Below, in pieces: positions 1 to 64,000 of a stretch of 64,000 nt of DNA. Every line of letters begins with the position of its first letter. Within the stretch, counting starts at the first letter, position 1. Source of the DNA: Tumebacillus sp. BK434 (GTDB lineage: Bacteria; Bacillota; Bacilli; Tumebacillales; Tumebacillaceae); NCBI RefSeq assembly GCF_004340785.1, contig NZ_SLXS01000001.1, positions 1,054,001 to 1,118,000 on the forward strand. The letters are read 5' to 3'. A program made the position numbers and the translations under genes. The notes below the pieces were generated by a model. That model ran no database searches. It worked only from the letters and a program-made list of their open reading frames with translations, and was not told where the DNA came from.

Positions 1-735
1 GTAGCCGGTCTTCACGCCGTCCGCGCCGTCGTAGCGGGTGAGCATCTTGTTTTTGTTGTACATCTTGCGGTCCCACGCTTCGCCGGGCATCGGGATCGAT
101 TTGACTTTCGTTTTGACGATCTCGGCGAACACGGGGTTGCGCAGGGCATAGGCGGTCAGCACCGCCATGTCGTGAGCGCTCGAATAGTGCTCTTGTGCAT
201 CAAGTCCGTGCGGGTTGGCAAAATGCGTCTGCGTGAGCCCGAGCTCTGCAACTTTTTGGTTCATCAGCTCCACAAATCCCTGCTCCGTTTTGCCGACGTG
301 CTCGGCGACGGCGGTCGCCGCGTCATTGCCGGAGCGCAACATCACCGCGTAGAGCAGGTCGATCAGCTTTTGCTTCTCGCCGACCTTCAGGTAGATCGAA
401 GAGCCTTCTTTGCCGGATGCGCGGGAGGAGACGGTGACCGTGCTGTTTAAGTCGACGCCCGATTCGATGGCGACGATCGCCGTGATGATCTTGGTGAGCG
501 AGGCGATCAGCATTTTCTCATCGCCGTTTTTCTCATAAAGAACGCGCCCGGTCTGCACGTCGATCACGGCTGCCGCATGAGCGCTGACCGATACTTCCTC
601 GGCATACAAGCTGTGGGAAGCTGGGATCGCTTCCAGAAATGCGCTGTTTTTAGGATCATGGTTAGCGGCTGCCGGCTGTACGGTCAGGCACAGCATGGCG
701 AGCGCAGCAAGAGCCGCGAGCGATTTCCGTTTCAT
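1..735 (-). CDS. dacB: D-alanyl-D-alanine carboxypeptidase, DacB-like (partial, C-terminus beyond left edge)
   Basis: Peptidase S11 / low-molecular-weight penicillin-binding protein that trims the terminal D-Ala from peptidoglycan stem peptides outside the membrane. The first 245 residues are present. A hydrophobic signal peptide occupies about residues 1-24; the catalytic triad motifs are SLTK (79-82), SGN (135-137) and KTG (242-244), the last right at the window edge. The ATG at 735 is preceded by GGAGTGGAGG. Similarity of the region around SxxK and SGN to B. subtilis DacB (PBP5*, spore cortex) and its place after scpA-scpB-ytfI-ytfJ favour DacB over DacA/DacF. That assignment is from family knowledge; the C-terminal anchor region cannot be seen. 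Confidence 0.85.
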   Translation of the reverse strand, partial: MKRKSLAALAALAMLCLTVQPAAANHDPKNSAFLEAIPASHSLYAEEVSVSAHAAAVIDVQTGRVLYEKNGDEKMLIASLTKIITAIVAIESGVDLNSTVTVSSRASGKEGSSIYLKVGEKQKLIDLLYAVMLRSGNDAATAVAEHVGKTEQGFVELMNQKVAELGLTQTHFANPHGLDAQEHYSSAHDMAVLTAYALRNPVFAEIVKTKVKSIPMPGEAWDRKMYNKNKMLTRYDGADGVKTGY

Positions 736-811
736 CTCTGGTCCTCCACTCCTCACACGTAGGTTCTGTCTGTCCTATGTATATGCACAAGCCCTAGGCT
801 TATCCCACAAA

Positions 812-838
812 GAAAAAGACGCCCCGGATCGGGACGTC
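812..838 (-). terminator. Rho-independent terminator after ytfJ
   Basis: Inverted repeat GACGcCCCG/CGGGaCGTC followed on the minus strand by TTTTTCTTTG. It separates ytfJ from the dacB-like gene. Confidence 0.7.
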
Positions 839-856
839 TCTGGTCTCTGCCAAGCC

Positions 857-1321
857 CTAGCAGTCGAACTGCGAGCCTTTGCTGTCATCCGCTTTGCGCA
901 TGCCGCTTTGGCCCTGGCCTTGTCCGTTCTTGTTCTTTTTCATCATCTGATTGACCTTGTCGAACATCTGCGGTGCCAGGTCGATCAGCTTGTCATACAG
1001 CTGGTTGGGCCCTTCGGTCGAAAGCATTTTCACCTGGCCGTTGCCGACAACCAGGAACCCGATCGGCGTAATCGACACCCCGCCGCCTGCACCGCCGCCA
1101 AACGGCAGCTCCACATCGGCGCTGTCGCCTTTGCCCGCTTCCAGTTCCGGGTCGAATTCCGAACCGCCAGCCGCAAAACCGAAGCCTACTTTCGAAATCG
1201 GCAAAATCACACTGCCATCCGGCGTTTCAACCGGGTCACCGACAATCGTGTTCACATCGACCATTTCCTTAATGTTTTCCATGGCCGTTTGCATCAAGCC
1301 TTGGATCGGATGTTCCGCCAT
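857..1321 (-). CDS. ytfJ: Sporulation protein YtfJ (GerW family)
   Basis: Small GerW/YtfJ protein of 154 aa, a forespore protein linked to spore germination in Bacillus. The family signature is seen: an N-terminal helical HPIQGLMQTAMENIKEMVD segment, then IVGDPVETPDGSVILPISKV, the Gly-rich FGFAAGGSEF, and a GGAGGGVSITPIGFLVV core. I chose the ATG at 1321 because GAGGGAGG lies 7 nt upstream; an upstream in-frame ATG at 1342 has no ribosome site. The start overlaps the end of the DUF2953 gene by 28 nt, so the two are translationally coupled. The exact biochemical role of YtfJ is not established. Confidence 0.92.
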   Translation of the reverse strand: MAEHPIQGLMQTAMENIKEMVDVNTIVGDPVETPDGSVILPISKVGFGFAAGGSEFDPELEAGKGDSADVELPFGGGAGGGVSITPIGFLVVGNGQVKMLSTEGPNQLYDKLIDLAPQMFDKVNQMMKKNKNGQGQGQSGMRKADDSKGSQFDC

Positions 1322-2031
1322 TTTGCGCCCTCCCTCAACCATAGAAATACCAATTTAAGTCCTGCAAGTATAGCTTTGCCCGGCCAAAATCGGATTATGC
1401 AAGTCAGTTCGGTGCGAAATCCGCTGGCCTGAAAATGCGGTTTCACGTCATAGAGCAGACGGGTTGATACTGTGAAATATTGATGAAGCATCCCGGCGAA
1501 GATGCCTTTCAAAGCCCAGACGAGACCTGTGGTGTAGCCGGTCTGCGCCGCATCGCCCGTGCCAAAGACGGTGCGCCATTTGAACGACTCGATATGAAAC
1601 GCTTTGGTCGTCTGCCGGATCGCACGCTTATATTTGCCGATGCGCTTGCGGATCTCATTGATCTTTCGCAGTGCCCGCTGAACTTTTTCCACCGTGATCG
1701 TGATCCAGCCGCGCTTTTGCTTCGGCATCCCTTTGCCAGGTTCTGCTTTTACGCCGACTTTGCCGCTCCGCTCCATCAAGGCGATGGTCGGCACTTCAAA
1801 ACCCGCTTTGACCAGCCCGAACAGCGCGCGCACGCCAAGATGCAGCCGATCATCCCGGCCCTCCCGCTTGTAGCGCACTTCCACCGTGACGGGGAGCACC
1901 ATCGTGAGCAGAAAAAAGAACACCAGCGCCAGCAACAGGATCCAATACCAAGCGAACCACTTCGACAACGCGATGAACAGCGCCGCCAGCACGATCGCAA
2001 ACGCCAGCAGGAGTCCCCAAAGCCATTTCAT
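1294..2031 (-). CDS. ytfI: DUF2953 domain protein (YtfI-like)
   Basis: Membrane protein of 245 aa with two N-terminal hydrophobic helices (about residues 1-45, LLLAFAIVLAALFIAL and ILLLALVFFFLLTMVL) followed by a cytoplasmic or external domain rich in basic residues, typical of DUF2953. It pairs with ytfJ here as in Bacillus, and the 3' end overlaps the ytfJ start. The ATG at 2031 follows GGAGGAGG at 5 nt; an upstream ATG at 2055 lacks a comparable site. The function is unknown; co-expression with ytfJ during sporulation is inferred from the overlap and from family context. Confidence 0.85.
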   Translation of the reverse strand: MKWLWGLLLAFAIVLAALFIALSKWFAWYWILLLALVFFFLLTMVLPVTVEVRYKREGRDDRLHLGVRALFGLVKAGFEVPTIALMERSGKVGVKAEPGKGMPKQKRGWITITVEKVQRALRKINEIRKRIGKYKRAIRQTTKAFHIESFKWRTVFGTGDAAQTGYTTGLVWALKGIFAGMLHQYFTVSTRLLYDVKPHFQASGFRTELTCIIRFWPGKAILAGLKLVFLWLREGAKWRNIRSKA

Positions 2032-2116
2032 GCGGTCCTCCTCCACATCTTCCAAGATTCCTGACTAGCTTGCCCATTTCTTTCCTTTCCATACAATGGA
2101 TGCGCAGCGTGCAGAC

Positions 2117-2143
2117 AAAAAAAGCCCGGGATCTCTCCCGGAC
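2117..2143 (-). terminator. Terminator after scpB
   Basis: Hairpin AGTCCGGGA-gaga-TCCCGGGCT followed by TTTTTTTG on the minus strand, directly after the scpB stop. It separates the scp operon from ytfI-ytfJ. Confidence 0.8.
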
Positions 2144-2144
2144 T

Positions 2145-2744
2145 TCATTCTTCTTGAAACATGTCGGGCATCTGGAACAGGAGATGCTCCTCTTCTTCCG
2201 CTTCCAGATCGTCCAGCGGCACGATCGCCGGCGGCGGGGGCAGCTCTTTGAGGTCGCGCAGGCCGAAATACTCGAGGAATTCGCGCGTCGTGCCAAACAG
2301 GATCGGACGGCCAGGCCCTTCGGCGCGGCCGACTTCTTTGATCAGTTGCCTGCTGAGCAGCGTGTTCACCGCCCGCTCCGATTTGACCCCGCGCACCTCT
2401 TCGATGCCGCTGCGGGTGATCGGCTGCTTGTAGGCGATGATCGCCAAAGTCTCGATCGCCGCCTGCGACAAAGTCGCGCTCTGCGGCTGCTGGGCAAAGC
2501 GTTCAAAATACAAGGCGTGCTCCGGGCGCGTCGTCAGTTGAAACGCCCCTGCCACCTCGACGATGCGCATGCCCCGACCTTCGCGGTTGAAGTCGCTCTG
2601 GAGGTCGTACAGGTAGTCCCGCGCGTCTTCCGCGTCGATCTCGAGAATGTCGGCGACCTGCTTGGCTTCGATGCCGTCACTGCCCGAGATGAACAGCAGG
2701 CCTTCGATGACAGATTTGATTTCGTTTGAATCCAAGTCAACCAC
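2145..2744 (-). CDS. scpB: Segregation and condensation protein B
   Basis: ScpB is the winged-helix kite subunit of the SMC-ScpAB condensin that compacts and segregates the chromosome. The 199 aa match the family in length, with the diagnostic block around LSQAAIETLAIIAYKQPITR followed by the EEVRGVKSERAVNTLLSRQLIKEVGR winged-helix segment and GRPILFGTTREFLEYFGL. It sits 8 nt after scpA, the usual order. The annotated start is a GTG at 2744; a TTG at 2735 with AAGGTGG in front is an alternative. The C-terminal tail is acidic and glutamate-rich. Confidence 0.95.
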   Translation of the reverse strand: MVDLDSNEIKSVIEGLLFISGSDGIEAKQVADILEIDAEDARDYLYDLQSDFNREGRGMRIVEVAGAFQLTTRPEHALYFERFAQQPQSATLSQAAIETLAIIAYKQPITRSGIEEVRGVKSERAVNTLLSRQLIKEVGRAEGPGRPILFGTTREFLEYFGLRDLKELPPPPAIVPLDDLEAEEEEHLLFQMPDMFQEE

Positions 2745-2752
2745 CTTGCTTG

Positions 2753-3532
2753 TTACAGAATGTTGTGCGATTCGCTGCTGTTCGCTTCGATGATGATCTC
2801 ATCAAACAAGCCGCTCTGCAGACAGCGCACCTTTTTCTCCTTCATCAGTTCGAGCAGTGCGAGGAAGGAGACGATCAGCTCTGACCGCTTGCGGTACCCG
2901 CCGAGCAGGGCGGAAAATTCAATCCGGCCGTTGTTGAACGCCAGCAGGCCGAGGATCTCCGCCATTCGCCCTTCGATCGATATCTCATCGCGATGGATGT
3001 CGGCCACATACTCATCCGGCTGCGCTTTTTGCAGCGCTTTGCGAAAGGCGTCGAGCAGGTCGAACAACGTGACACCTTCGACCGGATTGGGGTCTGCTTC
3101 CGGAACGTACTGCTTGAGGTTCTCCGGACGGCGGGTGAAGACGGAGTTGCGCAGCTCTTCGCGGTCTTTGAGATCGGAAGCGAGCTGCTTGTATTTCTTG
3201 TACTCGATCAGCCGTTCCATCAGCGCCTGCCGTGGATCGATCATCTCTTCGTCATATTCGATCAAAGGTATGTCGAGCTCGATCGGTCGCGGCAAGAGCA
3301 GCCCCGACTTCATCGCCAACAGCTGCGAGGCCATGACGAGGAACTCGGAGGCAATCTCCAGATTCAGCTCCTGCATCGTCTGCAGGTAGGAGAGATACTG
3401 GTCGGTGATCTGTGAGATCGGGATGTCGGTGATCTCCACTTCCGCCTTGTCGATCAGATGCAAGAGCAGATCGAGCGGACCTTCAAACAACTCCAGCTTC
3501 AGCTTCAGAATCTCTTTTTGCGCCTGTTCCAT
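2753..3532 (-). CDS. scpA: Segregation and condensation protein A (kleisin)
   Basis: Kleisin subunit that bridges the SMC heads in condensin. The 259 aa protein begins with the family signature LKLELFEGPLDLLLHLIDKAEVEITDIPI and continues with ITDQYLSYLQTMQELNLEIASEFLVMASQLLAMKS, then a C-terminal winged-helix part ending in a ScpA-type LLALLELMKEKKVR segment. The ATG at 3532 overlaps the stop of the upstream M50 protease gene (TAATG), and scpB follows after 8 nt, so the three genes are probably co-transcribed and translationally coupled. Confidence 0.96.
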   Translation of the reverse strand: MEQAQKEILKLKLELFEGPLDLLLHLIDKAEVEITDIPISQITDQYLSYLQTMQELNLEIASEFLVMASQLLAMKSGLLLPRPIELDIPLIEYDEEMIDPRQALMERLIEYKKYKQLASDLKDREELRNSVFTRRPENLKQYVPEADPNPVEGVTLFDLLDAFRKALQKAQPDEYVADIHRDEISIEGRMAEILGLLAFNNGRIEFSALLGGYRKRSELIVSFLALLELMKEKKVRCLQSGLFDEIIIEANSSESHNIL

Positions 3533-4176
3533 TACAGCAGGGCCTCAACCATCCCGAGCAGGAGATCGCCAAGCCAGTAGTAGACCGGCAAGATGACCAC
3601 CGAAGTGATGCCGAAAAACACGGCGAGCAGCAGCACGAACGGGCCGTATTTTTCCACCGGGTGCAGCTTGTGCGCCAGGCGCTGCGGCAGGAGGTCGCGC
3701 ACGATCCAGTAGCCGTCAAGCGGCGGAATCGGCACGAGGTTAAACAGGCCGAGGATCAGGTTGAGCGAAACGACCGCTTCGACCAGGCGCAGCACAAAGC
3801 TGCTCCAGACTTCATCTTCGATGCCGAGGTTGAAGAAAAACACCAGCAGGAAGCAAAAGACGATCGCGGTGATAAAGTTGGCGACCGGACCGGCGACCGT
3901 GGTCAAAATCTTGCCGGCGCGCTTGTTGCCGCGGAAATTATACGGGTTAAACGAGACCGGTTTGGCCCAGCCAAAGGGACCGAACAGGATCATCAGCGTC
4001 CCGAGCAGGTCCATATGGGCGATCGGGTTTAAGGTGATGCGCCCTTCACGCTTTGGCGTGGGGTCGCCCAGACGATACGCCACGTACGCGTGCCCGAGCT
4101 CATGAACCGTGATCGCGATCAAAAAGGCGATGACCCGAAACAGCAGGTCATCCATATTGAATCCGCTAAACAGCAT
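3532..4176 (-). CDS. Site-2 protease family membrane metalloprotease (M50B)
   Basis: Membrane zinc protease of 214 aa, YwhC/RseP-type short form. The HEXXH zinc motif is HELGH at about residues 25-29 within the first transmembrane helix, and the second conserved motif is the NLVPIPPLDGY loop (about 150-160) carrying the third zinc ligand Asp. About five hydrophobic segments are visible and no PDZ domain. In many Firmicutes this gene stands directly upstream of scpA-scpB, as here. The ATG at 4176 follows GAAGGAGGG. The substrate is unknown; the sporulation protease SpoIVFB is in the same clan, but there is no CBS domain here. Confidence 0.9.
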   Translation of the reverse strand: MLFSGFNMDDLLFRVIAFLIAITVHELGHAYVAYRLGDPTPKREGRITLNPIAHMDLLGTLMILFGPFGWAKPVSFNPYNFRGNKRAGKILTTVAGPVANFITAIVFCFLLVFFFNLGIEDEVWSSFVLRLVEAVVSLNLILGLFNLVPIPPLDGYWIVRDLLPQRLAHKLHPVEKYGPFVLLLAVFFGITSVVILPVYYWLGDLLLGMVEALL

Positions 4177-4235
4177 AGGGGCCCTCCTTCGACCGAAAAA
4201 AGTTCTAGCCTATCATATCATAAAAGGACGCAAAA

Positions 4236-4262
4236 GAGCACCTGCTGTCGTGCCTGCAGGCG
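4236..4262 (-). terminator. Terminator after MFS exporter
   Basis: GC-rich imperfect hairpin (GCGCCTGC...GCAGGTGC) followed by TCTTTTGCGTCCTTTT on the minus strand, 17 nt after the MFS stop. Confidence 0.6.
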
Positions 4263-4278
4263 CCCTTTTAACAGAATG

Positions 4279-5757
4279 TTACGATTGTCCTGCCTTCATC
4301 TTGTCGCGCGGGTAATACAAAGTGACGATCAGCGCCCCGATACCGAAGACGGTGACCAGCAGAAACGCGTAGTGCAGGCCGCTGGCGAACGCATCGGACA
4401 GCCGCTCCATGATGGAAGGCTCCAGCAGCGTCCGCTTTTCCGGGTCGAGCAAGTTGTTCGTCGCTTCCAGCGGCGCCTGGATGTCCGGATCGCCCCGCAG
4501 CAGGTCGAGGATGCGCGCGTTCATCACAGCGCCCATCACCGCCACGCCGACCGAAGAGCCCAGCGAGCGGATGAACTGCAAGGAGGCGGTCGCGATGCCG
4601 CGGCGGTTCCACGTCACCGCCGACTGCACAGAGACGAGGAACGCCAGCGTCGTCAGCCCCATGCCCATGCCGAGCACGAACAGCACGCCCATCGCGTACC
4701 AGTAGGAGATCTCCGGCGAGACGAAGATCAGCAAGACCGACGAGATGCCGACCAGCGTCGCGCCGATCAGCGCGGTGCGCCGGTAGCCCCATTTGACCAT
4801 GCGCGGGCCGCCGATGATCGATGCGATCGGCCAGCCGATCGAGATCGGGGTCAAGAGCAGCCCGGCCTCTGTCGCGGTGCCGCCGAGCACCCCTTGCGCA
4901 TAGGACGGCATGTACGAAGTGATGCCCATCAGCACCGCCCCGAGCAGAAAGTTGGCGATCGACGCCACCGCCACCAGCGGCGAGCGGAACAGGTCGAGTG
5001 GCAGCATCGGCTCCGACGCTTTGCGCTCGTTGAACAGGAACCAGACGAACACCACCGCCGCCACGCCGAACAGCCCGAGAATCTGCGGCGACAACCACGC
5101 GTATTGGTTGCCGCCGGTGAGCAGCGCAAACAGCAGTGCGGTCATTGAAACGGTCAAGGTGATCGAGCCGAGATAGTCGATTTTATGCTTTTTGCGCTCG
5201 ATGTCTTCCTGCAAAGCAAAGCCGAGGATGAAGATGGTCAGCAAGGCGATCGGCACGTTGATGTAAAACACCCACGGCCAGTCCAAGTAGCTGACCATCA
5301 AGCCGCCAAGCAGCGGGCCGACCACCGCCGACACGCCCCAGACGCCGCTGAACCAGCCTTGGATCTTCCCGCGCTCTTCCGCCGAGAAGATGTCGCCGAG
5401 AATCGTCTGCGCCACCGCCATGATCCCGCCGGCACCAAGGCCCTGAATCGTGCGGAAGACGATCAACTCCACCATCGTGTCGGCCAAGCCGCACAGCACC
5501 GACCCGAGGATCAGCACGATGGAGCCGAGCATAAAGATGATCTTGCGCCCGTACAAGTCGGACAGTTTGCCGTAGATCGGCACCGTCACCGTCGAAGCGA
5601 GCAAAAAGGCGGAGAACACCCACGACATCAAAGGCAGTCCGCCCAGCTCTCCGATGATCGTCGGCATGGCGGTGCCGACGATCGATACGTCGATGGCAGC
5701 CAAAAAGTTTGCCATCATCACCGCCACAACAACGGCGGTGCGATTCGTTTTCGCCAC
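4279..5757 (-). CDS. MFS multidrug efflux transporter, DHA2 (EmrB/QacA) family
   Basis: Proton-coupled drug exporter with 14 predicted membrane helices and about 492 aa, the family norm. Visible signatures: ANFLAAIDVSIVGTAMPTI in helix 1 (motif D1), the loop 2-3 motif A GKLSDLYGRKIIFMLG, and the motif C-like GPLLGGLMVSYLDWPWVFYINVPIA. The C-terminal half ends in a cytoplasmic KMKAGQS tail. The GTG at 5757 has AAGGGG 9 nt upstream; a GTG at 5778 with AGGAT is an alternative and would add 7 residues. The gene stands alone between terminators and no regulator is adjacent. The substrate cannot be deduced. Confidence 0.9.
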   Translation of the reverse strand: MAKTNRTAVVVAVMMANFLAAIDVSIVGTAMPTIIGELGGLPLMSWVFSAFLLASTVTVPIYGKLSDLYGRKIIFMLGSIVLILGSVLCGLADTMVELIVFRTIQGLGAGGIMAVAQTILGDIFSAEERGKIQGWFSGVWGVSAVVGPLLGGLMVSYLDWPWVFYINVPIALLTIFILGFALQEDIERKKHKIDYLGSITLTVSMTALLFALLTGGNQYAWLSPQILGLFGVAAVVFVWFLFNERKASEPMLPLDLFRSPLVAVASIANFLLGAVLMGITSYMPSYAQGVLGGTATEAGLLLTPISIGWPIASIIGGPRMVKWGYRRTALIGATLVGISSVLLIFVSPEISYWYAMGVLFVLGMGMGLTTLAFLVSVQSAVTWNRRGIATASLQFIRSLGSSVGVAVMGAVMNARILDLLRGDPDIQAPLEATNNLLDPEKRTLLEPSIMERLSDAFASGLHYAFLLVTVFGIGALIVTLYYPRDKMKAGQS

Positions 5758-5876
5758 AGGTACACGCCCCTTTATCACGAGATCCTAAATGTTTATTTAT
5801 GTACGAATTCGTCCATCCTCTATTGTAGAGGATGTATGCTAACGTGTGCAATCCTTTCCACAAAAATACCCACCGC

Positions 5877-5923
5877 AAAACAGAGACGCTTCCCTCCGCA
5901 GTTGCGGGCGAGAAGCGTCTCTG
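5877..5923 (-). terminator. Terminator after the 54-aa peptide gene
   Basis: Perfect 11-bp inverted repeat CAGAGACGCTT/AAGCGTCTCTG with a 21-nt loop, followed by TTTTGCGG on the minus strand, 18 nt after the stop codon. Confidence 0.75.
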
Positions 5924-5941
5924 TTTGACTTGGTTCCGCGC

Positions 5942-6106
5942 CTATTTTACGTTGTCCGGCTCACCGTCTTGCTTCGGGCTGCCCGGGAACGGCGGCGTGA
6001 TTTCGTCGGTGCTGATCCCTCCGCCGGCGTTGCCCGTCTCCGGCACCGGAAACGGCGGTGTGACTTCGTCCAATTTCAGCTTATTGTTGGAATCAATCGT
6101 ACTCAT
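5942..6106 (-). CDS. 54-aa proline-rich peptide with duplicated DE[VI]TPPFP motif
   Basis: A short reading frame, 54 codons, between the MFS gene and ribH. The peptide starts MSTIDSNNKLKLDEVTPPFP and contains a second copy of the motif, TDEITPPFPG, about 21 residues on, joined by a Gly-rich spacer (NAGGG). It is hydrophilic, acidic, has no signal peptide and no cysteine. Support for it being real: its own promoter-like boxes upstream, AAGGGGG 10 nt before the ATG, a strong terminator just after the stop, and synonymous differences between the two repeat copies (ACACCGCCGTTTCCG vs ACGCCGCCGTTCCCG). I do not recognise the family. No modification enzyme is adjacent. Confidence 0.65.
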   Translation of the reverse strand: MSTIDSNNKLKLDEVTPPFPVPETGNAGGGISTDEITPPFPGSPKQDGEPDNVK

Positions 6107-6146
6107 GTATCTGTTACCCCCTTGCTAATTCTCAACACTTTCTTTT

Positions 6147-6175
6147 ACTGTAAACTCTTGTAAGAGAAAATTCAA
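6147..6175 (-). promoter_or_regulatory. Predicted sigma-A promoter for the 54-aa peptide gene
   Basis: TTGAAT (6170-6175) and TACAGT (6147-6152) on the minus strand with exactly 17 nt between them, 40 nt upstream of the ATG. Confidence 0.5.
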
Positions 6176-6177
6176 GC

Positions 6178-6211
6178 AAAAAAAATGAGCGGTGTGCCAA
6201 TCGGCACACCG
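6178..6211 (-). terminator. Terminator of the riboflavin operon
   Basis: Perfect 10-bp hairpin GCGGTGTGCC-gatt-GGCACACCGC followed by an eight-T run on the minus strand, shortly after the ribH stop. Confidence 0.9.
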
Positions 6212-6223
6212 CTTTGCAAGCTC

Positions 6224-6691
6224 TTACTTGAATTGTTTGGTCAGGTTCGCCATCTCGATCGCGGTGACGGCCGCTTCCCAGCCTTTGTTGCCCGCTTTCG
6301 TGCCGGCGCGCTCGATCGCCTGCTCGATCGTGTCGACAGTCAGTACGCCGAAAATGGTCGGCACGCCGGTTTCCAGCGCCACTTTGGAGACGCCTTTCGC
6401 CGCTTCGTTGCAGACATAGTCGAAGTGCGGGGTGGAGCCGCGAATGACCGCGCCGAGCGTGATCACCGCATCATAGCGGCCGGACTGCGCCATCTTTTGT
6501 GCGACCAGCGGGATCTCAAACGCGCCCGGCACCCATGCCACTTCCACATCGTCTTCTTCGAGGCCGTGGCGCTTGTATGCGTCCAGTGCGCCGCCGAGCA
6601 GTTTGCTGCCGATAAACTCGTTAAATCGACCGACGACGACCCCCATCTTTAAGCCGGTGCCAATCAGATTGCCTTCGATAAATTTTGCCAT
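6224..6691 (-). CDS. ribH: 6,7-dimethyl-8-ribityllumazine synthase
   Basis: Condenses 5-amino-6-ribitylamino-uracil with 3,4-dihydroxy-2-butanone 4-phosphate, the step before riboflavin synthase. The 155 aa show the family blocks [21 protein letters not shown], the [17 protein letters not shown] phosphate/substrate segment, [20 protein letters not shown] with the catalytic-site His, and [27 protein letters not shown]. The ATG at 6691 has GAGAGGAG 8 nt upstream; an upstream ATG at 6709 is less likely. It is the last gene of the rib operon, under the FMN riboswitch at 9819-9978. Confidence 0.96.
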
Positions 6692-6739
6692 GCTCAAAAC
6701 TCCTCTCACTCAACAAGTAGTTAGCTTTTCCAAAAGAAC

Positions 6740-7882
6740 TTACAGCGGCAGATTCGCTTGGCGGCGATCTGCGTCGCGAACTTGCAGCGGAACCGTTTCG
6801 GCGATCGTCAAGCCATAGCCTTCCAGCCCGACAAATTTGCGCGGGTTGTTCGACAGCAGGCGCATCTGCGTCACGCCGAGATCGCGCAGGATCTGCGCGC
6901 CGATGCCATAGTCAACGGTCTGCCCTTTTTCCCGCGTCGTCCGGTCGCTCTCCGCGCTATACGCTTGCACCTTTTCCAGCAGGGAGTTCGCACCGTCCAT
7001 CGCCTGGCGCAGGTGCAGGAGCACCCCACTGCCGTTTTCTTCGATTTCGCGCAAGGCGGCGTGCAGTTGGATGCCGCAGTTGCATTTGTGCGAGCCGAAG
7101 ATGTCTCCGAGCGTACACTCGTTGCGCACGCGCACCAGAGTCGGCTTGGCCGGGTCGATCTCGCCTTTGATCAGCGCCGCATGCTGCGTGCCGTCCAGCG
7201 TGTTTTTGTACACAGCGAGCTTGAACGTGCCGTATTCGGTCGGCAGCTCCATCTCCGCCGCGCGCTCGACCAGCTTTTCGCGGTCTTTGCGGTAAGCGAT
7301 CAGATCGGCGATGGTGATCATCTTGATGTCATGCTCTTCGGCGATCTTGATCAGGTCGGGAACGCGCGCCATCGTGCCGTCAGCGTTGAGGATCTCGCAG
7401 ATCACCCCGGCCGGATAGGAGCCGGCCAGCAGGGCGAGGTCGATCGCCGCTTCCGTGTGCCCGGCGCGGCGCAGCACGCCGCCGTCCTTGGCGACGAGCG
7501 GGAAGATGTGACCCGGCTTTTTAAAATCCTCACCGGTCGTGCCGTCTTCGATCAGGCGCTCGATAGTCACGGCGCGCTCGAAGGCGGAGATCCCGGTCGT
7601 CGTGCCCCGCTTGGCGTCGACGGAGATGGTAAACGCGGTGCCGTGCTGGTCGGTGTTGTGTGAAACCATCGGGCGCAGGTTGAGCTGTTCCGCCCGCTGT
7701 TCGGTGATCGGCACGCAGACCAGCCCGCGTCCGTGCGTGATCATAAAATTGATCGTGTCGGCCGTCGTCTTGTCGGCGAGCGCGATAAAATCCCCTTCGT
7801 TCTCGCGATCCTCATCATCGACGACGATGACGACCTTGCCTTGTTTCAGATCTTCGACTGCTGCTTCGATACCATGAAACAT
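6740..7882 (-). CDS. ribBA: RibBA: 3,4-dihydroxy-2-butanone-4-phosphate synthase fused to a degenerate GTP cyclohydrolase II domain
   Basis: The N-terminal half (about residues 1-200) is an intact DHBP synthase: [12 protein letters not shown] metal/substrate loop, [30 protein letters not shown] and [10 protein letters not shown] are all present. The C-terminal half aligns with GTP cyclohydrolase II, keeping three zinc-type cysteines ([16 protein letters not shown]) and the end motif [16 protein letters not shown]. However, the conserved RQEGRGIGL is replaced by [11 protein letters not shown], and the following segment with the catalytic Asp/Arg pair (xDxRDY region) is shortened by about nine residues and not recognisable. 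The protein is 380 aa rather than about 398 and lacks the final HYLxTK tail. The reading frame is clean, so this is divergence, not a frameshift. The first activity is probable; the second is doubtful. RibBX proteins of Proteobacteria are a known parallel. Confidence 0.9.
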
Positions 7883-7897
7883 CTGCTCCGCCCCCTT

Positions 7898-8554
7898 TTA
7901 CGCAAACCCGTTTTCCCGCAGGTAGTCGAGCGTGAGGTTCGACTTGCCTTTTGCTTCCCCTGGTGCATATGGCAGCAAGAGCCGCTCGACATACTTGCCG
8001 ATGATGTCACACTCCAGGTTGACGACCGACCCGACGCGGCGGTGGCGCAACACCGTCACCTGCCAGGTGTGCGGGATCACCGACACCCGGAACGAATCGC
8101 TCGCCACGTCCATCACCGTCAGCGACACGCCGTCGATGGTGATGGAGCCTTTTTCCACTAAATAGCGCAGCACCTCGGGCGGCGCATGGAAGCGGACGAC
8201 CTTAGCGATGTCTTCCTCGACGATCTCCGCGATCCTCCCGATGCCGTCGACGTGGCCGGACACGATATGGCCGCCGAAGCGCTTGCCCATCGCCATCGCC
8301 CGCTCCAAGTTGACCGGCGAGCCGACCGCCAGTTCATGCAGCGTCGTGCGGCGCATCGTCTCCGGCACCACATCGACCGTAAACGAACCGCCGTCAAAAT
8401 GCGTCACCGTCAAACAGATGCCGTTGACGGCGATCGAATCTCCCAAGGCGACATCTTCCAAAATCGACGCCGCCCGCAACTTCAAATGAATCGCTTTGCC
8501 GGACGTTCGAATCTCCTGAACGGTACCGACCTCTTCGATTAACCCGGTAAACAT
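7898..8554 (-). CDS. ribE: Riboflavin synthase alpha subunit
   Basis: Dismutates two 6,7-dimethyl-8-ribityllumazine molecules to riboflavin and the pyrimidine precursor. The protein is 218 aa with the internal duplication of the family: barrel 1 begins MFTGLIEEVGTV and contains SIAVNGICLTV; barrel 2 has the equivalent SITIDGVSLTVMDV. The GGHIVSGHVDGIG linker segment is conserved. The ATG at 8554 follows GGAGGTG. It lies 3 nt after ribD and 15 nt before ribBA, consistent with one operon. Confidence 0.96.
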   Translation of the reverse strand: MFTGLIEEVGTVQEIRTSGKAIHLKLRAASILEDVALGDSIAVNGICLTVTHFDGGSFTVDVVPETMRRTTLHELAVGSPVNLERAMAMGKRFGGHIVSGHVDGIGRIAEIVEEDIAKVVRFHAPPEVLRYLVEKGSITIDGVSLTVMDVASDSFRVSVIPHTWQVTVLRHRRVGSVVNLECDIIGKYVERLLLPYAPGEAKGKSNLTLDYLRENGFA

Positions 8555-8557
8555 GCC

Positions 8558-9661
8558 TTACACCACCTCCGTGCGTTTCGGATAGCCGATCAGACAGAGG
8601 TCATCTCCGAACCGCTCCACGGTCAAAGCTGTCAGTTCCACAGCTTCTGCCATCTTGTCAAAACCGGTCCCGCCGTACGGAGACGGTGCAGCGCCGCCAA
8701 TCAGCTTCGGGGCGATGAACGAGATCACCTTGTCGATCAGCCCGGCTTGCAAAAACGCGCCGTTCACAGCCGCCCCGCCTTCGACGAGCAGGTCGGTGAT
8801 GCCGCGCTCATACAGCCCGTCCAGCACCTTGGCCAGATCGAGCCCGTCCGCTGCGACCGGCATCGGGATCACCTCGACGCCGCGCGCGCGCAGCCGCTCC
8901 GCTTTCGACTCGTCGACGTCCGGGCCGGTCAAAATCCATGTCTTCGCCTCGGCCGTGTCGGTGAGCCTCGCTGTCTCCGGCGTGCGCAGCGTCCGGTCGA
9001 GCACGATGCGCACAGGATGTTCCCCGCCGCCTTCCGGCAGGCGGGTCGTCAGCTCCGGATCATCGGCGAGCACCGTGCCAATGCCGACAAGGATGCCGTC
9101 AGCATGGTCGCGCAGCCGGTGCACCAACTCCCGCGACTCGCTGCCGGTCACCCAGCGACTGTCTCCCGTGTGCGCGGCGATCTTGCCGTCCAAGGTCATC
9201 GCGGTCTTCACCATCACAAACGGCCGCTTGGCCCGCATGTTGTGCACAAACCGCTCGTTCAGCTTCTGCGCCTCAGCTTCCAAGACGCCGACTTCCACTT
9301 CGATGCCTGCTTCCCGTATGCGCGTTACACCGCGTCCGGCCACCAGGGGATTGGGGTCGAGCATCGCCACGACCACCCGCTGCACGTTCGAACGGATCAC
9401 CAGATCCGCGCACGGCGGGGTGCGCCCATGATGGCTGCAGGGCTCAAGCGTCACATACAGCGTCGCGCCTTCTGCCGCTTCGCCCGCCATGCGAAACGCA
9501 TGGACCTCGGCGTGCGGCTGTCCGGCACGCAGATGTGCGCCAAAACCTATGATGCGGCCTTCCTTCACAATGACAGCTCCTACCAGGGGATTCGGGTTGG
9601 TCTTGCCTGTGGCCATCGCAGCCAGTTGCAACGCCGTTTGCATATAATGCTGGTCATTCAC
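8558..9661 (-). CDS. ribD: Bifunctional riboflavin deaminase/reductase RibD
   Basis: Catalyses the deamination and then NADPH-dependent reduction of the pyrimidine intermediate of riboflavin synthesis. The N-terminal CMP/dCMP-deaminase fold shows the zinc motifs HAEVHAF (HAE) and EPCSHHGRTPPCADL (PCxxxxxTPPC). The C-terminal reductase domain shows VKTAMTLDGKIAAHTGDSRWVTG and VEGGAAVNGAFLQAGLID. Length 367 aa is usual. The start is taken as the GTG at 9661, preceded by AGGAGG; the GTG at 9682 would place the SD inside the gene. First gene of the rib operon. Confidence 0.95.
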   Translation of the reverse strand: MNDQHYMQTALQLAAMATGKTNPNPLVGAVIVKEGRIIGFGAHLRAGQPHAEVHAFRMAGEAAEGATLYVTLEPCSHHGRTPPCADLVIRSNVQRVVVAMLDPNPLVAGRGVTRIREAGIEVEVGVLEAEAQKLNERFVHNMRAKRPFVMVKTAMTLDGKIAAHTGDSRWVTGSESRELVHRLRDHADGILVGIGTVLADDPELTTRLPEGGGEHPVRIVLDRTLRTPETARLTDTAEAKTWILTGPDVDESKAERLRARGVEVIPMPVAADGLDLAKVLDGLYERGITDLLVEGGAAVNGAFLQAGLIDKVISFIAPKLIGGAAPSPYGGTGFDKMAEAVELTALTVERFGDDLCLIGYPKRTEVV

Positions 9662-9688
9662 ACGAATCCACCTCCTGTTCACTGCGCA

Positions 9689-9723
9689 GAAAAAAGCCCT
9701 GAAGTCACAATTGACTTCAGGGC
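9689..9723 (-). terminator. Terminator hairpin of the FMN riboswitch expression platform
   Basis: Perfect 12-bp hairpin GCCCTGAAGTCA/TGACTTCAGGGC followed by TTTTTTCTG on the minus strand, between the riboswitch aptamer and ribD. It is the expected transcription-attenuation element. Confidence 0.88.
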
Positions 9724-9818
9724 ATGTTTCGCGCGCATACAGATGACAGGCATCTTGTGCACATCAAAGAGCACCCTCAAAAAAGGGGCTGCTGTGCACC
9801 CTGCCATCCGTTCACTCA

Positions 9819-9978
9819 TTCCTTCTCCCATCCGGACTATACCGTCGGTACTGGATTCGCACCAGTTCCTGCCTGTGAAGGCTCGCGGACTTAGCGCTCC
9901 TCTGACTTGATACAGGAGCTCATCACCGCCGATTAGGAATTGACGGCACGGGGCCGTCTCACCTCACCCTGAAGGAAC
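9819..9978 (-). ncRNA. FMN riboswitch (RFN element)
   Basis: On the minus strand the conserved RFN blocks appear in order: TTCAGGGTGAGGTGAGAC, CGGCGGTGATGAG, AGTCCGCGAGC, TTCACAGGCAGGAACTGGTG, AATCCAGTACCGACGGTATAGTCCGGATG and a closing GAGAAGGAA that pairs with the 5' GTTCCTTC. It precedes ribD and a terminator hairpin. Binding of FMN is expected to cause premature termination of the rib operon. Confidence 0.97.
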
Positions 9979-9996
9979 TATATCATTGTAAGACCC

Positions 9997-10025
9997 AGTA
10001 TAGCTTTCCTCTTTTCCGGTGTAAA
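9997..10025 (-). promoter_or_regulatory. Sigma-A promoter of the rib operon
   Basis: TTTACA (10020-10025) and TATACT (9997-10002) on the minus strand with a 17-nt spacer, about 20 nt before the FMN aptamer. Confidence 0.8.
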
Positions 10026-10041
10026 GTGAAAACTGGAACAA

Positions 10042-11415
10042 TCATCCGACGTAGAGATTGCCGTCCGGATATTTCACATCGCCTTTTTGTTTGTTCGCGC
10101 GGGCGGCCAGCGCCAGCGCAATCGTCAGCGGCCCAAGGCGTCCGATAAACATCATGATCATGATCACGAACTGCCCCGAGTCGGACAGCACCGGCGTCAA
10201 GTTGGTGGACAGCCCGACCGTCGCAAAGGCGGACGTCGTCTCAAAGAGCAGGCGCAGGAACTCTTTGCCGTCGGTGAGCACCAGAATCATCGTCGCCAAG
10301 ATAATCGTCATCGCCGAGATCACGGCGATCGTCAGCGATTTGTAGATCGTGCGCGGCGACACGGTGCGCCGGTAGACGACGGTGTGCTCTTTGTTCGTGA
10401 CCACCGTCCAGACGAACAGCAGGATCACCAGCGTCGTCACCGTCTTCACCCCGCCGCCCGTCGAACCCGGACTCGCTCCGATGAACATCAGGAGCACCGT
10501 CCAGAACTGGCCGCTTTCCGACATCGTCTCATAATTGATCGACGCATAGCCGGCCGTCCGCGCGGTTGTCGATGCGAACGCCGAGGCCAGCCACTGGTCC
10601 TCAGCAGGCAACTCTGCGAGCGTGTCGGGGTTGTTGTGCTCCAACTGGTAGTACCCGAGCGTGCCGATCACCAGCAAGGCGAACGACATGATCAGCACCA
10701 GCTTGGTATGTACCGACAGGCGATGTTTGCGCGCCACCGCTTTGCGCCCCAGATCGACCATGACCGTAAAGCCCAAGCCTCCAAGGATGATCAGCGACAT
10801 GATCGAAAGGTTCACAGCCGGGTCGCCAACATAATCGGCGAGGCTCTTGAAATCCCCAAACAGATCAAATCCTGCGTTGCAAAACGCTGAAACCGCATGA
10901 AACGCCCCGTAGTAGATCGCCCGCCCGAGCGGGAAGTCCTGTGCGAAGCGGATCGTCAGGATCACTGCGAAAAACGCTTCGATCGCCAGCGTGAACAGCA
11001 CGACATTGCGCGTCAGCCGGATCAGTCCATCCATCGAGGAAACGTTCAGCGACTCCTGGATCAAAAGCCGCTCTTTCAGCCCGATCCGCCGACCGGTAAA
11101 CATCAGCACAAACGTCGCCACCGTCATGAAGCCCAAGCCCCCGACCTGAATCAGCGAGATGATCACCAATTCCCCAAACGTCGAAAAATAGGTGCCTGTA
11201 TCGACGACGATCAGCCCGGTCACGCACACCGCCGAAGTCGCCGTGAACAGCGCGTCATGAAAGGGCAGCCCTTGCCCGTTTTCCGAGGCGATCGGCAGCG
11301 AGAGCAAGATCCCGCCGAGCAGGATCAACGACGCAAAGCCGATCACCAAAATGCGGGCCGGCGTCCAGAACTTCTGCCAGCGATTGATCTTTACTAAATT
11401 CGGTTTCTTTTTCAT
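10042..11415 (-). CDS. TrkH/KtrB-type potassium uptake protein (copy 2 of a tandem pair)
   Basis: Potassium (possibly sodium-coupled) channel-like transporter of 457 aa with four M1-P-M2 repeats. The four pore-loop filter glycines are visible: VCVTGLIVVDTG, AFCNAGFDLFGDF, RTAGYASINY and FATVGLSTNLTP. The third repeat carries the Gly-rich IGASPGSTGGGVKTVT gate loop typical of KtrB. It ends in YPDGNLYVG, almost identical to the end of its upstream neighbour (YPEGNVYVG). The ATG at 11415 follows GAGGGG. It lies 42 nt after the first copy and stops close to the rib promoter without a visible terminator. No KtrA/TrkA regulator gene is adjacent. Confidence 0.92.
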   Translation of the reverse strand: MKKKPNLVKINRWQKFWTPARILVIGFASLILLGGILLSLPIASENGQGLPFHDALFTATSAVCVTGLIVVDTGTYFSTFGELVIISLIQVGGLGFMTVATFVLMFTGRRIGLKERLLIQESLNVSSMDGLIRLTRNVVLFTLAIEAFFAVILTIRFAQDFPLGRAIYYGAFHAVSAFCNAGFDLFGDFKSLADYVGDPAVNLSIMSLIILGGLGFTVMVDLGRKAVARKHRLSVHTKLVLIMSFALLVIGTLGYYQLEHNNPDTLAELPAEDQWLASAFASTTARTAGYASINYETMSESGQFWTVLLMFIGASPGSTGGGVKTVTTLVILLFVWTVVTNKEHTVVYRRTVSPRTIYKSLTIAVISAMTIILATMILVLTDGKEFLRLLFETTSAFATVGLSTNLTPVLSDSGQFVIMIMMFIGRLGPLTIALALAARANKQKGDVKYPDGNLYVG

Positions 11416-11457
11416 CCGTGACCCCTCATCCCTGTGGGACTGTACTGCTCAGTCTGC

Positions 11458-12828
11458 TTACCCTACATAGACATTGCCTTCCGGATAGCGCAGATTGGCC
11501 GGCTTCCCCTGATGACGGGCTGCCAGCGCCAGCGCCAGCGTCAGCGGGCCGAGACGCCCGATGTACATGGCGGTCAGCACGACGACCTTGCCCGCCGGGG
11601 ACAGCTCCGGCGTCATGTTCATCGAGAGACCGACGGTCGATACGGCCGACACCGCTTCAAACAGCACGTGCATGAAATCTTGATCTTCGGTCAGCGACAA
11701 GGTCATCGTGGTCAGCACGACCAGCACCGATGACATCACGGCGATCGTCAAGGATTTGTAGATCACCCGCGGCGCGATCGTCCTGTTGAAGATCACCGTC
11801 TGCTCCTTGTTCGTCACCACCGTCCAGACGAACAGCAGGATGACCAGCGCTGTCGTCGTTCGAATCCCGCCGCCCGCAGAGCCTGGCGAAGCGCCGATAA
11901 ACATCAGCATGATCGTCCAGAACTGCCCGCTCTGCGACATCTCCTCATAATTGACGGTGGCAAAGCCGGAAGAACGGGCGGTGACCGAAGCAAAACTCGC
12001 GGCGAGCAGCTTCTCGCTTTCCGGCTTGTGGGCCAGCGTCCCATGATTGTCATGTTCCAGCGCATAATAGCCGAGCGTGCCGAGCACGAGCAGCACGGCG
12101 GTCGCGATCAGCACCAGCTTGGTGTGCAGCATCAGCCGTTCGCGACGGTTGACCAGCTTGCGCCACAGGTCGGCCATCACGGCCAGTCCCAAGCCGCCGA
12201 CGGTGACCAAAGTCATCACCGAGACGTTGATCAGCGGATCGCCGGCATAATCGGCGAGGCTCTTGTAATCGCCAAATAAGTCAAAACCTGCATTGCAAAA
12301 AGCGGCGATCGAATGGAAGACTCCATAATAGAGTGCCTTGCTCATCGGCATGTGCGTCGCAAAGCGCGAAGCGAGAATCACCGCAAACACAAACTCGATG
12401 ATCAGCGTCATCAACACCACGTTGCGGGACAATCGGATCAGTCCCTCCAGCGTCGTGACGTTGAGCGACTGTTGCAGGAGCAGCCGTTCCTTCAACCCGA
12501 TCTTTTTGCCGGTCCAGATCGTCACGAACGTCGCGACGGTCATGAAGCCCAAGCCCCCGATCTGCACCAGCGTCAAAAGTACTATTTCACCAAATAAAGA
12601 AAAATAACTACCCGTATCAACGACGACGAGCCCGGTCACACAGATCGCCGATGTCGCCATAAACAGCGCATCTACAAACGGCAGGCCCTGCCCGCTTTCC
12701 GAAGCGGCCGGCATCATCAGCAGCAGAGCGCCGACAAATGCGAACACCGCGAACCCGATGACCAGAATTCTTGCAGGCGTCAACATCTTCTGCCAGCCTT
12801 TTTGCTGCCACGCATTTTTTTTCGGCAT
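11458..12828 (-). CDS. TrkH/KtrB-type potassium uptake protein (copy 1 of a tandem pair)
   Basis: Paralogue of the next gene, 456 aa, with the same four-repeat architecture. Filter segments are ICVTGLVVVDTG, AFCNAGFDLFGDY, RSSGFATVNY and VSTVGLSMNMTP, with the gate loop IGASPGSAGGGIRTTT. The N-terminus is basic (PKKNAWQQKGWQKM) and cytoplasmic. The ATG at 12828 follows GAGGGG. Differences are spread along the sequence, which suggests an old duplication and perhaps different affinity or ion preference, as with KtrB and KtrD in B. subtilis; which is which cannot be told here. Confidence 0.92.
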   Translation of the reverse strand: MPKKNAWQQKGWQKMLTPARILVIGFAVFAFVGALLLMMPAASESGQGLPFVDALFMATSAICVTGLVVVDTGSYFSLFGEIVLLTLVQIGGLGFMTVATFVTIWTGKKIGLKERLLLQQSLNVTTLEGLIRLSRNVVLMTLIIEFVFAVILASRFATHMPMSKALYYGVFHSIAAFCNAGFDLFGDYKSLADYAGDPLINVSVMTLVTVGGLGLAVMADLWRKLVNRRERLMLHTKLVLIATAVLLVLGTLGYYALEHDNHGTLAHKPESEKLLAASFASVTARSSGFATVNYEEMSQSGQFWTIMLMFIGASPGSAGGGIRTTTALVILLFVWTVVTNKEQTVIFNRTIAPRVIYKSLTIAVMSSVLVVLTTMTLSLTEDQDFMHVLFEAVSAVSTVGLSMNMTPELSPAGKVVVLTAMYIGRLGPLTLALALAARHQGKPANLRYPEGNVYVG

Positions 12829-12962
12829 GAGATCCCCTCAGTATTTTCGCAATAGATTTGAATATAACAGGAACGTCTGCGCTTCTGCAAGCGAACATTT
12901 GTAAATTACTAACTTTGCATAAACTTGAGTCTGTATACTACAATGGTGGGTGGGTGAAAATT

Positions 12963-14177
12963 ATGCGAAAACTTCGGCAAATGATAACCGCTTGCTGCAT
13001 CATGCTTTGCCTGCTCTCCTTCTCTAGTATTTCCCAAGTTGGGGCTGCTCATGAAGAAAAGAAGCCGACCGGCTTGACCGCCCAAGGCGCCGTGCTGTAT
13101 GATCGGCAGTCCGGCCAGTTCCTGTTTGAGCAGCATCCGGACCTCCGGTTGTATCCCGCTTCGATTACGAAAGTCCTCACCGCCATCCTCGCGCTGGAAA
13201 AAGGCGACTTGAACGCCAAGGTGAAAACATCGAAGCTGGCTCGCGAACAGGAAGGCAATCGCATCTACCTCGAGTATGATGAAGAGCAGACGCTCGGCAA
13301 TCTGCTCTACGGCCTGATGCTGAACTCCGGCAATGACGCTGCCGTGGCGATCGCAGAACACATCGGCGGTTCTGTGGAGCAATTTGCCGCGATGATGAAC
13401 GACAAAGCAACAGAAATCGGGGCGACCAACTCTCATTTTGTGACGCCCAGCGGTTTGCACGACGATGATCATTACACCACCGCACGCGATATGGCACTCA
13501 TCTCTTCTTACGCAATGAACAACGAAACGTTTCGCAAGATCGTCGCAACCGAGACCCTGCCCTGGAAAGGCCAAGTCTGGGAGAGCCTTCTGGTGAACTT
13601 AAACCAGATGCTGTTCGAGTACGAAGGCGCCACCGGCATCAAGACCGGCTTCACCGATCAGGCCCAGCAGACGATCACCGTCTCCGCCAAGCGCGGGGAG
13701 CGCGAGCTGATCGCCGTGCTGATGGGCGTGGAGAACCGCCCCAAGATCCGCGAAGAGGCAACGCGTCTGCTCGATTATGGCTTCGACCAGTTCGTGACCA
13801 AACAAGTGGCAGCCAAAGGCGACCTGCTGCAGTCGTTCGACATGAACGGCACGACCGTCCAAGCGCTGCTGGCGCGCGACATCTACCGCACCCTGCCCCG
13901 GGAAAGCTCGGCGGCATTCGAAGCGGTGCCGCAGATCAGCGTCCCTCCGGCTCCCTTTGCCAAAGGCGCGGTGGTCGGCACGGTCGACTATTTTGAAGCG
14001 GGACAGAAGATCGCGACGGCCGACCTGCTGTCCGCCAGCGATGTGGCCGCCTTGCCGCCCACAGAAGCGGCGCTGGTGACAGAAGACAAGTTCCTGCTGC
14101 TCAGCACCCTGATCGCCGTGCTGCTGTATGTCCCGAAACGAATCGGCAAACTGAAAAGATCTTCGCGTTCGCTGTAA
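12963..14177 (+). CDS. D-alanyl-D-alanine carboxypeptidase (PBP, S11 family), second copy
   Basis: Extracytoplasmic D,D-carboxypeptidase of 404 aa. A signal peptide (MITACCIMLCLLSFSSISQVGA) is followed by the PBP motifs SITK, SGN (LNSGNDAA) and KTG (GIKTGFTDQA). The C-terminal PBP5-type domain is present, and the protein ends in a hydrophobic helix (LLLSTLIAVLLYV) and a basic tail, a membrane anchor. The ATG at 12963 is chosen because it opens the signal peptide; the site in front is only GGTGGGTG. It is divergent from the K+ channel genes and ends in its own terminator. One of three S11 enzymes in the window. Confidence 0.93.
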   Translation: MRKLRQMITACCIMLCLLSFSSISQVGAAHEEKKPTGLTAQGAVLYDRQSGQFLFEQHPDLRLYPASITKVLTAILALEKGDLNAKVKTSKLAREQEGNRIYLEYDEEQTLGNLLYGLMLNSGNDAAVAIAEHIGGSVEQFAAMMNDKATEIGATNSHFVTPSGLHDDDHYTTARDMALISSYAMNNETFRKIVATETLPWKGQVWESLLVNLNQMLFEYEGATGIKTGFTDQAQQTITVSAKRGERELIAVLMGVENRPKIREEATRLLDYGFDQFVTKQVAAKGDLLQSFDMNGTTVQALLARDIYRTLPRESSAAFEAVPQISVPPAPFAKGAVVGTVDYFEAGQKIATADLLSASDVAALPPTEAALVTEDKFLLLSTLIAVLLYVPKRIGKLKRSSRSL

Positions 14178-14178
14178 A

Positions 14179-14215
14179 CACCCGACCGGCGCTCTCGGTT
14201 CGGGTGTTTTTTTAT
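14179..14215 (+). terminator. Terminator after the S11 carboxypeptidase gene
   Basis: ACACCCGA / TCGGGTGT hairpin followed by TTTTTTTATT on the plus strand, directly after the stop codon. Confidence 0.85.
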
Positions 14216-14368
14216 TCCCTCTATCTCCCATCATTTTCCGCAATATTCGACAAAATTCTACAGTTCTCACATTGAGTTTTTACGAATAATCATATACAAT
14301 TGAATCAGAATGTTCGTATTTTCATCTGTACTTATTTTTACTCCTATTCTCGATAAGGATGGTGTAAC

Positions 14369-16660
14369 ATGACGCCAAAAACCAAGAAACTCAGCTCCGT
14401 TCTGCTCAGCGCCCTGCTGTCGGCCGGCCTGATCGCCGGAATGCTTCCGGCAGGGCACACCAACGCAGCTGCGGTGACCTATCCGTTGATCACGGAAGTC
14501 TATGCCGATACCAACGTCTCCTATGAGCCGGAAGAGTACATCGCGGTCACCAACCCGACCGCAGCGGCGATCGCGATCGGCGGCTGGTATCTGCAAGTTG
14601 GCTCGAACAAGCTGGTCTTCCCGGCCGGCACGACGCTTTCGGCTGGCCAGACGATGTATGTGACGAAAACGGCGACTACCTTTAAAAGCGAAATGCTCTT
14701 CCAAGCGGACTTCGAATACGGCAGCAACTCCGACAACGCCGTTCCGCAGATGACCGTCACCGGCTCCGTGCCGAGCCTGGCCAATGCCGGCGGTGCAGTC
14801 TATCTCTACAACGCGAGCGCCGCAAACGTCGACACCATGGCTTATGGCACCGGGTCCGCGACGACCGGCTGGACGGGCGCAACCGTACCGAACGTCTCGG
14901 AAGGCACGATGTTTGTGCGGGAGAAAGACGAGATGTCCGGCCAATACCCGGACACGAACACGGCGGCCGACTGGGCACACCTGCGCGTATACCAGGCGGG
15001 ACAATCGCGCTTTGGCGCTCCGACCTACTCCTACGCCGGCACGATCCAGCCTTACTCGTCGCCCGATAACAGCTTTGCGACGCTCTCCGCCCTGCTCAAC
15101 TCGGCGACGACGAGCATCGACCTGAACGTTTATGAATTTCAGTCGGTGCAACTGCTCGACGTGATCAAAAACGCCTTGGCGCGCGGCGTGAAAGTCCGTG
15201 TCTTCCTCGAAGGACAGCCGGTCGGCGGCCTGCTCAACGACAGCAAATATGTCTCCCAGCAGATCGTAAACGCCGGCGGCGAAGTGCGCTACATCATCTC
15301 CGATACGGCGAACGGCATCTACAAGCGCTACCGTTTCGACCATGCCAAATATGCGATCGTCGACAGCAAAAGCATCTTCACCCAGTCGGAGAACTGGAAG
15401 TCGACCGGCGTGCCGTACAACCAAAACTACGGCAACCGCGGCTGGGGCATCATCGTCAACGACACGCAGACCGCGCAGTTCTTCACCGGCGTCTTCAACA
15501 GCGACTGGAACGTTCTGTCCAAAGACTCTTTCCCGTACACGGCCAGCCACGCGAAATACGGTGCGCCGGCGAGCGGTTTCCTGCCGGACACCAGCACCCC
15601 GCCGACGGGACGCTATGCCGGCGGCTTCAAGAACAAAGCGATCAACGGCGAGTTTCGCGTGACGCCGATCTTTGCGCCGGACAGCACTTACCTGCAGCAG
15701 AACTCGATCATCGGGCTGGCGCGCCAGGCGCAGAACACCTTGCTCGTCGAGCAGCTCTACATCCACAAACACTGGGGTACGACCAGCACCGGCAGCGTGG
15801 AGACGACGCCTGATGTCTATCTGGAAGAAGTGATCGCGGCCGGCCGCCGCGGCGTCAAAGTCCGCGTCCTGCTCGACTCGGCGTTCCTCGATGCGAGCGA
15901 CCCGCGCGACAACCAGTACACCGTGCAGTACATCAACTCGATCGCCGCAGCGGAACACCTCGACATGCAGGCCAAGCTGATCAACCTTCCGGCGGTCGGC
16001 ATCGAAAAGATTCACAACAAAGGGATGATCGCCGACAGCAGCAAGTCGCTGATCTCCTCGATCAACTGGTCGGACAACTCGCCGTCGAACAACCGCGAAG
16101 CTGGTGTGATCGTCGAAAACACCGAAGTGGCCGCGTACTACGAGTCCCTGTTCTGGCATGACTGGACGGGCGGCGCGCAGTCCTGGGACCCGGAGACGGC
16201 AAAAGGGACGGCGAACATCCAGATCAACGAAGTGATGTACCAAACGGGCGGCTATGACGCGACCCGCGAGTATGTCGAGCTGTACAACCCGAACAACGTC
16301 TCGTATGACCTGACCGGCTATAAGCTGTCCAACAAATCGGGCAATTTCACCTTGCCGTCCGGCACGGTAATCCCGGCTCATTCCTTCCTGATGGTCGGCA
16401 AAGACAGCGCCGGATTCTCCGCCTACAAAGGCTTTGGCCTCGACGTGACCGGCATGACACTGACCTTGACCAACACCGGCGACAACCTGCTCTTGAAAAA
16501 CAGCGCAGGCACCACCGTCGACAATGTCGCCTGGTACAACTATGTGACCAACTGGTCCCTGTACACCAATGACGGCCAAGTGCTGTCCCGCAAGTCCCCG
16601 ACGCTCGACACGAACTCGCCGAGCGACTGGATCGTCACCACACCGAACCCGAAGCAATAA
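14369..16660 (+). CDS. Secreted phospholipase-D-like protein flanked by lamin-tail-like domains
   Basis: Exported protein of 763 aa. The signal peptide (MTPKTKKLSSVLLSALLSAG... ending at about TNAAA) is clear. Domain order: a lamin-tail-like domain (about 37-200, LITEVYAD...EEYIAVTNPTAAAIAIGGWYLQ), PLD repeat 1 (about 230-385, HKD-type HAKYAIVD at 325), PLD repeat 2 (about 420-600, HNKGMIAD at 549), and a second lamin-tail-like domain (about 625-763, IQINEVMYQTGG...REYVELYNPNN...LTGYKLSN). Both HxKxxxxD motifs are complete, so phosphodiesterase or nuclease activity is likely; phospholipid, DNA or teichoic-acid substrates are all possible. AAGGATG precedes the ATG. Monocistronic, with its own terminator. 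Confidence 0.9.
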   Translation: MTPKTKKLSSVLLSALLSAGLIAGMLPAGHTNAAAVTYPLITEVYADTNVSYEPEEYIAVTNPTAAAIAIGGWYLQVGSNKLVFPAGTTLSAGQTMYVTKTATTFKSEMLFQADFEYGSNSDNAVPQMTVTGSVPSLANAGGAVYLYNASAANVDTMAYGTGSATTGWTGATVPNVSEGTMFVREKDEMSGQYPDTNTAADWAHLRVYQAGQSRFGAPTYSYAGTIQPYSSPDNSFATLSALLNSATTSIDLNVYEFQSVQLLDVIKNALARGVKVRVFLEGQPVGGLLNDSKYVSQQIVNAGGEVRYIISDTANGIYKRYRFDHAKYAIVDSKSIFTQSENWKSTGVPYNQNYGNRGWGIIVNDTQTAQFFTGVFNSDWNVLSKDSFPYTASHAKYGAPASGFLPDTSTPPTGRYAGGFKNKAINGEFRVTPIFAPDSTYLQQNSIIGLARQAQNTLLVEQLYIHKHWGTTSTGSVETTPDVYLEEVIAAGRRGVKVRVLLDSAFLDASDPRDNQYTVQYINSIAAAEHLDMQAKLINLPAVGIEKIHNKGMIADSSKSLISSINWSDNSPSNNREAGVIVENTEVAAYYESLFWHDWTGGAQSWDPETAKGTANIQINEVMYQTGGYDATREYVELYNPNNVSYDLTGYKLSNKSGNFTLPSGTVIPAHSFLMVGKDSAGFSAYKGFGLDVTGMTLTLTNTGDNLLLKNSAGTTVDNVAWYNYVTNWSLYTNDGQVLSRKSPTLDTNSPSDWIVTTPNPKQ

Positions 16661-16666
16661 CTAGCA

Positions 16667-16696
16667 AAAAGAGCATCCCATGTGGGATGCTCTTTT
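16667..16696. terminator. Bidirectional terminator between PLD-like gene and cwlJ
   Basis: AAAAGAGCATCCCA-tg-TGGGATGCTCTTTT: a perfect hairpin with A and T runs on both sides, between two convergent genes. Confidence 0.9.
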
Positions 16697-16700
16697 CTGT

Positions 16701-17174
16701 TTACAGGAACTCGGGACAATAGCCGGGGACCCCGGTATAGAAACAGTGGTTTTTGAAGGCAAATTGATACTGGGTTTTCGGCGACCGCGGCATTTTCGCC
16801 GTGCAGGCCGCCCGGTAGCGCCTGCCAGGCGACGGGTTGTAGAACCACAAGGAGCGGCGGGCCAGCTGGTCGATGCGGCCGTTGGTCAACTCCCGGGCGC
16901 GGCGCAGGTCTTGCGCCGTCGGGCGCATCTTGTAGATCTCCCCGTTCTGCACCGGTTCGAACGGTGAGCGCTGCGGTCCAAACTTCCCGTAGACCGCGAT
17001 CGGGATGGTGCGAATGTTGTGAAAGTCAGGCCTGCAGTCTGCCACAATCCGATTGACCAACACGCTCCCGACCAACTCTTGCCCGCGCCGTCCTTCCCCA
17101 CGGGCTTCTGCCTGCATCAACTGCGCTAACAAGCGGAGGTGCGCGCTGTTCGCTTTCACTCTGCGCATCGGCAT
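16701..17174 (-). CDS. cwlJ: Spore cortex-lytic enzyme CwlJ family (cell wall hydrolase)
   Basis: Hydrolase_2/SleB-type catalytic domain that occupies nearly all of the 157 aa, with no signal peptide, as in B. subtilis CwlJ. Conserved features: LMQAEARGEGRRGQELVGSV with the catalytic-type Glu, NRIVADC..F.NIRTI, SPFEPVQNGEIYKMRP, SLWFYNPSPG and the C-terminal KNHCFYTG. Length and sequence (QAEAxGEG, FEAVxxGxxYxR, SLWxFxPxG, KSHCFY) match CwlJ better than SleB or YkvT. In Bacillus CwlJ is deposited in the spore coat and degrades cortex during calcium-DPA germination, with GerQ as partner; no gerQ is adjacent here. Confidence 0.85.
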   Translation of the reverse strand: MPMRRVKANSAHLRLLAQLMQAEARGEGRRGQELVGSVLVNRIVADCRPDFHNIRTIPIAVYGKFGPQRSPFEPVQNGEIYKMRPTAQDLRRARELTNGRIDQLARRSLWFYNPSPGRRYRAACTAKMPRSPKTQYQFAFKNHCFYTGVPGYCPEFL

Positions 17175-17276
17175 CTCTTCACCCTCTATCGTCTCAGATA
17201 CGATCAGGATATTGACCTGCCTGCCAATCGGTCACCCTTATTTCCATGAAAATAAGATTTTCTTCCAGCTCTCGAC

Positions 17277-17310
17277 AAAAAAGCCGCCGGAGCCGCTTAT
17301 GCAGCGGCGC
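17277..17310 (-). terminator. Probable terminator after the 42-aa peptide gene
   Basis: GC-rich hairpin (GCCGC-tgcataa-GCGGC, extendable) that includes the stop codon and runs into TTTTTTG on the minus strand. Confidence 0.55.
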
Positions 17311-17425
17311 GACGGTTAAAGAAGGTCGAGATGACAGGCCAGATCGGCTGCACAAAGCCGATCACGCTTTGGAAAATTCCAAAGAACTGAACGATACGCG
17401 GCAGAAAAGAGAACAGTAAAGCCAT
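17297..17425 (-). CDS. 42-aa hydrophobic peptide
   Basis: Short frame of 42 codons with a very strong ribosome site (GAAAGGAGGGG, 5-6 nt before the ATG) and a terminator at its end. The peptide runs MALLFSFLPRIVQFFGIFQS, then VIGFVQPIWPVISTFF, then NRRAAA: one membrane-associating hydrophobic stretch with a basic C-terminus. It lies downstream of the lysA region and upstream of cwlJ. I do not recognise it; membrane-active small peptides of this kind are common in sporulating cells, but no function is claimed. Confidence 0.6.
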   Translation of the reverse strand: MALLFSFLPRIVQFFGIFQSVIGFVQPIWPVISTFFNRRAAA

Positions 17426-17502
17426 GCAAACCCCTCCTTTCTTCTCTATGCTATGCCAAAGAAAGGGGACTTGCCTTCCGCGCTTGACCTGTCCTGTGGC
17501 GC

Positions 17503-18840
17503 TTACTTGTTCGTCAAAACGCCGGTGCCAAGCCGCGCCGGGATCCTATCTTGCGCGATCAGGTCGTCGTGGCTCTCACGCTGGACGACGAGATCGGCCT
17601 GCCCATTTTGCACGAACACCACGGCCGGGCGGGCGATGCGGTTGTAATTGCTCGCCATCGAGTAACCGTACGCGCCGGTGCAGGACACGGCGAGGATGTC
17701 ATCCGCTTTGACCGGCGGCAACTGCACATCCCAGATCAGCATGTCGCCCGACTCGCAGGCCTTTCCCGCGATGGAGACGAGCTCTTCGGCCGCGTCGTTC
17801 GCGCGGTTGGCGAGCATCGCTTCATACACGGCCTGGTAGAGCGCCGGGCGCGGGTTGTCGGCCATCCCGCCGTTGACGGAGACGTACTTGCGCACGCCCG
17901 GAATGTCTTTCGTCGAACCGATCGTGTAGAGCGTGGTGCCGGCAGCGCCAACGATCGAGCGGCCCGGTTCGATGACGATCTCCGGGTACGAAAGCTCCAA
18001 GCGGTCGAACGCGGCGGTCACCGCCTTCGTGATCGCGGCGATATACGCTTCTGCCGCCAGCGGCGTGTCTTCTTCCGTGTAACGGATGCCAAAACCGCCG
18101 CCGACATTCAGCTTGTGCAGATCGTTCGCGCCGAGACTGCGGACACACTCGCCGAAGAACGCCGAGACGATGTCGACCGCTGCCGTGAACCCGTCCGTTT
18201 CAAAAATCTGTGACCCGATGTGTGAATGCAGGCCTATCAGCCGGACGCCCGGCGTGTCCAGCGCCGCTTGCACAGCGCGCTTCGCCATGTCCCCTTTCAT
18301 GTCGAAGCCGAATTTCGAATCTTCCTGGCCGGTCGAGATGTATTCATGCGTATGAGCCTCCACTCCCGGCGCCAAGCGGAGCAGGATGTCGGCGATGACG
18401 CCTTTTTCGCTGGCCAACGCGCCGAGCAGTTTTAATTCGTGGAAGTTGTCGACCACAAATTCGCCGATGCCGGCGTTCAGGGCCAGTTCGATCTCATCCG
18501 GGCCCTTGTTGTTGCCGTGGAAATGGATGCGCTCCGCCGGGAAGCCGGCTTGGAGCGCCGTGTAGAGTTCACCGCTCGACACGACATCGAGAGCCAGCCC
18601 TTCTTCGTCGATGATGCGGCACATCGCCAGCGTGCAGAACGCTTTCGACGCATAGGCCACTTCGAAGCGCAGGCCCGATTGTTCAAACGCCCGCTTGTAG
18701 GCGCGAATCGTCTCGCGCATCATCGCCTCGTCGTAAACGTACAGCGGCGTGCCGTACGTCTTTACCAGTTCCGTGCTGTCCACGCCGCCAATCTCCAAAT
18801 GCCCTTGCTCATTGATGCGACTCGTCCCGTGCAAATACAT
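17503..18840 (-). CDS. lysA: Diaminopimelate decarboxylase
   Basis: PLP enzyme of 445 aa that decarboxylates meso-diaminopimelate to lysine. Seen: the N-terminal barrel with YASKAFCTLAMCRII (PLP lysine), HFHGNNKGPDEIELAL, RLAPGVEAHTHEYISTGQEDSKFGFD, GLHSHIGSQIFE, LNVGGGFGIRY, EPGRSIVGAAG, and the C-terminal CESGDML and GAYGYSMASNYN motifs. The ATG at 18840 matches the usual N-terminus (MYLHGTSRINEQGHLEIGG); GAGAGGAG is 11 nt upstream. Placed downstream of spoVAF as in B. subtilis, and controlled by a lysine riboswitch with terminator. Confidence 0.96.
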   Translation of the reverse strand: MYLHGTSRINEQGHLEIGGVDSTELVKTYGTPLYVYDEAMMRETIRAYKRAFEQSGLRFEVAYASKAFCTLAMCRIIDEEGLALDVVSSGELYTALQAGFPAERIHFHGNNKGPDEIELALNAGIGEFVVDNFHELKLLGALASEKGVIADILLRLAPGVEAHTHEYISTGQEDSKFGFDMKGDMAKRAVQAALDTPGVRLIGLHSHIGSQIFETDGFTAAVDIVSAFFGECVRSLGANDLHKLNVGGGFGIRYTEEDTPLAAEAYIAAITKAVTAAFDRLELSYPEIVIEPGRSIVGAAGTTLYTIGSTKDIPGVRKYVSVNGGMADNPRPALYQAVYEAMLANRANDAAEELVSIAGKACESGDMLIWDVQLPPVKADDILAVSCTGAYGYSMASNYNRIARPAVVFVQNGQADLVVQRESHDDLIAQDRIPARLGTGVLTNK

Positions 18841-18895
18841 CTTGTGTTTAGCTCCTCTCCAACCTCTCAAACCCGTTTTTTTCCAGCCAGACAAC

Positions 18896-18938
18896 AAAAA
18901 AACGGCCGGCGTCAAAGGGAGTGCGCCGACCGTTTTTG
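18896..18938 (-). terminator. Terminator of the lysine riboswitch
   Basis: AACGGTCGGCG...CGCCGGCCGTT hairpin followed by TTTTTTTG on the minus strand, between the lysine aptamer and lysA. Confidence 0.88.
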
Positions 18939-18989
18939 GATTTATCGAAATCGAACAGAATCATCCAAAACCAGCTCTGATCCCCTCAA

Positions 18990-19180
18990 CTCATGAAGTA
19001 GCGCATCACCTGCAGAACACAATGGCTCTAAGGTGACAGTCCGACACTTGTTCAATGTCGACCCAGCAGGGAACCCGATGGCAGGCACTCTGCTTCGGCG
19101 GTCAGCCTTTCCCACATTCATCATCAGTGTGCCATCACTTCAGAAGTGGTACTCATCTTACCCGCGCCTCTACCCCACTC
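18990..19180 (-). ncRNA. Lysine riboswitch (L box)
   Basis: On the minus strand the L-box blocks appear in order: GTAGAGGCGCGGGTAAGATGAGTA, GGGAAAGGCTGACCGCCGAAG, CTGGGTCGACATTGAACAAG (with TGTCGGACTGTCACCTTAGAG), and GGTGATGCGCTACTTCATGAG, where GCGCTAC closes P1 with GTAG.GCGC. It lies in the 417-nt leader of lysA and ends before a terminator, so lysine should repress lysA by attenuation. A T-box was considered and excluded (no AGGGTGGNACCGCG). Confidence 0.93.
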
Positions 19181-19257
19181 GTAAGAATGAGGTGTCGTCG
19201 TATTTAATTATATTCGATTATAGCAGGATTGTTCGGTGCTGACAAGGATTGTTGTCC

Positions 19258-20769
19258 CTAGTTCGGCTGCCTATCTTTGTCTTTCGGCCGCACGATCGCC
19301 GGGCGCTGGTTCTTGTATTGCATCGGCGTGCGGACGATGATCTCCCACAGCGCTTTCAAGTTGAGCGGCAGCAGCGGCCAGAGGTACGGACGGGTGACCG
19401 ACTTGGTGCGGGCGAGCAGGATGAACCACAAGGCGACCGCCGCGACCAGCCCGTACCAGTCCAAAAACGCCACCGCGAGGATGAAAAACATCCGCGACAG
19501 CCGGTTGGCCATCGACAGCTCGTAGCTTGGCGTCGCAAACATCCCGATCGCCGCCACCGCCAGATACAGGATCGACTCCGGCGAAAACAGCCCGACTTTG
19601 ACGGCGATGTCGCCGATCAGCACCGCCGCGATCAAGCCCATCGCGGTGGCCAATGGGGACGGCGTGTGGATCGCCGCCATCCGCATCATGTCGATCCCGA
19701 TGTCGGCGAGCAAAAACTGCAGGATGATCGGGATCGCCCCCACTTCATCCGGTCCGAGGAAATCCAAGGGCACAGGCAGCCATTCGCGGTGGACCAGCGT
19801 GAACAAGACCCAGAGCGGGATCAGGAACAAGGAAGCCAGAATCCCCAAAAACCGCACCCAGCGCACATAGGCGCCCACCGCCGGGTTCTCGCGAAACTCT
19901 TCAGCGTGCTGCACATGGTGGAAGATCGTCGTCGGCGTGATCATGACGCTTGGCGAAGTGTCCACGTAGATCAGCACATGCCCTTCCAACAGGTGCATCG
20001 CCGCGACGTCCGGGCGTTCCGTATAGCGCACAATCGGGTACGGGTTCCAGTTGTTGCGCTTGGTCAGCCACTCCTCGACCGACTTTTCGGCCATCGGCAA
20101 GCCGTCGACATCGATCTTCTCCAAGCGGGCTTTGATCTCGTCGACCAGCGTGTCATCCGCAACGTCCTGCAGATAGGCGACACAGACGTCCGTCTTCGAG
20201 CGTTTGCCGATCTTCATCGTCTCCATGCGAAGCCTCGGGTCACGGATTCTCCGCCGTGTCAGCACGGTGTTTTGCACCAGCGTTTCCACAAATCCGTCAC
20301 GCGAGCCGCGCACGACCCGCTCCAGCTCCGGCTCGGCCGGCGTGCGCGCCGGATAGCTGCGCGCATCGATCACCAGGGCCTGATCGAACCCGTCGACGAG
20401 GATCACCGTCTGGCCGGACAAGATCGCCGTGATGATCTCATTGGTTTTGTTCTGTTTCTCGACCTGCGTGTGCGCCAGATACGTCCCGGCCAGCTTTTCG
20501 ATCGTGTCGCCCGCCAACTGCTCGCGCTTCAACTGTGCCAGCAACCGCAGCACGTCGTCGATGATCCCGTCTTTGATAAATCCGTTGATATAGAGCAGGC
20601 AAAGATCGTGCCCGGCAAACGACATCTGGCGCTTGATCATGTCATAGCTCTCCCCGATGCCGAGCACCTTGTCAAAAAACTTCAGGTTGCTGTCCAGCCG
20701 TTTGTCCAACTGCAAATCCTGGTCGGACGGCGGGATATCGGTTTTCTCAATGATCCGCGGCATGGTCAT
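19258..20769 (-). CDS. spoVAF: Stage V sporulation protein AF (GerA-family membrane protein)
   Basis: GerA/SpoVAF family protein of 503 aa. The N-terminal cytoplasmic half includes the family segments SGQTVILVDGFDQALVIDARSYPARTP, VVRGSRDGFVETLVQNTVLTRRRIRDP and RPDVAAMHLLEGHVLIYVDTSPSVMITP. The C-terminal half has about four to five membrane helices with PLDFLGPDEVGAIPIILQFLLADIGIDMMRMAAIHTPSPL. Being the last gene of a spoVA operon identifies it as SpoVAF, a possible modulator of DPA channel opening. The start is ambiguous: an ATG at 20769 with GGAG 5 nt upstream is preferred. It overlaps spoVAEa by 23 nt. Confidence 0.92.
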   Translation of the reverse strand: MTMPRIIEKTDIPPSDQDLQLDKRLDSNLKFFDKVLGIGESYDMIKRQMSFAGHDLCLLYINGFIKDGIIDDVLRLLAQLKREQLAGDTIEKLAGTYLAHTQVEKQNKTNEIITAILSGQTVILVDGFDQALVIDARSYPARTPAEPELERVVRGSRDGFVETLVQNTVLTRRRIRDPRLRMETMKIGKRSKTDVCVAYLQDVADDTLVDEIKARLEKIDVDGLPMAEKSVEEWLTKRNNWNPYPIVRYTERPDVAAMHLLEGHVLIYVDTSPSVMITPTTIFHHVQHAEEFRENPAVGAYVRWVRFLGILASLFLIPLWVLFTLVHREWLPVPLDFLGPDEVGAIPIILQFLLADIGIDMMRMAAIHTPSPLATAMGLIAAVLIGDIAVKVGLFSPESILYLAVAAIGMFATPSYELSMANRLSRMFFILAVAFLDWYGLVAAVALWFILLARTKSVTRPYLWPLLPLNLKALWEIIVRTPMQYKNQRPAIVRPKDKDRQPN

Positions 20770-21328
20770 ATCCACTCCGTTTCAGAATTTCTAGGATCGC
20801 AGCTTTGGTGATCGGCGCGCCTTTTGCAAAGTGATCGCGGCCCTGCATCTTGCCGATGTCGCCGACACCGACGATCATCGGCACGTCGCAGTCGGAGAGC
20901 ACATCGACCGTATCACCGTAGATCACCATGTCACCGCTGTGCGCAGCCAGGCCGTCTTTGTCGACCGCGTCTTCGATCATCCGGCAGTTCTGGTCGATTG
21001 AGAAATCGACAGACACTCCATCGACCATCGGCGTATTGGAAGCAACGGCGATCGCCCCCAGCACTTCGATGTTCGGGTGGTTGGAGACGTATTCGAGAGC
21101 CCGCTCGCCATAGCCGTAATCGCCGTTGCCGTTGTCATCGAACATCACCAGCACCGGATCGTGTTTGGCATGTTCGATCAGCCGAACCAACTGCTGACCG
21201 CTCAGCGGGCTCGGGTTGCCGGATGAACGGGAGATGACGCGGCACCCCACTTCAGCCGCCACTTTTTCGACCGCTTTTCTTGCGACCTGATCTCCATCTG
21301 TGATCAAAATGACTTTGCGCTTCCCCAT
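20747..21328 (-). CDS. spoVAEa: Stage V sporulation protein AEa
   Basis: Soluble 193-aa protein of the SpoVAEa family: begins KRKVILITDGDQVARKAVE, with DPVLVMFDDNGNGDYGYGERALEYV and VLGAIAVASNTPMVDGVSVDFSID, then VPMIVGVGDIGKMQGRD. It is a component of the spoVA locus for Ca-DPA transport into the forespore and release in germination; its own role is not settled. AAGGGGTG lies 8 nt before the ATG. Its 3' end overlaps the start of spoVAF. Confidence 0.92.
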   Translation of the reverse strand: MGKRKVILITDGDQVARKAVEKVAAEVGCRVISRSSGNPSPLSGQQLVRLIEHAKHDPVLVMFDDNGNGDYGYGERALEYVSNHPNIEVLGAIAVASNTPMVDGVSVDFSIDQNCRMIEDAVDKDGLAAHSGDMVIYGDTVDVLSDCDVPMIVGVGDIGKMQGRDHFAKGAPITKAAILEILKRSGYDHAADH

Positions 21329-21366
21329 CGATCCGTCACCCCTTCGGTCAGATTGTCAGTACGGTA

Positions 21367-21729
21367 TCAGCCCTTCGGCCGGAACAGCAGCGCCGCCAAG
21401 AAGGAAAACACGATCGCGGCGGAAATGCCGGCCGAGGTCACTTCGAAGATCCCGGTGATGATGCCAACCATGCCGCTGCGGTGCGCTTCGGCCATCGCCC
21501 CGTGCACCAGCGCGTTGCCAAATGACGTGATCGGAATCGTTGCGCCGGCCCCTGCGAATTTGATCAATGGCTCATACAAGCCGAGCCCGTCGAGGATCGC
21601 CCCGAACACCACCAAGGACGTCATCACATGTGCCGGTGTCATGTTGGTCAAATCCATCATCAACTGGCCGATCACACAGATCAGACCGCCTACGACAAAC
21701 GCCCATAAAAACGTGATATCGATGTCCAT
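21367..21729 (-). CDS. spoVAEb: Stage V sporulation protein AEb (SpoVAE)
   Basis: Integral membrane protein of 120 aa with three to four helices, homologous to SpoVAC (shared [38 protein letters not shown]). It forms with SpoVAC the membrane pore for Ca-DPA. The ATG immediately follows the spoVAD stop (TAG|ATG), so translation is likely coupled. It ends in LLFRPKG. Confidence 0.94.
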
Positions 21730-22749
21730 CTAGACCCACTCGCCCCTTTCGATGACCACCGCGTGCGCCACGCAAGGGATCGACTCCCCTTGCTGGGTGG
21801 ACAGCGGGGAGAGCAGCGCTCCGGTCGCACAGACCAGGATGCGGTTCAGTTCCCCGCGCTCCATCCGCTTGAGCAGGTGGCCGTACGTGACGACTGCGCA
21901 GCAGGCGCAGCCGGAACCTCCGGAGAACACTTCGGACTGATCCGGGTCGAAGATCAGGATGCCGCAGTCTTTGAACCGGTCGCCGAGAAATAAGCCCTCT
22001 TCTCTCTCGAACAGCTCTTCGGCAATCTTGTGCCCGACCCGTGCCAAGTCCCCGGTGATGATCAGGTCGTACTCGTCCGGCGTGCGCCCAGTATCTTTAA
22101 AATGCCGCGCGATCGTATCGACAGCGGCGGGCGCCATCGCCGGCCCCATCTCAAACGGTGACTTCACGCCAAGATCCACCACCTTGCCAATCGTCGCATG
22201 CGTGATGCGCGGTCCGTTGCCGCTCTTCCCGACGATCGCCGCTCCCGACCCGGTCACCGTGCATTGCGCGGTCGGCGGCTTCTGCCCGCCGTATTCGGTC
22301 GGGTAGCGGAACTGGCGCTCGGCCGTCGAGTTGTGCGACGAAGTGGCCGCCAGCGCATGTGTGGCAAATCCGGCATCCACCGTCATCGCCGCCAGCGCCA
22401 GCGATTCCATCGATGTTGAGCAGGCGCCGAACAGCCCGAGAAACGGCGTGCCCAGCGTGCGCGCGCCAAAGTTAGCGGTGACGATCTGATTGAGCAGGTC
22501 ACCGCCGTACAGCACGTCGATCTGCTGCGCCTGCAGGTTCGCTTTTTGCAGCGCGGTCAGGCAAGCTTCTTCAAACAGGCGGCGCTCCGCTTTTTCCCAG
22601 GAGTCCTGCCCGATGTAATTGTCAGGATGCACCGTATCAAACTCTTGGCCGAGCGGCCCTGCTCCTTCTTTCGGGCCGACGACCGCACCGCTGGCCACCA
22701 GCACCGGCTGCGACTTGAACTCCCATGTCTGCTTCCCGATCAGCCCCAT
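21730..22749 (-). CDS. spoVAD: Stage V sporulation protein AD
   Basis: DPA-binding protein with a thiolase-like fold, 339 aa. Family blocks: KQTWEFKSQPVLVASGAVVGPKEGAGPLG, DSWEKAERRLFEEAC, FLGLFGACSTSMESLALAA (thiolase-type Cys loop), EYGGQKPPTAQCTVTGSGAA, and GGSGCACCAVVTYGHLLKRM. In Bacillus it lies on the outer surface of the spore inner membrane and binds DPA. GGAGGTG precedes the ATG; it directly abuts spoVAEb. Confidence 0.96.
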   Translation of the reverse strand: MGLIGKQTWEFKSQPVLVASGAVVGPKEGAGPLGQEFDTVHPDNYIGQDSWEKAERRLFEEACLTALQKANLQAQQIDVLYGGDLLNQIVTANFGARTLGTPFLGLFGACSTSMESLALAAMTVDAGFATHALAATSSHNSTAERQFRYPTEYGGQKPPTAQCTVTGSGAAIVGKSGNGPRITHATIGKVVDLGVKSPFEMGPAMAPAAVDTIARHFKDTGRTPDEYDLIITGDLARVGHKIAEELFEREEGLFLGDRFKDCGILIFDPDQSEVFSGGSGCACCAVVTYGHLLKRMERGELNRILVCATGALLSPLSTQQGESIPCVAHAVVIERGEWV

Positions 22750-22774
22750 CGTCTAAACACCTCCAAGACATGTC

Positions 22775-23233
22775 CTACATCACCATCGTGAAAATTTGTT
22801 TGATCAGCGCGATGACAAAAGCTGCCACCGTCCCGAACACGATGACCGGCCCGGCGACTTTAAACATCTGACCGCCGACGCCGAGCACCAGCCCTTCGCT
22901 CTTGTGCTCGATCGCCGCCGCTGCCATCGCATTGGCGAAACCGGTGACCGGCACGGCCGAACCGGCACCGGCCCACTGCCCAATGCGGTCGTACACGCCA
23001 AGCCCGGTCAGCAACACGGCGATAAACACCATCACCGCCACGGTCGGATTGCCCGCCGTCTTTTGATCAAAATCAAAATAGGCTATAAAAAACTTCTGCA
23101 CAAACTGACCGAGCAGACAGATCGTTCCGCCGACGAGAAACGCCCGGATGGTATTGGCGAACACAGGCCGTTTCGGCACATGCTTTTGGGTCAGCTGTTT
23201 ATAATCTGACTTCGCCTTGGGTCCCTGCTTCAT
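22775..23233 (-). CDS. spoVAC: Stage V sporulation protein AC
   Basis: Membrane protein of 152 aa with about four helices, a mechanosensitive-channel-like component of Ca-DPA release. Signatures: RAFLVGGTICLLGQFVQKFFI, and GVYDRIGQWAGAGSAVPVTGFANAMAAAAIEHKSEG. The ATG at 23233 has GGGAGG 9 nt upstream. It is the first spoVA gene here: no spoVAA or spoVAB lies between it and sigF, and a terminator at 23306-23341 separates it from upstream genes, so a forespore promoter of its own is expected in the roughly 70 nt between. Confidence 0.94.
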   Translation of the reverse strand: MKQGPKAKSDYKQLTQKHVPKRPVFANTIRAFLVGGTICLLGQFVQKFFIAYFDFDQKTAGNPTVAVMVFIAVLLTGLGVYDRIGQWAGAGSAVPVTGFANAMAAAAIEHKSEGLVLGVGGQMFKVAGPVIVFGTVAAFVIALIKQIFTMVM

Positions 23234-23305
23234 GGCGCATGCCTCCCTTGTCATTAGCACACCTTTCGTAATCCTATCTTTCCAAGGCACAGGCTGGGCT
23301 ATGAA

Positions 23306-23341
23306 AGAAAAAAGCAGGCACCTTTTGGAAAAGGTGCCTGC
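23306..23341 (-). terminator. Terminator between the 48-aa peptide gene and spoVAC
   Basis: Perfect 13-bp hairpin GCAGGCACCTTTT-cc-AAAAGGTGCCTGC followed by TTTTTTC on the minus strand. Confidence 0.88.
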
Positions 23342-23345
23342 TTGT

Positions 23346-23492
23346 TCACACTCGTTTGGCGTTCGTGATCCGGTCGTATTTGACGGCTGTTTGTTCCCAC
23401 CAGACATATCCTCCCGCGCTGACGGCGAGAAGAGCCAGCAGGACGGCCACCCAGACCACGCGGCGCTTTGTCGTTGTACCTCTCTCCTCCAT
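23346..23492 (-). CDS. 48-aa single-pass membrane peptide downstream of sigF
   Basis: Short frame of 48 codons starting MEERGTTTKRRVVWVAVLLA and continuing LLAVSAGGYVWWEQTAVKYD to ...KRV. One transmembrane helix (VVWVAVLLALLAVSAGGYVWW) follows a basic N-terminus, giving an N-in topology. GAGGTGA lies 6-7 nt before the ATG and a terminator begins 5 nt after the stop. It sits 56 nt after sigF, where B. subtilis has spoVAA and spoVAB. It is not recognisably either of these. It could be a forespore membrane peptide; no family is recognised. Confidence 0.65.
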   Translation of the reverse strand: MEERGTTTKRRVVWVAVLLALLAVSAGGYVWWEQTAVKYDRITNAKRV

Positions 23493-23547
23493 CCACCATC
23501 ACCTCGCTGTACGATACTTGAAGTAGTATGGAGCAGAATGGCAGAAC

Positions 23548-24297
23548 TTAACCGAGCTGGTCACGAATTATCTGTAAAATCTTTTTCTCCAGGCGCGAGA
23601 CCTGCACCTGCGAGATGCCGAGCACTTCGGCGACTTCCGCCTGCGTTTTGTCCCGGAAGAACCTCATGAAGACGATCAAACGCTCCCGTTCGGGCAACCG
23701 GGCCAGCGCATCGTGCAGCGCCAGTTTGTCGAACCATTTGTTTTGCGTCTCGTCGGAGATCTGATCCATCAAGTAGATCGGATCGCCATCATTTTCGAAG
23801 ACGGTCTCATGGATCGACGCCGGCTGACGCATCGACTCCAGCGCAAACACCACTTCGGTCGGCTCCATGCCCATCGCCTGCGCGACTTCGTTGATGTGCG
23901 GCTGCCGGCCCAGCTTTTTGGCCAGCTCGTCGCGGGTGCGGCGCACCTGCCTTGCAGTCTCCTTCAGCGAGCGGGAGACTTTCACCGTCGAGTCGTCGCG
24001 CAGGAAGCGCTGGATCTCGCCGATGATCATCGGCACCGCATAAGTGGAAAAGCGCACATCGTAGGAGAGATCGAACTTGTCGATCGCTTTCATCAGCCCG
24101 ATGCAGCCGATCTGGAAGAGATCGTCCGCTTCGTAGCCGCGGTTGAGAAAGCGCTGGACAACCGACCAGACCAGCCGCTGGTTGGAGACGATCAGCGACT
24201 CGCGGGCACTGTCATCGCCGGCTTGGGAGGACGCGATCAGTCCTTTGACCTGCTCGTCCGTATATTTCTGATGCGGGGCAGTTTTCTCAATTGCCAT
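23548..24297 (-). CDS. sigF: RNA polymerase sporulation sigma factor SigF
   Basis: First forespore-specific sigma factor, 249 aa. Region 2 shows VWSVVQRFLNRGYEADDLFQIGCIGLMKAIDKFDLSYDVRFSTYAVPMIIGEIQRFLRDD; region 3 KVSRSLKETA...; region 4.2 KTQAEVAEVLGISQVQVSRLEKKIL. It is released from SpoIIAB by dephosphorylated SpoIIAA. Third gene of the spoIIA operon, 11 nt after spoIIAB; GGGGG precedes the ATG at 24297. Confidence 0.97.
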   Translation of the reverse strand: MAIEKTAPHQKYTDEQVKGLIASSQAGDDSARESLIVSNQRLVWSVVQRFLNRGYEADDLFQIGCIGLMKAIDKFDLSYDVRFSTYAVPMIIGEIQRFLRDDSTVKVSRSLKETARQVRRTRDELAKKLGRQPHINEVAQAMGMEPTEVVFALESMRQPASIHETVFENDGDPIYLMDQISDETQNKWFDKLALHDALARLPERERLIVFMRFFRDKTQAEVAEVLGISQVQVSRLEKKILQIIRDQLG

Positions 24298-24308
24298 CCT
24301 GCATCCCC

Positions 24309-24746
24309 CTAGTGGTTCGCGACAGAGTGGCTTTTTAGACGTTTGACCAGCCGTACCCGGGTGCCCACTCCGGGTCTGCTCGTCACTTCGATCGCATCCA
24401 TGAAGTTCTCCATAATCGTAAAGCCCATGCCGGAGCGCTCCAGTTCCGGCTTGGAGGTGAACAGCGGCTGGCGCGCTTCTTCCACGTCTTCGATACCGCG
24501 GCCGTTGTCTTCGATCACCAGCTCGATCGTGCCATCGACGATGGCGCAGGTGATCAGCACCGTCCCGTCCTGTTCTTCGTAGCCGTGGATGATCGCGTTG
24601 GTCACCGCTTCCGAGACGACCGTCTTGATCTCCGTCAATTCCTCAAGCGTCGGGTCGAGCTGCGAGATAAACGCGGCGACCGAAACGCGGGCAAACGATT
24701 CATTTTGCGAGCGCGAGGCGAATTTCAGCTCCATGAAATTGTCCAT
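24309..24746 (-). CDS. spoIIAB: Anti-sigma F factor / serine kinase SpoIIAB
   Basis: GHKL-fold kinase of 145 aa that binds SigF and phosphorylates SpoIIAA. Nucleotide-binding boxes are seen: N box [16 protein letters not shown]1 [14 protein letters not shown], and G2 [13 protein letters not shown]. The TAATG junction with spoIIAA (stop and start share bases) implies translational coupling that keeps SpoIIAA and SpoIIAB stoichiometry. Confidence 0.97.
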
Positions 24747-25093
24747 TACGCCACCCCCGTCTCAGCAAGCGCCTGCGATTCGCTCGAATAGATCCGCAAG
24801 ATCTTCAGCATTCCGGAGAGCTCGAACAGCTTTTTCAGCTGGTCGTTCACCGAGCAGAGCGCCATGCGCCCGCCCGCCTGCGTCACGCGCTTATAACGGC
24901 CGAGAATGACCCCGAGGCCGGAAGAGTCCATAAAGCTCAAGTCTTCTAAATTCAACACGAGGTGCTCGGTCAGGCCGCGGTCCAATTCCGCTTCCACCCG
25001 GCTGCGCACCATTTCCGCTGTATGATGGTCAAGTTCACCCGAGAGCCTCACAATCAGCGTATCGCCGCGAACGTCTGTGGAGATTTGCAACAT
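24746..25093 (-). CDS. spoIIAA: Anti-sigma F factor antagonist SpoIIAA
   Basis: STAS-domain anti-anti-sigma factor of 115 aa. The regulatory phosphorylation site is visible as [14 protein letters not shown] with Ser58 in the same place as in B. subtilis. The ATG at 25093 ([15 protein letters not shown]) is preceded by GGAGG at 11 nt; longer upstream reading is non-homologous. The operon begins here; unlike B. subtilis, dacF does not precede it and is found 15 kb away. Confidence 0.96.
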
Positions 25094-25229
25094 TGTCGTC
25101 CTGCCTCCTTGAGGAAAAAATTGCTGTCTTGTCCCCCTATTTCTACTGTGAAGAAAAGGATTCCTGCCCCTCGACAAAACGTCTGTTCAATCCCGAAAAG
25201 CCGCCAAAATTCGCATGTGCAGCGTACAT

Positions 25230-26567
25230 TTACAGCCGTCTTGCCGCCTGCTGCACCGGGTCCCAGACCCCATTGTGCGGCGGCGCGTAGGCCAGATCGA
25301 GGTCGAGCAGCTGCTCGGCTGTCATCCCGTTCCACAGCGCCGTGGCGATCACGTCGATGCGCTTGTCCGCCCCTTGGCGCCCCACAGCCTGTCCGCCAAG
25401 CAGCCTGCCGTCCTCCGCGCGCACGACCAATCTGATGTGAAGCGGCATCGCATCCGGATAATAGCCGGCATGCTGCAACGTCTTCAGCGTTACCGTCTTG
25501 TGCGGAATCTGTTCGGCGACCGCTTCCGCTTCTGACAGCCCGGTGCGGGAGGCGGTCAGGTCGAACACCTTCAAGATCGACGTGCCGAGCACACCGCGGT
25601 ATTCCTCTGTGCCGCCCGCCATCTGCTTGCCCGCGATGCGGCCCATCTTGTTGGCATGCGTGCCGAGCGGAATGTAGTCATCGCGGTTTTTCACACGGTG
25701 AAACTGGGTCGCAACGTCACCGGCCGCCCATATATTGGCATGGCTTGTCTCCAGCTTCGGGTTCACCTGGATCGCATCGCGCACCGACAGGGTCAGCCCG
25801 GCCTCTTTGGCGAGCTCCGAGTTGGGAACGATGCCGACGGCGACCAGCACGAGGTCGGCCGGATAGGAACCGCTTTGGGTCTGCACCTCGGTCACGCGCC
25901 CGCCGGTACCGGACAAGCCGGTGATCTCTTCCCCCAGATTCACTGCGACACCGTGCCGCTCCAGCTCGGCGCGGAGCAGCTCGGCCAGCTCGGTGTCCCA
26001 CGGTCCGGCAACCTGGTCGCCGCGGTTTATGACGCGCACCGATTTGCCTAAAGCATGAAAAGCTTCTGCCATTTCCAATCCGATGTAGCCGCCGCCGATC
26101 ACCACCGCCTGTTTGACATGGCTTTGCTTGGCGTACGCGATGATGCGCTCGGCGTCGGCCAGCGTCTTCAGCGAGAAGACGCCGTCGAGAGCAGCGCCTT
26201 CCCAGTCGGGCAGGACGGCGCGGCCGCCGGTGGCGATGAGCAGTTTGTCATAGGGGTGCTCCGCCTCCATTCCTGTCTCGAGGTCACGGACGGTCACTCT
26301 CTGCCGCTTGGGATCGATCGCCACCGCCTCGTGGAGGATTGTCGCGTTCATGTTGTATGTTTCCTGAAACGCCTCGCGCGTGCGGGCGATCAGCTGTTGC
26401 GCCGAAGAGATAGAACCGCCGATGTAGTACGGCAGCCCGCATTGGGCGTACGAGTAGGTTGTGCCTTTTTCGAAAATTGTGATGCCAGCTTTCGGTTGGG
26501 CCCGCCTGATCTGCATGGCGGCACTCATCCCGGCGGCATCTCCGCCGATTACGACAAAACGGTCCAT
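25230..26567 (-). CDS. FAD-dependent pyridine nucleotide-disulfide oxidoreductase, CoA-disulfide reductase type
   Basis: Single-cysteine flavoprotein reductase of 445 aa. FAD motif VIGGDAAGMSAAMQIRR opens the protein; YAQCGLPYYIGG carries the redox Cys (about residue 43) that marks CoA-disulfide reductases and related NADH oxidases; the NAD(P) motif is VVIGGGYIGLEMAEAFHALG and the second FAD contact is IWAAGDVATQF. The dimerisation domain ends with DLDLAYAPPHNGVWDPVQ, a conserved end with the catalytic-side Tyr. The ATG at 26567 is preceded by AGGGAG. CoA disulfide, persulfide or oxygen could be the acceptor; sequence alone does not decide. Confidence 0.88.
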   Translation of the reverse strand: MDRFVVIGGDAAGMSAAMQIRRAQPKAGITIFEKGTTYSYAQCGLPYYIGGSISSAQQLIARTREAFQETYNMNATILHEAVAIDPKRQRVTVRDLETGMEAEHPYDKLLIATGGRAVLPDWEGAALDGVFSLKTLADAERIIAYAKQSHVKQAVVIGGGYIGLEMAEAFHALGKSVRVINRGDQVAGPWDTELAELLRAELERHGVAVNLGEEITGLSGTGGRVTEVQTQSGSYPADLVLVAVGIVPNSELAKEAGLTLSVRDAIQVNPKLETSHANIWAAGDVATQFHRVKNRDDYIPLGTHANKMGRIAGKQMAGGTEEYRGVLGTSILKVFDLTASRTGLSEAEAVAEQIPHKTVTLKTLQHAGYYPDAMPLHIRLVVRAEDGRLLGGQAVGRQGADKRIDVIATALWNGMTAEQLLDLDLAYAPPHNGVWDPVQQAARRL

Positions 26568-26660
26568 CGTTGTCACGCTCCCTGTCATGGCATTACGAAT
26601 TACCATTGTAGCCACAGGCAGCCTGTTTTAAACGATGGACCGTTGCTTTTTTGAACAAAT

Positions 26661-27200
26661 CTAATTCAGCACTTTTTTAAACAGTTTGTCAATCTCTTCA
26701 TTAAAGAGCGGGCCTTGCACCATCTGCACGATCTTGCCGTCCTTGTCGATCAAAAAGGAGGTGGGAATGACCAGCACATGGTATTGGTCGGACACTTTGC
26801 CTTCTTCATCGAGCACATTCGGGAACTCGACGCCGAATTTTTTTAAAAACGCTGCCGAGACGGACGGTGAGTCCTGATCGGCGAGGTTCACGCCGAAGAA
26901 CTGCACTTTGCCCTGATAATGCTTCGCCGAATCGGCGAGATCTTCCATCTCCAACCGGCACGGGGTACACCATGACGCCCAGAAGTTCAAAAGCACCGGC
27001 TGGCCGCGAAATTCGCTCAGCTTGTGTTTGTTCCCCTGATGATCGACCAGCTCAAAATCGGGCGCGTACTGCCCGGCTTTGATCCCGACCGCTCCTTGCG
27101 CCTCTTGTGCATTGGCCGCCAGCGGGACATTGACGAGCACAAGCAGCAAGAGTGCCCCGCACAGCAAGAAGGCGCGCTTCCATCCTTTCGTCACTTGCAT
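26661..27200 (-). CDS. Thiol-disulfide oxidoreductase, ResA/TlpA family
   Basis: Membrane-tethered extracytoplasmic thioredoxin of 179 aa. An uncleaved or lipid-free signal anchor (FLLCGALLLLVLVNVPLAANA) is followed by the TlpA fold, with WASWCTPCRLEM (Cys78/Cys81) as active site and a cis-Pro segment VIPTSFLID. ResA reduces apocytochrome c for haem attachment; related StoA acts in spore cortex synthesis. No cytochrome maturation genes lie nearby, so the partner is open. The ATG at 27200 starts the signal sequence. Confidence 0.88.
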   Translation of the reverse strand: MQVTKGWKRAFLLCGALLLLVLVNVPLAANAQEAQGAVGIKAGQYAPDFELVDHQGNKHKLSEFRGQPVLLNFWASWCTPCRLEMEDLADSAKHYQGKVQFFGVNLADQDSPSVSAAFLKKFGVEFPNVLDEEGKVSDQYHVLVIPTSFLIDKDGKIVQMVQGPLFNEEIDKLFKKVLN

Positions 27201-27263
27201 CCGCTCCTTTCCAGTCTTCTCTGGAACAGGATGCCCAAACAAAAGGAAGAAAACGCACCCTTG

Positions 27264-28292
27264 CTACATCCAGTCCTGCGCGATCGCCTGATGCAGCAAA
27301 AGTTGCACGGGCTGCGAGATCACTTCGTAACTGCCGACGACAAACCCGTGCGCCCGGACCTCGTCTGCGCGCCCTTGCAGCTCCAGCAAAAATTCGCCGA
27401 CCGCCTGCGGAAGCCGGTCCTGACGGGTCAAGAGCAGCGGGATCTCCCGCCCCCGGTTGGACAAAGCGGCCGCCACCGCTCCAATCGCCCATTGTTCTGC
27501 CGGCACCAAGGCCAATGCCCTGCCGCCCGGCTCCTTTTTGCCAAATCCAAACTTGACCTTGCCTTTGCGCAGCTTTGCCAGCTCCACCGCCGTCTCGTAC
27601 CCGTCGCGGCCGCCGACCCACGCTTCGATCTTCGAGCCCAGCTTGCGCACCTCGCTGCCAAGCGTTGGCGGAAGGTAGGATTCGGGGGCGGCGACGATCA
27701 GCTTCTGGCGGGGATGGCTGCGCAAAAAGCGGGCGGCCATGTCGGACAGCCCGCGCTCCGACGCAAAGAGCACCGGAGCACCGGTCGCCGCGGCATAGCT
27801 TCCGGCCGCCACGCCGCCGCCCAGCGGATCGGCGGAGACGAGCACAGCATGACCGCCGCCGGTCAGCGGTTCGAACGCGGCGATCTTGCCGACCGTGTCC
27901 CACAGATCGTGCCCGACCAGATGCGTAAACGTAAAGCTGAGCTCCGCGAGCTGGTGCAGGATGTTGGCATGCATCGCGCCGAGCACGATCACCTGTCCGT
28001 GCAGCCCTTTGCCCTGCGGTGACAGACGGATCAGCTCGCGGGAGACGCTCTCCTCCAGCTCTTCGCCTTCCGTATAGAGCAGCACCGCATCGAACGGGCG
28101 GTGCAACAGGCGCGCTGCAGCGAGCGCCAGCGGATAAGCATCGGGACGCGACAGCAGCACAGCATTCGGACGCCGCGCCGGAAACACGGTCTGGGCGATC
28201 CCGATCGCCGCGCTGACCGGGTCCTTGCAGACGATTCGCGTGGTGGCCGTTGTTGATACCTGGTGGGAAATAGGATGCCAACGTTCGTTCAC
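27264..28292 (-). CDS. Cell-wall-binding repeat 2 (CWB2)-like protein without signal peptide
   Basis: 342 aa. Segments resemble the CW_binding_2 repeat: TTATTRI at the start of a repeat, AVLLSRPDAYPLALAAARLLHRPFDAVLLYT, GQVIVLGAMHANI, then a second copy with HAVLVSADPLGGGVAAGSYAAATGAPVLFAS and a third beginning IEAWVGGRDGYETAVELAKL. No signal peptide or membrane helix is visible from the GTG start at 28292 (GGGGGG upstream). CWB2 proteins normally attach surface proteins to anionic wall polymer, so a cytoplasmic version is odd. The family call is by pattern and is moderate. Confidence 0.6.
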   Translation of the reverse strand: MNERWHPISHQVSTTATTRIVCKDPVSAAIGIAQTVFPARRPNAVLLSRPDAYPLALAAARLLHRPFDAVLLYTEGEELEESVSRELIRLSPQGKGLHGQVIVLGAMHANILHQLAELSFTFTHLVGHDLWDTVGKIAAFEPLTGGGHAVLVSADPLGGGVAAGSYAAATGAPVLFASERGLSDMAARFLRSHPRQKLIVAAPESYLPPTLGSEVRKLGSKIEAWVGGRDGYETAVELAKLRKGKVKFGFGKKEPGGRALALVPAEQWAIGAVAAALSNRGREIPLLLTRQDRLPQAVGEFLLELQGRADEVRAHGFVVGSYEVISQPVQLLLHQAIAQDWM

Positions 28293-28552
28293 CAGAAGCC
28301 CCCCTTTCCGGGCAATCGGTTCGTCGTTACACATTCTATTCACAATTTATGCAGTGAATCGGGTACTCTTGACTGGACAGTTAAGGTTGCAGATGGTATA
28401 TTGTTCAGGAGTTATGTATAAGCTGTATAATATTTAAAGTCGTGATTTTCTTTCACGAATTGACTTCAGTGGTATTCCTTTCTATTGGACGCTGTAGTAC
28501 AATAAAGAAGAAAATAAAGATTAATTTAGCTTTAGGGTGGGAGGGAACCCAA

Positions 28553-29845
28553 ATGCCTACGTCTTTAGGACAAAAAATCAAAGAACTTCGAATCATGAAG
28601 GGTCTCACTCAAAGTGATCTTGGCTCCGGCATGGTCACCCCGAGTATGATTTCACAGATCGAAGCGGACAAAGCCAATCCATCTCATAAATTGCTCTGCG
28701 CCATCGCAGAAAAGCTCGAGACCTCGGTCGACTACTTCTTGTCTGACATGCAGACCAAGCTCGAACAAACAAGCACCTACAAGCTGGCGAAAGCATATAT
28801 GGAATCTGGAGAATACGACAAATCGATCTCTCTGCTTGAAGAGCTCCTCGACAACCCGGCTCCGCACCTGCAGCTGACGAACATCTCGTTCGACCTGGCG
28901 AACTGCTACCTGCATGTGGAACAGTTTGAGCGCGCAACTGAACTCTTCGAAGACGTTTTGGACAGCGCGATCCGCTCCGGTGAACACAACATCGCAGTTC
29001 TGGCACTGAACAAGCTTGGCGTGATCCAGCTGCGCAAAGAGAACCTGCTGCTGGCACAGTTCCACTGGAAGAAAGCGTACCAAGTACTCTCCCGCACCGA
29101 GGGCATCGACGTGTCGACGAAAGCGTTCGTCATCACCAACCTCGGGATGGTTAACTTGAAACTCGGTGAATATAATGACGCACTTAAATATTACACCGAA
29201 TCCTACCACCTGCTGCAAGGTACTAATTACCTAAAATTAATCGGTGAAACTTACAACGGTTTGGGCCACGCCAACAAAGAATTGAAGAACTACAAAAAGG
29301 CTGTTGAACATACACAGGACGCGATTGCAATATTCAAGTCCTTGAATTTGATTAAAGCGTCCTATGACTGCAAAGTCAACCTCGCGATGATCAAAGGCGA
29401 TGAAGGCAAAGTTGAAGATGCGCTGGCGCTGCTGGAAGAATGCATGGACGGCTTCTCCAAGCACGGCAACGACTTCGACAACGCCAACGTGCACAGTGAG
29501 ATCGCCCGCCTGCTCCTGAAGGAAAACCGTTACAAAGACGCAGAAGCACACTGCAAACAAGCGCTGGAACTGCTCCAGCCGGGCATCCGCGAGACCGCAT
29601 TCGTGTTCCGCACGCTGGCGGAAGTGGAACTGGGTCTGGAAGAGTTTGCATCTGCGATCGAGTTCGCTGAAAAAGCGATCGAGCTGTTCCAGCAGTTCGA
29701 TATGATCGGCCAGATCACCAAGACCTACGCCCTGCTTGGCGAGATCTACAAGTCGAACGGTGACTTCCTGGCTGCGACCGAGTCCCTGCAAAAAATGCAG
29801 AGCATCGTCGAGTCGAACCTGCGCGAACGCGTGCTGATCATGTAA
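28553..29845 (+). CDS. Helix-turn-helix (XRE) regulator with C-terminal TPR domain
   Basis: 430 aa. HTH_3 domain at residues 1-65: LGQKIKELRIMKGLTQSDLG...MVTPSMISQIEADKANPSHKLLCAIAEKLE. The rest is a series of about nine tetratricopeptide repeats, for example YKLAKAYMESGEYDKSISLLEELL, LGMVNLKLGEYNDALKYYTESYHLL and TYNGLGHANKELKNYKKAVEHTQDAI. The architecture is that of RRNPP-type, peptide-responsive regulators, but many Bacilli also have non-peptide versions. The ATG at 28553 is preceded by GGTGGGAGGG. Codon use is more AT-rich at the 5' end than in neighbours. It is monocistronic with a terminator; no small secreted peptide gene is obvious next to it. Confidence 0.88.
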   Translation: MPTSLGQKIKELRIMKGLTQSDLGSGMVTPSMISQIEADKANPSHKLLCAIAEKLETSVDYFLSDMQTKLEQTSTYKLAKAYMESGEYDKSISLLEELLDNPAPHLQLTNISFDLANCYLHVEQFERATELFEDVLDSAIRSGEHNIAVLALNKLGVIQLRKENLLLAQFHWKKAYQVLSRTEGIDVSTKAFVITNLGMVNLKLGEYNDALKYYTESYHLLQGTNYLKLIGETYNGLGHANKELKNYKKAVEHTQDAIAIFKSLNLIKASYDCKVNLAMIKGDEGKVEDALALLEECMDGFSKHGNDFDNANVHSEIARLLLKENRYKDAEAHCKQALELLQPGIRETAFVFRTLAEVELGLEEFASAIEFAEKAIELFQQFDMIGQITKTYALLGEIYKSNGDFLAATESLQKMQSIVESNLRERVLIM

Positions 29846-29864
29846 CAAGAGCACGAAAAATGTT

Positions 29865-29902
29865 GAACCCCTGTTTCTTTATGAGAGACAGGGGTTCTTT
29901 TA
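29865..29902 (+). terminator. Terminator after the HTH-TPR gene
   Basis: GAACCCCTGT...ACAGGGGTTC hairpin followed by TTTTAT on the plus strand. Confidence 0.85.
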
Positions 29903-29927
29903 TGACTTCTTTTAAATAGTCTGTCAA

Positions 29928-30722
29928 TTAAGGCAACTCAAGACGCGCCACCAGCGGGTAATGATCGGATGCATCACTCTGCACAGTGAACACATTTCCG
30001 ACTGAAAATTCGCGGGAGATGAGGATCGAATCGATCTGCTTCGCAGCGGCTGGCAAAGTCACCAGCGGCACACGGGACACGTGCTGCAGGTTCTGAGTCC
30101 ACGGACCCAGCTCCTCACTGTCAGGCGTCGTATTAAAGTCCCCGATGACGATCAAGGGCAGTCCTACGGCAGCAAATTCCTGTTGTAAGATGTTCACATG
30201 CCCGATGCGCTCTTCGTGGTTGAGCCCGAGATGGGTGACGGCAACCGCCACCTGGCGGCCATGAATGTTCAAAGTGGCAAGGAGCGCAGCCCGTTCTTCC
30301 CTGCCTGATGGCAGCGGGATCACCTTGAGCGCTTCGATCGGATAGCGGGAGAGCAACAGATTGCCGTATTCGAACGGCCCGATCTTTAAAGCCGGTGCAA
30401 AGCGGTATTCCAGCCCCAACCGTTCGCCGATCTGTTTGGCCTGATCTTTCAGCCCGGAGCGCGGCGAGTAGCGCTCGACCTCCTGCAGGCCGATGATGTC
30501 CGCTTCCAGCTCTTTCAGTTCGTCGATCGTCCGTTCCAGGTCGAGGTCGCCGGCCGCGTTTTTGCCGATTTGAATGTTATAGGTAACCGCTTTCAGGGAG
30601 ATCGCACCGCCGTGGAGTTCTGGACTCGGAAAGGATTCCTGGCCTTCGACACCCACTTTATTCGAAAACAGCACCAGAATCCCGACAGCAACCCACGCGA
30701 ATCGTTTCCAAAAGCGTTTCAT
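29928..30722 (-). CDS. Endonuclease/exonuclease/phosphatase (EEP) family protein, secreted or membrane-anchored
   Basis: 264 aa with an N-terminal hydrophobic signal/anchor (FAWVAVGILVLFSNKVGV). EEP-fold motifs: KAVTYNIQIG, IIGLQEVERY (metal-binding Glu), VAVTHLGLN, LIVIGDFNTTPDSEE and SDHYPLVARLEL (catalytic Asp-His). Members hydrolyse phosphodiesters of DNA, sphingomyelin or phosphoinositides; the substrate is not evident. The ATG at 30722 follows GAAGGAGG. Lies downstream of the tRNA cluster terminator. Confidence 0.88.
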   Translation of the reverse strand: MKRFWKRFAWVAVGILVLFSNKVGVEGQESFPSPELHGGAISLKAVTYNIQIGKNAAGDLDLERTIDELKELEADIIGLQEVERYSPRSGLKDQAKQIGERLGLEYRFAPALKIGPFEYGNLLLSRYPIEALKVIPLPSGREERAALLATLNIHGRQVAVAVTHLGLNHEERIGHVNILQQEFAAVGLPLIVIGDFNTTPDSEELGPWTQNLQHVSRVPLVTLPAAAKQIDSILISREFSVGNVFTVQSDASDHYPLVARLELP

Positions 30723-30780
30723 CTCCCCAGCCTCCTTCGCGATTGCCAAACTTATTAAAATAATCAGACTTTTTAAGTTT

Positions 30781-30814
30781 TAAAAAAGGCATCCCGCAAT
30801 CTCTGCGAGATGCC
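30781..30814 (-). terminator. Terminator of the tRNA cluster
   Basis: GGCATCTCGCA...TGCGGGATGCC hairpin followed by TTTTTTA on the minus strand, 13 nt after tRNA-Gly. Confidence 0.85.
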
Positions 30815-30826
30815 CTCATATGCTTA

Positions 30827-30901
30827 TGGAGCGGAAGACGGGATTCGAACCCGCGACCCTCGCCTTGGCAAGGCGATGCTCTACCCCTGAGCCACTTCCG
30901 C
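30827..30901 (-). tRNA. tRNA-Gly (anticodon GCC)
   Basis: Cloverleaf with acceptor GCGGAAG/CTTCCGC, anticodon loop TTGCCAA and T arm GCGGGTTCGAATCCCGT; CCA is encoded. Last gene of the cluster. Confidence 0.96.
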
Positions 30902-30919
30902 ACGTACAGGATGTACCGT

Positions 30920-31011
30920 GTCCAGCGTTGCGACAGGACGTCGCGCTTTTAGCTGGGCTACCTTCGTCCAGCGTTGCGACAGGATGTCGCGCTTTTAGCT
31001 GGGCTTCCTTC
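30920..31011 (-). repeat. Two tandem 46-bp repeats in the tRNA-Gly/tRNA-Thr spacer
   Basis: Copies at 30920-30965 and 30966-31011 differ at only two positions (GACG/GATG and GCTAC/GCTTC) and a third partial copy, GTCCAGCG, follows at 31012. Each contains GCGTTGCGACAGGAYGTCGCGC, which can form a hairpin. No tRNA-like cloverleaf is formed. Confidence 0.9.
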
Positions 31012-31032
31012 GTCCAGCGCCGAAAGAAAAAA

Positions 31033-31108
31033 TGGTGCCTTTTACCGGAATCGAACCGATGACCTCATCCTTACCATGGATGCGCTCTACCTACTGAGCT
31101 AAAAAGGC
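31033..31108 (-). tRNA. tRNA-Thr (anticodon GGT)
   Basis: Acceptor GCCTTTT, anticodon loop ATGGTAA, T arm ATCGGTTCGATTCCGGT, encoded CCA. Confidence 0.96.
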
Positions 31109-31113
31109 GTGTA

Positions 31114-31190
31114 TGGCTCCCCGAACAGGACTCGAACCTGTGACCATCCGATTAACAGTCGGGCGCTCTACCAACTGAGCTATCGGGGAA
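31114..31190 (-). tRNA. tRNA-Asn (anticodon GTT)
   Basis: Acceptor TTCCCCG/CGGGGAG, anticodon loop CTGTTAA, T arm ACAGGTTCGAGTCCTGT, encoded CCA. Confidence 0.96.
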
Positions 31191-31193
31191 CGA

Positions 31194-31269
31194 TGGTGGA
31201 GATAAGCGGATTCGAACCGCTGACCCCCTGCTTGCAAGGCAGGTGCTCTACCAACTGAGCTATACCCCC
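31194..31269 (-). tRNA. tRNA-Ala (anticodon TGC)
   Basis: Acceptor GGGGGTA, anticodon loop CTTGCAA, T arm AGCGGTTCGAATCCGCT, encoded CCA. Confidence 0.96.
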
Positions 31270-31286
31270 GCTGGGCAGGATGTGGT

Positions 31287-31363
31287 TGGTGCCGAAGGTG
31301 GGACTCGAACCCACAAAATCACGATTTTGAGTCGCGCACGTATGCCAATTCCATCACTTCGGC
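31287..31363 (-). tRNA. tRNA-Leu (anticodon CAA), short variable loop
   Basis: Acceptor GCCGAAG/CTTCGGC with A73, Leu-like D arm (GGAATTGGCA), anticodon loop CTCAAAA, T arm GTGGG-TTCGAGT-CCCAC, encoded CCA. Between anticodon and T stems there are only 5 nt (ATTTT) instead of the long arm expected of a leucine tRNA; total length is 77 nt. Confidence 0.9.
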
Positions 31364-31368
31364 AGAAA

Positions 31369-31452
31369 TGGTGGAGAGAGAAGGATTCGAACCTTCGAAG
31401 CTTTCGCAACGGATTTACAGTCCGCCCCATTTGGCCACTTTGGTATCTCTCC
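31369..31452 (-). tRNA. tRNA-Tyr (anticodon GTA)
   Basis: Class II tRNA of 84 nt: acceptor GGAGAGA, anticodon loop CTGTAAA, long variable arm, T arm GAAGGTTCGAATCCTTC, encoded CCA. Confidence 0.96.
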
Positions 31453-31461
31453 ATCTAAAGT

Positions 31462-31538
31462 TGGTAGCGGCGGAGGGACTTGAACCCCCGACCTACCGGG
31501 TATGAACCGGTCGCTCTAGCCAGCTGAGCTACGCCGCC
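31462..31538 (-). tRNA. tRNA-Met (anticodon CAT, elongator type)
   Basis: Acceptor GGCGGCG/CGCCGCT and anticodon loop TTCATAC. It lacks the initiator features (C1-A72 mismatch, three G-C pairs), so elongator Met is favoured; an Ile2 tRNA with lysidine is less likely. Confidence 0.92.
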
Positions 31539-31556
31539 ACGATGTTGTAAGGTAAG

Positions 31557-31649
31557 TGGCGGAGAGAGGGGGATTCGAACCCCCGAGACGTTTTAGGCGC
31601 CTACACGATTTCCAATCGTGCTCCTTCGACCAAACTCGGACATCTCTCC
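31557..31649 (-). tRNA. tRNA-Ser (anticodon GGA)
   Basis: Class II tRNA of 93 nt: acceptor GGAGAGA, anticodon loop TTGGAAA, long variable arm TAGGCGCCTAAAACGTCTC, encoded CCA. First gene of the cluster. Confidence 0.96.
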
Positions 31650-31701
31650 ACTTGATTATGCATTCGTGTCAGGCGCTCGTTCATCAGCGGCGACATAAAT
31701 T

Positions 31702-31730
31702 AATATATCACGGGACTCGTCCGCACTCAA
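31702..31730 (-). promoter_or_regulatory. Sigma-A promoter of the tRNA cluster
   Basis: TTGAGT (31725-31730) and TATATT (31702-31707) on the minus strand with a 17-nt spacer, about 50 nt before tRNA-Ser. The rest of the 215-nt gap to copZ holds only the copZ terminator. Confidence 0.75.
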
Positions 31731-31829
31731 TCGCCAAAATCGGCAGAAATCAGACAAATTGTGAACAAAGTGCTCCATTATCATTCACTATCTTGTCCGC
31801 ACTACTTTTTTCGCAGCCATAAACAAAGA

Positions 31830-31857
31830 AAAACCTCATCCGCTTCCGGATGAGGTG
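31830..31857 (-). terminator. Terminator after copZ
   Basis: CCTCATCC-ggaagc-GGATGAGG followed by TTTTTCTTTG on the minus strand. Confidence 0.88.
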
Positions 31858-31864
31858 TTAACGG

Positions 31865-32068
31865 TTAAACAACGTCGTACCCTGCGTCTTCGATCGCATC
31901 GCGCAGTTTGTTCAGGTCGTATTTGTCCGCATCGTAGGAGACCGCCACACGGCCCGCCTCCAGATCGACGTCGACCGCTGCGGCCCCCGCCTCTTTCAGC
32001 GCGCCTTCCACCGCGCTTTTGCAGTGCCCGCAAGACATGCCTTTGACATTGAACGTGAATGAAGTCAT
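31865..32068 (-). CDS. copZ: Copper chaperone CopZ
   Basis: Heavy-metal-associated (HMA) domain protein of 67 aa, delivering Cu(I) to CopA. The metal motif is GMSCGHC with Cys13 and Cys16 and a following Lys-rich helix; the fold ends with AIEDAGYDV. It lies 18 nt after copA in one operon, so it is transcribed after the pump, the reverse of B. subtilis (copZ-copA). Confidence 0.94.
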   Translation of the reverse strand: MTSFTFNVKGMSCGHCKSAVEGALKEAGAAAVDVDLEAGRVAVSYDADKYDLNKLRDAIEDAGYDVV

Positions 32069-32086
32069 TATTGTTTCCTCCTTATG

Positions 32087-34282
32087 TTAGGCGTCAAGTT
32101 TGACGCGTTTTAACCGCAATGCATTGGTGACGACCGAGACGGAGCTGAACGCCATCGCTGCGCCTGCCACCCACGGCAGGAGCAAGCCGGATGCGGCGAT
32201 CGGAATGCCGATCACGTTGTAGGCGAGCGCCCAGAACAGGTTTTGCCGGATGTTGCGAATTGTGGCCCGCGACAGACGCACCGCTTTTGCCACCCCTTCG
32301 AGCTCAGCGCCCATCAGGGTCACATCGGCCGCTTCGATCGCCACATCGGCGCCAGTGCCGACCGCAATCCCGACATCGGCCATCGCCAGGGCGGGCGCAT
32401 CGTTGATGCCGTCCCCGACCATCGCCACGAGATGTCCGGCGCTCTTGTAGCGCTTGACGGCGTTCGCTTTGTCCTCTGGCAGCACTTCCGCCTGCACTTC
32501 GTCGACGCCGACCTGCGCCGCGATCGCCTGTGCCGTCTTGCGGTTGTCGCCGGTGATCATCACCACTTTCAGCCCCAGCGCTTTCAACTCGGCGATCGCC
32601 GCTTGCGAAGTCTCTTTGACGGTATCGGCCACCGCGATCAGACCGGCGACCTGCCCGTCTGCCGCAACGAGCATCACCGTCTTCCCTTCCCCTTCCAGGC
32701 GCTCCAGCGCGTCTTCTGCCACGCTGTAATCGATGCCCGTCTCCTGCAGCAGGCGGCGGGTGCCGATCAACAGCTTGCGCCCGTCGACGACCGCACGCAC
32801 GCCGCGCCCGGTCAGCGCTTCGAATTCCTCAGGGTCGTCGAGCCCGCCATCGTCATCGATGCCGGCCCGGACGATTGCCGTGGCCAGCGGATGCTCGGAG
32901 TGTTTTTCAGCGCGGCCGGCCTGATGCAGCAGCTCGGTCTCGGAGCGGAACGTTTCGCCCAAAAGCACCACATCGGTGACGGCCGGCTGCCCTTTGGTAA
33001 TCGTGCCCGTCTTGTCGAGCAGAATCACGCTCACCTTTTGCAGGTTCTCCAAATGTTCGCCGCCTTTAAACAGAATCCCGTTTTCCGCCCCAATGCCTGT
33101 GCCGACCATGATCGAGGTCGGCGTGGCGAGGCCGAGGGCGCAAGGGCAAGCGATGACCAGCACCGCCGTCGCGTTCATCAGCGCCACCGTCAGCGCCTCG
33201 TTGAATCCGACGTTAACGAGGAAGAACCAGATCAGGAAGGTCAGCACAGCGACCCCGACGACGATCGGCACGAAGATACCGGAGATGACGTCGGCCATGC
33301 GCTGGATCGGAGCTTTAGAGCCTTGCGCCTCTTCGACGACGCGGATGATCTGAGCCAGCGCCGTGTCTTTGCCGACCTTGTCGGCGGTGAAGCGCAGCGC
33401 CCCGTTCTTGTTCAAAGTAGCGCCGAAGACCGCGTCGCCCGGCTTTTTGTCGACCGGGATCGATTCCCCGGTCAGCATCGATTCATCGACAGACGACTGG
33501 CCGTCCAGCACCGTGCCGTCGACCGGAATCTTCTCGCCCGGGCGCACCAGCACGACATCGCCTTGCACCACCTCTTCGATCTTCACTTCCACTTCCCGCC
33601 CGTCGCGGATCACCGTCGCCGTCTTCGCCTGCAGGTTCATCAGCTTTTTGATCGCGTCCGAGGTGCGCGTCTTGGCCAGATGCTCAAAGATCTTGCCGAG
33701 CTGGATCAGCGTGATGATGATCACGCTGGTCTCGAAATAGACGTGCTGTTCGCCTCGTGCCATCATCCAGACTGAGTAAAAATAGGCGGCGGAGGTGCCG
33801 AGCACGACCAGCACATCCATGTTGGCGCTTTTGTTGCGCAGCGCCTTAAACGCGCCGACATAGAAGCGGAAGCCGGCCACAAACTGGATCGGCGTCGCCA
33901 ACATCAGCTGCATCCACGGGTCCATCAACAGCCCGGGCGCGATGTTGATGCCGACCATCGACAGCATCCCGTGCAGGAACGGCAGCGACAGCACAGCGGA
34001 GAAGATAAACAGGCCGATCTGACGCCGCCATGCTTTCTCCCCGTCCTCAGGGTCGGCTTCCTCCTCCATCGGGGCGGCTCCGTAGCCGAGCTTTTCGATG
34101 CGTTTGATGATGTCTTGCGCCTGCAATTTATCCTCGTCAAAGGTGACGGTCGCCCGCTCCATCGTCAAGTTGACGTTGGCAGCTTCGACGCCGTCCATCT
34201 TGCCCACGACTTTTTCGATCCGGGCGGAGCAGGCGGCACAAGTCATGCCTGTCACTTGCAACGTTACTTTTTGCTCGCTCAT
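32087..34282 (-). CDS. copA: Copper-translocating P-type ATPase CopA
   Basis: P1B-type Cu(I) exporter of 731 aa. One N-terminal HMA domain ([14 protein letters not shown], about 12-28) instead of the two in B. subtilis CopA; eight membrane helices; ion-site CPC in [13 protein letters not shown]; phosphorylation site [13 protein letters not shown] in MLTGESIPV; nucleotide-site HP (EHPLA); and hinge [24 protein letters not shown]. The last helix has the conserved MAFSSVSVV. The ATG at 34282 is 10 nt after GGGGGG; the ATG at 34291 is too close to it. A strong promoter and a CsoR-like palindrome lie directly upstream. Confidence 0.95.
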
Positions 34283-34289
34283 TTGAACC

Positions 34290-34306
34290 ATACCCCCCTA
34301 TGGTAT
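34290..34306 (-). promoter_or_regulatory. CsoR-like operator in front of copA
   Basis: ATACCCCCCTATGGTAT, an inverted repeat (ATACC...GGTAT) with a G/C-rich centre, the type bound by the Cu(I) sensor CsoR in Firmicutes. It starts 2 nt after the -10 box, so binding should block transcription, and it includes the ribosome site. No csoR is in the window. Confidence 0.6.
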
Positions 34307-34308
34307 GT

Positions 34309-34337
34309 ATCATATCGCTCCGCATCTAAATTGTCAA
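34309..34337 (-). promoter_or_regulatory. Sigma-A promoter of copA-copZ
   Basis: TTGACA (34332-34337) and TATGAT (34309-34314) on the minus strand, 17-nt spacer. Confidence 0.85.
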
Positions 34338-34358
34338 CACATACCTGACCAAAAATAC

Positions 34359-34389
34359 AAAAAAGCCAAGGGAACTTGATGCCCTTGGC
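34359..34389 (-). terminator. Terminator after the chemoreceptor gene
   Basis: GCCAAGGG-catcaagtt-CCCTTGGC followed by TTTTTTG on the minus strand. Confidence 0.88.
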
Positions 34390-34399
34390 TTCGCGTCGA

Positions 34400-35863
34400 T
34401 TATGCTTTAAATTGTTCCATCATCGCATCGAGTTTCGAGGAGATCTTCTCCAGTTCCTCGGCGACCTGCACCACTTCTTCCGAAGCGGAGATCGCTTTGT
34501 CCGTTTCGACCGACATCTCAGCAGCCGCCATCGACTGCTCCGACGCCGCCTCTTCGACGATGCGCACCATCTCGCTCATCGAGGAGACGCTCGACGAGAT
34601 CATCTCAAATTCTTCAGAGACCTGCTCGCCTTTGGTGCGAATCTTTTCGGTGGTGTCTTTGAGCAGATGCGACTTCTCGGCGACCGCATCCGACTCATCG
34701 CGGATCTTATCGAGAATCTGGGCGATCTTCGAAGTGGCCGCCGCCGTCTCATCGGCCAGGGAGCGAATCTCGCCGGTCACCACGGCAAACCCGCGGCCCG
34801 CTTCGCCGGCCCGTGCCGACTCAATCGCTGCATTCAGCGCCAGCAGGTTGGTCTGCTGGGAGATGTTGACGATGATGTCGATGATCTGGGCGATGTTTTT
34901 CGTCTCGTCCTGCAGGCTTTTGACTTTCTGCGCGTTGTCGTGAGCGGTAACCAACGCATCCTTGGTCACATCGAGGATCTCGCGGACGCGATCTGTACCG
35001 GTCTCAACCGATTGCTGGACTTCTGTGTTTTTGTCGGACAGCGAAGAGGAATAGGCGCTGACCTGCTGAGCGAGCCCGGCGACGTTCTGGATGCCGACCG
35101 CCGTCTCCTGCAGCGCTGCCGAAGCGTGTGTCGAAGAAGAGGCGACCGTCTTGGCTTCCTTCAGGACCTCTTCGGCTGTCACCTGCAGTTTTTTGGACAA
35201 GGCGCGCATCGTCTCGGTCGCCGAGGACAGCTCTTCATTGCGCACGGAGATGTCGGCGACGAGCTCTGCCGTCTTGTCGCGCTCCGCCTGCAGCAGCCCG
35301 CGCTGGGTGAACTCTTTGCGCAGTTCGCTCTCCTGCATGTAGCAGGTGAACATCCCAGCAAAATTGGTGGAGAACAGGAAAAATGCATCGGTCATCAAGT
35401 TCATCATCGAGTCGGACGTCAGAAACGCCATGACGAACCAGGCGCCGAAAATCGCCGTGCCCAACACGCTCGCATAGCGGAAGCGCAGGCGCGACATCGT
35501 GTAAATAAAAATGAACAACATCATCATGCCATAATACAAAAACGATGCGTGCGGTGCGAGGTACATCATATACACCACGCCAAAACCGGAAACGGTCGGG
35601 AACAGCAGCAAGAGCGGCTGCATCAGACGCTCAAAATACTTGGTGTACGAGAGGATGAACGCAATCAGAGTCAGCGGAATGGTCAGAGCAAAACGGATGA
35701 ACCAGAACTGGTTCTTCACTTCCGGCACAATCCAGACGTCGAGCGCCGCAAAGACGAACGACAATCCCAGGCCCATCAACAGCCCCATCCGCGCCAAATT
35801 GATCGACTTCAGATAAAAGTCATGCTGAAACAGCCTCTCTTGCAGTCTTTTTTCGTTTGTCAC
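34400..35863 (-). CDS. Methyl-accepting chemotaxis protein with polytopic membrane sensor
   Basis: Chemoreceptor of 487 aa. The N-terminal third (about 20-180) has five to six hydrophobic helices with almost no loop ([53 protein letters not shown] and so on), so ligands may be sensed within the membrane. No HAMP domain is obvious. The signalling domain has the conserved hairpin [35 protein letters not shown] and flanking methylation helices. The start is a GTG at 35863 with GGGGTGG. It stands alone; no other chemotaxis gene is close. Confidence 0.92.
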
Positions 35864-35931
35864 GCTTCCACCCCTACACTATGAATCAATCAAACTCAAT
35901 TATAGGGGTTTTTTAACTGTATTGCCAGAAC

Positions 35932-35957
35932 AAAAAACCGGGGATGGTATCCCCGGT
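35932..35957 (-). terminator. Terminator after the membrane-protein pair
   Basis: ACCGGGGAT-acc-ATCCCCGGT followed by TTTTTTG on the minus strand; it reaches into the stop codon of the gene. Confidence 0.85.
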
Positions 35958-36589
35958 TAACTTTTTGTCAGACGATATCCGTAGAAGATCAGCCCGATGC
36001 CGATCGAGTTGGCCAACGGCAGCATCTGCGGCAGGTCGAGGCGTGTAAACGTCCCGCCCATCGCGATGATCAGCGACCCGATCCCGATCCACAGGCCCGA
36101 TTTGGAGCGGCGTGCGATCGCTGTGAAAAACGCGCCGCCGATCAGCGCCAGGCTGCCCGGGATCGTCAGGATCGGTGAAAAGATCCGCACTGCGCTCGGC
36201 AGCGCTGCGCCGCCGATCTCACCTTCTGCCCCTTGCAAGACCGCCAGATCGACCGGCACGGTCAGCGCCTGGTAGAGCATGACGGCCGTCACGCCGACGA
36301 TCAGTGCAAGGAAGACATGCGCCCACCGCTTCCTGATTGTAAAGTACAGTTGCCCGGCTCCCAGAAAGGCGACGAGAGAAGCTGCCGATACATACCATAC
36401 GCGGTACACCGTCTCATCCCAGCCCCAGATGTAGGACAGCGCGCTGCCCAAGGCGCTGAAAGTGTACATCAGGAAGCCGATCAGCCACGCCAGTTGAGCC
36501 GCTTTGCGCTTTTTCAGCCACTCCTGCAGGATCTGCAGCGAAAAGTAGCCGGCGAGCAGCGTGGCGAAGCTCCACAACAACAAGTTCAT
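35957..36589 (-). CDS. Seven-helix membrane protein of unknown function
   Basis: 210 aa with about seven hydrophobic helices: WSFATLLAGYFSLQIL, LAWLIGFLMYTFSALGSAL, VWYVSAASLVAFLGAGQLYF, VFLALIVGVTAVMLYQAL, ILTIPGSLALIGGAFFTAI, GLWIGIGSLIIAMGGTF, MLPLANSIGIGLIFYGY. No catalytic motif is recognised. It follows the CopD-like gene by 15 nt and shares its promoter, so both belong to one TetR-controlled unit. Confidence 0.75.
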   Translation of the reverse strand: MNLLLWSFATLLAGYFSLQILQEWLKKRKAAQLAWLIGFLMYTFSALGSALSYIWGWDETVYRVWYVSAASLVAFLGAGQLYFTIRKRWAHVFLALIVGVTAVMLYQALTVPVDLAVLQGAEGEIGGAALPSAVRIFSPILTIPGSLALIGGAFFTAIARRSKSGLWIGIGSLIIAMGGTFTRLDLPQMLPLANSIGIGLIFYGYRLTKS

Positions 36590-36604
36590 AATGCGTCCTT
36601 CTTT

Positions 36605-37057
36605 CTACATGATCTTCAGCGAAACGACCCCAAGCACGGCCAGCACGCCGCAGACGGTCAAGAGCAGCACCGTACGATACGGACCTGCTGTCCGCACGGC
36701 CGCCTGTGCGCCGTCTGCCGCCAGCAGGCGCTTTTTCAAACGCCGCCCGACCAGTGCCAGCACGATCGTGGAGAACAAGACCATCAGCGTGCCGCCCTGC
36801 TCCATAAAGGAGATCCAAAACGGGAGATCGCTGTGCTCGATCCCCAGCTGCTGGAGCATGACAGCGCCCGAGATCAGCACGATCAGTGCACTCGGATGCG
36901 ACAAGCCGTTCGTCAGCTTGAGGTAGGCGATGATCTGAGCCTTAACAGTTTCTCCTGCACCGCGCTTGATCATGACCAGCAGGAAACTCAGCACGACCAA
37001 ACTGCCCAGCCAGACGGCCAGACCGGTGATATGCAAAAAGAACATCGATCCATACAT
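36605..37057 (-). CDS. Four-helix membrane protein (CopD/DUF2269-like)
   Basis: 150 aa with four helices. The first helix carries a conserved-looking HITGLAVWLGSLVVLSFLL (His in the membrane, as in CopD and related haem or copper membrane proteins), and helix 2 has LSHPSALIVLISGAVMLQQLG. The ATG at 37057 has GGGGTG 6 nt upstream. It is directly downstream of a TetR gene and of the operator-promoter at 37136-37164. The function is unknown; the CopD resemblance is by pattern only. Confidence 0.7.
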   Translation of the reverse strand: MYGSMFFLHITGLAVWLGSLVVLSFLLVMIKRGAGETVKAQIIAYLKLTNGLSHPSALIVLISGAVMLQQLGIEHSDLPFWISFMEQGGTLMVLFSTIVLALVGRRLKKRLLAADGAQAAVRTAGPYRTVLLLTVCGVLAVLGVVSLKIM

Positions 37058-37106
37058 CAGATTCACCCCGCTCTTCTCAATGGCAATTCATCTTTAGCAA
37101 CTGCCA

Positions 37107-37126
37107 ACCCGACACATGTGTCGGGT
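37107..37126. promoter_or_regulatory. 20-bp perfect palindrome in the leader of the membrane-protein operon
   Basis: ACCCGACACATGTGTCGGGT is fully self-complementary, with a further half copy TGTCGGGTT next to it (37126-37134). It lies just downstream of the predicted -10 box. It has no T run, so a protein-binding site or a leader hairpin is more likely than a terminator. Confidence 0.55.
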
Positions 37127-37135
37127 GTCGGGTTG

Positions 37136-37164
37136 ATTATGTCATAGGCTGACCGATCAGTCAA
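37136..37164 (-). promoter_or_regulatory. Sigma-A promoter overlapped by a TetR-type operator
   Basis: TTGACT (37159-37164) and CATAAT (37136-37141) on the minus strand with 17-nt spacer. The near-palindrome TGACCGATCAGTCA (37150-37163) overlaps the -35 and spacer; its TGAC-N-GATC-N-GTCA form is typical of TetR-family sites. The adjacent TetR gene is the obvious repressor. Confidence 0.7.
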
Positions 37165-37166
37165 GA

Positions 37167-37745
37167 TCATTTCGCTTCGTGCAGGCCGTGATACAGCAGG
37201 TCAAAGACCTGCTCGCTCCACAGCTCCGTGCTCAGTCCCTGCGGATTGGGAAGCAGCACAGACTGGAACAGCAGCGCGGCGATCATCGCCGTCGGCACGC
37301 CCTGGCGGATCGCGTTTTGCTGCTTCGCCTTTTCACACGCCTCGCTCAGCAGCCCGGCCAGCTTTTGATGATCCTCCTGCACGCCAAGAAGCGCCCGGGC
37401 GACTTTTTCCGAAGCGGCACCGGCGTTTTTCAGGGCGGGGATCAGCTGAACGATCTGGTGGATCTGCGAATGCGCATGGAAGATCGTGATCATCCCCTTG
37501 ATCTGCTGCAACGCGTCCGCTTCGGCGCGCAGGCGCTCGCAGGCGGTGATGATCCTGTCCATCGCATCGGTCATGTACGCGGCGATCAGGTCGTCTTTGT
37601 TAGAAAAATGATCGTAAAGCGTGCTGCGGCCGACCCCTAAGCGCTCGGAGAGCAGGGAGAAATTGAAGCCGTCATAGCCCTTCTCCACGAGCAGCCGCTC
37701 GGTGGCGGCCAGCAGTTCGCCCCGCTCCACTTTTTTCTTCGCCAC
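37167..37745 (-). CDS. TetR/AcrR family transcriptional regulator
   Basis: 192 aa. N-terminal TetR HTH: ATERLLVEKGYDGFNFSLLSERLGVGRSTLYDHFSNKDDLIAAYM. The C-terminal ligand domain is divergent, with QIKGMITIFHAHSQIHQIVQLIPALK. The GTG start at 37745 follows AGGAAGAG. It ends 3 nt before the operator-like TGACCGATCAGTCA, so it likely represses the two membrane-protein genes downstream; autoregulation by readthrough would need a site upstream that I do not see. Confidence 0.9.
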   Translation of the reverse strand: MAKKKVERGELLAATERLLVEKGYDGFNFSLLSERLGVGRSTLYDHFSNKDDLIAAYMTDAMDRIITACERLRAEADALQQIKGMITIFHAHSQIHQIVQLIPALKNAGAASEKVARALLGVQEDHQKLAGLLSEACEKAKQQNAIRQGVPTAMIAALLFQSVLLPNPQGLSTELWSEQVFDLLYHGLHEAK

Positions 37746-37762
37746 AAGCTCTTCCTACTTTC

Positions 37763-39895
37763 TTAGGCGAGCTGCAAGGAGCGCTTGCAGAGCACGCCTT
37801 TGATCGCAAAATAGTCGACTTCTTTCGGCAACGCTTCTTTGAGCGGCTTCAGCGTTTCCGCGCCGAGCTCGTCGATCGCGGCAAGGATCAGCGGCTCCTG
37901 CTCGGGCGGGATGATGCGCTCCCATTCGACCGGCTGCCCTTCGGAGATCGCGCGGATGATGTGATCCTGCACGGTGACCGGCTTCAGCCCGCGCTCTTCG
38001 GCGACTGCAGACAGGGACAAGCCGTCTTGGAACAGCTGATAGGACTTGAAGTGGCTTGGCGTCTCGTCGGTATCGGACGCCTCTGGCGACGCGGCAGGCT
38101 GCGGACGGGCCGGCGCGTGGCCGCGCTCCTCAGCGTACTCCTGCATCAACTGCAGGAACGGAGCGCCGTAGCGCGCCATCTTGCCTTCGCCGATCCCTTT
38201 GACCGCCAGCATCGCCGTTTCGTCGGTCGGGCAGTACTCACTCAACTCGCGCAATGTGCTGTCGGAGAAGATGATGTACGGCGGCACTTTTTCCTGCTGG
38301 GAGATCCTTTTGCGCAGTTCGCGCAGGCGCTCGAACAGCGTGTTATCGCCGCTCGCCGCCTTTTCTTGGCGCAGGCGGATCTTTTGCAGGACTTGCGCTT
38401 GTCCTTTCAGCACTTGCGCCGCTTTGGCATCGAGGCGCACCACCGGGTATTGTCCGTCGGTCAGCACGAGATACCCTTCGGCGATCAGCACGTGAATCAG
38501 ATCGGTGATCTCTTTTTCTTTGTAAGACTTCATCAGGCCGTAGGTCGGCAGTTTGTCGAAGCCGAACTGGAGCACTTTTTTGTTCGCCGAGCCTTTTAAG
38601 ACTTGAGCGACAAGCGACGCGCCGAAGCGCTCCTTCATCCGGTAGATGCAGGAGAAGATCTTTTGTGCTTCGACGGTGATGTCCTTCAGTTCGCTTTCGT
38701 CCTTGCAGTTCGAGCAGACGCCGCACGGCTCGGCCGCTTCATCATCGAAATACTCAAGGATGTAGTTGCGCAGGCAGCGCGTGGTGTGCGCGAAATCGAC
38801 CATCGACTGGAGCTTCTTGTACTCCTGCGGCTTGCGCTCCGGGGCCATCACCGACTGTTCGATGAGAAACTTCTGGAGTTGGACATCCTGCGGGTGGTAG
38901 AGCAGGATGCATTCGCTCAGCTCGCCGTCGCGTCCGGCGCGGCCCGCCTCCTGATAATACGACTCCATGTTCTTCGGCAAGTTGACGTGCAGCACGAAAC
39001 GGACGTTCGACTTGTCGATGCCCATCCCAAAGGCGTTGGTCGCGACCATGATCCGGATGTCGTCGTAGAGGAACTGCTCCTGGAACAAAGTCTTCTCATC
39101 GTCGCTCAGTCCGGCATGGTATTTGCCGGCGGTGAAGCCGCGCTGGAGCAGATCGGCGTGCAGGGTGTCGACCTCTTTGCGGGTCGCGGCGTAGATGACT
39201 CCGGCCTGTTCGCGGTTCTGTTCCAGATAGTGCAGGACAAAATCGCGCTTGTTCTCCCCGCGCAGCACTTTGAATGTGAGGTTCTCGCGATTAAACCCGG
39301 TGACGAACGAATAGGCCGGGTCGATGCCAAGAAGCTCGACGATGTCGCGCGTGACCTCGGTGGTCGCGGTCGCCGTAAACGCGGTGACGAGCGGACGCTG
39401 GGGCAGCAGGTCAAGCACCTTGGGAACGGCGAGATAACTGGGGCGGAAATCGTGGCCCCACTGGGAGATGCAGTGCGCTTCGTCGATGGCGATCATCGAG
39501 ATGGGGAGAGTTTCGAGCTGGGAGCGGAAGCGTTCGGAGTCCAGGCGCTCCGGGGCGATGTAGATCAGCTTGTACGCGCCGTGGCGGGCCGCTTCCATGC
39601 GCTCTTCCGCTTGGGTCTGGGTGAGCGACGAGTTGATATAGGTGGCGGGGATGTCGATGCTCTGAAGCGCGTCGACTTGGTCTTTCATGAGGGAGATCAG
39701 AGGAGAGATGACCAGGGTCAGGCCTGGCAGCAGCAGTGCGGGGATCTGATAGCAGATCGACTTGCCTCCGCCGGTCGGCATGATCCCGAGCACATCGTGT
39801 CCGCTCAAGATGCTGGCAATGATCCGTTCCTGTCCTTTGCGGAACGAATCGTACCCGTAGTATTTCTTGAGCAGATGCAGAGCTTGTTCAAACAC
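37763..39895 (-). CDS. recQ: ATP-dependent DNA helicase RecQ
   Basis: 3'-5' DNA helicase of about 710 aa for recombination and repair. Superfamily 2 motifs: FRKGQERII (motif 0), MPTGGGKSICYQIP (I), LVISPLISLMKDQ (Ia), IAIDEAHCISQWGHDFRP (II with DEAH), VTAFTATATTEV (III), ATNAFGMGIDKSNVRFVLH (V) and QEAGRAGRDG (VI). The RecQ-C zinc site follows (CLRNYILEYF...CGVCSNC), then an HRDC domain (LFERLRELRKRISQQEKVPPYIIF). A C-terminal helix-turn-helix extension (about 620-710) is as in Bacillus/Clostridium RecQ. GTG at 39895 with GAGGTG is preferred; GTG at 39904 is possible. Confidence 0.95.
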   Translation of the reverse strand: MFEQALHLLKKYYGYDSFRKGQERIIASILSGHDVLGIMPTGGGKSICYQIPALLLPGLTLVISPLISLMKDQVDALQSIDIPATYINSSLTQTQAEERMEAARHGAYKLIYIAPERLDSERFRSQLETLPISMIAIDEAHCISQWGHDFRPSYLAVPKVLDLLPQRPLVTAFTATATTEVTRDIVELLGIDPAYSFVTGFNRENLTFKVLRGENKRDFVLHYLEQNREQAGVIYAATRKEVDTLHADLLQRGFTAGKYHAGLSDDEKTLFQEQFLYDDIRIMVATNAFGMGIDKSNVRFVLHVNLPKNMESYYQEAGRAGRDGELSECILLYHPQDVQLQKFLIEQSVMAPERKPQEYKKLQSMVDFAHTTRCLRNYILEYFDDEAAEPCGVCSNCKDESELKDITVEAQKIFSCIYRMKERFGASLVAQVLKGSANKKVLQFGFDKLPTYGLMKSYKEKEITDLIHVLIAEGYLVLTDGQYPVVRLDAKAAQVLKGQAQVLQKIRLRQEKAASGDNTLFERLRELRKRISQQEKVPPYIIFSDSTLRELSEYCPTDETAMLAVKGIGEGKMARYGAPFLQLMQEYAEERGHAPARPQPAASPEASDTDETPSHFKSYQLFQDGLSLSAVAEERGLKPVTVQDHIIRAISEGQPVEWERIIPPEQEPLILAAIDELGAETLKPLKEALPKEVDYFAIKGVLCKRSLQLA

Positions 39896-40115
39896 GGGCA
39901 ACACCTCGCTTTCTCTCTATCCTACCACCGCTGTTGCAAAAAAGAAACGAGACATCTGTGCAAACTCGGGCCAAAAATGTTCAATCTAGCCAAGCCCTGT
40001 ATCCTGCGCTATAATGACCACATCCTGCTCTTCCGACTTACATAATACGTGGATGCTTGTCTTTTAAACGAAGCACAGCATCCCGCTACCTCAATTGAAA
40101 AGGAGCACGATCCTC

Positions 40116-40631
40116 ATGGAACAGAAACTCGACCAGATCCTCTCCCTTCTCACGACCTTTCACCACGACTTCACCGCGTTCAAGGCAGAAACTGCCGCCA
40201 ACTTCGCCAGACTGGAAGAGCGCATCATCCGTCTGGAAGCGCGAGTCGCCGCTCTGGAAGAGCGGGTCGCCGCTCTGGAAGAGCGGGTCGCCGCTTTGGA
40301 AGAGCGGGTCGCCGCTTTGGAAGCACGGGTCTCCGCTTTGGAAGATCAATTTGCCGATTTCAAACTGGAATTCAACAGCCATCGCCAGGAATTTATCGCG
40401 TTTACCGAGGAGACTGCCACGCACTTTGCGATTGTGGAACGTGACATTACCGCGTTACACGAAAAGACGAACAAGATGGAAGGTCAGCTCTCCCTGCTCA
40501 ATGAGAAGACGTCGCTCGCCATCAAGCTGATCCCCAGCCATTTTGAGCTCAAGGAGCAGGTGTTCGCTCAGCAGAATCAGATCATGAAACTGCAAGACTC
40601 CTTCGCAGAGCAGGTTGAAGTCGCCGTTTAA
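40116..40631 (+). CDS. Coiled-coil protein with tandem heptads
   Basis: 171 aa, almost entirely alpha-helical. Residues about 38-80 are near-identical heptads of the form RVAALEE, giving an ideal leucine-zipper-like coil; the flanks (AETAANFARLEERI and DITALHEKTNKMEGQLSLLNEKTS) continue heptad periodicity. The DNA holds 21-bp tandem units (GTCGCCGCTCTGGAAGAGCGG, positions 40248-40338). AAAGGAG lies 10 nt before the ATG, and a hairpin follows the gene. No membrane helix or enzyme domain. Function unknown; proteins of this type can vary in repeat number between strains. Confidence 0.8.
   Translation: MEQKLDQILSLLTTFHHDFTAFKAETAANFARLEERIIRLEARVAALEERVAALEERVAALEERVAALEARVSALEDQFADFKLEFNSHRQEFIAFTEETATHFAIVERDITALHEKTNKMEGQLSLLNEKTSLAIKLIPSHFELKEQVFAQQNQIMKLQDSFAEQVEVAV
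40248..40338 (+). repeat. 21-bp tandem coding repeat (RVAALEE heptads)
   Basis: Four to five head-to-tail 21-bp units with very few differences, in frame, within the coiled-coil gene. Confidence 0.85.
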
Positions 40632-40637
40632 TTCATC

Positions 40638-40667
40638 AGAGTCAACCTCACCGCCGAGGTTGACTCT
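40638..40667 (+). terminator. Terminator-like hairpin after the coiled-coil gene
   Basis: Perfect 12-bp arms AGAGTCAACCTC/GAGGTTGACTCT with a 6-nt loop, 6 nt after the stop; the following T run is weak (GCCCTTTCC). Confidence 0.65.
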
Positions 40668-40754
40668 GCCCTTTCCTTCCCCTCCAATAACGTCGCCATC
40701 CCCAAAAGCATCGCTCCAAATCCCTTTCATTTCCGTTTGCAAGCTCCTGACAAC

Positions 40755-40793
40755 CAAAAGAGCATCCAAGACCCGCGCAGGTCTTGAATGCTC
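40755..40793 (-). terminator. Terminator after dacF
   Basis: GAGCATtcAAGACC-tgcgcg-GGTCTTggATGCTC followed by TTTTGG on the minus strand. Confidence 0.8.
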
Positions 40794-40809
40794 CCCAGCA
40801 CCTATGCGA

Positions 40810-42012
40810 TTACGAGCCAAACGTCAGCCAGCTTTCCACCGTGCGTTTGAACATCGTCCACATGCCGGCTTTGCTGACGTCGAGGCTGGCCACGAGGTCC
40901 GATTTGGCGATTTCCTGACCGTCTTTTTTGATCACGACGGAGCCGAGCACCTGGCCTTTTTTGATCGGTGCCTTCACATCGTTGAGCACGACTTCCTGCT
41001 GGTACGCCGCTTTCTTATCGCCTTTCTTCATCAGCACGCCGACCGTGTCGCGGGTGATGATCGGCAAGGACCGCACATCGCCTTTGTCGATCATCACTTG
41101 CTGAACGACCTGGCCCGGCTTGTACAGGACTTCCGACTTGAAGTTGGCGAAGGCGTAATCCATCATCTGGGAGATCTCCGCATTGCGCACCGGAGAGGTC
41201 GGCGCCCCCATCGCCACGGCGATCACGCGGAAGCCGCCGCGCTTGGCCGTCGCGGAGAGGCAGTACTTCGCTTCAGCGGTGAAGCCGGTCTTCAGACCGT
41301 CCATACCGGTATAGAAGCGCACCAGCTTGTTGGTGTTGACCAGCCAGAACGGCTTTTCGCTCGATTTGCGCAGGTAATCCTGATAGAGGCCGGTGAATTT
41401 CGTCACGCCTTCATGCTTGAGCAGTTCGCGCGACATCAGCGCAATGTCGTACGCCGAGGTGTAGTGATTCTCCACCGGCAGGCCGTTTACGTTGCTGAAA
41501 TGGGTGTTCTTGCTGCCGAGCTGCTCCGCCCGCTCGTTCATCAGCTGCACGAAGCTTTCTTCCGAACCGGCCAGGTGCTCCGCCACCGCCACCGCTGCGT
41601 CGTTGCCGGACGCGACGGCGATGCCTTTGAACATCTCTTCCAGCGACATCTCTTCACCCGGTTCGAGGAAGATCTGCGAGCCGCCCATGCTGGCCGCGTT
41701 TTCGCTGGTGCGGATCTTGTCACTCCATTTTACTTTGCCGTTCTCCACCGCTTCCATGATCAACAGCATCGTCATCACTTTCGTCACCGATGCGGGCGGG
41801 AGCTTCTGATGGGCGTTTTTCTCAAACAGCACCGTGCCGGTCGCCTGATCCATCAGCACTGCCGATACGGATTGTTTGGCCAGATCCACCTGTGCCGCCT
41901 TGTTATCCTTCTTCTCGGCTGCCGATGCCGAGCCTGTCCAAGATGCAAACAGAAGCGCCGTCACGCACAGCAGCGCTGTGCAGGTGCGGCCGAGTCGTCT
42001 TGTGAGAGACAT
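40810..42012 (-). CDS. dacF: D-alanyl-D-alanine carboxypeptidase, DacF-like
   Basis: S11 penicillin-binding protein of 400 aa. Signal peptide (TALLCVTALLFASWTGSASA), catalytic SVTK (PASVTKVMTMLL), SGN (VASGNDAAVAVAEH), KTG (GLKTGFTAEAKY), then a C-terminal PBP5_C domain and a short amphipathic C-terminus (WTMFKRTVESWLTF) for membrane association. Placement after xerD-deoB-pdp matches dacF of B. subtilis, which there begins the spoIIA operon; here the operon is elsewhere and the gene has its own terminator. Confidence 0.9.
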   Translation of the reverse strand: MSLTRRLGRTCTALLCVTALLFASWTGSASAAEKKDNKAAQVDLAKQSVSAVLMDQATGTVLFEKNAHQKLPPASVTKVMTMLLIMEAVENGKVKWSDKIRTSENAASMGGSQIFLEPGEEMSLEEMFKGIAVASGNDAAVAVAEHLAGSEESFVQLMNERAEQLGSKNTHFSNVNGLPVENHYTSAYDIALMSRELLKHEGVTKFTGLYQDYLRKSSEKPFWLVNTNKLVRFYTGMDGLKTGFTAEAKYCLSATAKRGGFRVIAVAMGAPTSPVRNAEISQMMDYAFANFKSEVLYKPGQVVQQVMIDKGDVRSLPIITRDTVGVLMKKGDKKAAYQQEVVLNDVKAPIKKGQVLGSVVIKKDGQEIAKSDLVASLDVSKAGMWTMFKRTVESWLTFGS

Positions 42013-42092
42013 GTCTTACCCTCCCTGGATCGTTTCATGTGAACGTCAGCACCTGTAGCATGCTTCCAGTTTGGTTTTTTTATTACAAAATA

Positions 42093-42117
42093 TGAAAAAC
42101 CCCTCTGATGAGGGGTT
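42093..42117 (-). terminator. Terminator after the DUF1540 gene
   Basis: AACCCCTC-atca-GAGGGGTT followed by TTTCATA on the minus strand. Confidence 0.85.
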
Positions 42118-42121
42118 GTGT

Positions 42122-42337
42122 TTAGTGCTGCTCGTCAAAACGCTCGCGGTATTCTTTTTTGCTGAGGCCCGCATCCGCGCGATAGTGGTCACGATAATCA
42201 AAAGTCCCGCACATGGTCCCTTTGTTGGTGCCCACCACATCGTTTCCGTTCGAGGTCACTTCAATCTTCTCCGCGACGCACGCCGTCTCTTTGTTATACA
42301 TGCATTCTTCCACTTGGCATTTTACACCTGCCGGCAT
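42122..42337 (-). CDS. DUF1540 domain protein
   Basis: 71-aa protein with the DUF1540 cysteine pattern: VKCQVEECMYNKETACVAEKIEV ... GTMCGTFDY, four conserved Cys likely binding a metal. The ATG at 42337 follows GGGGGTG. The C-terminal tail (HYRADAGLSKKEYRERFDEQH) is charged. DUF1540 proteins are frequent in spore formers; function unknown. It lies 65 nt after pdp. Confidence 0.85.
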   Translation of the reverse strand: MPAGVKCQVEECMYNKETACVAEKIEVTSNGNDVVGTNKGTMCGTFDYRDHYRADAGLSKKEYRERFDEQH

Positions 42338-42402
42338 TCCAATCACCCCCTATGGAGCTTATTGTTGCCAGCAGAAATGTCGCATATACCGACTCGCTTG
42401 GC

Positions 42403-43731
42403 TTATGCGAAGCGTTCGATTCCCGCCTTGGTGACCACGCCGTGAATCAGCGGCGGCGCAGGACGCTGCTCATCAGAGAGCACATAAGCGGCCTGCAGGC
42501 GCGTAATCACTTCGCGGAGTTTGCTCTCGTCGTTGACGTGCAGGGTGGCGATCGGTTCGTTCGCCGCGACCGCATCGCCCGCTTTCTTGTGCAGGACGAT
42601 TCCGACCGCCAGATCGATTTCCGACTCTTTCGTCTCCCGTCCTGCGCCAAGCAGCATCGCGCACGTGCCGACCTCTTCGGCGTGAATCTCCGCCACGAAC
42701 CCCGCACGGCCCAGCGTCACCGGCACTTGACGCTTCGCCTGCGGCAGCAAGGTTGGGTCGTCGACAACCGCCGGGTTGCCTCCTTGCGCAGCGATGAAGC
42801 GACGGAACGTTTCCAGCGCCTTGCCGCTTTGCAGCGAGTCGGTCAGCATCTGCAGCGCCTCTTCCGCCGTCGCTGCATGGTTGGTCGCGACCAGCATGTA
42901 CGAGCCGAGCACCATGCACAGCTCGGCCAGATCGTCCGGCCCCTGGCCGCGCAAGGTGTCGATCGCTTCCTGCACTTCCAGCGCGTTGCCGATCGCATAG
43001 CCCAGCGGCTGCTCCATCCCGGAAATGACGCCGATCGTGTTGCGGCCGACGTTCGTGCCGATATCGACCATCGCTTTAGCAAGCTCAAAGGAGCCGTCCA
43101 GCGTCTTCATAAACGCGCCGTCGCCCGTCTTCACATCGAGCACGATCGAGTCGGCGCCCGAAGCGATCTTCTTGGACATGATCGACGAAGCGATCAGCGG
43201 AATCGTATCGACCGTCGCTGTCACGTCGCGCAATGCATACAGCTTCTTGTCGGCCGGTGCCACCGAGCCGGTCTGGCCGATCAGAGCACAGCCATACTCG
43301 TTGACGTTTTGCACAAATTGCGCTTCCGGCAAGTCGATCCCGAAGCCCGGGATCGCTTCCAGCTTGTCGATCGTGCCGCCCGTATGTCCGAGCCCGCGCC
43401 CGGACAGCTTGGCGACCGGCACGCCGACCGACGCCACCAGCGGCAAGAGCACCAGCGTCGTCGTGTCGCCGACGCCGCCGGTGGAATGCTTGTCAACTTT
43501 GTTCCCATTGATCGCCGAGAGGTCGATCATGTCGCCCGACTGCGCCATCGCCAACGTCAGTTCGGCCGTCTCCTCCGCAGTCATGCCTTGGAAATAGATC
43601 GCCATCGCCAGCGCCGACATCTGATAGTCGGGAATCGTGCCTTCGGTGAACCCTTTGATCACGAAGGAGATCTCCTGCTTGGTCAGTTGGCCTCCGTCGC
43701 GCTTCTTGTGGATGATGTCATACATTCTCAT
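42403..43731 (-). CDS. pdp: Pyrimidine-nucleoside phosphorylase
   Basis: Phosphorolysis of uridine, thymidine and deoxyuridine to base and (deoxy)ribose 1-phosphate. 442 aa with [19 protein letters not shown], the phosphate-binding [43 protein letters not shown] (family signature), and [17 protein letters not shown]. The gene follows deoB by 12 nt; DeoB converts its product to ribose 5-phosphate. In B. subtilis the gene after drm is the purine phosphorylase pupG; here a pyrimidine enzyme takes that place. Confidence 0.95.
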
Positions 43732-43743
43732 GGCAAATACCCC

Positions 43744-44919
43744 TTAGCCTTTCACGATCCGGCTCAGGAAGCTTTCCCCAAGGCCGGTGCTCTGCAAGCC
43801 ATAGTTCTCCGCGATCGTCGCCCCGAGATCTGCAAACGTCTTGCGGGTGCCAAGGTCGATGTTGCCTTGCGCGTTTTTGCCGTAGACGATCAGCGGCACG
43901 TACTCGCGGCTATGGTCGGTGCCTGGCGTCGTCGGGTCGCAGCCGTGGTCGGCGGTGAGGATCAGCAGGTCGTCCTCTTTCATCGCCGCCAAGATCTCCG
44001 GCAGGCGCGCGTCGAACTCGTGGATCGACTTGGCAAAACCTTCCGGGTCATTGCGATGGCCGTACAGCGCGTCGAAGTCGACAAGGTTAGTGAAGATCAA
44101 GCCTTTTTCCACTTGCTTCATCTGCTCCAGCGTCTTGTCCACACCGTCCATGTTGCCGTTGGTCGACGCTTTGCCGTTCACGCCGGAACCTCCGTAGATG
44201 TCGTAGATCTTGCCAACGCCGACTACAGACAGCCCGGCATCGTCCATCTCGTTGAGCACAGTGCGGCCAAAGTCGCGGGAGTAGTCATGGCGATTCGCCG
44301 TGCGGGTGAAATGACCCGGTTCGCCGATGAACGGACGGGCGATAACGCGGCCGACCGCATGCTCGCCGACAAGCAGTTCGCGGGCGATCTTGCACATGCT
44401 GTACAGCTCCTCCAGCGGGATCACTTCTTCGTGTGCCGCGATCTGGAAGACGGAGTCTGCCGAAGTGTAGATGATCGGCGATCCGGTCTTCATGTGCTCT
44501 TCGCCGAGATCCTTGATGATCTCCGTGCCCGAAGCCGGGTAGTTGCCGAGCGTCTTGCGGCCGATGCGGCGCTCAAATTCGTCCATCAGGTCGCGCGGGA
44601 AGCCTTCCGGGTAGGTCGGGAGCGGCTTGTCGAGCTTGATGCCCATCATCTCCCAGTGGCCGTTCGTCGTGTCCTTGCCGGCCGACAGCTCAGCCATCTT
44701 GCCGTACGATCCCAGCGCTTCCACCTGTGCGCTCACACCTTGCACCGGGTGGATTTTGCCGAGGCCGAGGCGTTCCAGATTCGGTACGTTCAAGCCGCCG
44801 ACCGCCTTGGCGATGTTGCCGATGGTGTTCGAACCTTGATCTCCATATTCAGCAGCATCATACATTTCACCAATGCCACAGCTATCCAATACGATAAACA
44901 CGATGCGGTTATAGCTCAT
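43744..44919 (-). CDS. deoB: Phosphopentomutase
   Basis: Interconverts (deoxy)ribose 1- and 5-phosphates in nucleoside salvage. 391 aa, alkaline-phosphatase-like metalloenzyme: IVFIVLDSCGIGEMYDA (metal Asp), AGKDTTNGHWEMMG (catalytic Thr), FTRTANRHDYSRDF, and LTADHGCDPTTPGTDHSREYVPLIVYG. The ATG at 44919 has GGAGGAG 8 nt upstream. Operon with pdp, downstream of xerD as in Bacillus (drm). Confidence 0.96.
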   Translation of the reverse strand: MSYNRIVFIVLDSCGIGEMYDAAEYGDQGSNTIGNIAKAVGGLNVPNLERLGLGKIHPVQGVSAQVEALGSYGKMAELSAGKDTTNGHWEMMGIKLDKPLPTYPEGFPRDLMDEFERRIGRKTLGNYPASGTEIIKDLGEEHMKTGSPIIYTSADSVFQIAAHEEVIPLEELYSMCKIARELLVGEHAVGRVIARPFIGEPGHFTRTANRHDYSRDFGRTVLNEMDDAGLSVVGVGKIYDIYGGSGVNGKASTNGNMDGVDKTLEQMKQVEKGLIFTNLVDFDALYGHRNDPEGFAKSIHEFDARLPEILAAMKEDDLLILTADHGCDPTTPGTDHSREYVPLIVYGKNAQGNIDLGTRKTFADLGATIAENYGLQSTGLGESFLSRIVKG

Positions 44920-45031
44920 GTCAGAATCTCCTCCGTTTGGCTCGTTACTCACAATTAGGGTATGTCTTTCCTGTCTTGTCCATTAATGTACCCCAAAGGA
45001 CAGATGTCTGACAACCCATGGATCCAAAATC

Positions 45032-45058
45032 AAAAAACCGCCTCCGCAGAGGAAGCGG
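45032..45058 (-). terminator. Terminator upstream of deoB
   Basis: CCGCTTCC-tctgc-GGAGGCGG followed by TTTTTTG on the minus strand. It ends a short transcription unit in the xerD-deoB gap (44920-45312); that gap holds three hairpins and no convincing gene. Confidence 0.8.
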
Positions 45059-45182
45059 CACGTTACAGCACATACGATGCGAGCACCTGTTTCAATGAAC
45101 CTTTGGTCTGCACTTCTTCCGTCAAGCATGCGGAACAGCGTGGCCGCCACCCGACTATTATATACAGAAAAGATTGCCAGAG

Positions 45183-45216
45183 AAAAGCCCCTCGCGCCGA
45201 TTGGCGGAGGGGCTTT
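45183..45216. terminator. Terminator-type hairpin in the xerD-deoB gap
   Basis: AAAAGCCCCTCgCGCC-gatt-GGCGgAGGGGCTTT, symmetric with A and T runs on both sides. Confidence 0.75.
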
Positions 45217-45278
45217 CCATGCACATTGGGGGTAGGGGGGTTGTTACGTAAATGGGTTGGCTGATATATAAATACGAA

Positions 45279-45300
45279 ACCCCCACATCAAATGTGAGGG
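45279..45300 (-). terminator. Terminator after xerD
   Basis: CCCTCACAT-ttg-ATGTGGGGG followed by TTTCG on the minus strand, 12 nt after the xerD stop. Confidence 0.75.
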
Positions 45301-45312
45301 TCAATGTTGTGC

Positions 45313-46200
45313 TTAGGCACGCGGATGTGCTTTGGCGTAGACTTCTTTGAGTCGAGACTTGGTGAGATGCGTATAAATCTGAGTGGTCGAGATGTCAGCA
45401 TGCCCCAACATCTCCTGCACGGCCCGCAGGTCTGCCCCATTTTCCAGCAGATGCGTCGCGAAGGAGTGACGCAAGGTATGCGGCGTGATCTCTTTATCGA
45501 TCATCGCAGATTGCGCGTATTTCTTAATGATCTTCCAAAAGCCCTGGCGCGACAGACGCTGTCCGTGGTGGTTGAGGAACAGAGAATCTTCCGTCTGGTC
45601 GCGGAGCAGTTTACCGCGGCTCTTTAACAAATAGTCGCCGACGGTGGTCAAGGCGACCGAACCGAGCGGAATGATGCGCTCCTTGGAGCCTTTGCCGTAG
45701 CATTTGAGAAATCCCATGTTGATGTTCACGTCCGAGATGTTCAACGACACCAGCTCAGAAACGCGAATTCCGGTCGCGTAGAGCAATTCGAGCATCGCCT
45801 TGTCCCGCGCGCCGGCTACGGTGCCCGTGTCGGGGCCTTCAAGCAGCGACTCCACTTCTGCCACCGACAGCACTTTTGGCAGGCGCTTCTCGATCTTCGG
45901 CGATTCCAGGTTGGCCGTCGGGTCTCCGTCGATCAGGCCGTCACGCAGCAAAAAGCCGTAGAACGCGCGCAAAGAAGCCAGGTTGCGCGAGATGGTGGAC
46001 GTCGCGCGTCCCTTGCGCTGCAGTTCCGCCAGATACGCGATGATGTTGGCGCGCCGCGTTTGGTTCAGGTCGCGGATGCCGCTTCGCTCGAGGAAGCCTG
46101 CATACCCAATCAAGTCACGTTGATACGACTCGAGTGTGTTCAGTGCGAGTCCTCGTTCTACTGCTAGGTAATGTATAAATCGCTCGATCAGCCTGTCCAT
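45313..46200 (-). CDS. xerD: Site-specific tyrosine recombinase XerD
   Basis: With XerC resolves chromosome dimers at dif. 295 aa. The N-terminal SAM-like domain begins LIERFIHYLAVERGLALNTLESYQRDL; the catalytic residues are seen as ATGIRVSELVSL (Arg), HTLRHSFATHLLENGADLRAVQEMLGHADISTTQIYTHL (His, Arg, His, Tyr). The ATG at 46200 has AAAGGAG 7 nt upstream. Position between fur-yqzK and deoB is the B. subtilis ripX order, which supports XerD over XerC. Confidence 0.95.
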   Translation of the reverse strand: MDRLIERFIHYLAVERGLALNTLESYQRDLIGYAGFLERSGIRDLNQTRRANIIAYLAELQRKGRATSTISRNLASLRAFYGFLLRDGLIDGDPTANLESPKIEKRLPKVLSVAEVESLLEGPDTGTVAGARDKAMLELLYATGIRVSELVSLNISDVNINMGFLKCYGKGSKERIIPLGSVALTTVGDYLLKSRGKLLRDQTEDSLFLNHHGQRLSRQGFWKIIKKYAQSAMIDKEITPHTLRHSFATHLLENGADLRAVQEMLGHADISTTQIYTHLTKSRLKEVYAKAHPRA

Positions 46201-46292
46201 GTAACGACTCCTTTTGTCCATGCTTGACCCCAAAGAAATTCGGCAATTTGGACGGAAATCCTGCCCGCCGGACAAAAGTTATGTAAAGAAAT

Positions 46293-46538
46293 CTATTCCC
46301 CGATTTCAAAAAACAGGCTGAGCCGGTCCAGCATTTCCTCGTAGATCGCCTCGGACTGGGCCTCCTCATACCGCGCTTCCACCTTCACCGCATCCCCGCC
46401 GACCGGCTCTTTGTACTTGTTGGCCGGCTCAATCATCTCCTGCACGATCATCAGCACTTTGAAGCAGATGAAGCTGAAGATGACGGTAAAGATGACCATG
46501 CGCAAAAAGCGCGACAACTGGCGAACGGAAATGATCAT
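46293..46538 (-). CDS. yqzK: DUF4227 family membrane protein (YqzK-like)
   Basis: 81 aa with one N-terminal transmembrane helix (FLRMVIFTVIFSFICFKVLMIV) and an acidic cytoplasmic or external tail. GGGGG lies 7 nt before the ATG at 46538. Its place between fur and xerD matches yqzK in B. subtilis. Function unknown. Confidence 0.85.
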   Translation of the reverse strand: MIISVRQLSRFLRMVIFTVIFSFICFKVLMIVQEMIEPANKYKEPVGGDAVKVEARYEEAQSEAIYEEMLDRLSLFFEIGE

Positions 46539-46589
46539 CTCTTGTCCCCCCTTACAGTCCCTCTTCTTATCTGTATGGACAGGAACAGC

Positions 46590-46620
46590 AAAAAAGAAGG
46601 AGCAATTTCTGCTCCTTCTT
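46590..46620 (-). terminator. Terminator after ald
   Basis: AAGAAGGAGCA-gaaat-TGCTCCTTCTT followed by TTTTGC on the minus strand. Confidence 0.85.
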
Positions 46621-46637
46621 CCGTTCATGCTGAATGA

Positions 46638-47756
46638 TTAGGCAGTGACAGCTGCCAGATCGGTGTAGTCGTAGCCCAGAGCGGTCGCAACCGCTTCGTA
46701 GGTGACTTTGCCGGCTGCGACGTTGACGCCTTTCGCCAGTGCCGCATCGTCTTTCACCGCTTGTGCCCAGCCTTTGTTCGCCAGCGCAACCGCGTAGTTC
46801 AGGGTCACGTTGGTCAGCGCCAGAGTCGAGGTGCGGGCAACTGCGCCCGGCATGTTGGCAACCGCATAGTGTACGACACCGTGCTTGACGTAGGTCGGCT
46901 CGGAGTGCGTGGTCACGCGGTCGATCGTCTCGATCGAGCCGCCTTGGTCGATCGCCACGTCGACGATGACAGAGCCCGGAGACATTTGCTTGACCATGTA
47001 TTCTTTGACCAGCTTCGGTGCGCGAGCGCCCGGGATCAGCACGGCGCCGATCACGAGATCCGCGTCGCGAACCATCGACTCGATGTTGAAGGAGTTGGAC
47101 ATCAAGGTGCGCAGACGGCCGCCAAAGATGTCGTCCAGCTGGCGAAGACGGGTCGCGTTGTTGTCGAGGATGGTGACGTTCGCGCCGAGACCCAGCGCCA
47201 TTTTCGCTGCGTTGGTGCCGACGATGCCGCCGCCGATGATCACAACGTTGCCCGGCAGTACGCCCGGGACGCCGCCGAGCAGGACGCCTTTGCCGCCCCA
47301 CGGTTTTTCCAGGAATTGCGCGCCGATCTGCACCGACATGCGGCCGGCCACTTCAGACATCGGAGTGAGCAGCGGCAGGGAACGGTCCGGCAGTTGGATG
47401 GTTTCGTATGCGATCGCCACGACGCCTTGGTCGATCAGAGCTTTGGTCAGCTCCGGCTCCGGCGCGAGGTGCAGGTAGGTGAACAGGATCAGATCCTTGC
47501 GGAAGTAGCCGTATTCAGACGGAAGCGGCTCCTTCACTTTCATGATCATGTCGGCGGTGCTCCAAACTTCGCCGGCCGACTCCAGAATCACAGCGCCTGC
47601 GTTCTGGTAGTCTTCGTTCGTGAAACCGCTTCCCAAACCGGCATTGGTTTCGACAAAGACGTTGTGTCCGTTGGTGCGCAGCGCTTCTACGCCCGCCGGA
47701 GTGATGGCAACACGGTTTTCATTGTTCTTGATTTCCTTCGGAATTCCAACGTTCAT
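46638..47756 (-). CDS. ald: Alanine dehydrogenase
   Basis: NAD-dependent deamination of L-alanine to pyruvate; in Bacillus needed for normal sporulation and alanine use. 372 aa (ATG at 47756). Motifs: [23 protein letters not shown] with substrate Arg, [53 protein letters not shown] (NAD), [18 protein letters not shown] and [21 protein letters not shown]. The 220-nt leader has a promoter and four TCTGCA repeats. It interrupts the usual fur-yqzK order. Confidence 0.96.
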
Positions 47757-47826
47757 AATTATGTAGGCCCCCTTAAGTGCGAGCATGGCTCGTCCAAACA
47801 ATACATTTTCATATGCAATAAATATG

Positions 47827-47845
47827 CCAAGTCGAGACGACTTGG
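47827..47845. promoter_or_regulatory. Inverted repeat in the ald leader
   Basis: CCAAGTCG-aga-CGACTTGG, perfect 8-bp arms, between the ald promoter and start codon; could be a leader hairpin or an operator. Confidence 0.5.
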
Positions 47846-47876
47846 AAACTTGTCCAGCTATGGTGCATGATTGTAG

Positions 47877-47966
47877 TCTGCATCATCCAAAACAGAGTAT
47901 ACGGCAACTGCCGGAAATCTGCAAAAAATGACACAGTCTGCAAGAACATGCAGGCAGTCTTCTGCA
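47877..47966. repeat. Four TCTGCA repeats around the ald promoter
   Basis: Copies on the plus strand at 47877-47882, 47918-47923, 47937-47942 and 47961-47966 (TGCAGA on the coding strand). One overlaps the -35 box and two lie upstream of it, the layout of an activator-binding array. Confidence 0.6.
47896..47924 (-). promoter_or_regulatory. Sigma-A promoter of ald
   Basis: TTGCAG (47919-47924) and TATACT (47896-47901) on the minus strand, spacer 17 nt. Confidence 0.7.
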
Positions 47967-47976
47967 TGCTAATGCA

Positions 47977-48420
47977 TTACGAAACATCGCCTTTGCAGGT
48001 TTCGCAGTAGCCGAGAAAACTGACGCGGTGATCGACGATCTTAAAGTTGTGGTCGCGTTCGACCCGCTCCTCGAGGTCGTCAAGCATGTCTTCGATCTCC
48101 GACAGCTTCCCGCATTTCAAGCAAATCAGATGATGATGGTGATGCGGATGATCGTCGGTGCGGAACTCGTAGCGCGCCACGCCGTCGCCGAAGTTGAGCT
48201 TCTCGATGATCTTCAGATCGCACAGCAAATCGAGGGTGCGGTAGACGGTCGCAAGGCCGATGTCGGGCGACTTTTGCTTGACCAGCATGAAAATCTCCTC
48301 CGCACTCAGATGGCTTTCCTCGTTCTCGAGAAGCACGCGCAAAGTTGCTTCACGCTGAGGGGTCAGCTTAAACTGCTCCGCATGGAGTTGTTTTTTTATC
48401 TGTTCGAGTCTCTCTTGCAT
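47977..48420 (-). CDS. fur: Ferric uptake regulator family protein (Fur)
   Basis: Metal-dependent repressor of 147 aa. The winged helix has KLTPQREATLRVLLENEESHLSAEEIFMLVKQKSPDIGLATVYRTLDLL; regulatory metal ligands HHHHH/LICLKCGKLSEIED and the structural-zinc cysteines CLKCG and CETCKG are present. The location with xerD-deoB-dacF and the CxxC pairs fit Fur rather than PerR or Zur. The ATG at 48420 follows GGGGGGG. Confidence 0.93.
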   Translation of the reverse strand: MQERLEQIKKQLHAEQFKLTPQREATLRVLLENEESHLSAEEIFMLVKQKSPDIGLATVYRTLDLLCDLKIIEKLNFGDGVARYEFRTDDHPHHHHHLICLKCGKLSEIEDMLDDLEERVERDHNFKIVDHRVSFLGYCETCKGDVS

Positions 48421-48487
48421 CTCCTGCCCCCCCTTAGCCTGCTATTCTCTAAATCCTTCCTTATTATATTCAACGGTTTTAGACGTG

Positions 48488-49336
48488 TCAAACATTTGCC
48501 AGTTCAGCGAATCTCTCGTCGTCCGGGCAGCGCTTGCGCATGTTTTTCAGCGTTTTCCGGGCCGCCTTCTGCACTTCTTTGTGCGAGTCGGACAACAGCA
48601 GGGAAATCATCGCAAACGCGTCGTCAGGATGGACCGCTCCCTGTGCTCCGCTAAACGACATCACGGCGTTCCAACGCATCGGCCAGCTCTCCGCCCGCGC
48701 CCACTGGTGCAGCTTGGGCAGCGCTTCTGCCGGGTAGATCCGCAGCAGGCCGTCACCGATGCAAAACGGGCCGAGGTTGATCCGCACGTACTCATGCTCG
48801 GCCCCAAGCAGCAACTCGGTCAGCTGCAAGAGCGGACCAATGCTCTCCGGCAGCTTTTTCTGGGCGGTCTGTTTGACGGCGAGCGCGATCTGGCGCTTGA
48901 CCGACTCGTGCGGATGCAAAGCCAGCTCTTCGATCAGTCCGAGGTGCTGCGGCCAGGCCGAGGACAAAAGGCTGGTGAAGGCCGGGGCCGCCCACTCCCG
49001 CACCTCCCAGTCCTCATCGGTCGTAAGCAAGAGCATCAGCGGCGTCAATTCCAGCTCGCGCGGCCACAGCTCCTGCATCAAGGCGCAGGCGACCTGCTTG
49101 GCCATCGGCGAGGGATGGGCGGCCAGCTCCCGCACCCGCCGGGTCAGTGCGATGTCGTCGCCTTGGCAGGCGTCGAGGATCGCTTCAGCGGCCAGCATCT
49201 TCTCGGCCTGATTGGCGCCCGGCTTGCCGTGATGGGTGCCTTCCTCAAAAAGATCGACCAGCTCCTGTGGCGCACCCGACGCGGCGAGCCGGACGATGTT
49301 TTGTCCCCGTTCGGTCAACACTCGCTTCTTCGGCAT
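48488..49336 (-). CDS. HEAT-repeat protein
   Basis: 282 aa of helical HEAT-type repeats (for example VRELAAHPSPMAKQVACALMQELW, DWEVREWAAPAFTSLLS, HPHESVKRQIALAVKQTA, SHKEVQKAARKTLKNMRKR). The repeats resemble DNA-alkylation-repair (AlkD-like) and armadillo folds. The ATG at 49336 follows GGGAGC. It is alone between fur and the RNHCP gene. A role in DNA repair is possible but unproven. Confidence 0.8.
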   Translation of the reverse strand: MPKKRVLTERGQNIVRLAASGAPQELVDLFEEGTHHGKPGANQAEKMLAAEAILDACQGDDIALTRRVRELAAHPSPMAKQVACALMQELWPRELELTPLMLLLTTDEDWEVREWAAPAFTSLLSSAWPQHLGLIEELALHPHESVKRQIALAVKQTAQKKLPESIGPLLQLTELLLGAEHEYVRINLGPFCIGDGLLRIYPAEALPKLHQWARAESWPMRWNAVMSFSGAQGAVHPDDAFAMISLLLSDSHKEVQKAARKTLKNMRKRCPDDERFAELANV

Positions 49337-49395
49337 AAAAATCGCTCCCTTATCTTGGTAAGTCTATTATAGACTTCCGCGAGCGGGAGCGGCTA

Positions 49396-49737
49396 TTAAA
49401 AGTTTTGATAGGAAAATTTCTCGATCAGCTTGACCATCTCGTCAAACGAATCGGGCTGCACGGGATCGTCAAACGCCAGCTTGTTGCGGCCGACATGTCC
49501 GCATTTCTGGCAGCGGTGGACGACCATGTGGCCTTTTTTCTTGTGCTCCTCAAAGCCGATCGGCACAAGCAGCCCGCCGCAGTTCGCCGCCCGGTCGCCC
49601 GGGTTGATGTCGAGATGCAGGGAATGAAAACACCGGGGACAGTGGTTGCGGCAAGACCCTTGCGCCAAGGGTTGCACGTCCGTCCCGCAGTGCACACAGG
49701 CAAAATTTTCGTTGATCACAGTAAACTTACGGCTCAT
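49396..49737 (-). CDS. RNHCP domain protein
   Basis: 113 aa. Cysteine-rich zinc-ribbon-like protein with FACVHCGTDVQPLAQGSCRNHCPRCFHSLHLD (the RNHCP signature) and HRCQKCGHVGRNKLAFDD. Four CxxC-type pairs suggest two zinc sites and nucleic-acid binding. Function unknown; frequent in Bacilli. Lies 22 nt after spoIIM. Confidence 0.9.
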   Translation of the reverse strand: MSRKFTVINENFACVHCGTDVQPLAQGSCRNHCPRCFHSLHLDINPGDRAANCGGLLVPIGFEEHKKKGHMVVHRCQKCGHVGRNKLAFDDPVQPDSFDEMVKLIEKFSYQNF

Positions 49738-49759
49738 GAGACAATACGCTCCTTGCCTC

Positions 49760-50410
49760 CTACACGTGTGGCACGATCAGGCGCATCAGGGACGGCGAGA
49801 GATACCCTTCCACAAACGCGGCGAGCACCATTGCGACGGCGACCGCGCCGATCAGCCCGGTGTACGAGAGGAAATTTCGATAGAGCAGCGTGCCGGTACC
49901 ACCGCGCTGCTGATTGGAGAAGCGGCTTCTGACCAGCATCAGCGAAAACGAGATGCCGGCCACGCCGCAGAGGATCAGCGCCGGCACATAGATCAGATTT
50001 TGTGGCAGGATCGCAGCTGTCGCAAACAAGAGGCCCTGCCCTTTGAACTGTGACACGATCACGCCGACCGAAAAGCCGACGACAAATCCTTTGATGAAAA
50101 TATAGATGACGATGACCGGCAGCCCGATGATCGACATGCCCAAGATCCAGAGCAGACCGACCGTCTTCAGAAATGACGCTGCCGAATGCCACGTGATCTC
50201 CGACGCGGTGGTGCCGGTCTGATCAAGGGAGATCGCGTTGAAGAACCCTTTTAACGATTCATTGAGCGCGGCCACCTGATCCTCGGCCAAAGCACCGACG
50301 ACGATCGCGCCAAACAGCGCGCCGATCATAAACAGCACCGCTGTAAAGACAAACAAACTCAGGTGATCCCGCAGGTATAACAACGATGCTTGTTTCATTC
50401 TGCCAAACAT
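49760..50410 (-). CDS. spoIIM: Stage II sporulation protein M
   Basis: Membrane protein of 216 aa needed for septal peptidoglycan hydrolysis and engulfment with SpoIID and SpoIIP. About five helices, with the family segment SAASFLKTVGLLWILGMSIIGLPVIVIYIFIKGFVVGFSVG and PQNLIYVPALILCGVAGISFSL. The ATG at 50410 is preceded by GGAGGAGGGG. Same neighbourhood (near fur, nudF) as in B. subtilis. Confidence 0.95.
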   Translation of the reverse strand: MFGRMKQASLLYLRDHLSLFVFTAVLFMIGALFGAIVVGALAEDQVAALNESLKGFFNAISLDQTGTTASEITWHSAASFLKTVGLLWILGMSIIGLPVIVIYIFIKGFVVGFSVGVIVSQFKGQGLLFATAAILPQNLIYVPALILCGVAGISFSLMLVRSRFSNQQRGGTGTLLYRNFLSYTGLIGAVAVAMVLAAFVEGYLSPSLMRLIVPHV

Positions 50411-50491
50411 AGCTGGCCCCTCCTCCTCCGACATGCTGATGCTTCAGTCTATGCCGGAGATGGAGAGACTATGAATCTCAAGAGAGCTGTT

Positions 50492-51679
50492 CTAGGAGAG
50501 AATCTTTCCGTAGATTCCGCCGCCGCCCGTGGCGATCGCCAGCTTCCCGGCCCGGGCGAGCACGATATCCCGCGCGATCTTGGCACCGACCACATCGGCG
50601 AGCTGCTCTTCCGTCGCCTGGTGCAGCACGTTCATCTCCGTTCCGAAATGGTCGAGCAGCTTGACGATCGTCCGCTTGCCGACTTTCGGGATGAACTCCA
50701 AAGGCACCTGATAGTGATAGGGCGGACGGTGCGGCGGATGCACCGGCTCTGTGCGGTCGGCGATCGAGCGGATGCGGTCGAACACGCCGCGCACGATCTT
50801 CGTGCCGCCGCAGGACGGGCAGGACAGGCTCTGGACCGCGGCGGTGTCGAGCACTTCATCGCAGGCGAGGCAAAAGGTGCGGTGATACTTGCCAAGCAGC
50901 GGGTCGAGCCCGTAGTTGGCCGTCACGCCCCGCCCGTCCTCACGCTGGAGCGCTTTTTTTACTTCATCAAAAGTCGGCTCGGCGACCCGCACGCGGTTGT
51001 ACTCCCGCCCGATCTTGGCCAGCGAATGCGCATCCGAGTTGGAGACGAACGTCACGCCGCCGAGCTCCGAAAACAGGTCGGCCATCGCCGAATCGGAGGA
51101 CAAGCCCAGCTCCAGCGCGGTCAAATGTTCCAGCTCCACCATGTCTGCCACGCGGGGCACGCAGTTGCCAAGCACGCTTTTGTGCGGGGTGAAGGCGTGG
51201 TTGATGATAAACATCCCGCCGAGCTCCGCGCACTTCGCCTGCAGCTCGAACGATGTGCAGCGCGCCCGCTGCGAAGACAGCACCCGGTTGGTGACCCGCT
51301 CCCCCAGCCATTCCGAAAACTCGCGCATCGTCCGGATGTCGCGCATCCAGATGCCAAAATGCGCCGCCCCGCCGTGCGGCCCCGACGTCTCCACCTCGGC
51401 GCCGAGCAACAAGGTCGTCCGGCCCAGATAGTCATAGCCGCCGCCCGGCAGTTCGGTCAGCACGCCGCTCTTCACGTAGTCTTCGATTTCATCTAAAACG
51501 GGCGGCGACACGGCGTCGATGATCCCGATGATCGCGATCCCTTTGCGGTCGGCCGCCTCGCGGATGATTTCAAAAAAGGTCAGATCTTTGCCGGCGGTGA
51601 TCTTCACCGGGCGGTTGTCCTGCGTGCGCCCGATGTGAATATGTAAGTCCAGAAAATGCTCGCGCAGCTTTGCGCTCAT
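50492..51679 (-). CDS. Endonuclease Q (EndoQ) family protein
   Basis: 395 aa. PHP metal-dependent phosphoesterase domain: FLDLHIHIGRTQDNRPVKIT, IIGIIDAVSPPVLDEIE, LLGAEVETSGPHGGAAHFGIW, FIINHAFTPHKS and VSNSDAHSLAKIGREYNRV (metal His/Asp). A zinc finger (CLACDEVLDTAAVQSLSCPSCGG) and a helix-hairpin-helix (FIPKVGKRTIVKLLDHFGTEM) follow. This is the architecture of EndoQ, which nicks DNA 5' of deaminated bases (uracil, hypoxanthine) in Thermococcales and some Bacillales. Start at ATG 51679, 3 nt from the nudF stop. Confidence 0.88.
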   Translation of the reverse strand: MSAKLREHFLDLHIHIGRTQDNRPVKITAGKDLTFFEIIREAADRKGIAIIGIIDAVSPPVLDEIEDYVKSGVLTELPGGGYDYLGRTTLLLGAEVETSGPHGGAAHFGIWMRDIRTMREFSEWLGERVTNRVLSSQRARCTSFELQAKCAELGGMFIINHAFTPHKSVLGNCVPRVADMVELEHLTALELGLSSDSAMADLFSELGGVTFVSNSDAHSLAKIGREYNRVRVAEPTFDEVKKALQREDGRGVTANYGLDPLLGKYHRTFCLACDEVLDTAAVQSLSCPSCGGTKIVRGVFDRIRSIADRTEPVHPPHRPPYHYQVPLEFIPKVGKRTIVKLLDHFGTEMNVLHQATEEQLADVVGAKIARDIVLARAGKLAIATGGGGIYGKILS

Positions 51680-51681
51680 CG

Positions 51682-52239
51682 TTACGCCTTGCCCTGCAGA
51701 GCGCGCTCGCGCAGCCACCAGTAGACGCAAGCCAGCGTCTTCGCGTCGTAGATCTGACCGTCGGCGACCATCTGCTGCGCTTCGTCAGCGCTCACTTCCA
51801 GCACGTCCAGGAATTCGTCATCGTCGAGGTTTTGCTGCTTCAAGGTGAGTCCTGTCGCCACATAGGCGTGCATCAGTTCGTCGGCGAAGCCCGGCGAGGT
51901 AAAGAACGAAGCGAGGTGCTTCCACTCCTTCGCCTGATAGCCGGTCTCTTCTTCCAGTTCGCGCTTCGCCGATTCCAGCGGGTTCTCGCCGCGCTCCAGC
52001 TTGCCGGCCGGCGTTTCGATCAGCACGCGCTCGGTCGGTTTGCGAAACTGTTTGACGAGCAGGATCTTTTCATCATCGGTGATCGCCAGCACCGTCACCG
52101 CCCCCGGATGCAGCACCACTTCGCGCTGCGCTTCTTTGCCGTTGGGCAGCTGCACGGTCTGGACGGTGAGGTCGATGATCTTGCCTTCGTAAATCGTTTT
52201 CGACGAGAGCGTCTTTTCTATCAAATGATCGTGAGACAA
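51682..52239 (-). CDS. nudF: ADP-ribose pyrophosphatase (Nudix)
   Basis: Nudix hydrolase of 185 aa. The Nudix box is G-x5-E-x7-REUxEExGU in GKLERGENPLESAKRELEEETGY; PGFADELMHAYVATGL and the Pro/Gly after the box fit ADP-ribose pyrophosphatases (NudF/YqkG). The start is a TTG at 52239 with GGAGGA 6 nt upstream; earlier codons have no site. Divergent from mciZ, as in B. subtilis, and in operon with EndoQ. Confidence 0.92.
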   Translation of the reverse strand: MSHDHLIEKTLSSKTIYEGKIIDLTVQTVQLPNGKEAQREVVLHPGAVTVLAITDDEKILLVKQFRKPTERVLIETPAGKLERGENPLESAKRELEEETGYQAKEWKHLASFFTSPGFADELMHAYVATGLTLKQQNLDDDEFLDVLEVSADEAQQMVADGQIYDAKTLACVYWWLRERALQGKA

Positions 52240-52323
52240 CTTTTCTCCTCCTCCGTTTGGTATAACTCTTCCACTCCCGGAATAGACTGGGAACAAACGA
52301 CAGGTTCGGGAGGGACAACCCGC

Positions 52324-52479
52324 ATGGTGAAAACGTACATGACAGCAAACAGACTGCGTCTGGTCGGCAAGGCCTGGGAGATCCGCGCCGTGCTCCGCAC
52401 GATCGCCGGCAACAGCAACGCCACGCTCACTCAGTTCTTATCGGCCAATAACGCTCCGGCAGAAGACCGCACGGCATGA
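52324..52479 (+). CDS. mciZ: Z-ring formation inhibitor MciZ homologue
   Basis: 51-aa peptide. Residues 12-22 (RLVGKAWEIRA with the preceding Leu) match the core of B. subtilis MciZ, LVGKAWEIRA, the segment that caps FtsZ and blocks its polymerisation in the mother cell after septation. The N-terminus MVKTYMTANRL is divergent, and the C-terminus (TLTQFLSANNAPAEDRTA) is longer than the 40-aa Bacillus peptide. GGGAGG lies 10 nt before the ATG. It is divergent from nudF, the location known in B. subtilis. Its last 49 nt overlap the 3' end of the opposite DUF3866 gene. Confidence 0.85.
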   Translation: MVKTYMTANRLRLVGKAWEIRAVLRTIAGNSNATLTQFLSANNAPAEDRTA

Positions 52480-53594
52480 TGCCGGGGCGGTTTTTTTATC
52501 AGCCGCGCTGCCCATTCGCCGGCAGCGCCCGCCGCGAGGAAAAACGCAGGGTCTTCGGACAGCGTCCGTCCCATCGTTTTTAATGGTACTTGAAAGTGGC
52601 CGGTTGCGTCCAGTATCGACCGGCCGCTGACCCCGACGAAGCGGTGCCGCTCGGGAAGCCCGGCCTGCGTGATCTGCCGGAAGATCAGCCGGGTCTCCCC
52701 TTCGGCCAGATCGGGCAGCGGAACGGTCGCCGGAGCGAGCGCCACCCGCCCGAGCGCCGTCAGCGTGTGGTGCGACACCCCGTGGTGCCGTTCGCGGCGG
52801 TCGGCGAAAGACAAGCGCGGTACGACGACCGGGTCGCCGCCGAGCGTATGCACGGCGTTGACCGCCTGGCCGACTTCGAGGCCGGTGTGCCCGTATTTGG
52901 TGCCGGTGCCGACGATGCCCGGCCCCATCGCGACGATGATCACGTCCGCTCCGATCGCGTGGCGGGCGGCCAGCAGCCCGGAGTAGAGATTGACCGCTTC
53001 CAGATCGCCGCCGTACGCGTGTCCGACGGTGACCGTCCCGGTGAGCAGCCCGCGCTCTTTCAGCGTGCGCACCGTCTGGGAAAACGCCATCGGCAGCGCC
53101 GCGCCGTCTGTCATCACGTACGCGATGCTGCCAGACGGCCCGCCCGCTTGTTCCAATTGATGCTGCAGCGTCATCGCAACGGCCGGCACCATTGAGTGCA
53201 GTTCGCAGATCACCACCGGAACGCCTTGCAAGCTCTCCGCATCGCGGATGCGGTCATGCAGTGGGTGATCCGGCTCTTCCACCGCATGCACCGCCCGCTG
53301 CCAGGGCGTGTAGCGCAGCTTCATGATGTGGCCGGGCGTATCGAACGGCTCCGTGCCGCCCGTCCCCGCTTTTTCCAACAGGGCGGCAACAAAATGCACG
53401 CCGCCCGTGCCCAGCCCGAGCCGGACGCCGGTCGTGTTCAGCAGCACCGCATCGCCAACGTCCGGCCGCGCGCAAACGCCCGGCTCGGCAAACGCCCGCT
53501 CCTGCTGCCCGTTCACCTCGACGAGCAGTTCCCGCCCGTCTGCAGTGTCGGCGGCGACTGCGGTGATGACGCCGCGCTCGAACTGCATGTTCAC
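52431..53594 (-). CDS. DUF3866 family protein
   Basis: 387 aa. DUF3866 segments: an N-terminal beta-rich part (VITAVAADTADGRELLVEVNGQQ), HIMKLRYTPWQRAVHAVEEPDHPLHD, VVICELHSMVPAVAMTLQHQL, AYVMTDGAALPMAFSQTVRTLKERGLL, VNLYSGLLAARHAIGADVIIVAMGPGIVGTGTKYGHTGLEVGQAVNAV and SYADRRERHHGVSHHTLTALGR-like end. The GTG start overlaps the stop of the upstream peptidase gene by 4 nt (GTGA), implying coupling. Function unknown. The C-terminal 16 codons overlap mciZ tail to tail. Confidence 0.85.
   Translation of the reverse strand: MNMQFERGVITAVAADTADGRELLVEVNGQQERAFAEPGVCARPDVGDAVLLNTTGVRLGLGTGGVHFVAALLEKAGTGGTEPFDTPGHIMKLRYTPWQRAVHAVEEPDHPLHDRIRDAESLQGVPVVICELHSMVPAVAMTLQHQLEQAGGPSGSIAYVMTDGAALPMAFSQTVRTLKERGLLTGTVTVGHAYGGDLEAVNLYSGLLAARHAIGADVIIVAMGPGIVGTGTKYGHTGLEVGQAVNAVHTLGGDPVVVPRLSFADRRERHHGVSHHTLTALGRVALAPATVPLPDLAEGETRLIFRQITQAGLPERHRFVGVSGRSILDATGHFQVPLKTMGRTLSEDPAFFLAAGAAGEWAARLIKKPPRHHAVRSSAGALLADKN
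52466..52497 (+). terminator. Terminator of mciZ, inside the opposite DUF3866 reading frame
   Basis: ACCGCaCGGCAT-g-ATGCCGgGGCGGT with a small internal loop, then TTTTTTTATC on the plus strand. It includes the mciZ stop codon. Confidence 0.8.
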
Positions 53595-54775
53595 GACGAC
53601 TTCACCCCCGTGCGTTCAGCTGCCGTCTGAATGATGCCAATCACCAAGCGCGTGGCATCCAGCAAATCTTGCACTTTCAAGCTCTCTTCCACCGTATGGT
53701 CATTGGTTGCGCCCACACCCAAATTGACGGCTGGAATGCCTTTGGCGTTGAAGTTGTTCGTGTCACTCCCGCCTCCGCGCGGCGCCAGTTTCGGCTCCAG
53801 TCCGGCCCGGCGCACACCTTCCATCGCGAGGCGCACCACTTCGTCGTCTTCGTTCAGGTTGAAGCCTAGATAGATCTTCTGCTCTTCGAAGTCCAGCCGC
53901 GTGCCCCACTTTTCGCAGGCCAGCTCAAAGGCGCTGCGGATCTTCGCCAGCTGCTCGCTGAGCTTTTGACCGTTGCGGCTTCTGACCTCGCCGCGCACTT
54001 CGCAGCGGTCGCAGACGATGTTGGTGCGCTCGCCGCCTTGGATGATCCCGATGTTCGTCGTCGTCTCCTCATCGATGCGCCCGAGCTTCAGGCCGGAGAT
54101 CGCGTCGGCCGTTACGGAGATCGCGTTTAAGCCGTCTTCCGGATTGACGCCGCTGTGTGCCGCTTTGCCATAGATGCGCGCGATAAAATCGACCTCGGTC
54201 GGCGCCATCGTGATGATCGTGTCCGGCGGCCCGCCCGAATCCATCACAAACGCATACTGCGATTTGATCTCGTCCGGCTCCAGAAACAGCGACCCGTACA
54301 GCCCGGTCTCTTCGGCGATCGTGAAGACGAACTGCAAGTCGCCGTGCCGAATGTCCTGCTCTTTCAAAAAGCGGATCGCTTCCAAAATCGCGGTAATGCC
54401 GGCCCGGTCGTCCGCGCCGAGGATCGTTTTGCCGTCCGTTTTGATCACGCCGTTTTGAATCTGCGGTGAGATCCCTTTCGCCGAGACGACCGTGTCCATG
54501 TGCGCGGTGAACATCAAGGCCGGGACGCCTTCGAGATCGCCCTTCAGATGCGCGATCACGTTGCCCGTCTTGCGCGTACGCCCGAGCATCTCGACGGTCG
54601 CTTTGTCCAACCCGTGGCTGGCGCGCTCCCCGGCGTTGTCTTCATGCACGTCCAGCCCGAATTCCTGCAAGGTGCGGAGCAGATAGTCGGCCATCGGCCG
54701 CTCTTCATGAGAAGGCGTGTCGATCTTGACCAGTTCCAAAAAGCGATCGATCACCTGTTGTTGGTTCAATTGCAC
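53591..54775 (-). CDS. Peptidase M20 family, tripeptidase T-like (YqjE type)
   Basis: Zinc aminopeptidase-like protein of 394 aa. Metal ligands and motifs: ALMFTAHMDTVVSAKGI (His, Asp), KTILGADDRAGITAILEAI (Asp), FVFTIAEETGLYGS (Glu-Glu), DSGGPPDTI (Asp) and GIPAVNLGVGATNDHTVEES (His). The lid domain contains RIYGKAAHSGVNPEDGLNAI. The GTG at 54775 follows GGGGTG; the upstream in-frame stretch is non-homologous. Co-translated with the DUF3866 gene. Confidence 0.9.
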   Translation of the reverse strand: MQLNQQQVIDRFLELVKIDTPSHEERPMADYLLRTLQEFGLDVHEDNAGERASHGLDKATVEMLGRTRKTGNVIAHLKGDLEGVPALMFTAHMDTVVSAKGISPQIQNGVIKTDGKTILGADDRAGITAILEAIRFLKEQDIRHGDLQFVFTIAEETGLYGSLFLEPDEIKSQYAFVMDSGGPPDTIITMAPTEVDFIARIYGKAAHSGVNPEDGLNAISVTADAISGLKLGRIDEETTTNIGIIQGGERTNIVCDRCEVRGEVRSRNGQKLSEQLAKIRSAFELACEKWGTRLDFEEQKIYLGFNLNEDDEVVRLAMEGVRRAGLEPKLAPRGGGSDTNNFNAKGIPAVNLGVGATNDHTVEESLKVQDLLDATRLVIGIIQTAAERTGVKSS

Positions 54776-54869
54776 GCAAATACACCCCTTTCGCCACCTA
54801 GTATGACCTTGTTTTGACAGGGATAAGCGGCCGAAGGGGAGAAGTAAGGGGCGGGAGGCGAAGCATATC

Positions 54870-56891
54870 ATGCTGTTGCGAAGAGTATTAGCAGGTCCGA
54901 TCCTCCGTCGGGCTGACCGACACGGTGTTACGATCTGGCTGGCCACCTCTCAACCGTTTTGGGTGACGGGCGAAGTGTTCCGCTTCGAAGAAGGCGACTT
55001 GACCCGTCCCCGCAAAATCGGTTCTGGCCGCGTACAGACTCTCCCGTTTGGCGATCAGCTGCATATCACACTGGTCACGATCACCCCGGTGCGGGGCGCC
55101 TTTCCCACCGATGAACTGCTGGCCTACGATCTGGAGCTCTGTCACTCGCCTGAGGAGCGCGACGGCCTGCGTTTGAAAGACCTTGGCCTGCTGCACGGGC
55201 CCGCTGCGATCACCTATGACGAGGTGCCGCTGCCGAGCTTTATCTTGCGGGAACAGCCCCCGCTGTCCTTTTTATTCGGTTCCTGCCGCAAATTGCACGG
55301 CGAGGGCGAAGACGCGCTGGCGGCGGCCGATGAAGCGATCGCAGCGACCGTTTCTGATCCTGTGCAACGACCGAGCGCTTTGTATCTGACCGGGGATCAA
55401 ATCTATGCTGATGATGTGTCGGCAGCGCTACTGCCCCATTTGACGGAGCTTGGCAACACGCTGGTCGGACGGGAGGAACAGATCCCCGGCTTTGACACCT
55501 CAATGCCTGAGATCCCGGTCGGCGGCCGGGCGAAACTCGTCCGGGAGCAAGCGCATTTCACCTCCAGTCACGCCGACCATCACCTGCTCACCTTTGGCGA
55601 ATATGCGGCGATGTATCTGCTGGCTTGGAACCGCGATGTGTGGCCATCCGAACTTCGTGCCGACCGTTCGGGAGTTTCCGATGAGGAAATCAAACGGCTG
55701 ACGGCAGCTCGCGACCGGCTTCCTGCCGTACGGCGGGCTTTGGCGAACGTGCCGACCTACATGATCTTTGACGACCACGAGATCACAGACGACTGGAACT
55801 TGAACGACCGCTGGCAAAGCCGCGTCTTTTCCTCGCTTGCCGGGCGGCGGATCATCGCCAACGGACTCGCCGCGTATTTTGTGTTTCAAGGCTGGGGCAA
55901 CGACCCGGATCGCTTCGACGACGCCTTTTTGCAGACCTTGCAGTCGCATCTGACCGGCCGGGCAGATGCTGATGCAGACCGCTCCGCCCGGGAGTATGAC
56001 AAACTGCTCTGGACGCATCGCGGCTGGAGCTATACAGCACCGGGCACTCCCCTCACGCTGGTGCTCGATACGCGCACTCAGCGCGGCTATGACTCGGAGG
56101 ACGGACCCTGCCGCCTGCTGTCCCGCAGCGAATTGCAGGCGCTGCCCGCCCTCTGCAAGCAGCGCGGCTTTCAGCAAGGGCACCCGATGATCATCATCTC
56201 GCCCACTCCCCTCTACGGCTACGAGGAGGCGGAATGGTGCTTGCAGCAGATCGGCAAGCTGACCGGCCCTTACGTGCCCGACGTGGAAGCGTGGCATGCC
56301 CATCCGGGCGGACGGTTTGACTTTTTGACGTTGCTCGCCGAAGAGCTCGCTCCGTCCCGTCTGCTCTTCTTATCGGGCGATGTGCACTATTCGTTTGCCG
56401 TGCAAGCTGTGTACCATGACTATCGGTTCCCAGCGCTTCCGATAGTGCAATTGACTTCTTCCGCGCAGAAGAATTCTTCGGCGATCACCGATTTTGTGGA
56501 GCTGAGCAGCAAGGCGGGACAACTGCTCCGGCAATCCTCGCGGCGCTTCGGCTGGCGCATCCCGCCCTTGCGCAACATCGCGGCGAACTTCCCTGTGCTC
56601 AGCACCGTCGCCGAAAAATTGCAGGATTATTCCCATGCCGTCTTTGGCGGTGCAGCATCGCCGGACGGCCCTTTTCTGGTCGATGATACGGAGCTGCGCA
56701 GCAGGGGGATCGAGACGGAGCCCGACTTCGAAGAACGGCGCGCCTATGTCACCCCGATGCGCGGCGACAACAACCTCGGTCTGGTGCATGTGTCCGAAGC
56801 AGCGCTTGAGATCGAACTCCGGCTGCTCTTCCCGAAAAAAGGCAGGCTCCGCAGCAAGGATGCTCTTATCAAAAACGCCATCAACTGGTAA
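54870..56891 (+). CDS. PhoD-like phosphatase/phosphodiesterase family protein
   Basis: 673 aa, metallophosphatase of the PhoD-like family without signal peptide. Metal-binding blocks: SFLFGSCRKLHGEG, ALYLTGDQIYADDVSAALLPHL, TYMIFDDHEITDDWNLNDRW, LVLDTRTQRGYDSEDGP and LLFLSGDVHYSFAVQ. The Cys of GSC and the DDHE motif are as in PhoD. The cytoplasmic location and long insertions differ from classical secreted PhoD. GGGAGG lies 11 nt before the ATG. Substrate unknown. Confidence 0.88.
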   Translation: MLLRRVLAGPILRRADRHGVTIWLATSQPFWVTGEVFRFEEGDLTRPRKIGSGRVQTLPFGDQLHITLVTITPVRGAFPTDELLAYDLELCHSPEERDGLRLKDLGLLHGPAAITYDEVPLPSFILREQPPLSFLFGSCRKLHGEGEDALAAADEAIAATVSDPVQRPSALYLTGDQIYADDVSAALLPHLTELGNTLVGREEQIPGFDTSMPEIPVGGRAKLVREQAHFTSSHADHHLLTFGEYAAMYLLAWNRDVWPSELRADRSGVSDEEIKRLTAARDRLPAVRRALANVPTYMIFDDHEITDDWNLNDRWQSRVFSSLAGRRIIANGLAAYFVFQGWGNDPDRFDDAFLQTLQSHLTGRADADADRSAREYDKLLWTHRGWSYTAPGTPLTLVLDTRTQRGYDSEDGPCRLLSRSELQALPALCKQRGFQQGHPMIIISPTPLYGYEEAEWCLQQIGKLTGPYVPDVEAWHAHPGGRFDFLTLLAEELAPSRLLFLSGDVHYSFAVQAVYHDYRFPALPIVQLTSSAQKNSSAITDFVELSSKAGQLLRQSSRRFGWRIPPLRNIAANFPVLSTVAEKLQDYSHAVFGGAASPDGPFLVDDTELRSRGIETEPDFEERRAYVTPMRGDNNLGLVHVSEAALEIELRLLFPKKGRLRSKDALIKNAINW

Positions 56892-56936
56892 GCTTGAGCT
56901 GGATATCAGAATTTAGAACGGAGTGGAGGAAGCGTG

Positions 56937-57899
56937 ATGACCACAACACCTTTCCGCGTCGGCGTGATCGGCCTTGGCGCGATTGGCGAACGATTGATTC
57001 AGGGATTTACGAGAAACGGGGAGCTTCGCGTCGCAGCAGTTGCCGATGTGCGCGAAGACCTCGCCATGCAAAAAGCGCAGGAGTTGGGCGGCATTCCGTG
57101 GTTTACCGACTACAAAACCATGTTGCAGGATGTGGATCTCGACCTCGTCTACATCGCCGTGCCGCCCAAGTACCATCACCGCATCGCGCTCGACGTGCTG
57201 GCGGCAGGCAAACACCTTTTCTGCGAAAAACCGCTCGCCAACTCGCTGCAAGAAGCGAAAGAAATGATGGAAGCGGCCCTACAAGCCGGGGTGATCACCG
57301 CGATCAACTTCCCGCTGCCTTATGCCCCCTCGACCGTCAAGATGCGCCGCCTGATCGCAGATGGCTATCTGGGCACGCTGCGCCGCCTGGAGATCCAGAC
57401 GCATTTTCCGCAGTGGCCCCGCGGCTGGCAGCAAAATGACTGGGTGGGCGGCCGCGAACAGGGCGGTTTCGTGATGGAGACGGGCGCGCATTGGATTCAT
57501 TTCATCCAAACGCTGTTCGGCCCGGTGCAGGTGATCAGCAAAACGCTGGAGTTTCCGGCCGACGAGACGCTTGCCGAAACGGGCATTCTGGCCAAACTCG
57601 AACTGGCAGACGGCACGCCGATTCTCTACGACGGCCTCTCGCAGATCGCCGGCACGGAGCGTGTCGCGTTTACTTTGTACGGCGCAGACGGGACGCTCGG
57701 CATGACCGAATGGTCTCGGCTGCACGGCGGACGCGTCGGCGAAGCGGTCGAACCGCTGCTCTTCGAAGACGAACCGCACAAAACGGTGATCGAGAACCTC
57801 GTGCTCGCCTTGAAAGGCGAACCGTCCGAATTATATGACTTCCGCTCCGGCTATGAAGTGCAGCAGATTCTGGAGTCGCTGCGCAACCCGGAAGAATAG
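56937..57899 (+). CDS. Gfo/Idh/MocA family oxidoreductase
   Basis: NAD(P)-dependent dehydrogenase of 320 aa. Rossmann motif VGVIGLGAIGERLIQGF, AVADVREDLAMQKAQELG, DLVYIAVPPKYHHRIALDVLAAGKHLFCEKPLANSLQEA (EKP motif), then the C-terminal alpha/beta domain with GGFVMETGAHWIHFIQTLFG (catalytic-type His). GGAGG is 7 nt before the ATG at 56937. Probably a sugar or inositol dehydrogenase; the substrate cannot be told. Confidence 0.9.
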   Translation: MTTTPFRVGVIGLGAIGERLIQGFTRNGELRVAAVADVREDLAMQKAQELGGIPWFTDYKTMLQDVDLDLVYIAVPPKYHHRIALDVLAAGKHLFCEKPLANSLQEAKEMMEAALQAGVITAINFPLPYAPSTVKMRRLIADGYLGTLRRLEIQTHFPQWPRGWQQNDWVGGREQGGFVMETGAHWIHFIQTLFGPVQVISKTLEFPADETLAETGILAKLELADGTPILYDGLSQIAGTERVAFTLYGADGTLGMTEWSRLHGGRVGEAVEPLLFEDEPHKTVIENLVLALKGEPSELYDFRSGYEVQQILESLRNPEE

Positions 57900-57920
57900 A
57901 AAAAGAGATTCCGACCACAA

Positions 57921-57955
57921 GCTGACGTCGCCGCGAAGCGCACGTCAGCTTTTTC
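57921..57955 (+). terminator. Terminator after the oxidoreductase gene
   Basis: AGCTGACGT...ACGTCAGCT followed by TTTTTC on the plus strand. Confidence 0.85.
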
Positions 57956-58025
57956 TGTTGGGAATAAATCTCAACCTTTGCGTGGAAACTAACCCCGACG
58001 AAGCTGAGATCGGGGTGAGCTGCAG

Positions 58026-59164
58026 ATGGGGCTACGGCATCCAAGGGCACGTTAACGCTTTTCCAAGTGGCGATGGTGTACATGATGTCAACCGGACTGC
58101 TCAACCATGTCACGCTGATTCGCGTGCTGGTGGAAAAAGCTGGCCGTGATGCATGGCTGGGCGGACTCGCCGCTTTAGGGTTCACACTGGTGTGGATCTT
58201 TTTACTTGTGTTTATCGTGCGCCGGATGCGGGGAGTCCATCTAGCGCAATGGCTGCAGAAAACGACGGGACGGGCTGTGGCATATGGCCTGCTCGCGTTC
58301 ATGTCCGCCTTGCTATTTGTCAACGCAGTGAGTACGCTGTTCGAACTGCTGCAGTGGACGAAAGGTATTTATATGATTAATACGCCGTTGCTCGTACTGG
58401 GGTCTTCCCTGTTGCTCATCTGCTTATACAGCGCCTACCATGGGATCTATTCGGTGCGCAAGACCACTTCTCTCTTGCTCCCATTTGTCATGCTGTTTGG
58501 TTTTTTTGTCGCCTTTGCCAACAGCGGCAACAAAGAAGCGGCCATGCTCACCCCTATCCTTGCGCAGGGCCTGGGTCCGGTTGGGAACGCGGCGTTTTTT
58601 GAAATGGCGGGATTTGGCGAGCTGTTCTGGATTCTGTTATTGCAGCATCGGCTGCAACAAATCGGCTCACTGACCAAAGGGCTGTCTATCTTGTCCGTGA
58701 TCCTGTTTGGACTGACCGTCGGACCGCTGATCGGAGCCATCATGGAATTTGGACCGAACGGAACGGCAGAACTTCGCTTTCCACCCTATGAAGAATGGCG
58801 TCTGGTAAAGCTCGGCGACTACGTGGAACACACCGACTTTTTGTCGATCTATCAGTGGATCACAGGAGCGTACGTGCGATTGTCATTTCATTTTTATCTC
58901 ATTCTTGAGCTGTTTCGCCTGACGGAACAAAAAACCAAAAAAGTTCGTGGCTGGCTGCTCATCAGCTTGGGAACCGGTGCGCTCTTGATCTGCGTACTCC
59001 CGGTCAGCGATCCTCAATACTTGCATCTGTTGACAGCGTACGTATTGCCCGGCATGGTATTTAGCTTTCTCGGCCTGTCGGTCATGCTCGGTGGCGTTGC
59101 CCTATTTGCGAAGAAGGAGATGCCGCAACGTGATGAGGAAGAAAAACATACTAAAGCTGTTTGA
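58026..59164 (+). pseudogene. Spore germination permease GerB family, reading frame disturbed at the start
   Basis: APC-superfamily permease subunit of a germinant receptor, with ten helices. The open frame from the GTG at 58067 gives 365 aa beginning VAMVYMMSTGLLNHVTLI, but helix 1 homology (SKGTLTLFQVAMVYMM) extends upstream where this frame has no start codon and stops at a TGA (58016-58018). An ATG at 58026 with GGGGTGA 7 nt before it is one base out of frame: one more G in its GGGG run would give M-G-A-T-A-S-K-G-T-L-T-L-F-Q. Either a one-base loss (natural or sequencing) or use of the poor GTG. Family motifs inside (ARQDAWL-like GRDAWLGGL, NAVSTLFELLQWTKG) are intact. First of gerB-gerA-gerC. 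Confidence 0.7.
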
Positions 59165-60572
59165 AGGCTGCCCCGACGTGATCGTGCGCACGATTCGAGC
59201 CGGATCGGGAGGGATGACAGAAGAGCTCGACTTGATCTATTGTGAGAATTTGTGCGACATCAAGCGGATCGATGACATCATCATCCCTCGTATGCTTCAA
59301 ATCCTTGAAGAGTTTGGATTCCAAGCAACACCGGCAGGCGAAACGTCTCTCTTTTCGCTTGTCCAGATCGAATGGGATGAAGATCTGGCCGAACAGAAAG
59401 TGTTTAACGGAAGCCTGCTGCTTTTTCACGTGCAGTCCGGCCAGCTTTATGAACTGCCCGTCCCCAAACGGCCCAAACGGAATGTGGAAGAAACGAACAC
59501 CGAGGTGTCGATTCGCGGACCGCGCGACGGGTTCATTGAAGATTTGCAAACCAATATTGCCCTGATTCGCAAGCGCTTGCGGACAACTTCGCTGACCTAC
59601 GAGACGTTTCATCTTGGAAAAAGGACCAAGACACCCGTGGTTCTCATGTATGTCACCGACATGACACGGGATGACGTGCTCGGCCAAGTGCGGGAGAGAA
59701 TCAAACAAATTGATATCGACGTACTCCCCAGTCTGGAAGCGCTTGGGAGAATGGTCAGCAATTCCTCCTACCGCTTTTTTCCCGTGTTCGTCTATTCGGG
59801 CCGACCTGATTTTGCTGCCGACTCGCTGATGAATGGCCGCTTCGTCATCCTGATGGATGGTGAACCGACCTGCATGATCGCGCCTGTCGACTTGCTGTTT
59901 GTCTTGAAGACGGCTGAAGACAGCCGGGTCGCCCCCGTCTTCGTGATGTTCGAGCGATTAATTCGGCTGTTCGGCTTGTTCTTTGCCATCTATCTGCCCG
60001 CTTTTTGGACGGCGATGGTGGTGCACCATCAGGATCAGATTCCCTTCCGCATGCTGGCCACACTAACGATCGCCCGGCAGGGAGTTCCTTTACCCGCCGG
60101 TATGGAATCCTTCCTCATGCTCTTCCTCTTTGAACTGTTTCGGGAAGCTGGCGCGCGGATGCCAAAAGTAGTGGGGCAAACGCTCTCGGTAGTAGGCGGC
60201 CTGATCATCGGCGATGCAGCGATCTCCGCCGGACTTGCCTCCCCTGCGCAGGTCGTCGTCGTCGCCACTTCGGTCGTCGCCACTTCGACGCTGGTTCACC
60301 ACTCTCTGACCGGCACAGCCGTGCTGATTCGCTTGATGGCGCTGTTCGTCAGCTCGGTGCTGGGCATCTACGGTGTTGTGCTCTTTGCTATCGGCATGTT
60401 GATCGTCTTGGCCAATCTCGAATACTTCGGTGTGCCGTATCTTTCTTCGTTCAACTACAGCAGCCCGCGTCAGCTGTTCGGTGCACTCCTCTTTCTTCCT
60501 CGGCACGAAATGCGGACGCGTCCCAAGAATCTTCAGGTCAAAGATGAAACGGCAGGAGGCGATAATGAATGA
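59130..60572 (+). CDS. Spore germination protein GerA family (GerAA-type subunit)
   Basis: 480 aa. N-terminal soluble domain with VSIRGPRDGFIEDLQTNIALIRKRLRT and RPDFAADSLMNGRFVILMDGEPTCMIAPVDLLF, then four to five membrane helices with LPAFWTAMVVHHQDQIPFRMLATLTIARQGVPLPAGMESFLMLFLFELFREAGARMPKVVGQTLSVVGGLIIGDAAISAG, the conserved GerA core. Start at GTG 59130 (AAGGAG 10 nt upstream) or ATG 59133; it overlaps the permease gene by about 35 nt. Forms the germinant receptor with the flanking B and C subunits in the spore inner membrane. Confidence 0.93.
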   Translation: MMRKKNILKLFEGCPDVIVRTIRAGSGGMTEELDLIYCENLCDIKRIDDIIIPRMLQILEEFGFQATPAGETSLFSLVQIEWDEDLAEQKVFNGSLLLFHVQSGQLYELPVPKRPKRNVEETNTEVSIRGPRDGFIEDLQTNIALIRKRLRTTSLTYETFHLGKRTKTPVVLMYVTDMTRDDVLGQVRERIKQIDIDVLPSLEALGRMVSNSSYRFFPVFVYSGRPDFAADSLMNGRFVILMDGEPTCMIAPVDLLFVLKTAEDSRVAPVFVMFERLIRLFGLFFAIYLPAFWTAMVVHHQDQIPFRMLATLTIARQGVPLPAGMESFLMLFLFELFREAGARMPKVVGQTLSVVGGLIIGDAAISAGLASPAQVVVVATSVVATSTLVHHSLTGTAVLIRLMALFVSSVLGIYGVVLFAIGMLIVLANLEYFGVPYLSSFNYSSPRQLFGALLFLPRHEMRTRPKNLQVKDETAGGDNE

Positions 60573-61723
60573 AGCGAGTCCACAGGTTCCGCTGCTGGTG
60601 GCCGGGGCTGCTCGCGGTCCTGCTTGTCGGCTGCTGGGATGCCAAAGAGCTGGAGCAGGTCATCTACATCAATGCTCTCGGATTTGACTACCAAAAAGAC
60701 GTCTATTCTGCCTATGCGCAAGTGATCAATTTTGCCAATCTGGGCAAGACCACCACCGGCACCAGAACCCCGGAAGAAGTCTGGGTCGGTCGGGGTTACG
60801 GCCACACGGTCGACTCTTCGACCGATAACTTATTCCTGACGGTCCAGCAGCGCATTTCATGGGCGCATATCAAAGGCGTTCTGCTCAGTGAAAGGGTGTT
60901 GCAACACGGGCGCTATGATCAATTGTTTGACGCCTATGTGCGGTATCCGGAAATTCGCTTTGAGCAGTCCCTGTTTGCCACGCGCGACTCGATCGAGCAG
61001 GTGCTGACCGCCACACCGCTCCTGCACATCTCGTCGCTGTATACCCGTTTCATCAATCCCCATGATACCTACAATCAAAATTCGGACGTCGCTCCGATCA
61101 GTTTGCGTGAATTTATCAAGCGGCTGGAAGAGCCGTCATGCACGATTGTCCTGCCCTACCTCAAAGTCAATGACACGCGATGGCGGAGAAATATGAAAGA
61201 TCATCGGGTGATGGAAGCGGATGGAGTTGGATTTATTAAAAACAAAAAATACAAAGGAACGCTGGAGCCGGATCAAGTCAAAGGACTGCGCTGGGTGCAA
61301 AAGGAATCGATCCGCTCAACCGTCTGTCTGTTTGAAGGCAAAAAAGCGGTCGCATCGCTCTCCCTGATCAAACCCGACAGGAAAACCACCTTTCGTATGC
61401 AAGACGGCAAGCCGCGTTTCACCGTCACGATCAAGGCAGCGGGCAAACTCGTCGAATCTCTGGAGTATAAAAGTGAGCATCAACTGACCGCACTGGCGGC
61501 ACAGCAGGTTGAAAAAGAAGTGCGCGAGCTCTTTCTGGAAGGAGTGAAGATGCAAACCGATGTGCTGGGTTTAGAAGAGACGCTGTATCGAGCCGAGCCG
61601 AAGCTCTGGCAGCGGCTCACGCAAGGTCAAGACCTTGTTCTGGAGAAGCAGACACTCGAAAAGATTGACGTGAAAGTGAGCCTGCGGGGTACCGGGAAAT
61701 TGCAGATGAAAACGAACTTATAA
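60569..61723 (+). CDS. Spore germination lipoprotein, Ger(x)C family
   Basis: 384 aa. Lipobox LLAVLLVGC with Cys22, followed by WDAKELEQVIYINALGFDY, the GerC signature. Later blocks: TPEEVWVGRGYGHTVDSS, QRISWAHIKGVLLSERVLQHG, DVAPISLREFIKRLEEP and a C-terminal helix region (HQLTALAAQQVEKEVRELFLEGVKMQTDVLGL). The ATG overlaps the gerA stop by 4 nt (ATGA). It is the third receptor subunit. Confidence 0.93.
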   Translation: MKRVHRFRCWWPGLLAVLLVGCWDAKELEQVIYINALGFDYQKDVYSAYAQVINFANLGKTTTGTRTPEEVWVGRGYGHTVDSSTDNLFLTVQQRISWAHIKGVLLSERVLQHGRYDQLFDAYVRYPEIRFEQSLFATRDSIEQVLTATPLLHISSLYTRFINPHDTYNQNSDVAPISLREFIKRLEEPSCTIVLPYLKVNDTRWRRNMKDHRVMEADGVGFIKNKKYKGTLEPDQVKGLRWVQKESIRSTVCLFEGKKAVASLSLIKPDRKTTFRMQDGKPRFTVTIKAAGKLVESLEYKSEHQLTALAAQQVEKEVRELFLEGVKMQTDVLGLEETLYRAEPKLWQRLTQGQDLVLEKQTLEKIDVKVSLRGTGKLQMKTNL

Positions 61724-61728
61724 CGAAA

Positions 61729-61764
61729 AACCCCTTCTGGCAGACGGCGCTGCTAGAAGGGGTT
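61729..61764. terminator. Bidirectional terminator after the germination operon
   Basis: AACCCCTTCT...AGAAGGGGTT, A-rich before and TTTG after, between convergent genes. Confidence 0.8.
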
Positions 61765-61783
61765 TGTTGCAATGGCGAAACGT

Positions 61784-62044
61784 CTAGGCCGGAATCAGCA
61801 CTTCAAACATGTCGCCGTGCTGGAGGATCGTGACGTTCTGCCGTTTGATTTTCAGCACGGCCACGTCCAATCTGACACGCATCTCATCCACATATTCTTC
61901 CTCCACCTGTCCGCCGCCGCTGACCTTGACTCCTTCGAGTTCGGTCTCTTGGCCTTCGGAAAGGTTGAGGTTCTCAAGTCCGGCATACAGGTCGGAAAAG
62001 ACCTCGATATTTTTCGTATACACCTTGAGTACGTTCATTGCCAT
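61784..62044 (-). CDS. 86-aa protein of unknown function
   Basis: Small acidic protein beginning MAMNVLKVYTKNIEVFSDLY and ending TILQHGDMFEVLIPA. Charged middle region (SEGQETELEGVKVSGGGQVEEEYVDEM). No cysteine, membrane helix or known motif. The ATG at 62044 follows GGAAGGTG at 10 nt. I do not recognise the family. Confidence 0.7.
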   Translation of the reverse strand: MAMNVLKVYTKNIEVFSDLYAGLENLNLSEGQETELEGVKVSGGGQVEEEYVDEMRVRLDVAVLKIKRQNVTILQHGDMFEVLIPA

Positions 62045-62110
62045 GACGATCAAGCACCTTCCTTTCGATCTTCCTACAGTCTGCCCAACGATTGCCCTGA
62101 GCCATACCCG

Positions 62111-63013
62111 CTACATGGCAGCCGCTTCCTTCTTCTTTTCGGCGCCGCGCATCGAAATTCCTACAGAGAGCAGAATCAAGAGACTGCCGACCAGAAACGA
62201 CGGTGTCAATTGCTCATCGAGCAACAGCCAGCCGAGGAACGTGCCGAAGATCGGCTGGACAAAGAAAAACAAGGCGGCCGTGCCTGCCTCCATCAGCTCA
62301 AACCCTTTCGCCCACAGGAAAAAGGCGACGGCGGTTGAGACGATAGCGAGGAACAGAATGCCCATGACGACCAGCGGGTCGCCGAACGGCAGCGAAAAGC
62401 CTTCCCGCGCGACTTCCCCGACTGCCAGCGGCAGCGTAAACAGCACGCCAAACACGGTCGCCCAGAAAGTGACGGTCAGCGCTGAGTAGCGCTCGGTCAG
62501 CGCCTTGCCAAGCACCGAGTACAGCCCCCAGGTGACCGCAGCGATGACGAGAAAGAGGTTGCCGAGCAGGTTGCTGCCGCCGGCCTCACCATGGTCGGTG
62601 CCGATGACGATCAGCACGCCGAGCGTGGCGGTGAGCAGGGCGCCGATTTTTTGGAAGGACAGCTTTTCTTTCAGCAACAGCCAGGCGAACAAAGCGATGC
62701 AGACCGGGGAGGCCGACGTGATCACCGCGCCCATGTGAGCGGTGGACAGATGCGTCCCGATAAACTGTGTCGAAATCGAGATCGTATAGCCGACCAGCCC
62801 GTAGCGGGCGATCTTGCCCCAGTCTCCCTGCTGCACCTTCTCGCCTCCGCTGATCCGAAGCGCCAGCCAGAGCACGAGCGCCGCGATCACAAAACGCACG
62901 ACAACCAGTGTCAAAGCCGGCACGAAGGCGAGCACGTATTTCGATACCACATAGGTGCCGCCCCAGATCGCGGCAGCACCCGCCAAACAGAGCGCTCCGA
63001 TCAGCCGCTGCAT
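62111..63013 (-). CDS. EamA family (DMT superfamily) transporter
   Basis: 300 aa, ten helices in two EamA repeats. Repeat 1 begins GALCLAGAAAIWGGTYVVSKYVLAFVPALTLVVVRFVIAALVL; repeat 2 begins LLGNLFLVIAAVTWGLYSVLGKAL and includes TAALFFFVQPIFGTFLGWLLLDEQLTPSFLVGSLLILLSVGI. Exporter of amino acids or other metabolites in related proteins; substrate unknown. Follows the csaA-like gene immediately. Confidence 0.9.
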   Translation of the reverse strand: MQRLIGALCLAGAAAIWGGTYVVSKYVLAFVPALTLVVVRFVIAALVLWLALRISGGEKVQQGDWGKIARYGLVGYTISISTQFIGTHLSTAHMGAVITSASPVCIALFAWLLLKEKLSFQKIGALLTATLGVLIVIGTDHGEAGGSNLLGNLFLVIAAVTWGLYSVLGKALTERYSALTVTFWATVFGVLFTLPLAVGEVAREGFSLPFGDPLVVMGILFLAIVSTAVAFFLWAKGFELMEAGTAALFFFVQPIFGTFLGWLLLDEQLTPSFLVGSLLILLSVGISMRGAEKKKEAAAM

Positions 63014-63014
63014 C

Positions 63015-63347
63015 TCAGCCGATCTTCGTGCCGTTTTGCACAGGGTGGTCGAGGTTCAACAATACGACATCCCCTTCCGGCAGCACGCCTCCCATGACCA
63101 GCACTTCCGAGGACCATCCGGCGATCCGGCGAGGCGGAAAGTTCACGACCGCGACCACTTGGCGGCCGACCATCTCCTCCGGCGTATAGCGGACGGTGAT
63201 CTGCGCCGAGGAACGCTTGATCCCGATCTCTTCGCCAAAATCGATCTCCATCTTGATCGCCGGCACCCGCGCTTCCGGAAACGCTTCCGCCTTCAGGACG
63301 GTGCCGACGCGCAGGTCCAGCTGTTGAAAATCATCATAGGTTGCCAT
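63015..63347 (-). CDS. csaA: CsaA-like tRNA-binding-domain protein
   Basis: 110 aa made of one EMAP/tRNA-binding OB fold: FQQLDLRVGTVLKAEAFPEARVPAIKMEIDFG, RSSAQITVRYTPEEMVGRQVVAVVNFPPRRIAGWSSEVLVMG and VVLLNLDHPVQNGTKI. This is full-length CsaA, a chaperone-like protein linked to secretion in Bacillus. ATG at 63347 after GGAAG. Operon with the EamA gene. Confidence 0.93.
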   Translation of the reverse strand: MATYDDFQQLDLRVGTVLKAEAFPEARVPAIKMEIDFGEEIGIKRSSAQITVRYTPEEMVGRQVVAVVNFPPRRIAGWSSEVLVMGGVLPEGDVVLLNLDHPVQNGTKIG

Positions 63348-63445
63348 ACTTCTTCCCCCATTTGCGGAACAGGAACCCATCTCCCTGTCAGCACGTATAC
63401 TGTGACAACTCTCCTTATCTTACCACAAGTGAATGGGTGATCACG

Positions 63446-63685
63446 ATGAATCCATGGAAGAGGTTTTGGAAACCGCTGACCGGACGGTGCCCGTACTGCA
63501 GTGTCAAACTGCTCAGCACACCGTCAGAAACGGGCTTTGGCGGTCGCTATCGGGCCTGCCCGAACCAGCATTATGTGGAAGAAACGGTGCCGGCGGCCGA
63601 TACGGTGCTCGTCTATGAATTAAACGGCGCCGTGATTGACCATCCCGTTTTTACCGTGATAGAACCCCGCAAGCCCATTAAATAA
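63446..63685 (+). CDS. 79-aa protein with CPYC motif
   Basis: Starts MNPWKRFWKPLTGRCPYCSV and has a later Cys (RACPNQHYVEETV) that could complete a zinc site. Ends in PVFTVIEPRKPIK. The ATG at 63446 has GGGTGA 5 nt upstream. No family is recognised; the N-terminus looks like a degenerate zinc ribbon. Confidence 0.7.
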   Translation: MNPWKRFWKPLTGRCPYCSVKLLSTPSETGFGGRYRACPNQHYVEETVPAADTVLVYELNGAVIDHPVFTVIEPRKPIK

Positions 63686-63687
63686 AA

Positions 63688-63722
63688 CAGGGACAGAGTG
63701 TCGGCTCGGCATCCTGTCTTTT
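63688..63722 (+). terminator. Possible terminator after the CPYC protein gene
   Basis: ACAGG...CCTGT arms with a 21-nt loop that can fold further, then CTTTTT on the plus strand; weak. Confidence 0.4.
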
Positions 63723-63797
63723 TGCAAACTTCGAGGCTTGGTCAGCGTTGACGCCAAGGGTGCGGATGCGCGAAGATAGATGGGAGGAGGAGATGGG

Positions 63798-64000
63798 ATG
63801 GTCATCGAGATCTGCGAGACAAACGAGTCTGCCAAACTGATCAAACAGTTGCGCATCACATTTCCCGATGCGGACGTAATGGTCTATTCCTGCCTGAATC
63901 GCTGCGCCGGCTGTTTCCTCTGCTACTTCGCCATCCTCGACGGCGTGCTGATCGAAGCGTTTTCCGCCGAACAGCTGCTGCATCAGATCATCCTTGGGCT
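63798..64000 (+). CDS. DUF1450 (YuzB-like) protein, partial at the right edge
   Basis: The first 67 codons are visible. MVIEICETN, VYSCLNRCAGCFLCYFAILDG and FSAEQLLHQI match the DUF1450/YuzB pattern (E-I-C ... CL..C..C...FA...G ... A ... ELL). Four to five cysteines suggest metal or redox function; the family has no established role. GGGAGGAGG is close upstream of the ATG at 63798. The gene runs out of the window. Confidence 0.75.
   Translation, partial: MVIEICETNESAKLIKQLRITFPDADVMVYSCLNRCAGCFLCYFAILDGVLIEAFSAEQLLHQIILG

Follow-up and report, generated by a model that had tools for sequence, protein, structure and literature searches.

The window, meaning the whole stretch of 64,000 nucleotides that was analysed, carries a riboflavin operon on its minus strand, headed by an FMN riboswitch aptamer at positions 9816 to 9980 (Rfam RF00050, 88.8 bits against a gathering threshold of 66.2). 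Behind the riboswitch the gene order is ribD-ribE-ribBA*-ribH, the third gene being the subject of this report. The coordinates given for ribD (8558 to 9682) and for ribH, lumazine synthase (6224 to 6709), are ORF limits, and the true starts of both genes may lie downstream. In tblastn the translated ribD hits its counterpart in the operons of relatives; ribH and ribE, riboflavin synthase (an ORF at 7898 to 8554), were named from reading and stand in the same order in relatives. The ribBA* gene itself (6740 to 7882, minus strand) is an ORF of 380 amino acids which, from profile matches and alignment, encodes a RibBX-like protein in which a DHBP synthase is fused to a degraded GTP cyclohydrolase II (GCHII) domain.

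The DHBP synthase half of the protein (residues 1 to 200; 7283 to 7882) matches PF00926 with 291 bits, and the motifs that the initial annotation had called intact are indeed present. The protein passes the TIGR00506 ribB model (266.8 bits, cut-off 177.45). Its second half matches the GCHII family with 181 bits; nonetheless, the protein fails the cut-offs of both the TIGR00505 ribA model (125.8 bits, cut-off 205.85) and the bifunctional RibBA model NF006803 (521.6 bits, cut-off 569). Three further degraded copies likewise score below both of the latter cut-offs, whereas an intact paralogue from the same genome, described below, scores above them (657.7 bits for NF006803, 276.6 for TIGR00505). 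For annotation purposes, genes with a dead GCHII half resemble those for bifunctional RibBA, and the curated cut-offs separated all four of the dead copies tested.

The second half begins with a stretch that retains the zinc cysteines (residues 203 to 292; 7007 to 7276), continues through a lost GTP/catalytic pocket (293 to 323; 6914 to 7006) and a retained core reading [14 protein letters not shown]...SNNPRKF...ETVPL (324 to 366; 6785 to 6913), and ends in a shortened tail (367 to 380 and the stop codon; 6740 to 6784), these segments having been delimited by alignment and, except in the tail, characterised by their dN/dS. The description initially given, of a RibBA whose GCHII half lacks the catalytic motif, agrees with the ORF in coordinates, strand and motifs, and the pocket is degraded in all seven copies from the window's family. 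Thus [16 protein letters not shown] and LSNNPRK are kept in the window ORF, RQEGRGIGL has become [11 protein letters not shown], and the GCHII motifs RxEGRGIGL and xDxRDY are absent. The segment with the catalytic Asp/Arg is shortened as had been proposed, though by seven residues in sum rather than about nine, since relative to intact copies an 8-residue gap before DYGIGAQ is preceded by a 1-residue insertion. The YLxTK stretch of the tail, also reported missing, is gone in 7/7 family copies. In E. coli RibA numbering, which a count along the 2bz0 alignment confirms for Y105, D126 and R128, E92, R94 and R128 are lost in all seven copies and the equivalents of R49, C54, C65, C67 and K154 are kept in all seven; Y105 is kept in four, and position 126, around which the alignment is not secure, is D in three. 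The functional roles of these positions are presumed to be those of their E. coli RibA namesakes. With the GTP-binding loop, the segment of the catalytic Asp/Arg and the C-terminal tail all missing, the GCHII half would, judging from sequence, no longer open GTP.

Orthologues of the window protein in the six other family genomes (91, 86, 74, 73, 73 and 73% identity) all keep an open frame with a degraded pocket, and a sequencing error or pseudogene is therefore ruled out. A structural model of the window protein has a mean pLDDT of 83.6, with values below 50 at residues 295-298, 312-322 and 377-380, which correspond to the lost segments. Its top structural match is the Acinetobacter baumannii RibBX 6mnz (Z 34.9, 328 residues, rmsd 4.6), tied with the intact Mycobacterium tuberculosis RibBA 4i14 (Z 34.8, 316 residues, rmsd 2.9), and the second half of the model matches E. 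coli GCHII 2bz0 (Z 22.1). Domain order and fold are those of bifunctional RibBA, such as M. tuberculosis RibA2 (4i14) and the intact paralogue, from which the window protein differs in the loss of the GCHII catalytic residues.

One of the readings put forward in the initial annotation, that a second GCHII is encoded elsewhere, was borne out by searching the window's genome (G000) for another ribA with RxEGRGIGL. PF00925 matches in two places, the window gene and G000:C2:628301-628795, the latter within a gene (G000:C2:627689-628825) for a 399-amino acid RibBA with RQEGRGIGL, ADLREYG and YLKTK. An intact RibBA gene lies close between pcrA and ligA in six of the seven family genomes (L041, L035, L036, L037, L033 and L034), where it may share a transcript with these two genes of DNA repair and ligation. 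With contamination of the window's assembly estimated at 3.3%, a foreign source of the second RibBA was considered; it was ruled out by the recurrence of the pcrA-ligA location in six of seven genomes and by the six copies forming one branch. The location is without ribBA in the outgroups G009, G010 and G012, and in the seventh family genome, G005, pcrA and ligA are adjacent with no ribBA between them. G005 has instead a 358-amino acid protein with intact GCHII motifs (L038:2797-3873), encoded beside a gene that we take to be ubiD-like, and the first half of this protein has no Pfam DHBP synthase match at E values up to 1. To judge by their motifs, G005 holds two mirror-image proteins, a RibBA* with a dead GCHII and a GCHII protein without a detectable DHBP synthase. 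A degraded operonic gene and a separate GCHII with intact motifs thus occur together in 7/7 family genomes, in line with the comparison of relatives that had been proposed. In the other seven genomes of the order, one full-length RibBA is present in each; six of these were read and have intact motifs, and that of G007 was judged by score alone.

Related arrangements have been described elsewhere. The G005 pair mirrors AtRIBA2 and AtRIBA3 of Arabidopsis, RibBA paralogues in each of which one activity has been lost, according to PMC3509567. In the same paper AtRIBA2 has a C-terminal deletion, as does the window protein, and deviating zinc-binding residues, in contrast to the zinc cysteines kept in the window's family. 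Mycobacteria too have a second GCHII-type gene besides RibBA: in PMC11302143, RibA2 is described as bifunctional, and RibA1, a putative stand-alone GCHII, could not replace it under the conditions tested.

An FMN riboswitch precedes the operon of the degraded copy in 7/7 family genomes, whereas none was found at the six pcrA-ligA loci (0/6) or at the G005 GCHII gene. Genome-wide, the operonic riboswitch is the only one in G000, G001, G002 and G005; G003, G004 and G006 each have a second (L161-L163) near a gene for a membrane protein that presumably resembles a DMT/EamA transporter.

A further GCHII-type family of approximately 250 amino acids, with an unusual first part (FxWYxWL), occurs in G001 to G005 and G012 (L146-L149, L151, L159 and L239). 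NHEGRGIGL is present in all six copies that were read, of which five belong to the window's family and one to its order; the gene was not found in G000 or G006. From reading of the ORFs, the copy in G004 adjoins a ribD-like gene. In G015 the gene adjoins a ribD and another locus holds ribE-ribB-ribH behind an FMN riboswitch, an arrangement that supports a role for the approximately 250-amino acid gene in riboflavin synthesis. It may substitute for the GCHII of RibBA in some Bacilli. Stand-alone GCHII genes were also seen in G001 and G004 (L039:2448-3050 and L040:2668-3291), encoding proteins of 201 and 208 amino acids that are 64% identical.

In a tree of the DHBP synthase half, built without RibBX rows, the seven degraded copies fall on one branch (95/95) and the six intact second copies on another (99/89). 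Each branch holds both genera, and the two copies are therefore most likely older than the separation of the genera; a topology that unites the two paralogues in one clade was not rejected (p-AU 0.222), so that the second copy may stem from a duplication within the family or may be older or acquired. Conservation differs along the protein. Invariant positions number 1/31 in the pocket of the seven degraded copies versus 30/31 in the six intact ones, 45/90 versus 69/90 in the first part of the GCHII domain, 34/43 versus 33/43 in the core and 138/200 versus 145/200 in the DHBP synthase half. Values of dN/dS were pooled over six within-genus pairs per class, G005, which has no pair, being left out, and are rough because dS exceeds 1 for some pairs; in degraded versus intact copies they are 0.149 versus 0.007 for the pocket, 0.157 versus 0.081 for the first part, 0.042 (bootstrap 0.018-0.078) versus 0.064 (0.029-0.119) for the core and 0.071 versus 0.085 for the DHBP synthase half. 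Simple decay of the dead half does not account for this pattern: constraint has been lost in the pocket and partly in the first part, and not at all in the core.

These figures bear on two alternatives. The GCHII half could be a functionless, decaying remnant that is kept through its fusion to a needed DHBP synthase and will be cut off in time, a reading that we regard as unlikely overall. The relaxed first part of the domain and the different lengths of pocket and tail between genera are what such decay would leave, yet the core is unrelaxed in the window's family, and two genera, with copies 73-74% identical to that of the window, share the degraded state. A novel activity that depends on zinc, or the binding of some other small molecule, is meanwhile improbable for the domain. 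Although the conservation of C54, C65, C67, R49 and K154 would suit such a role, as would six substitutions fixed in all seven degraded copies and found neither in the six intact copies of the family nor in three from the order (among them H253R and Y290H, at positions invariant in 126/126 RibBAs with intact E92 and R94), hardly any of the old pocket segment is conserved in the family, unlike what would be expected of a new pocket, and the pLDDT of the model falls below 50 in parts of this segment.

The initial annotation had also drawn a parallel with the RibBX proteins of Proteobacteria, which holds for anatomy and genome layout but not for the zinc cysteines or for descent. Ten relatives from a plasmid collection were aligned, out of 307 records with a match; four have EGRGIGL, and six, from Acinetobacter, Neisseria, Azospirillum, Sphingobium, Sphingopyxis and B. 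cepacia, lack the GCHII residues and are of RibBX type. The same pocket and tail are missing in these six as in the window protein, and GxGAQxL is kept in 6/6, so that these proteins too retain a version of the core, a point against simple decay. As in RibBX, an N-terminal DHBP synthase with conserved active-site motifs is followed in the window protein by a GCHII-like domain without the ring-opening residues. However, each of the six keeps at most one of the three zinc cysteines, whereas all three are kept in 7/7 copies of the window's family; RibBX is likewise reported without zinc-binding residues in PMC10012899. The window protein shares 65-69% identity with the RibBA proteins of six further genomes in its order and 43-46% with the six RibBX, and because it is closer to RibBA of its own order it is not RibBX by descent, as judged on identity alone. 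PMC10012899 describes an A. salmonicida operon of ribD, ribE, ribBX and ribH with ribA elsewhere, a layout that resembles the operonic gene and separate GCHII gene of the window's family, and a RibBX that complements an E. coli ribB mutant but not a ribA mutant. The same paper cites RibBX for Bradyrhizobium and, with reference to Brutinel 2013, regulation of the RibB domain by the X domain in Shewanella. A literature search of partial coverage found no earlier report of a RibBA with a degraded GCHII in Bacillota.

A separate case was found in the genus to which Neobacillus sp. DY30 belongs. Of 127 loci whose motifs were read, 80 of them on named contigs and being the best 80 of 589 RibBA hits, 124 have all seven GCHII residues intact. 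Among the best 80 of 589, 78 have the seven residues intact, one has a D-to-E change alone, and L064, from Neobacillus sp. DY30, has lost the pocket. (A survey of 398 genomes of the class gave scores for the matches listed.) A sample of 60 genomes from the Neobacillus genus was then searched and 59 were read, G448 (intact by score, with no 250-amino acid gene) being left out. The operonic gene encodes an intact RibBA in 30 of them, a class that includes four genomes with EGRDIGL, a RibBA with degraded GCHII in 12 and RibB alone in 17; ribH lies downstream within 300 bases in 59/59 and within 50 bases in the 12 degraded cases. The 12 degraded copies form one clade (100/97), with the pocket eroded, the tail cut and the core kept. 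The equivalents of C54, C65, C67, R49 and K154 are kept in 12/12, which again would fit zinc chemistry, and by reading of the alignment R128 is kept in 12/12, E92 in 2/12 and R94 in 1/12; going by these residues, degradation has not gone as far as in the window's family. Two substitutions were considered as marks of convergence and found weak: T149S is absent in the 12 degraded Neobacillus-genus copies and S149 occurs in 9/126 RibBAs with intact E92 and R94, and R363T, although present in 7/7 window-family and 12/12 Neobacillus-genus copies, has T in 4/126 of the same intact set.

The main evidence for decay comes from the 17 genes that encode RibB alone before ribH (L301-L317), operonic ribBA genes cut to ribB and ending soon after the DHBP synthase half. 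Because these 17 genomes lack the domain, the GCHII domain is not indispensable for DHBP synthase there. Against decay, the core of the degraded copies is relaxed little if at all. Its dN/dS is 0.040 (0.015-0.075) versus 0.022 in intact copies, with overlapping intervals, so that a slight relaxation is possible; that of the pocket is 0.33 (0.21-0.52). For these estimates 12 of the 30 intact copies were chosen, and the intact copies are saturated in two segments.

A gene of the approximately 250-amino acid GCHII family, identified here by PF00925 score, is present in 12/12 degraded, 16/17 RibB-only and 9/30 intact genomes, the exception, G442 (RibB only), having no PF00925 match at all. A putative spare GCHII thus accompanies 28/29 altered operonic genes versus 9/30 intact ones (Fisher p 6e-8); on the tree, this link comprises four state changes and two to three independent pairs, too few for a sign test. 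The other PF00925 genes of the degraded genomes are solely of this distant kind, which speaks against the idea that the dead half forms a heteromer with an intact RibBA and tunes the live GCHII. The GCHII of E. coli is a dimer, and both paralogues occur together in 6/7 family genomes, but G005 (95% complete) has the dead copy with no full-length intact RibBA in its assembly, and the heteromer is considered very improbable.

The explanation that we favour, and hold to be probably correct, is that the window protein became RibBX-like by convergence, a spare GCHII having freed the operonic one, and that the remnant now serves as a scaffold or regulator of DHBP synthase. The ribBA* gene would supply DHBP synthase from the FMN riboswitch-controlled rib operon, and GCHII would be supplied by the pcrA-ligA RibBA in six of the seven genomes and by the GCHII-only protein in the seventh. 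The spare GCHII was presumably present first, upon which selection on the operonic pocket would have ended, and purifying selection on the rest of the domain, above all on residues 324-366, most likely reflects a part in holding or regulating the DHBP synthase half, by analogy with the X domain of Shewanella RibBX. An allosteric role, also raised in the initial annotation, would thereby be the best supported of the functions inferred for the domain. Some features sit less easily with the favoured explanation: 17 Neobacillus-genus genomes dispense with the domain, the first part is less conserved in degraded copies, and the retained zinc cysteines, R49 and K154 fit zinc chemistry as well. As side effects, GCHII would lie outside riboswitch control, and extra DHBP synthase could be made without extra GCHII. 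The latter would fit the consumption of two ribulose 5-phosphate and one GTP for each riboflavin, as given in PMC10012899.

Convergence of this kind would extend RibBX-like proteins from Proteobacteria to Bacilli-type bacteria. Repeated loss of the pocket with retention of the core amounts to a natural dissection of RibBA, pointing to residues that serve a purpose other than GTP chemistry, and the Neobacillus genus, with intact, dead-domain and domain-free forms of one operon gene, makes the role of an X-type domain testable in close relatives. A broader proposal, offered tentatively and with some doubt, is that RibBX-like proteins arose at least three times (in Proteobacteria, the window's family and the Neobacillus genus) by one route: after the gain of a spare GCHII, the GTP pocket and the C-terminal tail are lost, and the GIGAQIL...NNPRK core persists because it serves DHBP synthase as a built-in module for allostery or assembly, as it already did in bifunctional RibBA. 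In that case the same cross-domain control would exist in ordinary RibBA enzymes too, and the point at which feedback acts on riboflavin synthesis would have shifted away from the GTP step and onto that of ribulose phosphate.

Some minor observations concern other RibBA genes. In the window's order, G011 has an extra RibBA-like ORF of 344 amino acids (L050, G011:C1:572126-573040; 38% identical over residues 1-304), with the GCHII reduced to a stub (38 bits), perhaps another degraded case. In G074, a ribBA before ribH (L230) has a frame break just before EGRGIGL and a broken start, which may be an assembly error. Finally, in a distant clade of the Neobacillus-genus sample (L296-L300), RQEGRGIGL is replaced by EQEGRDIGL in four copies and by HQEGRGIGL in one.
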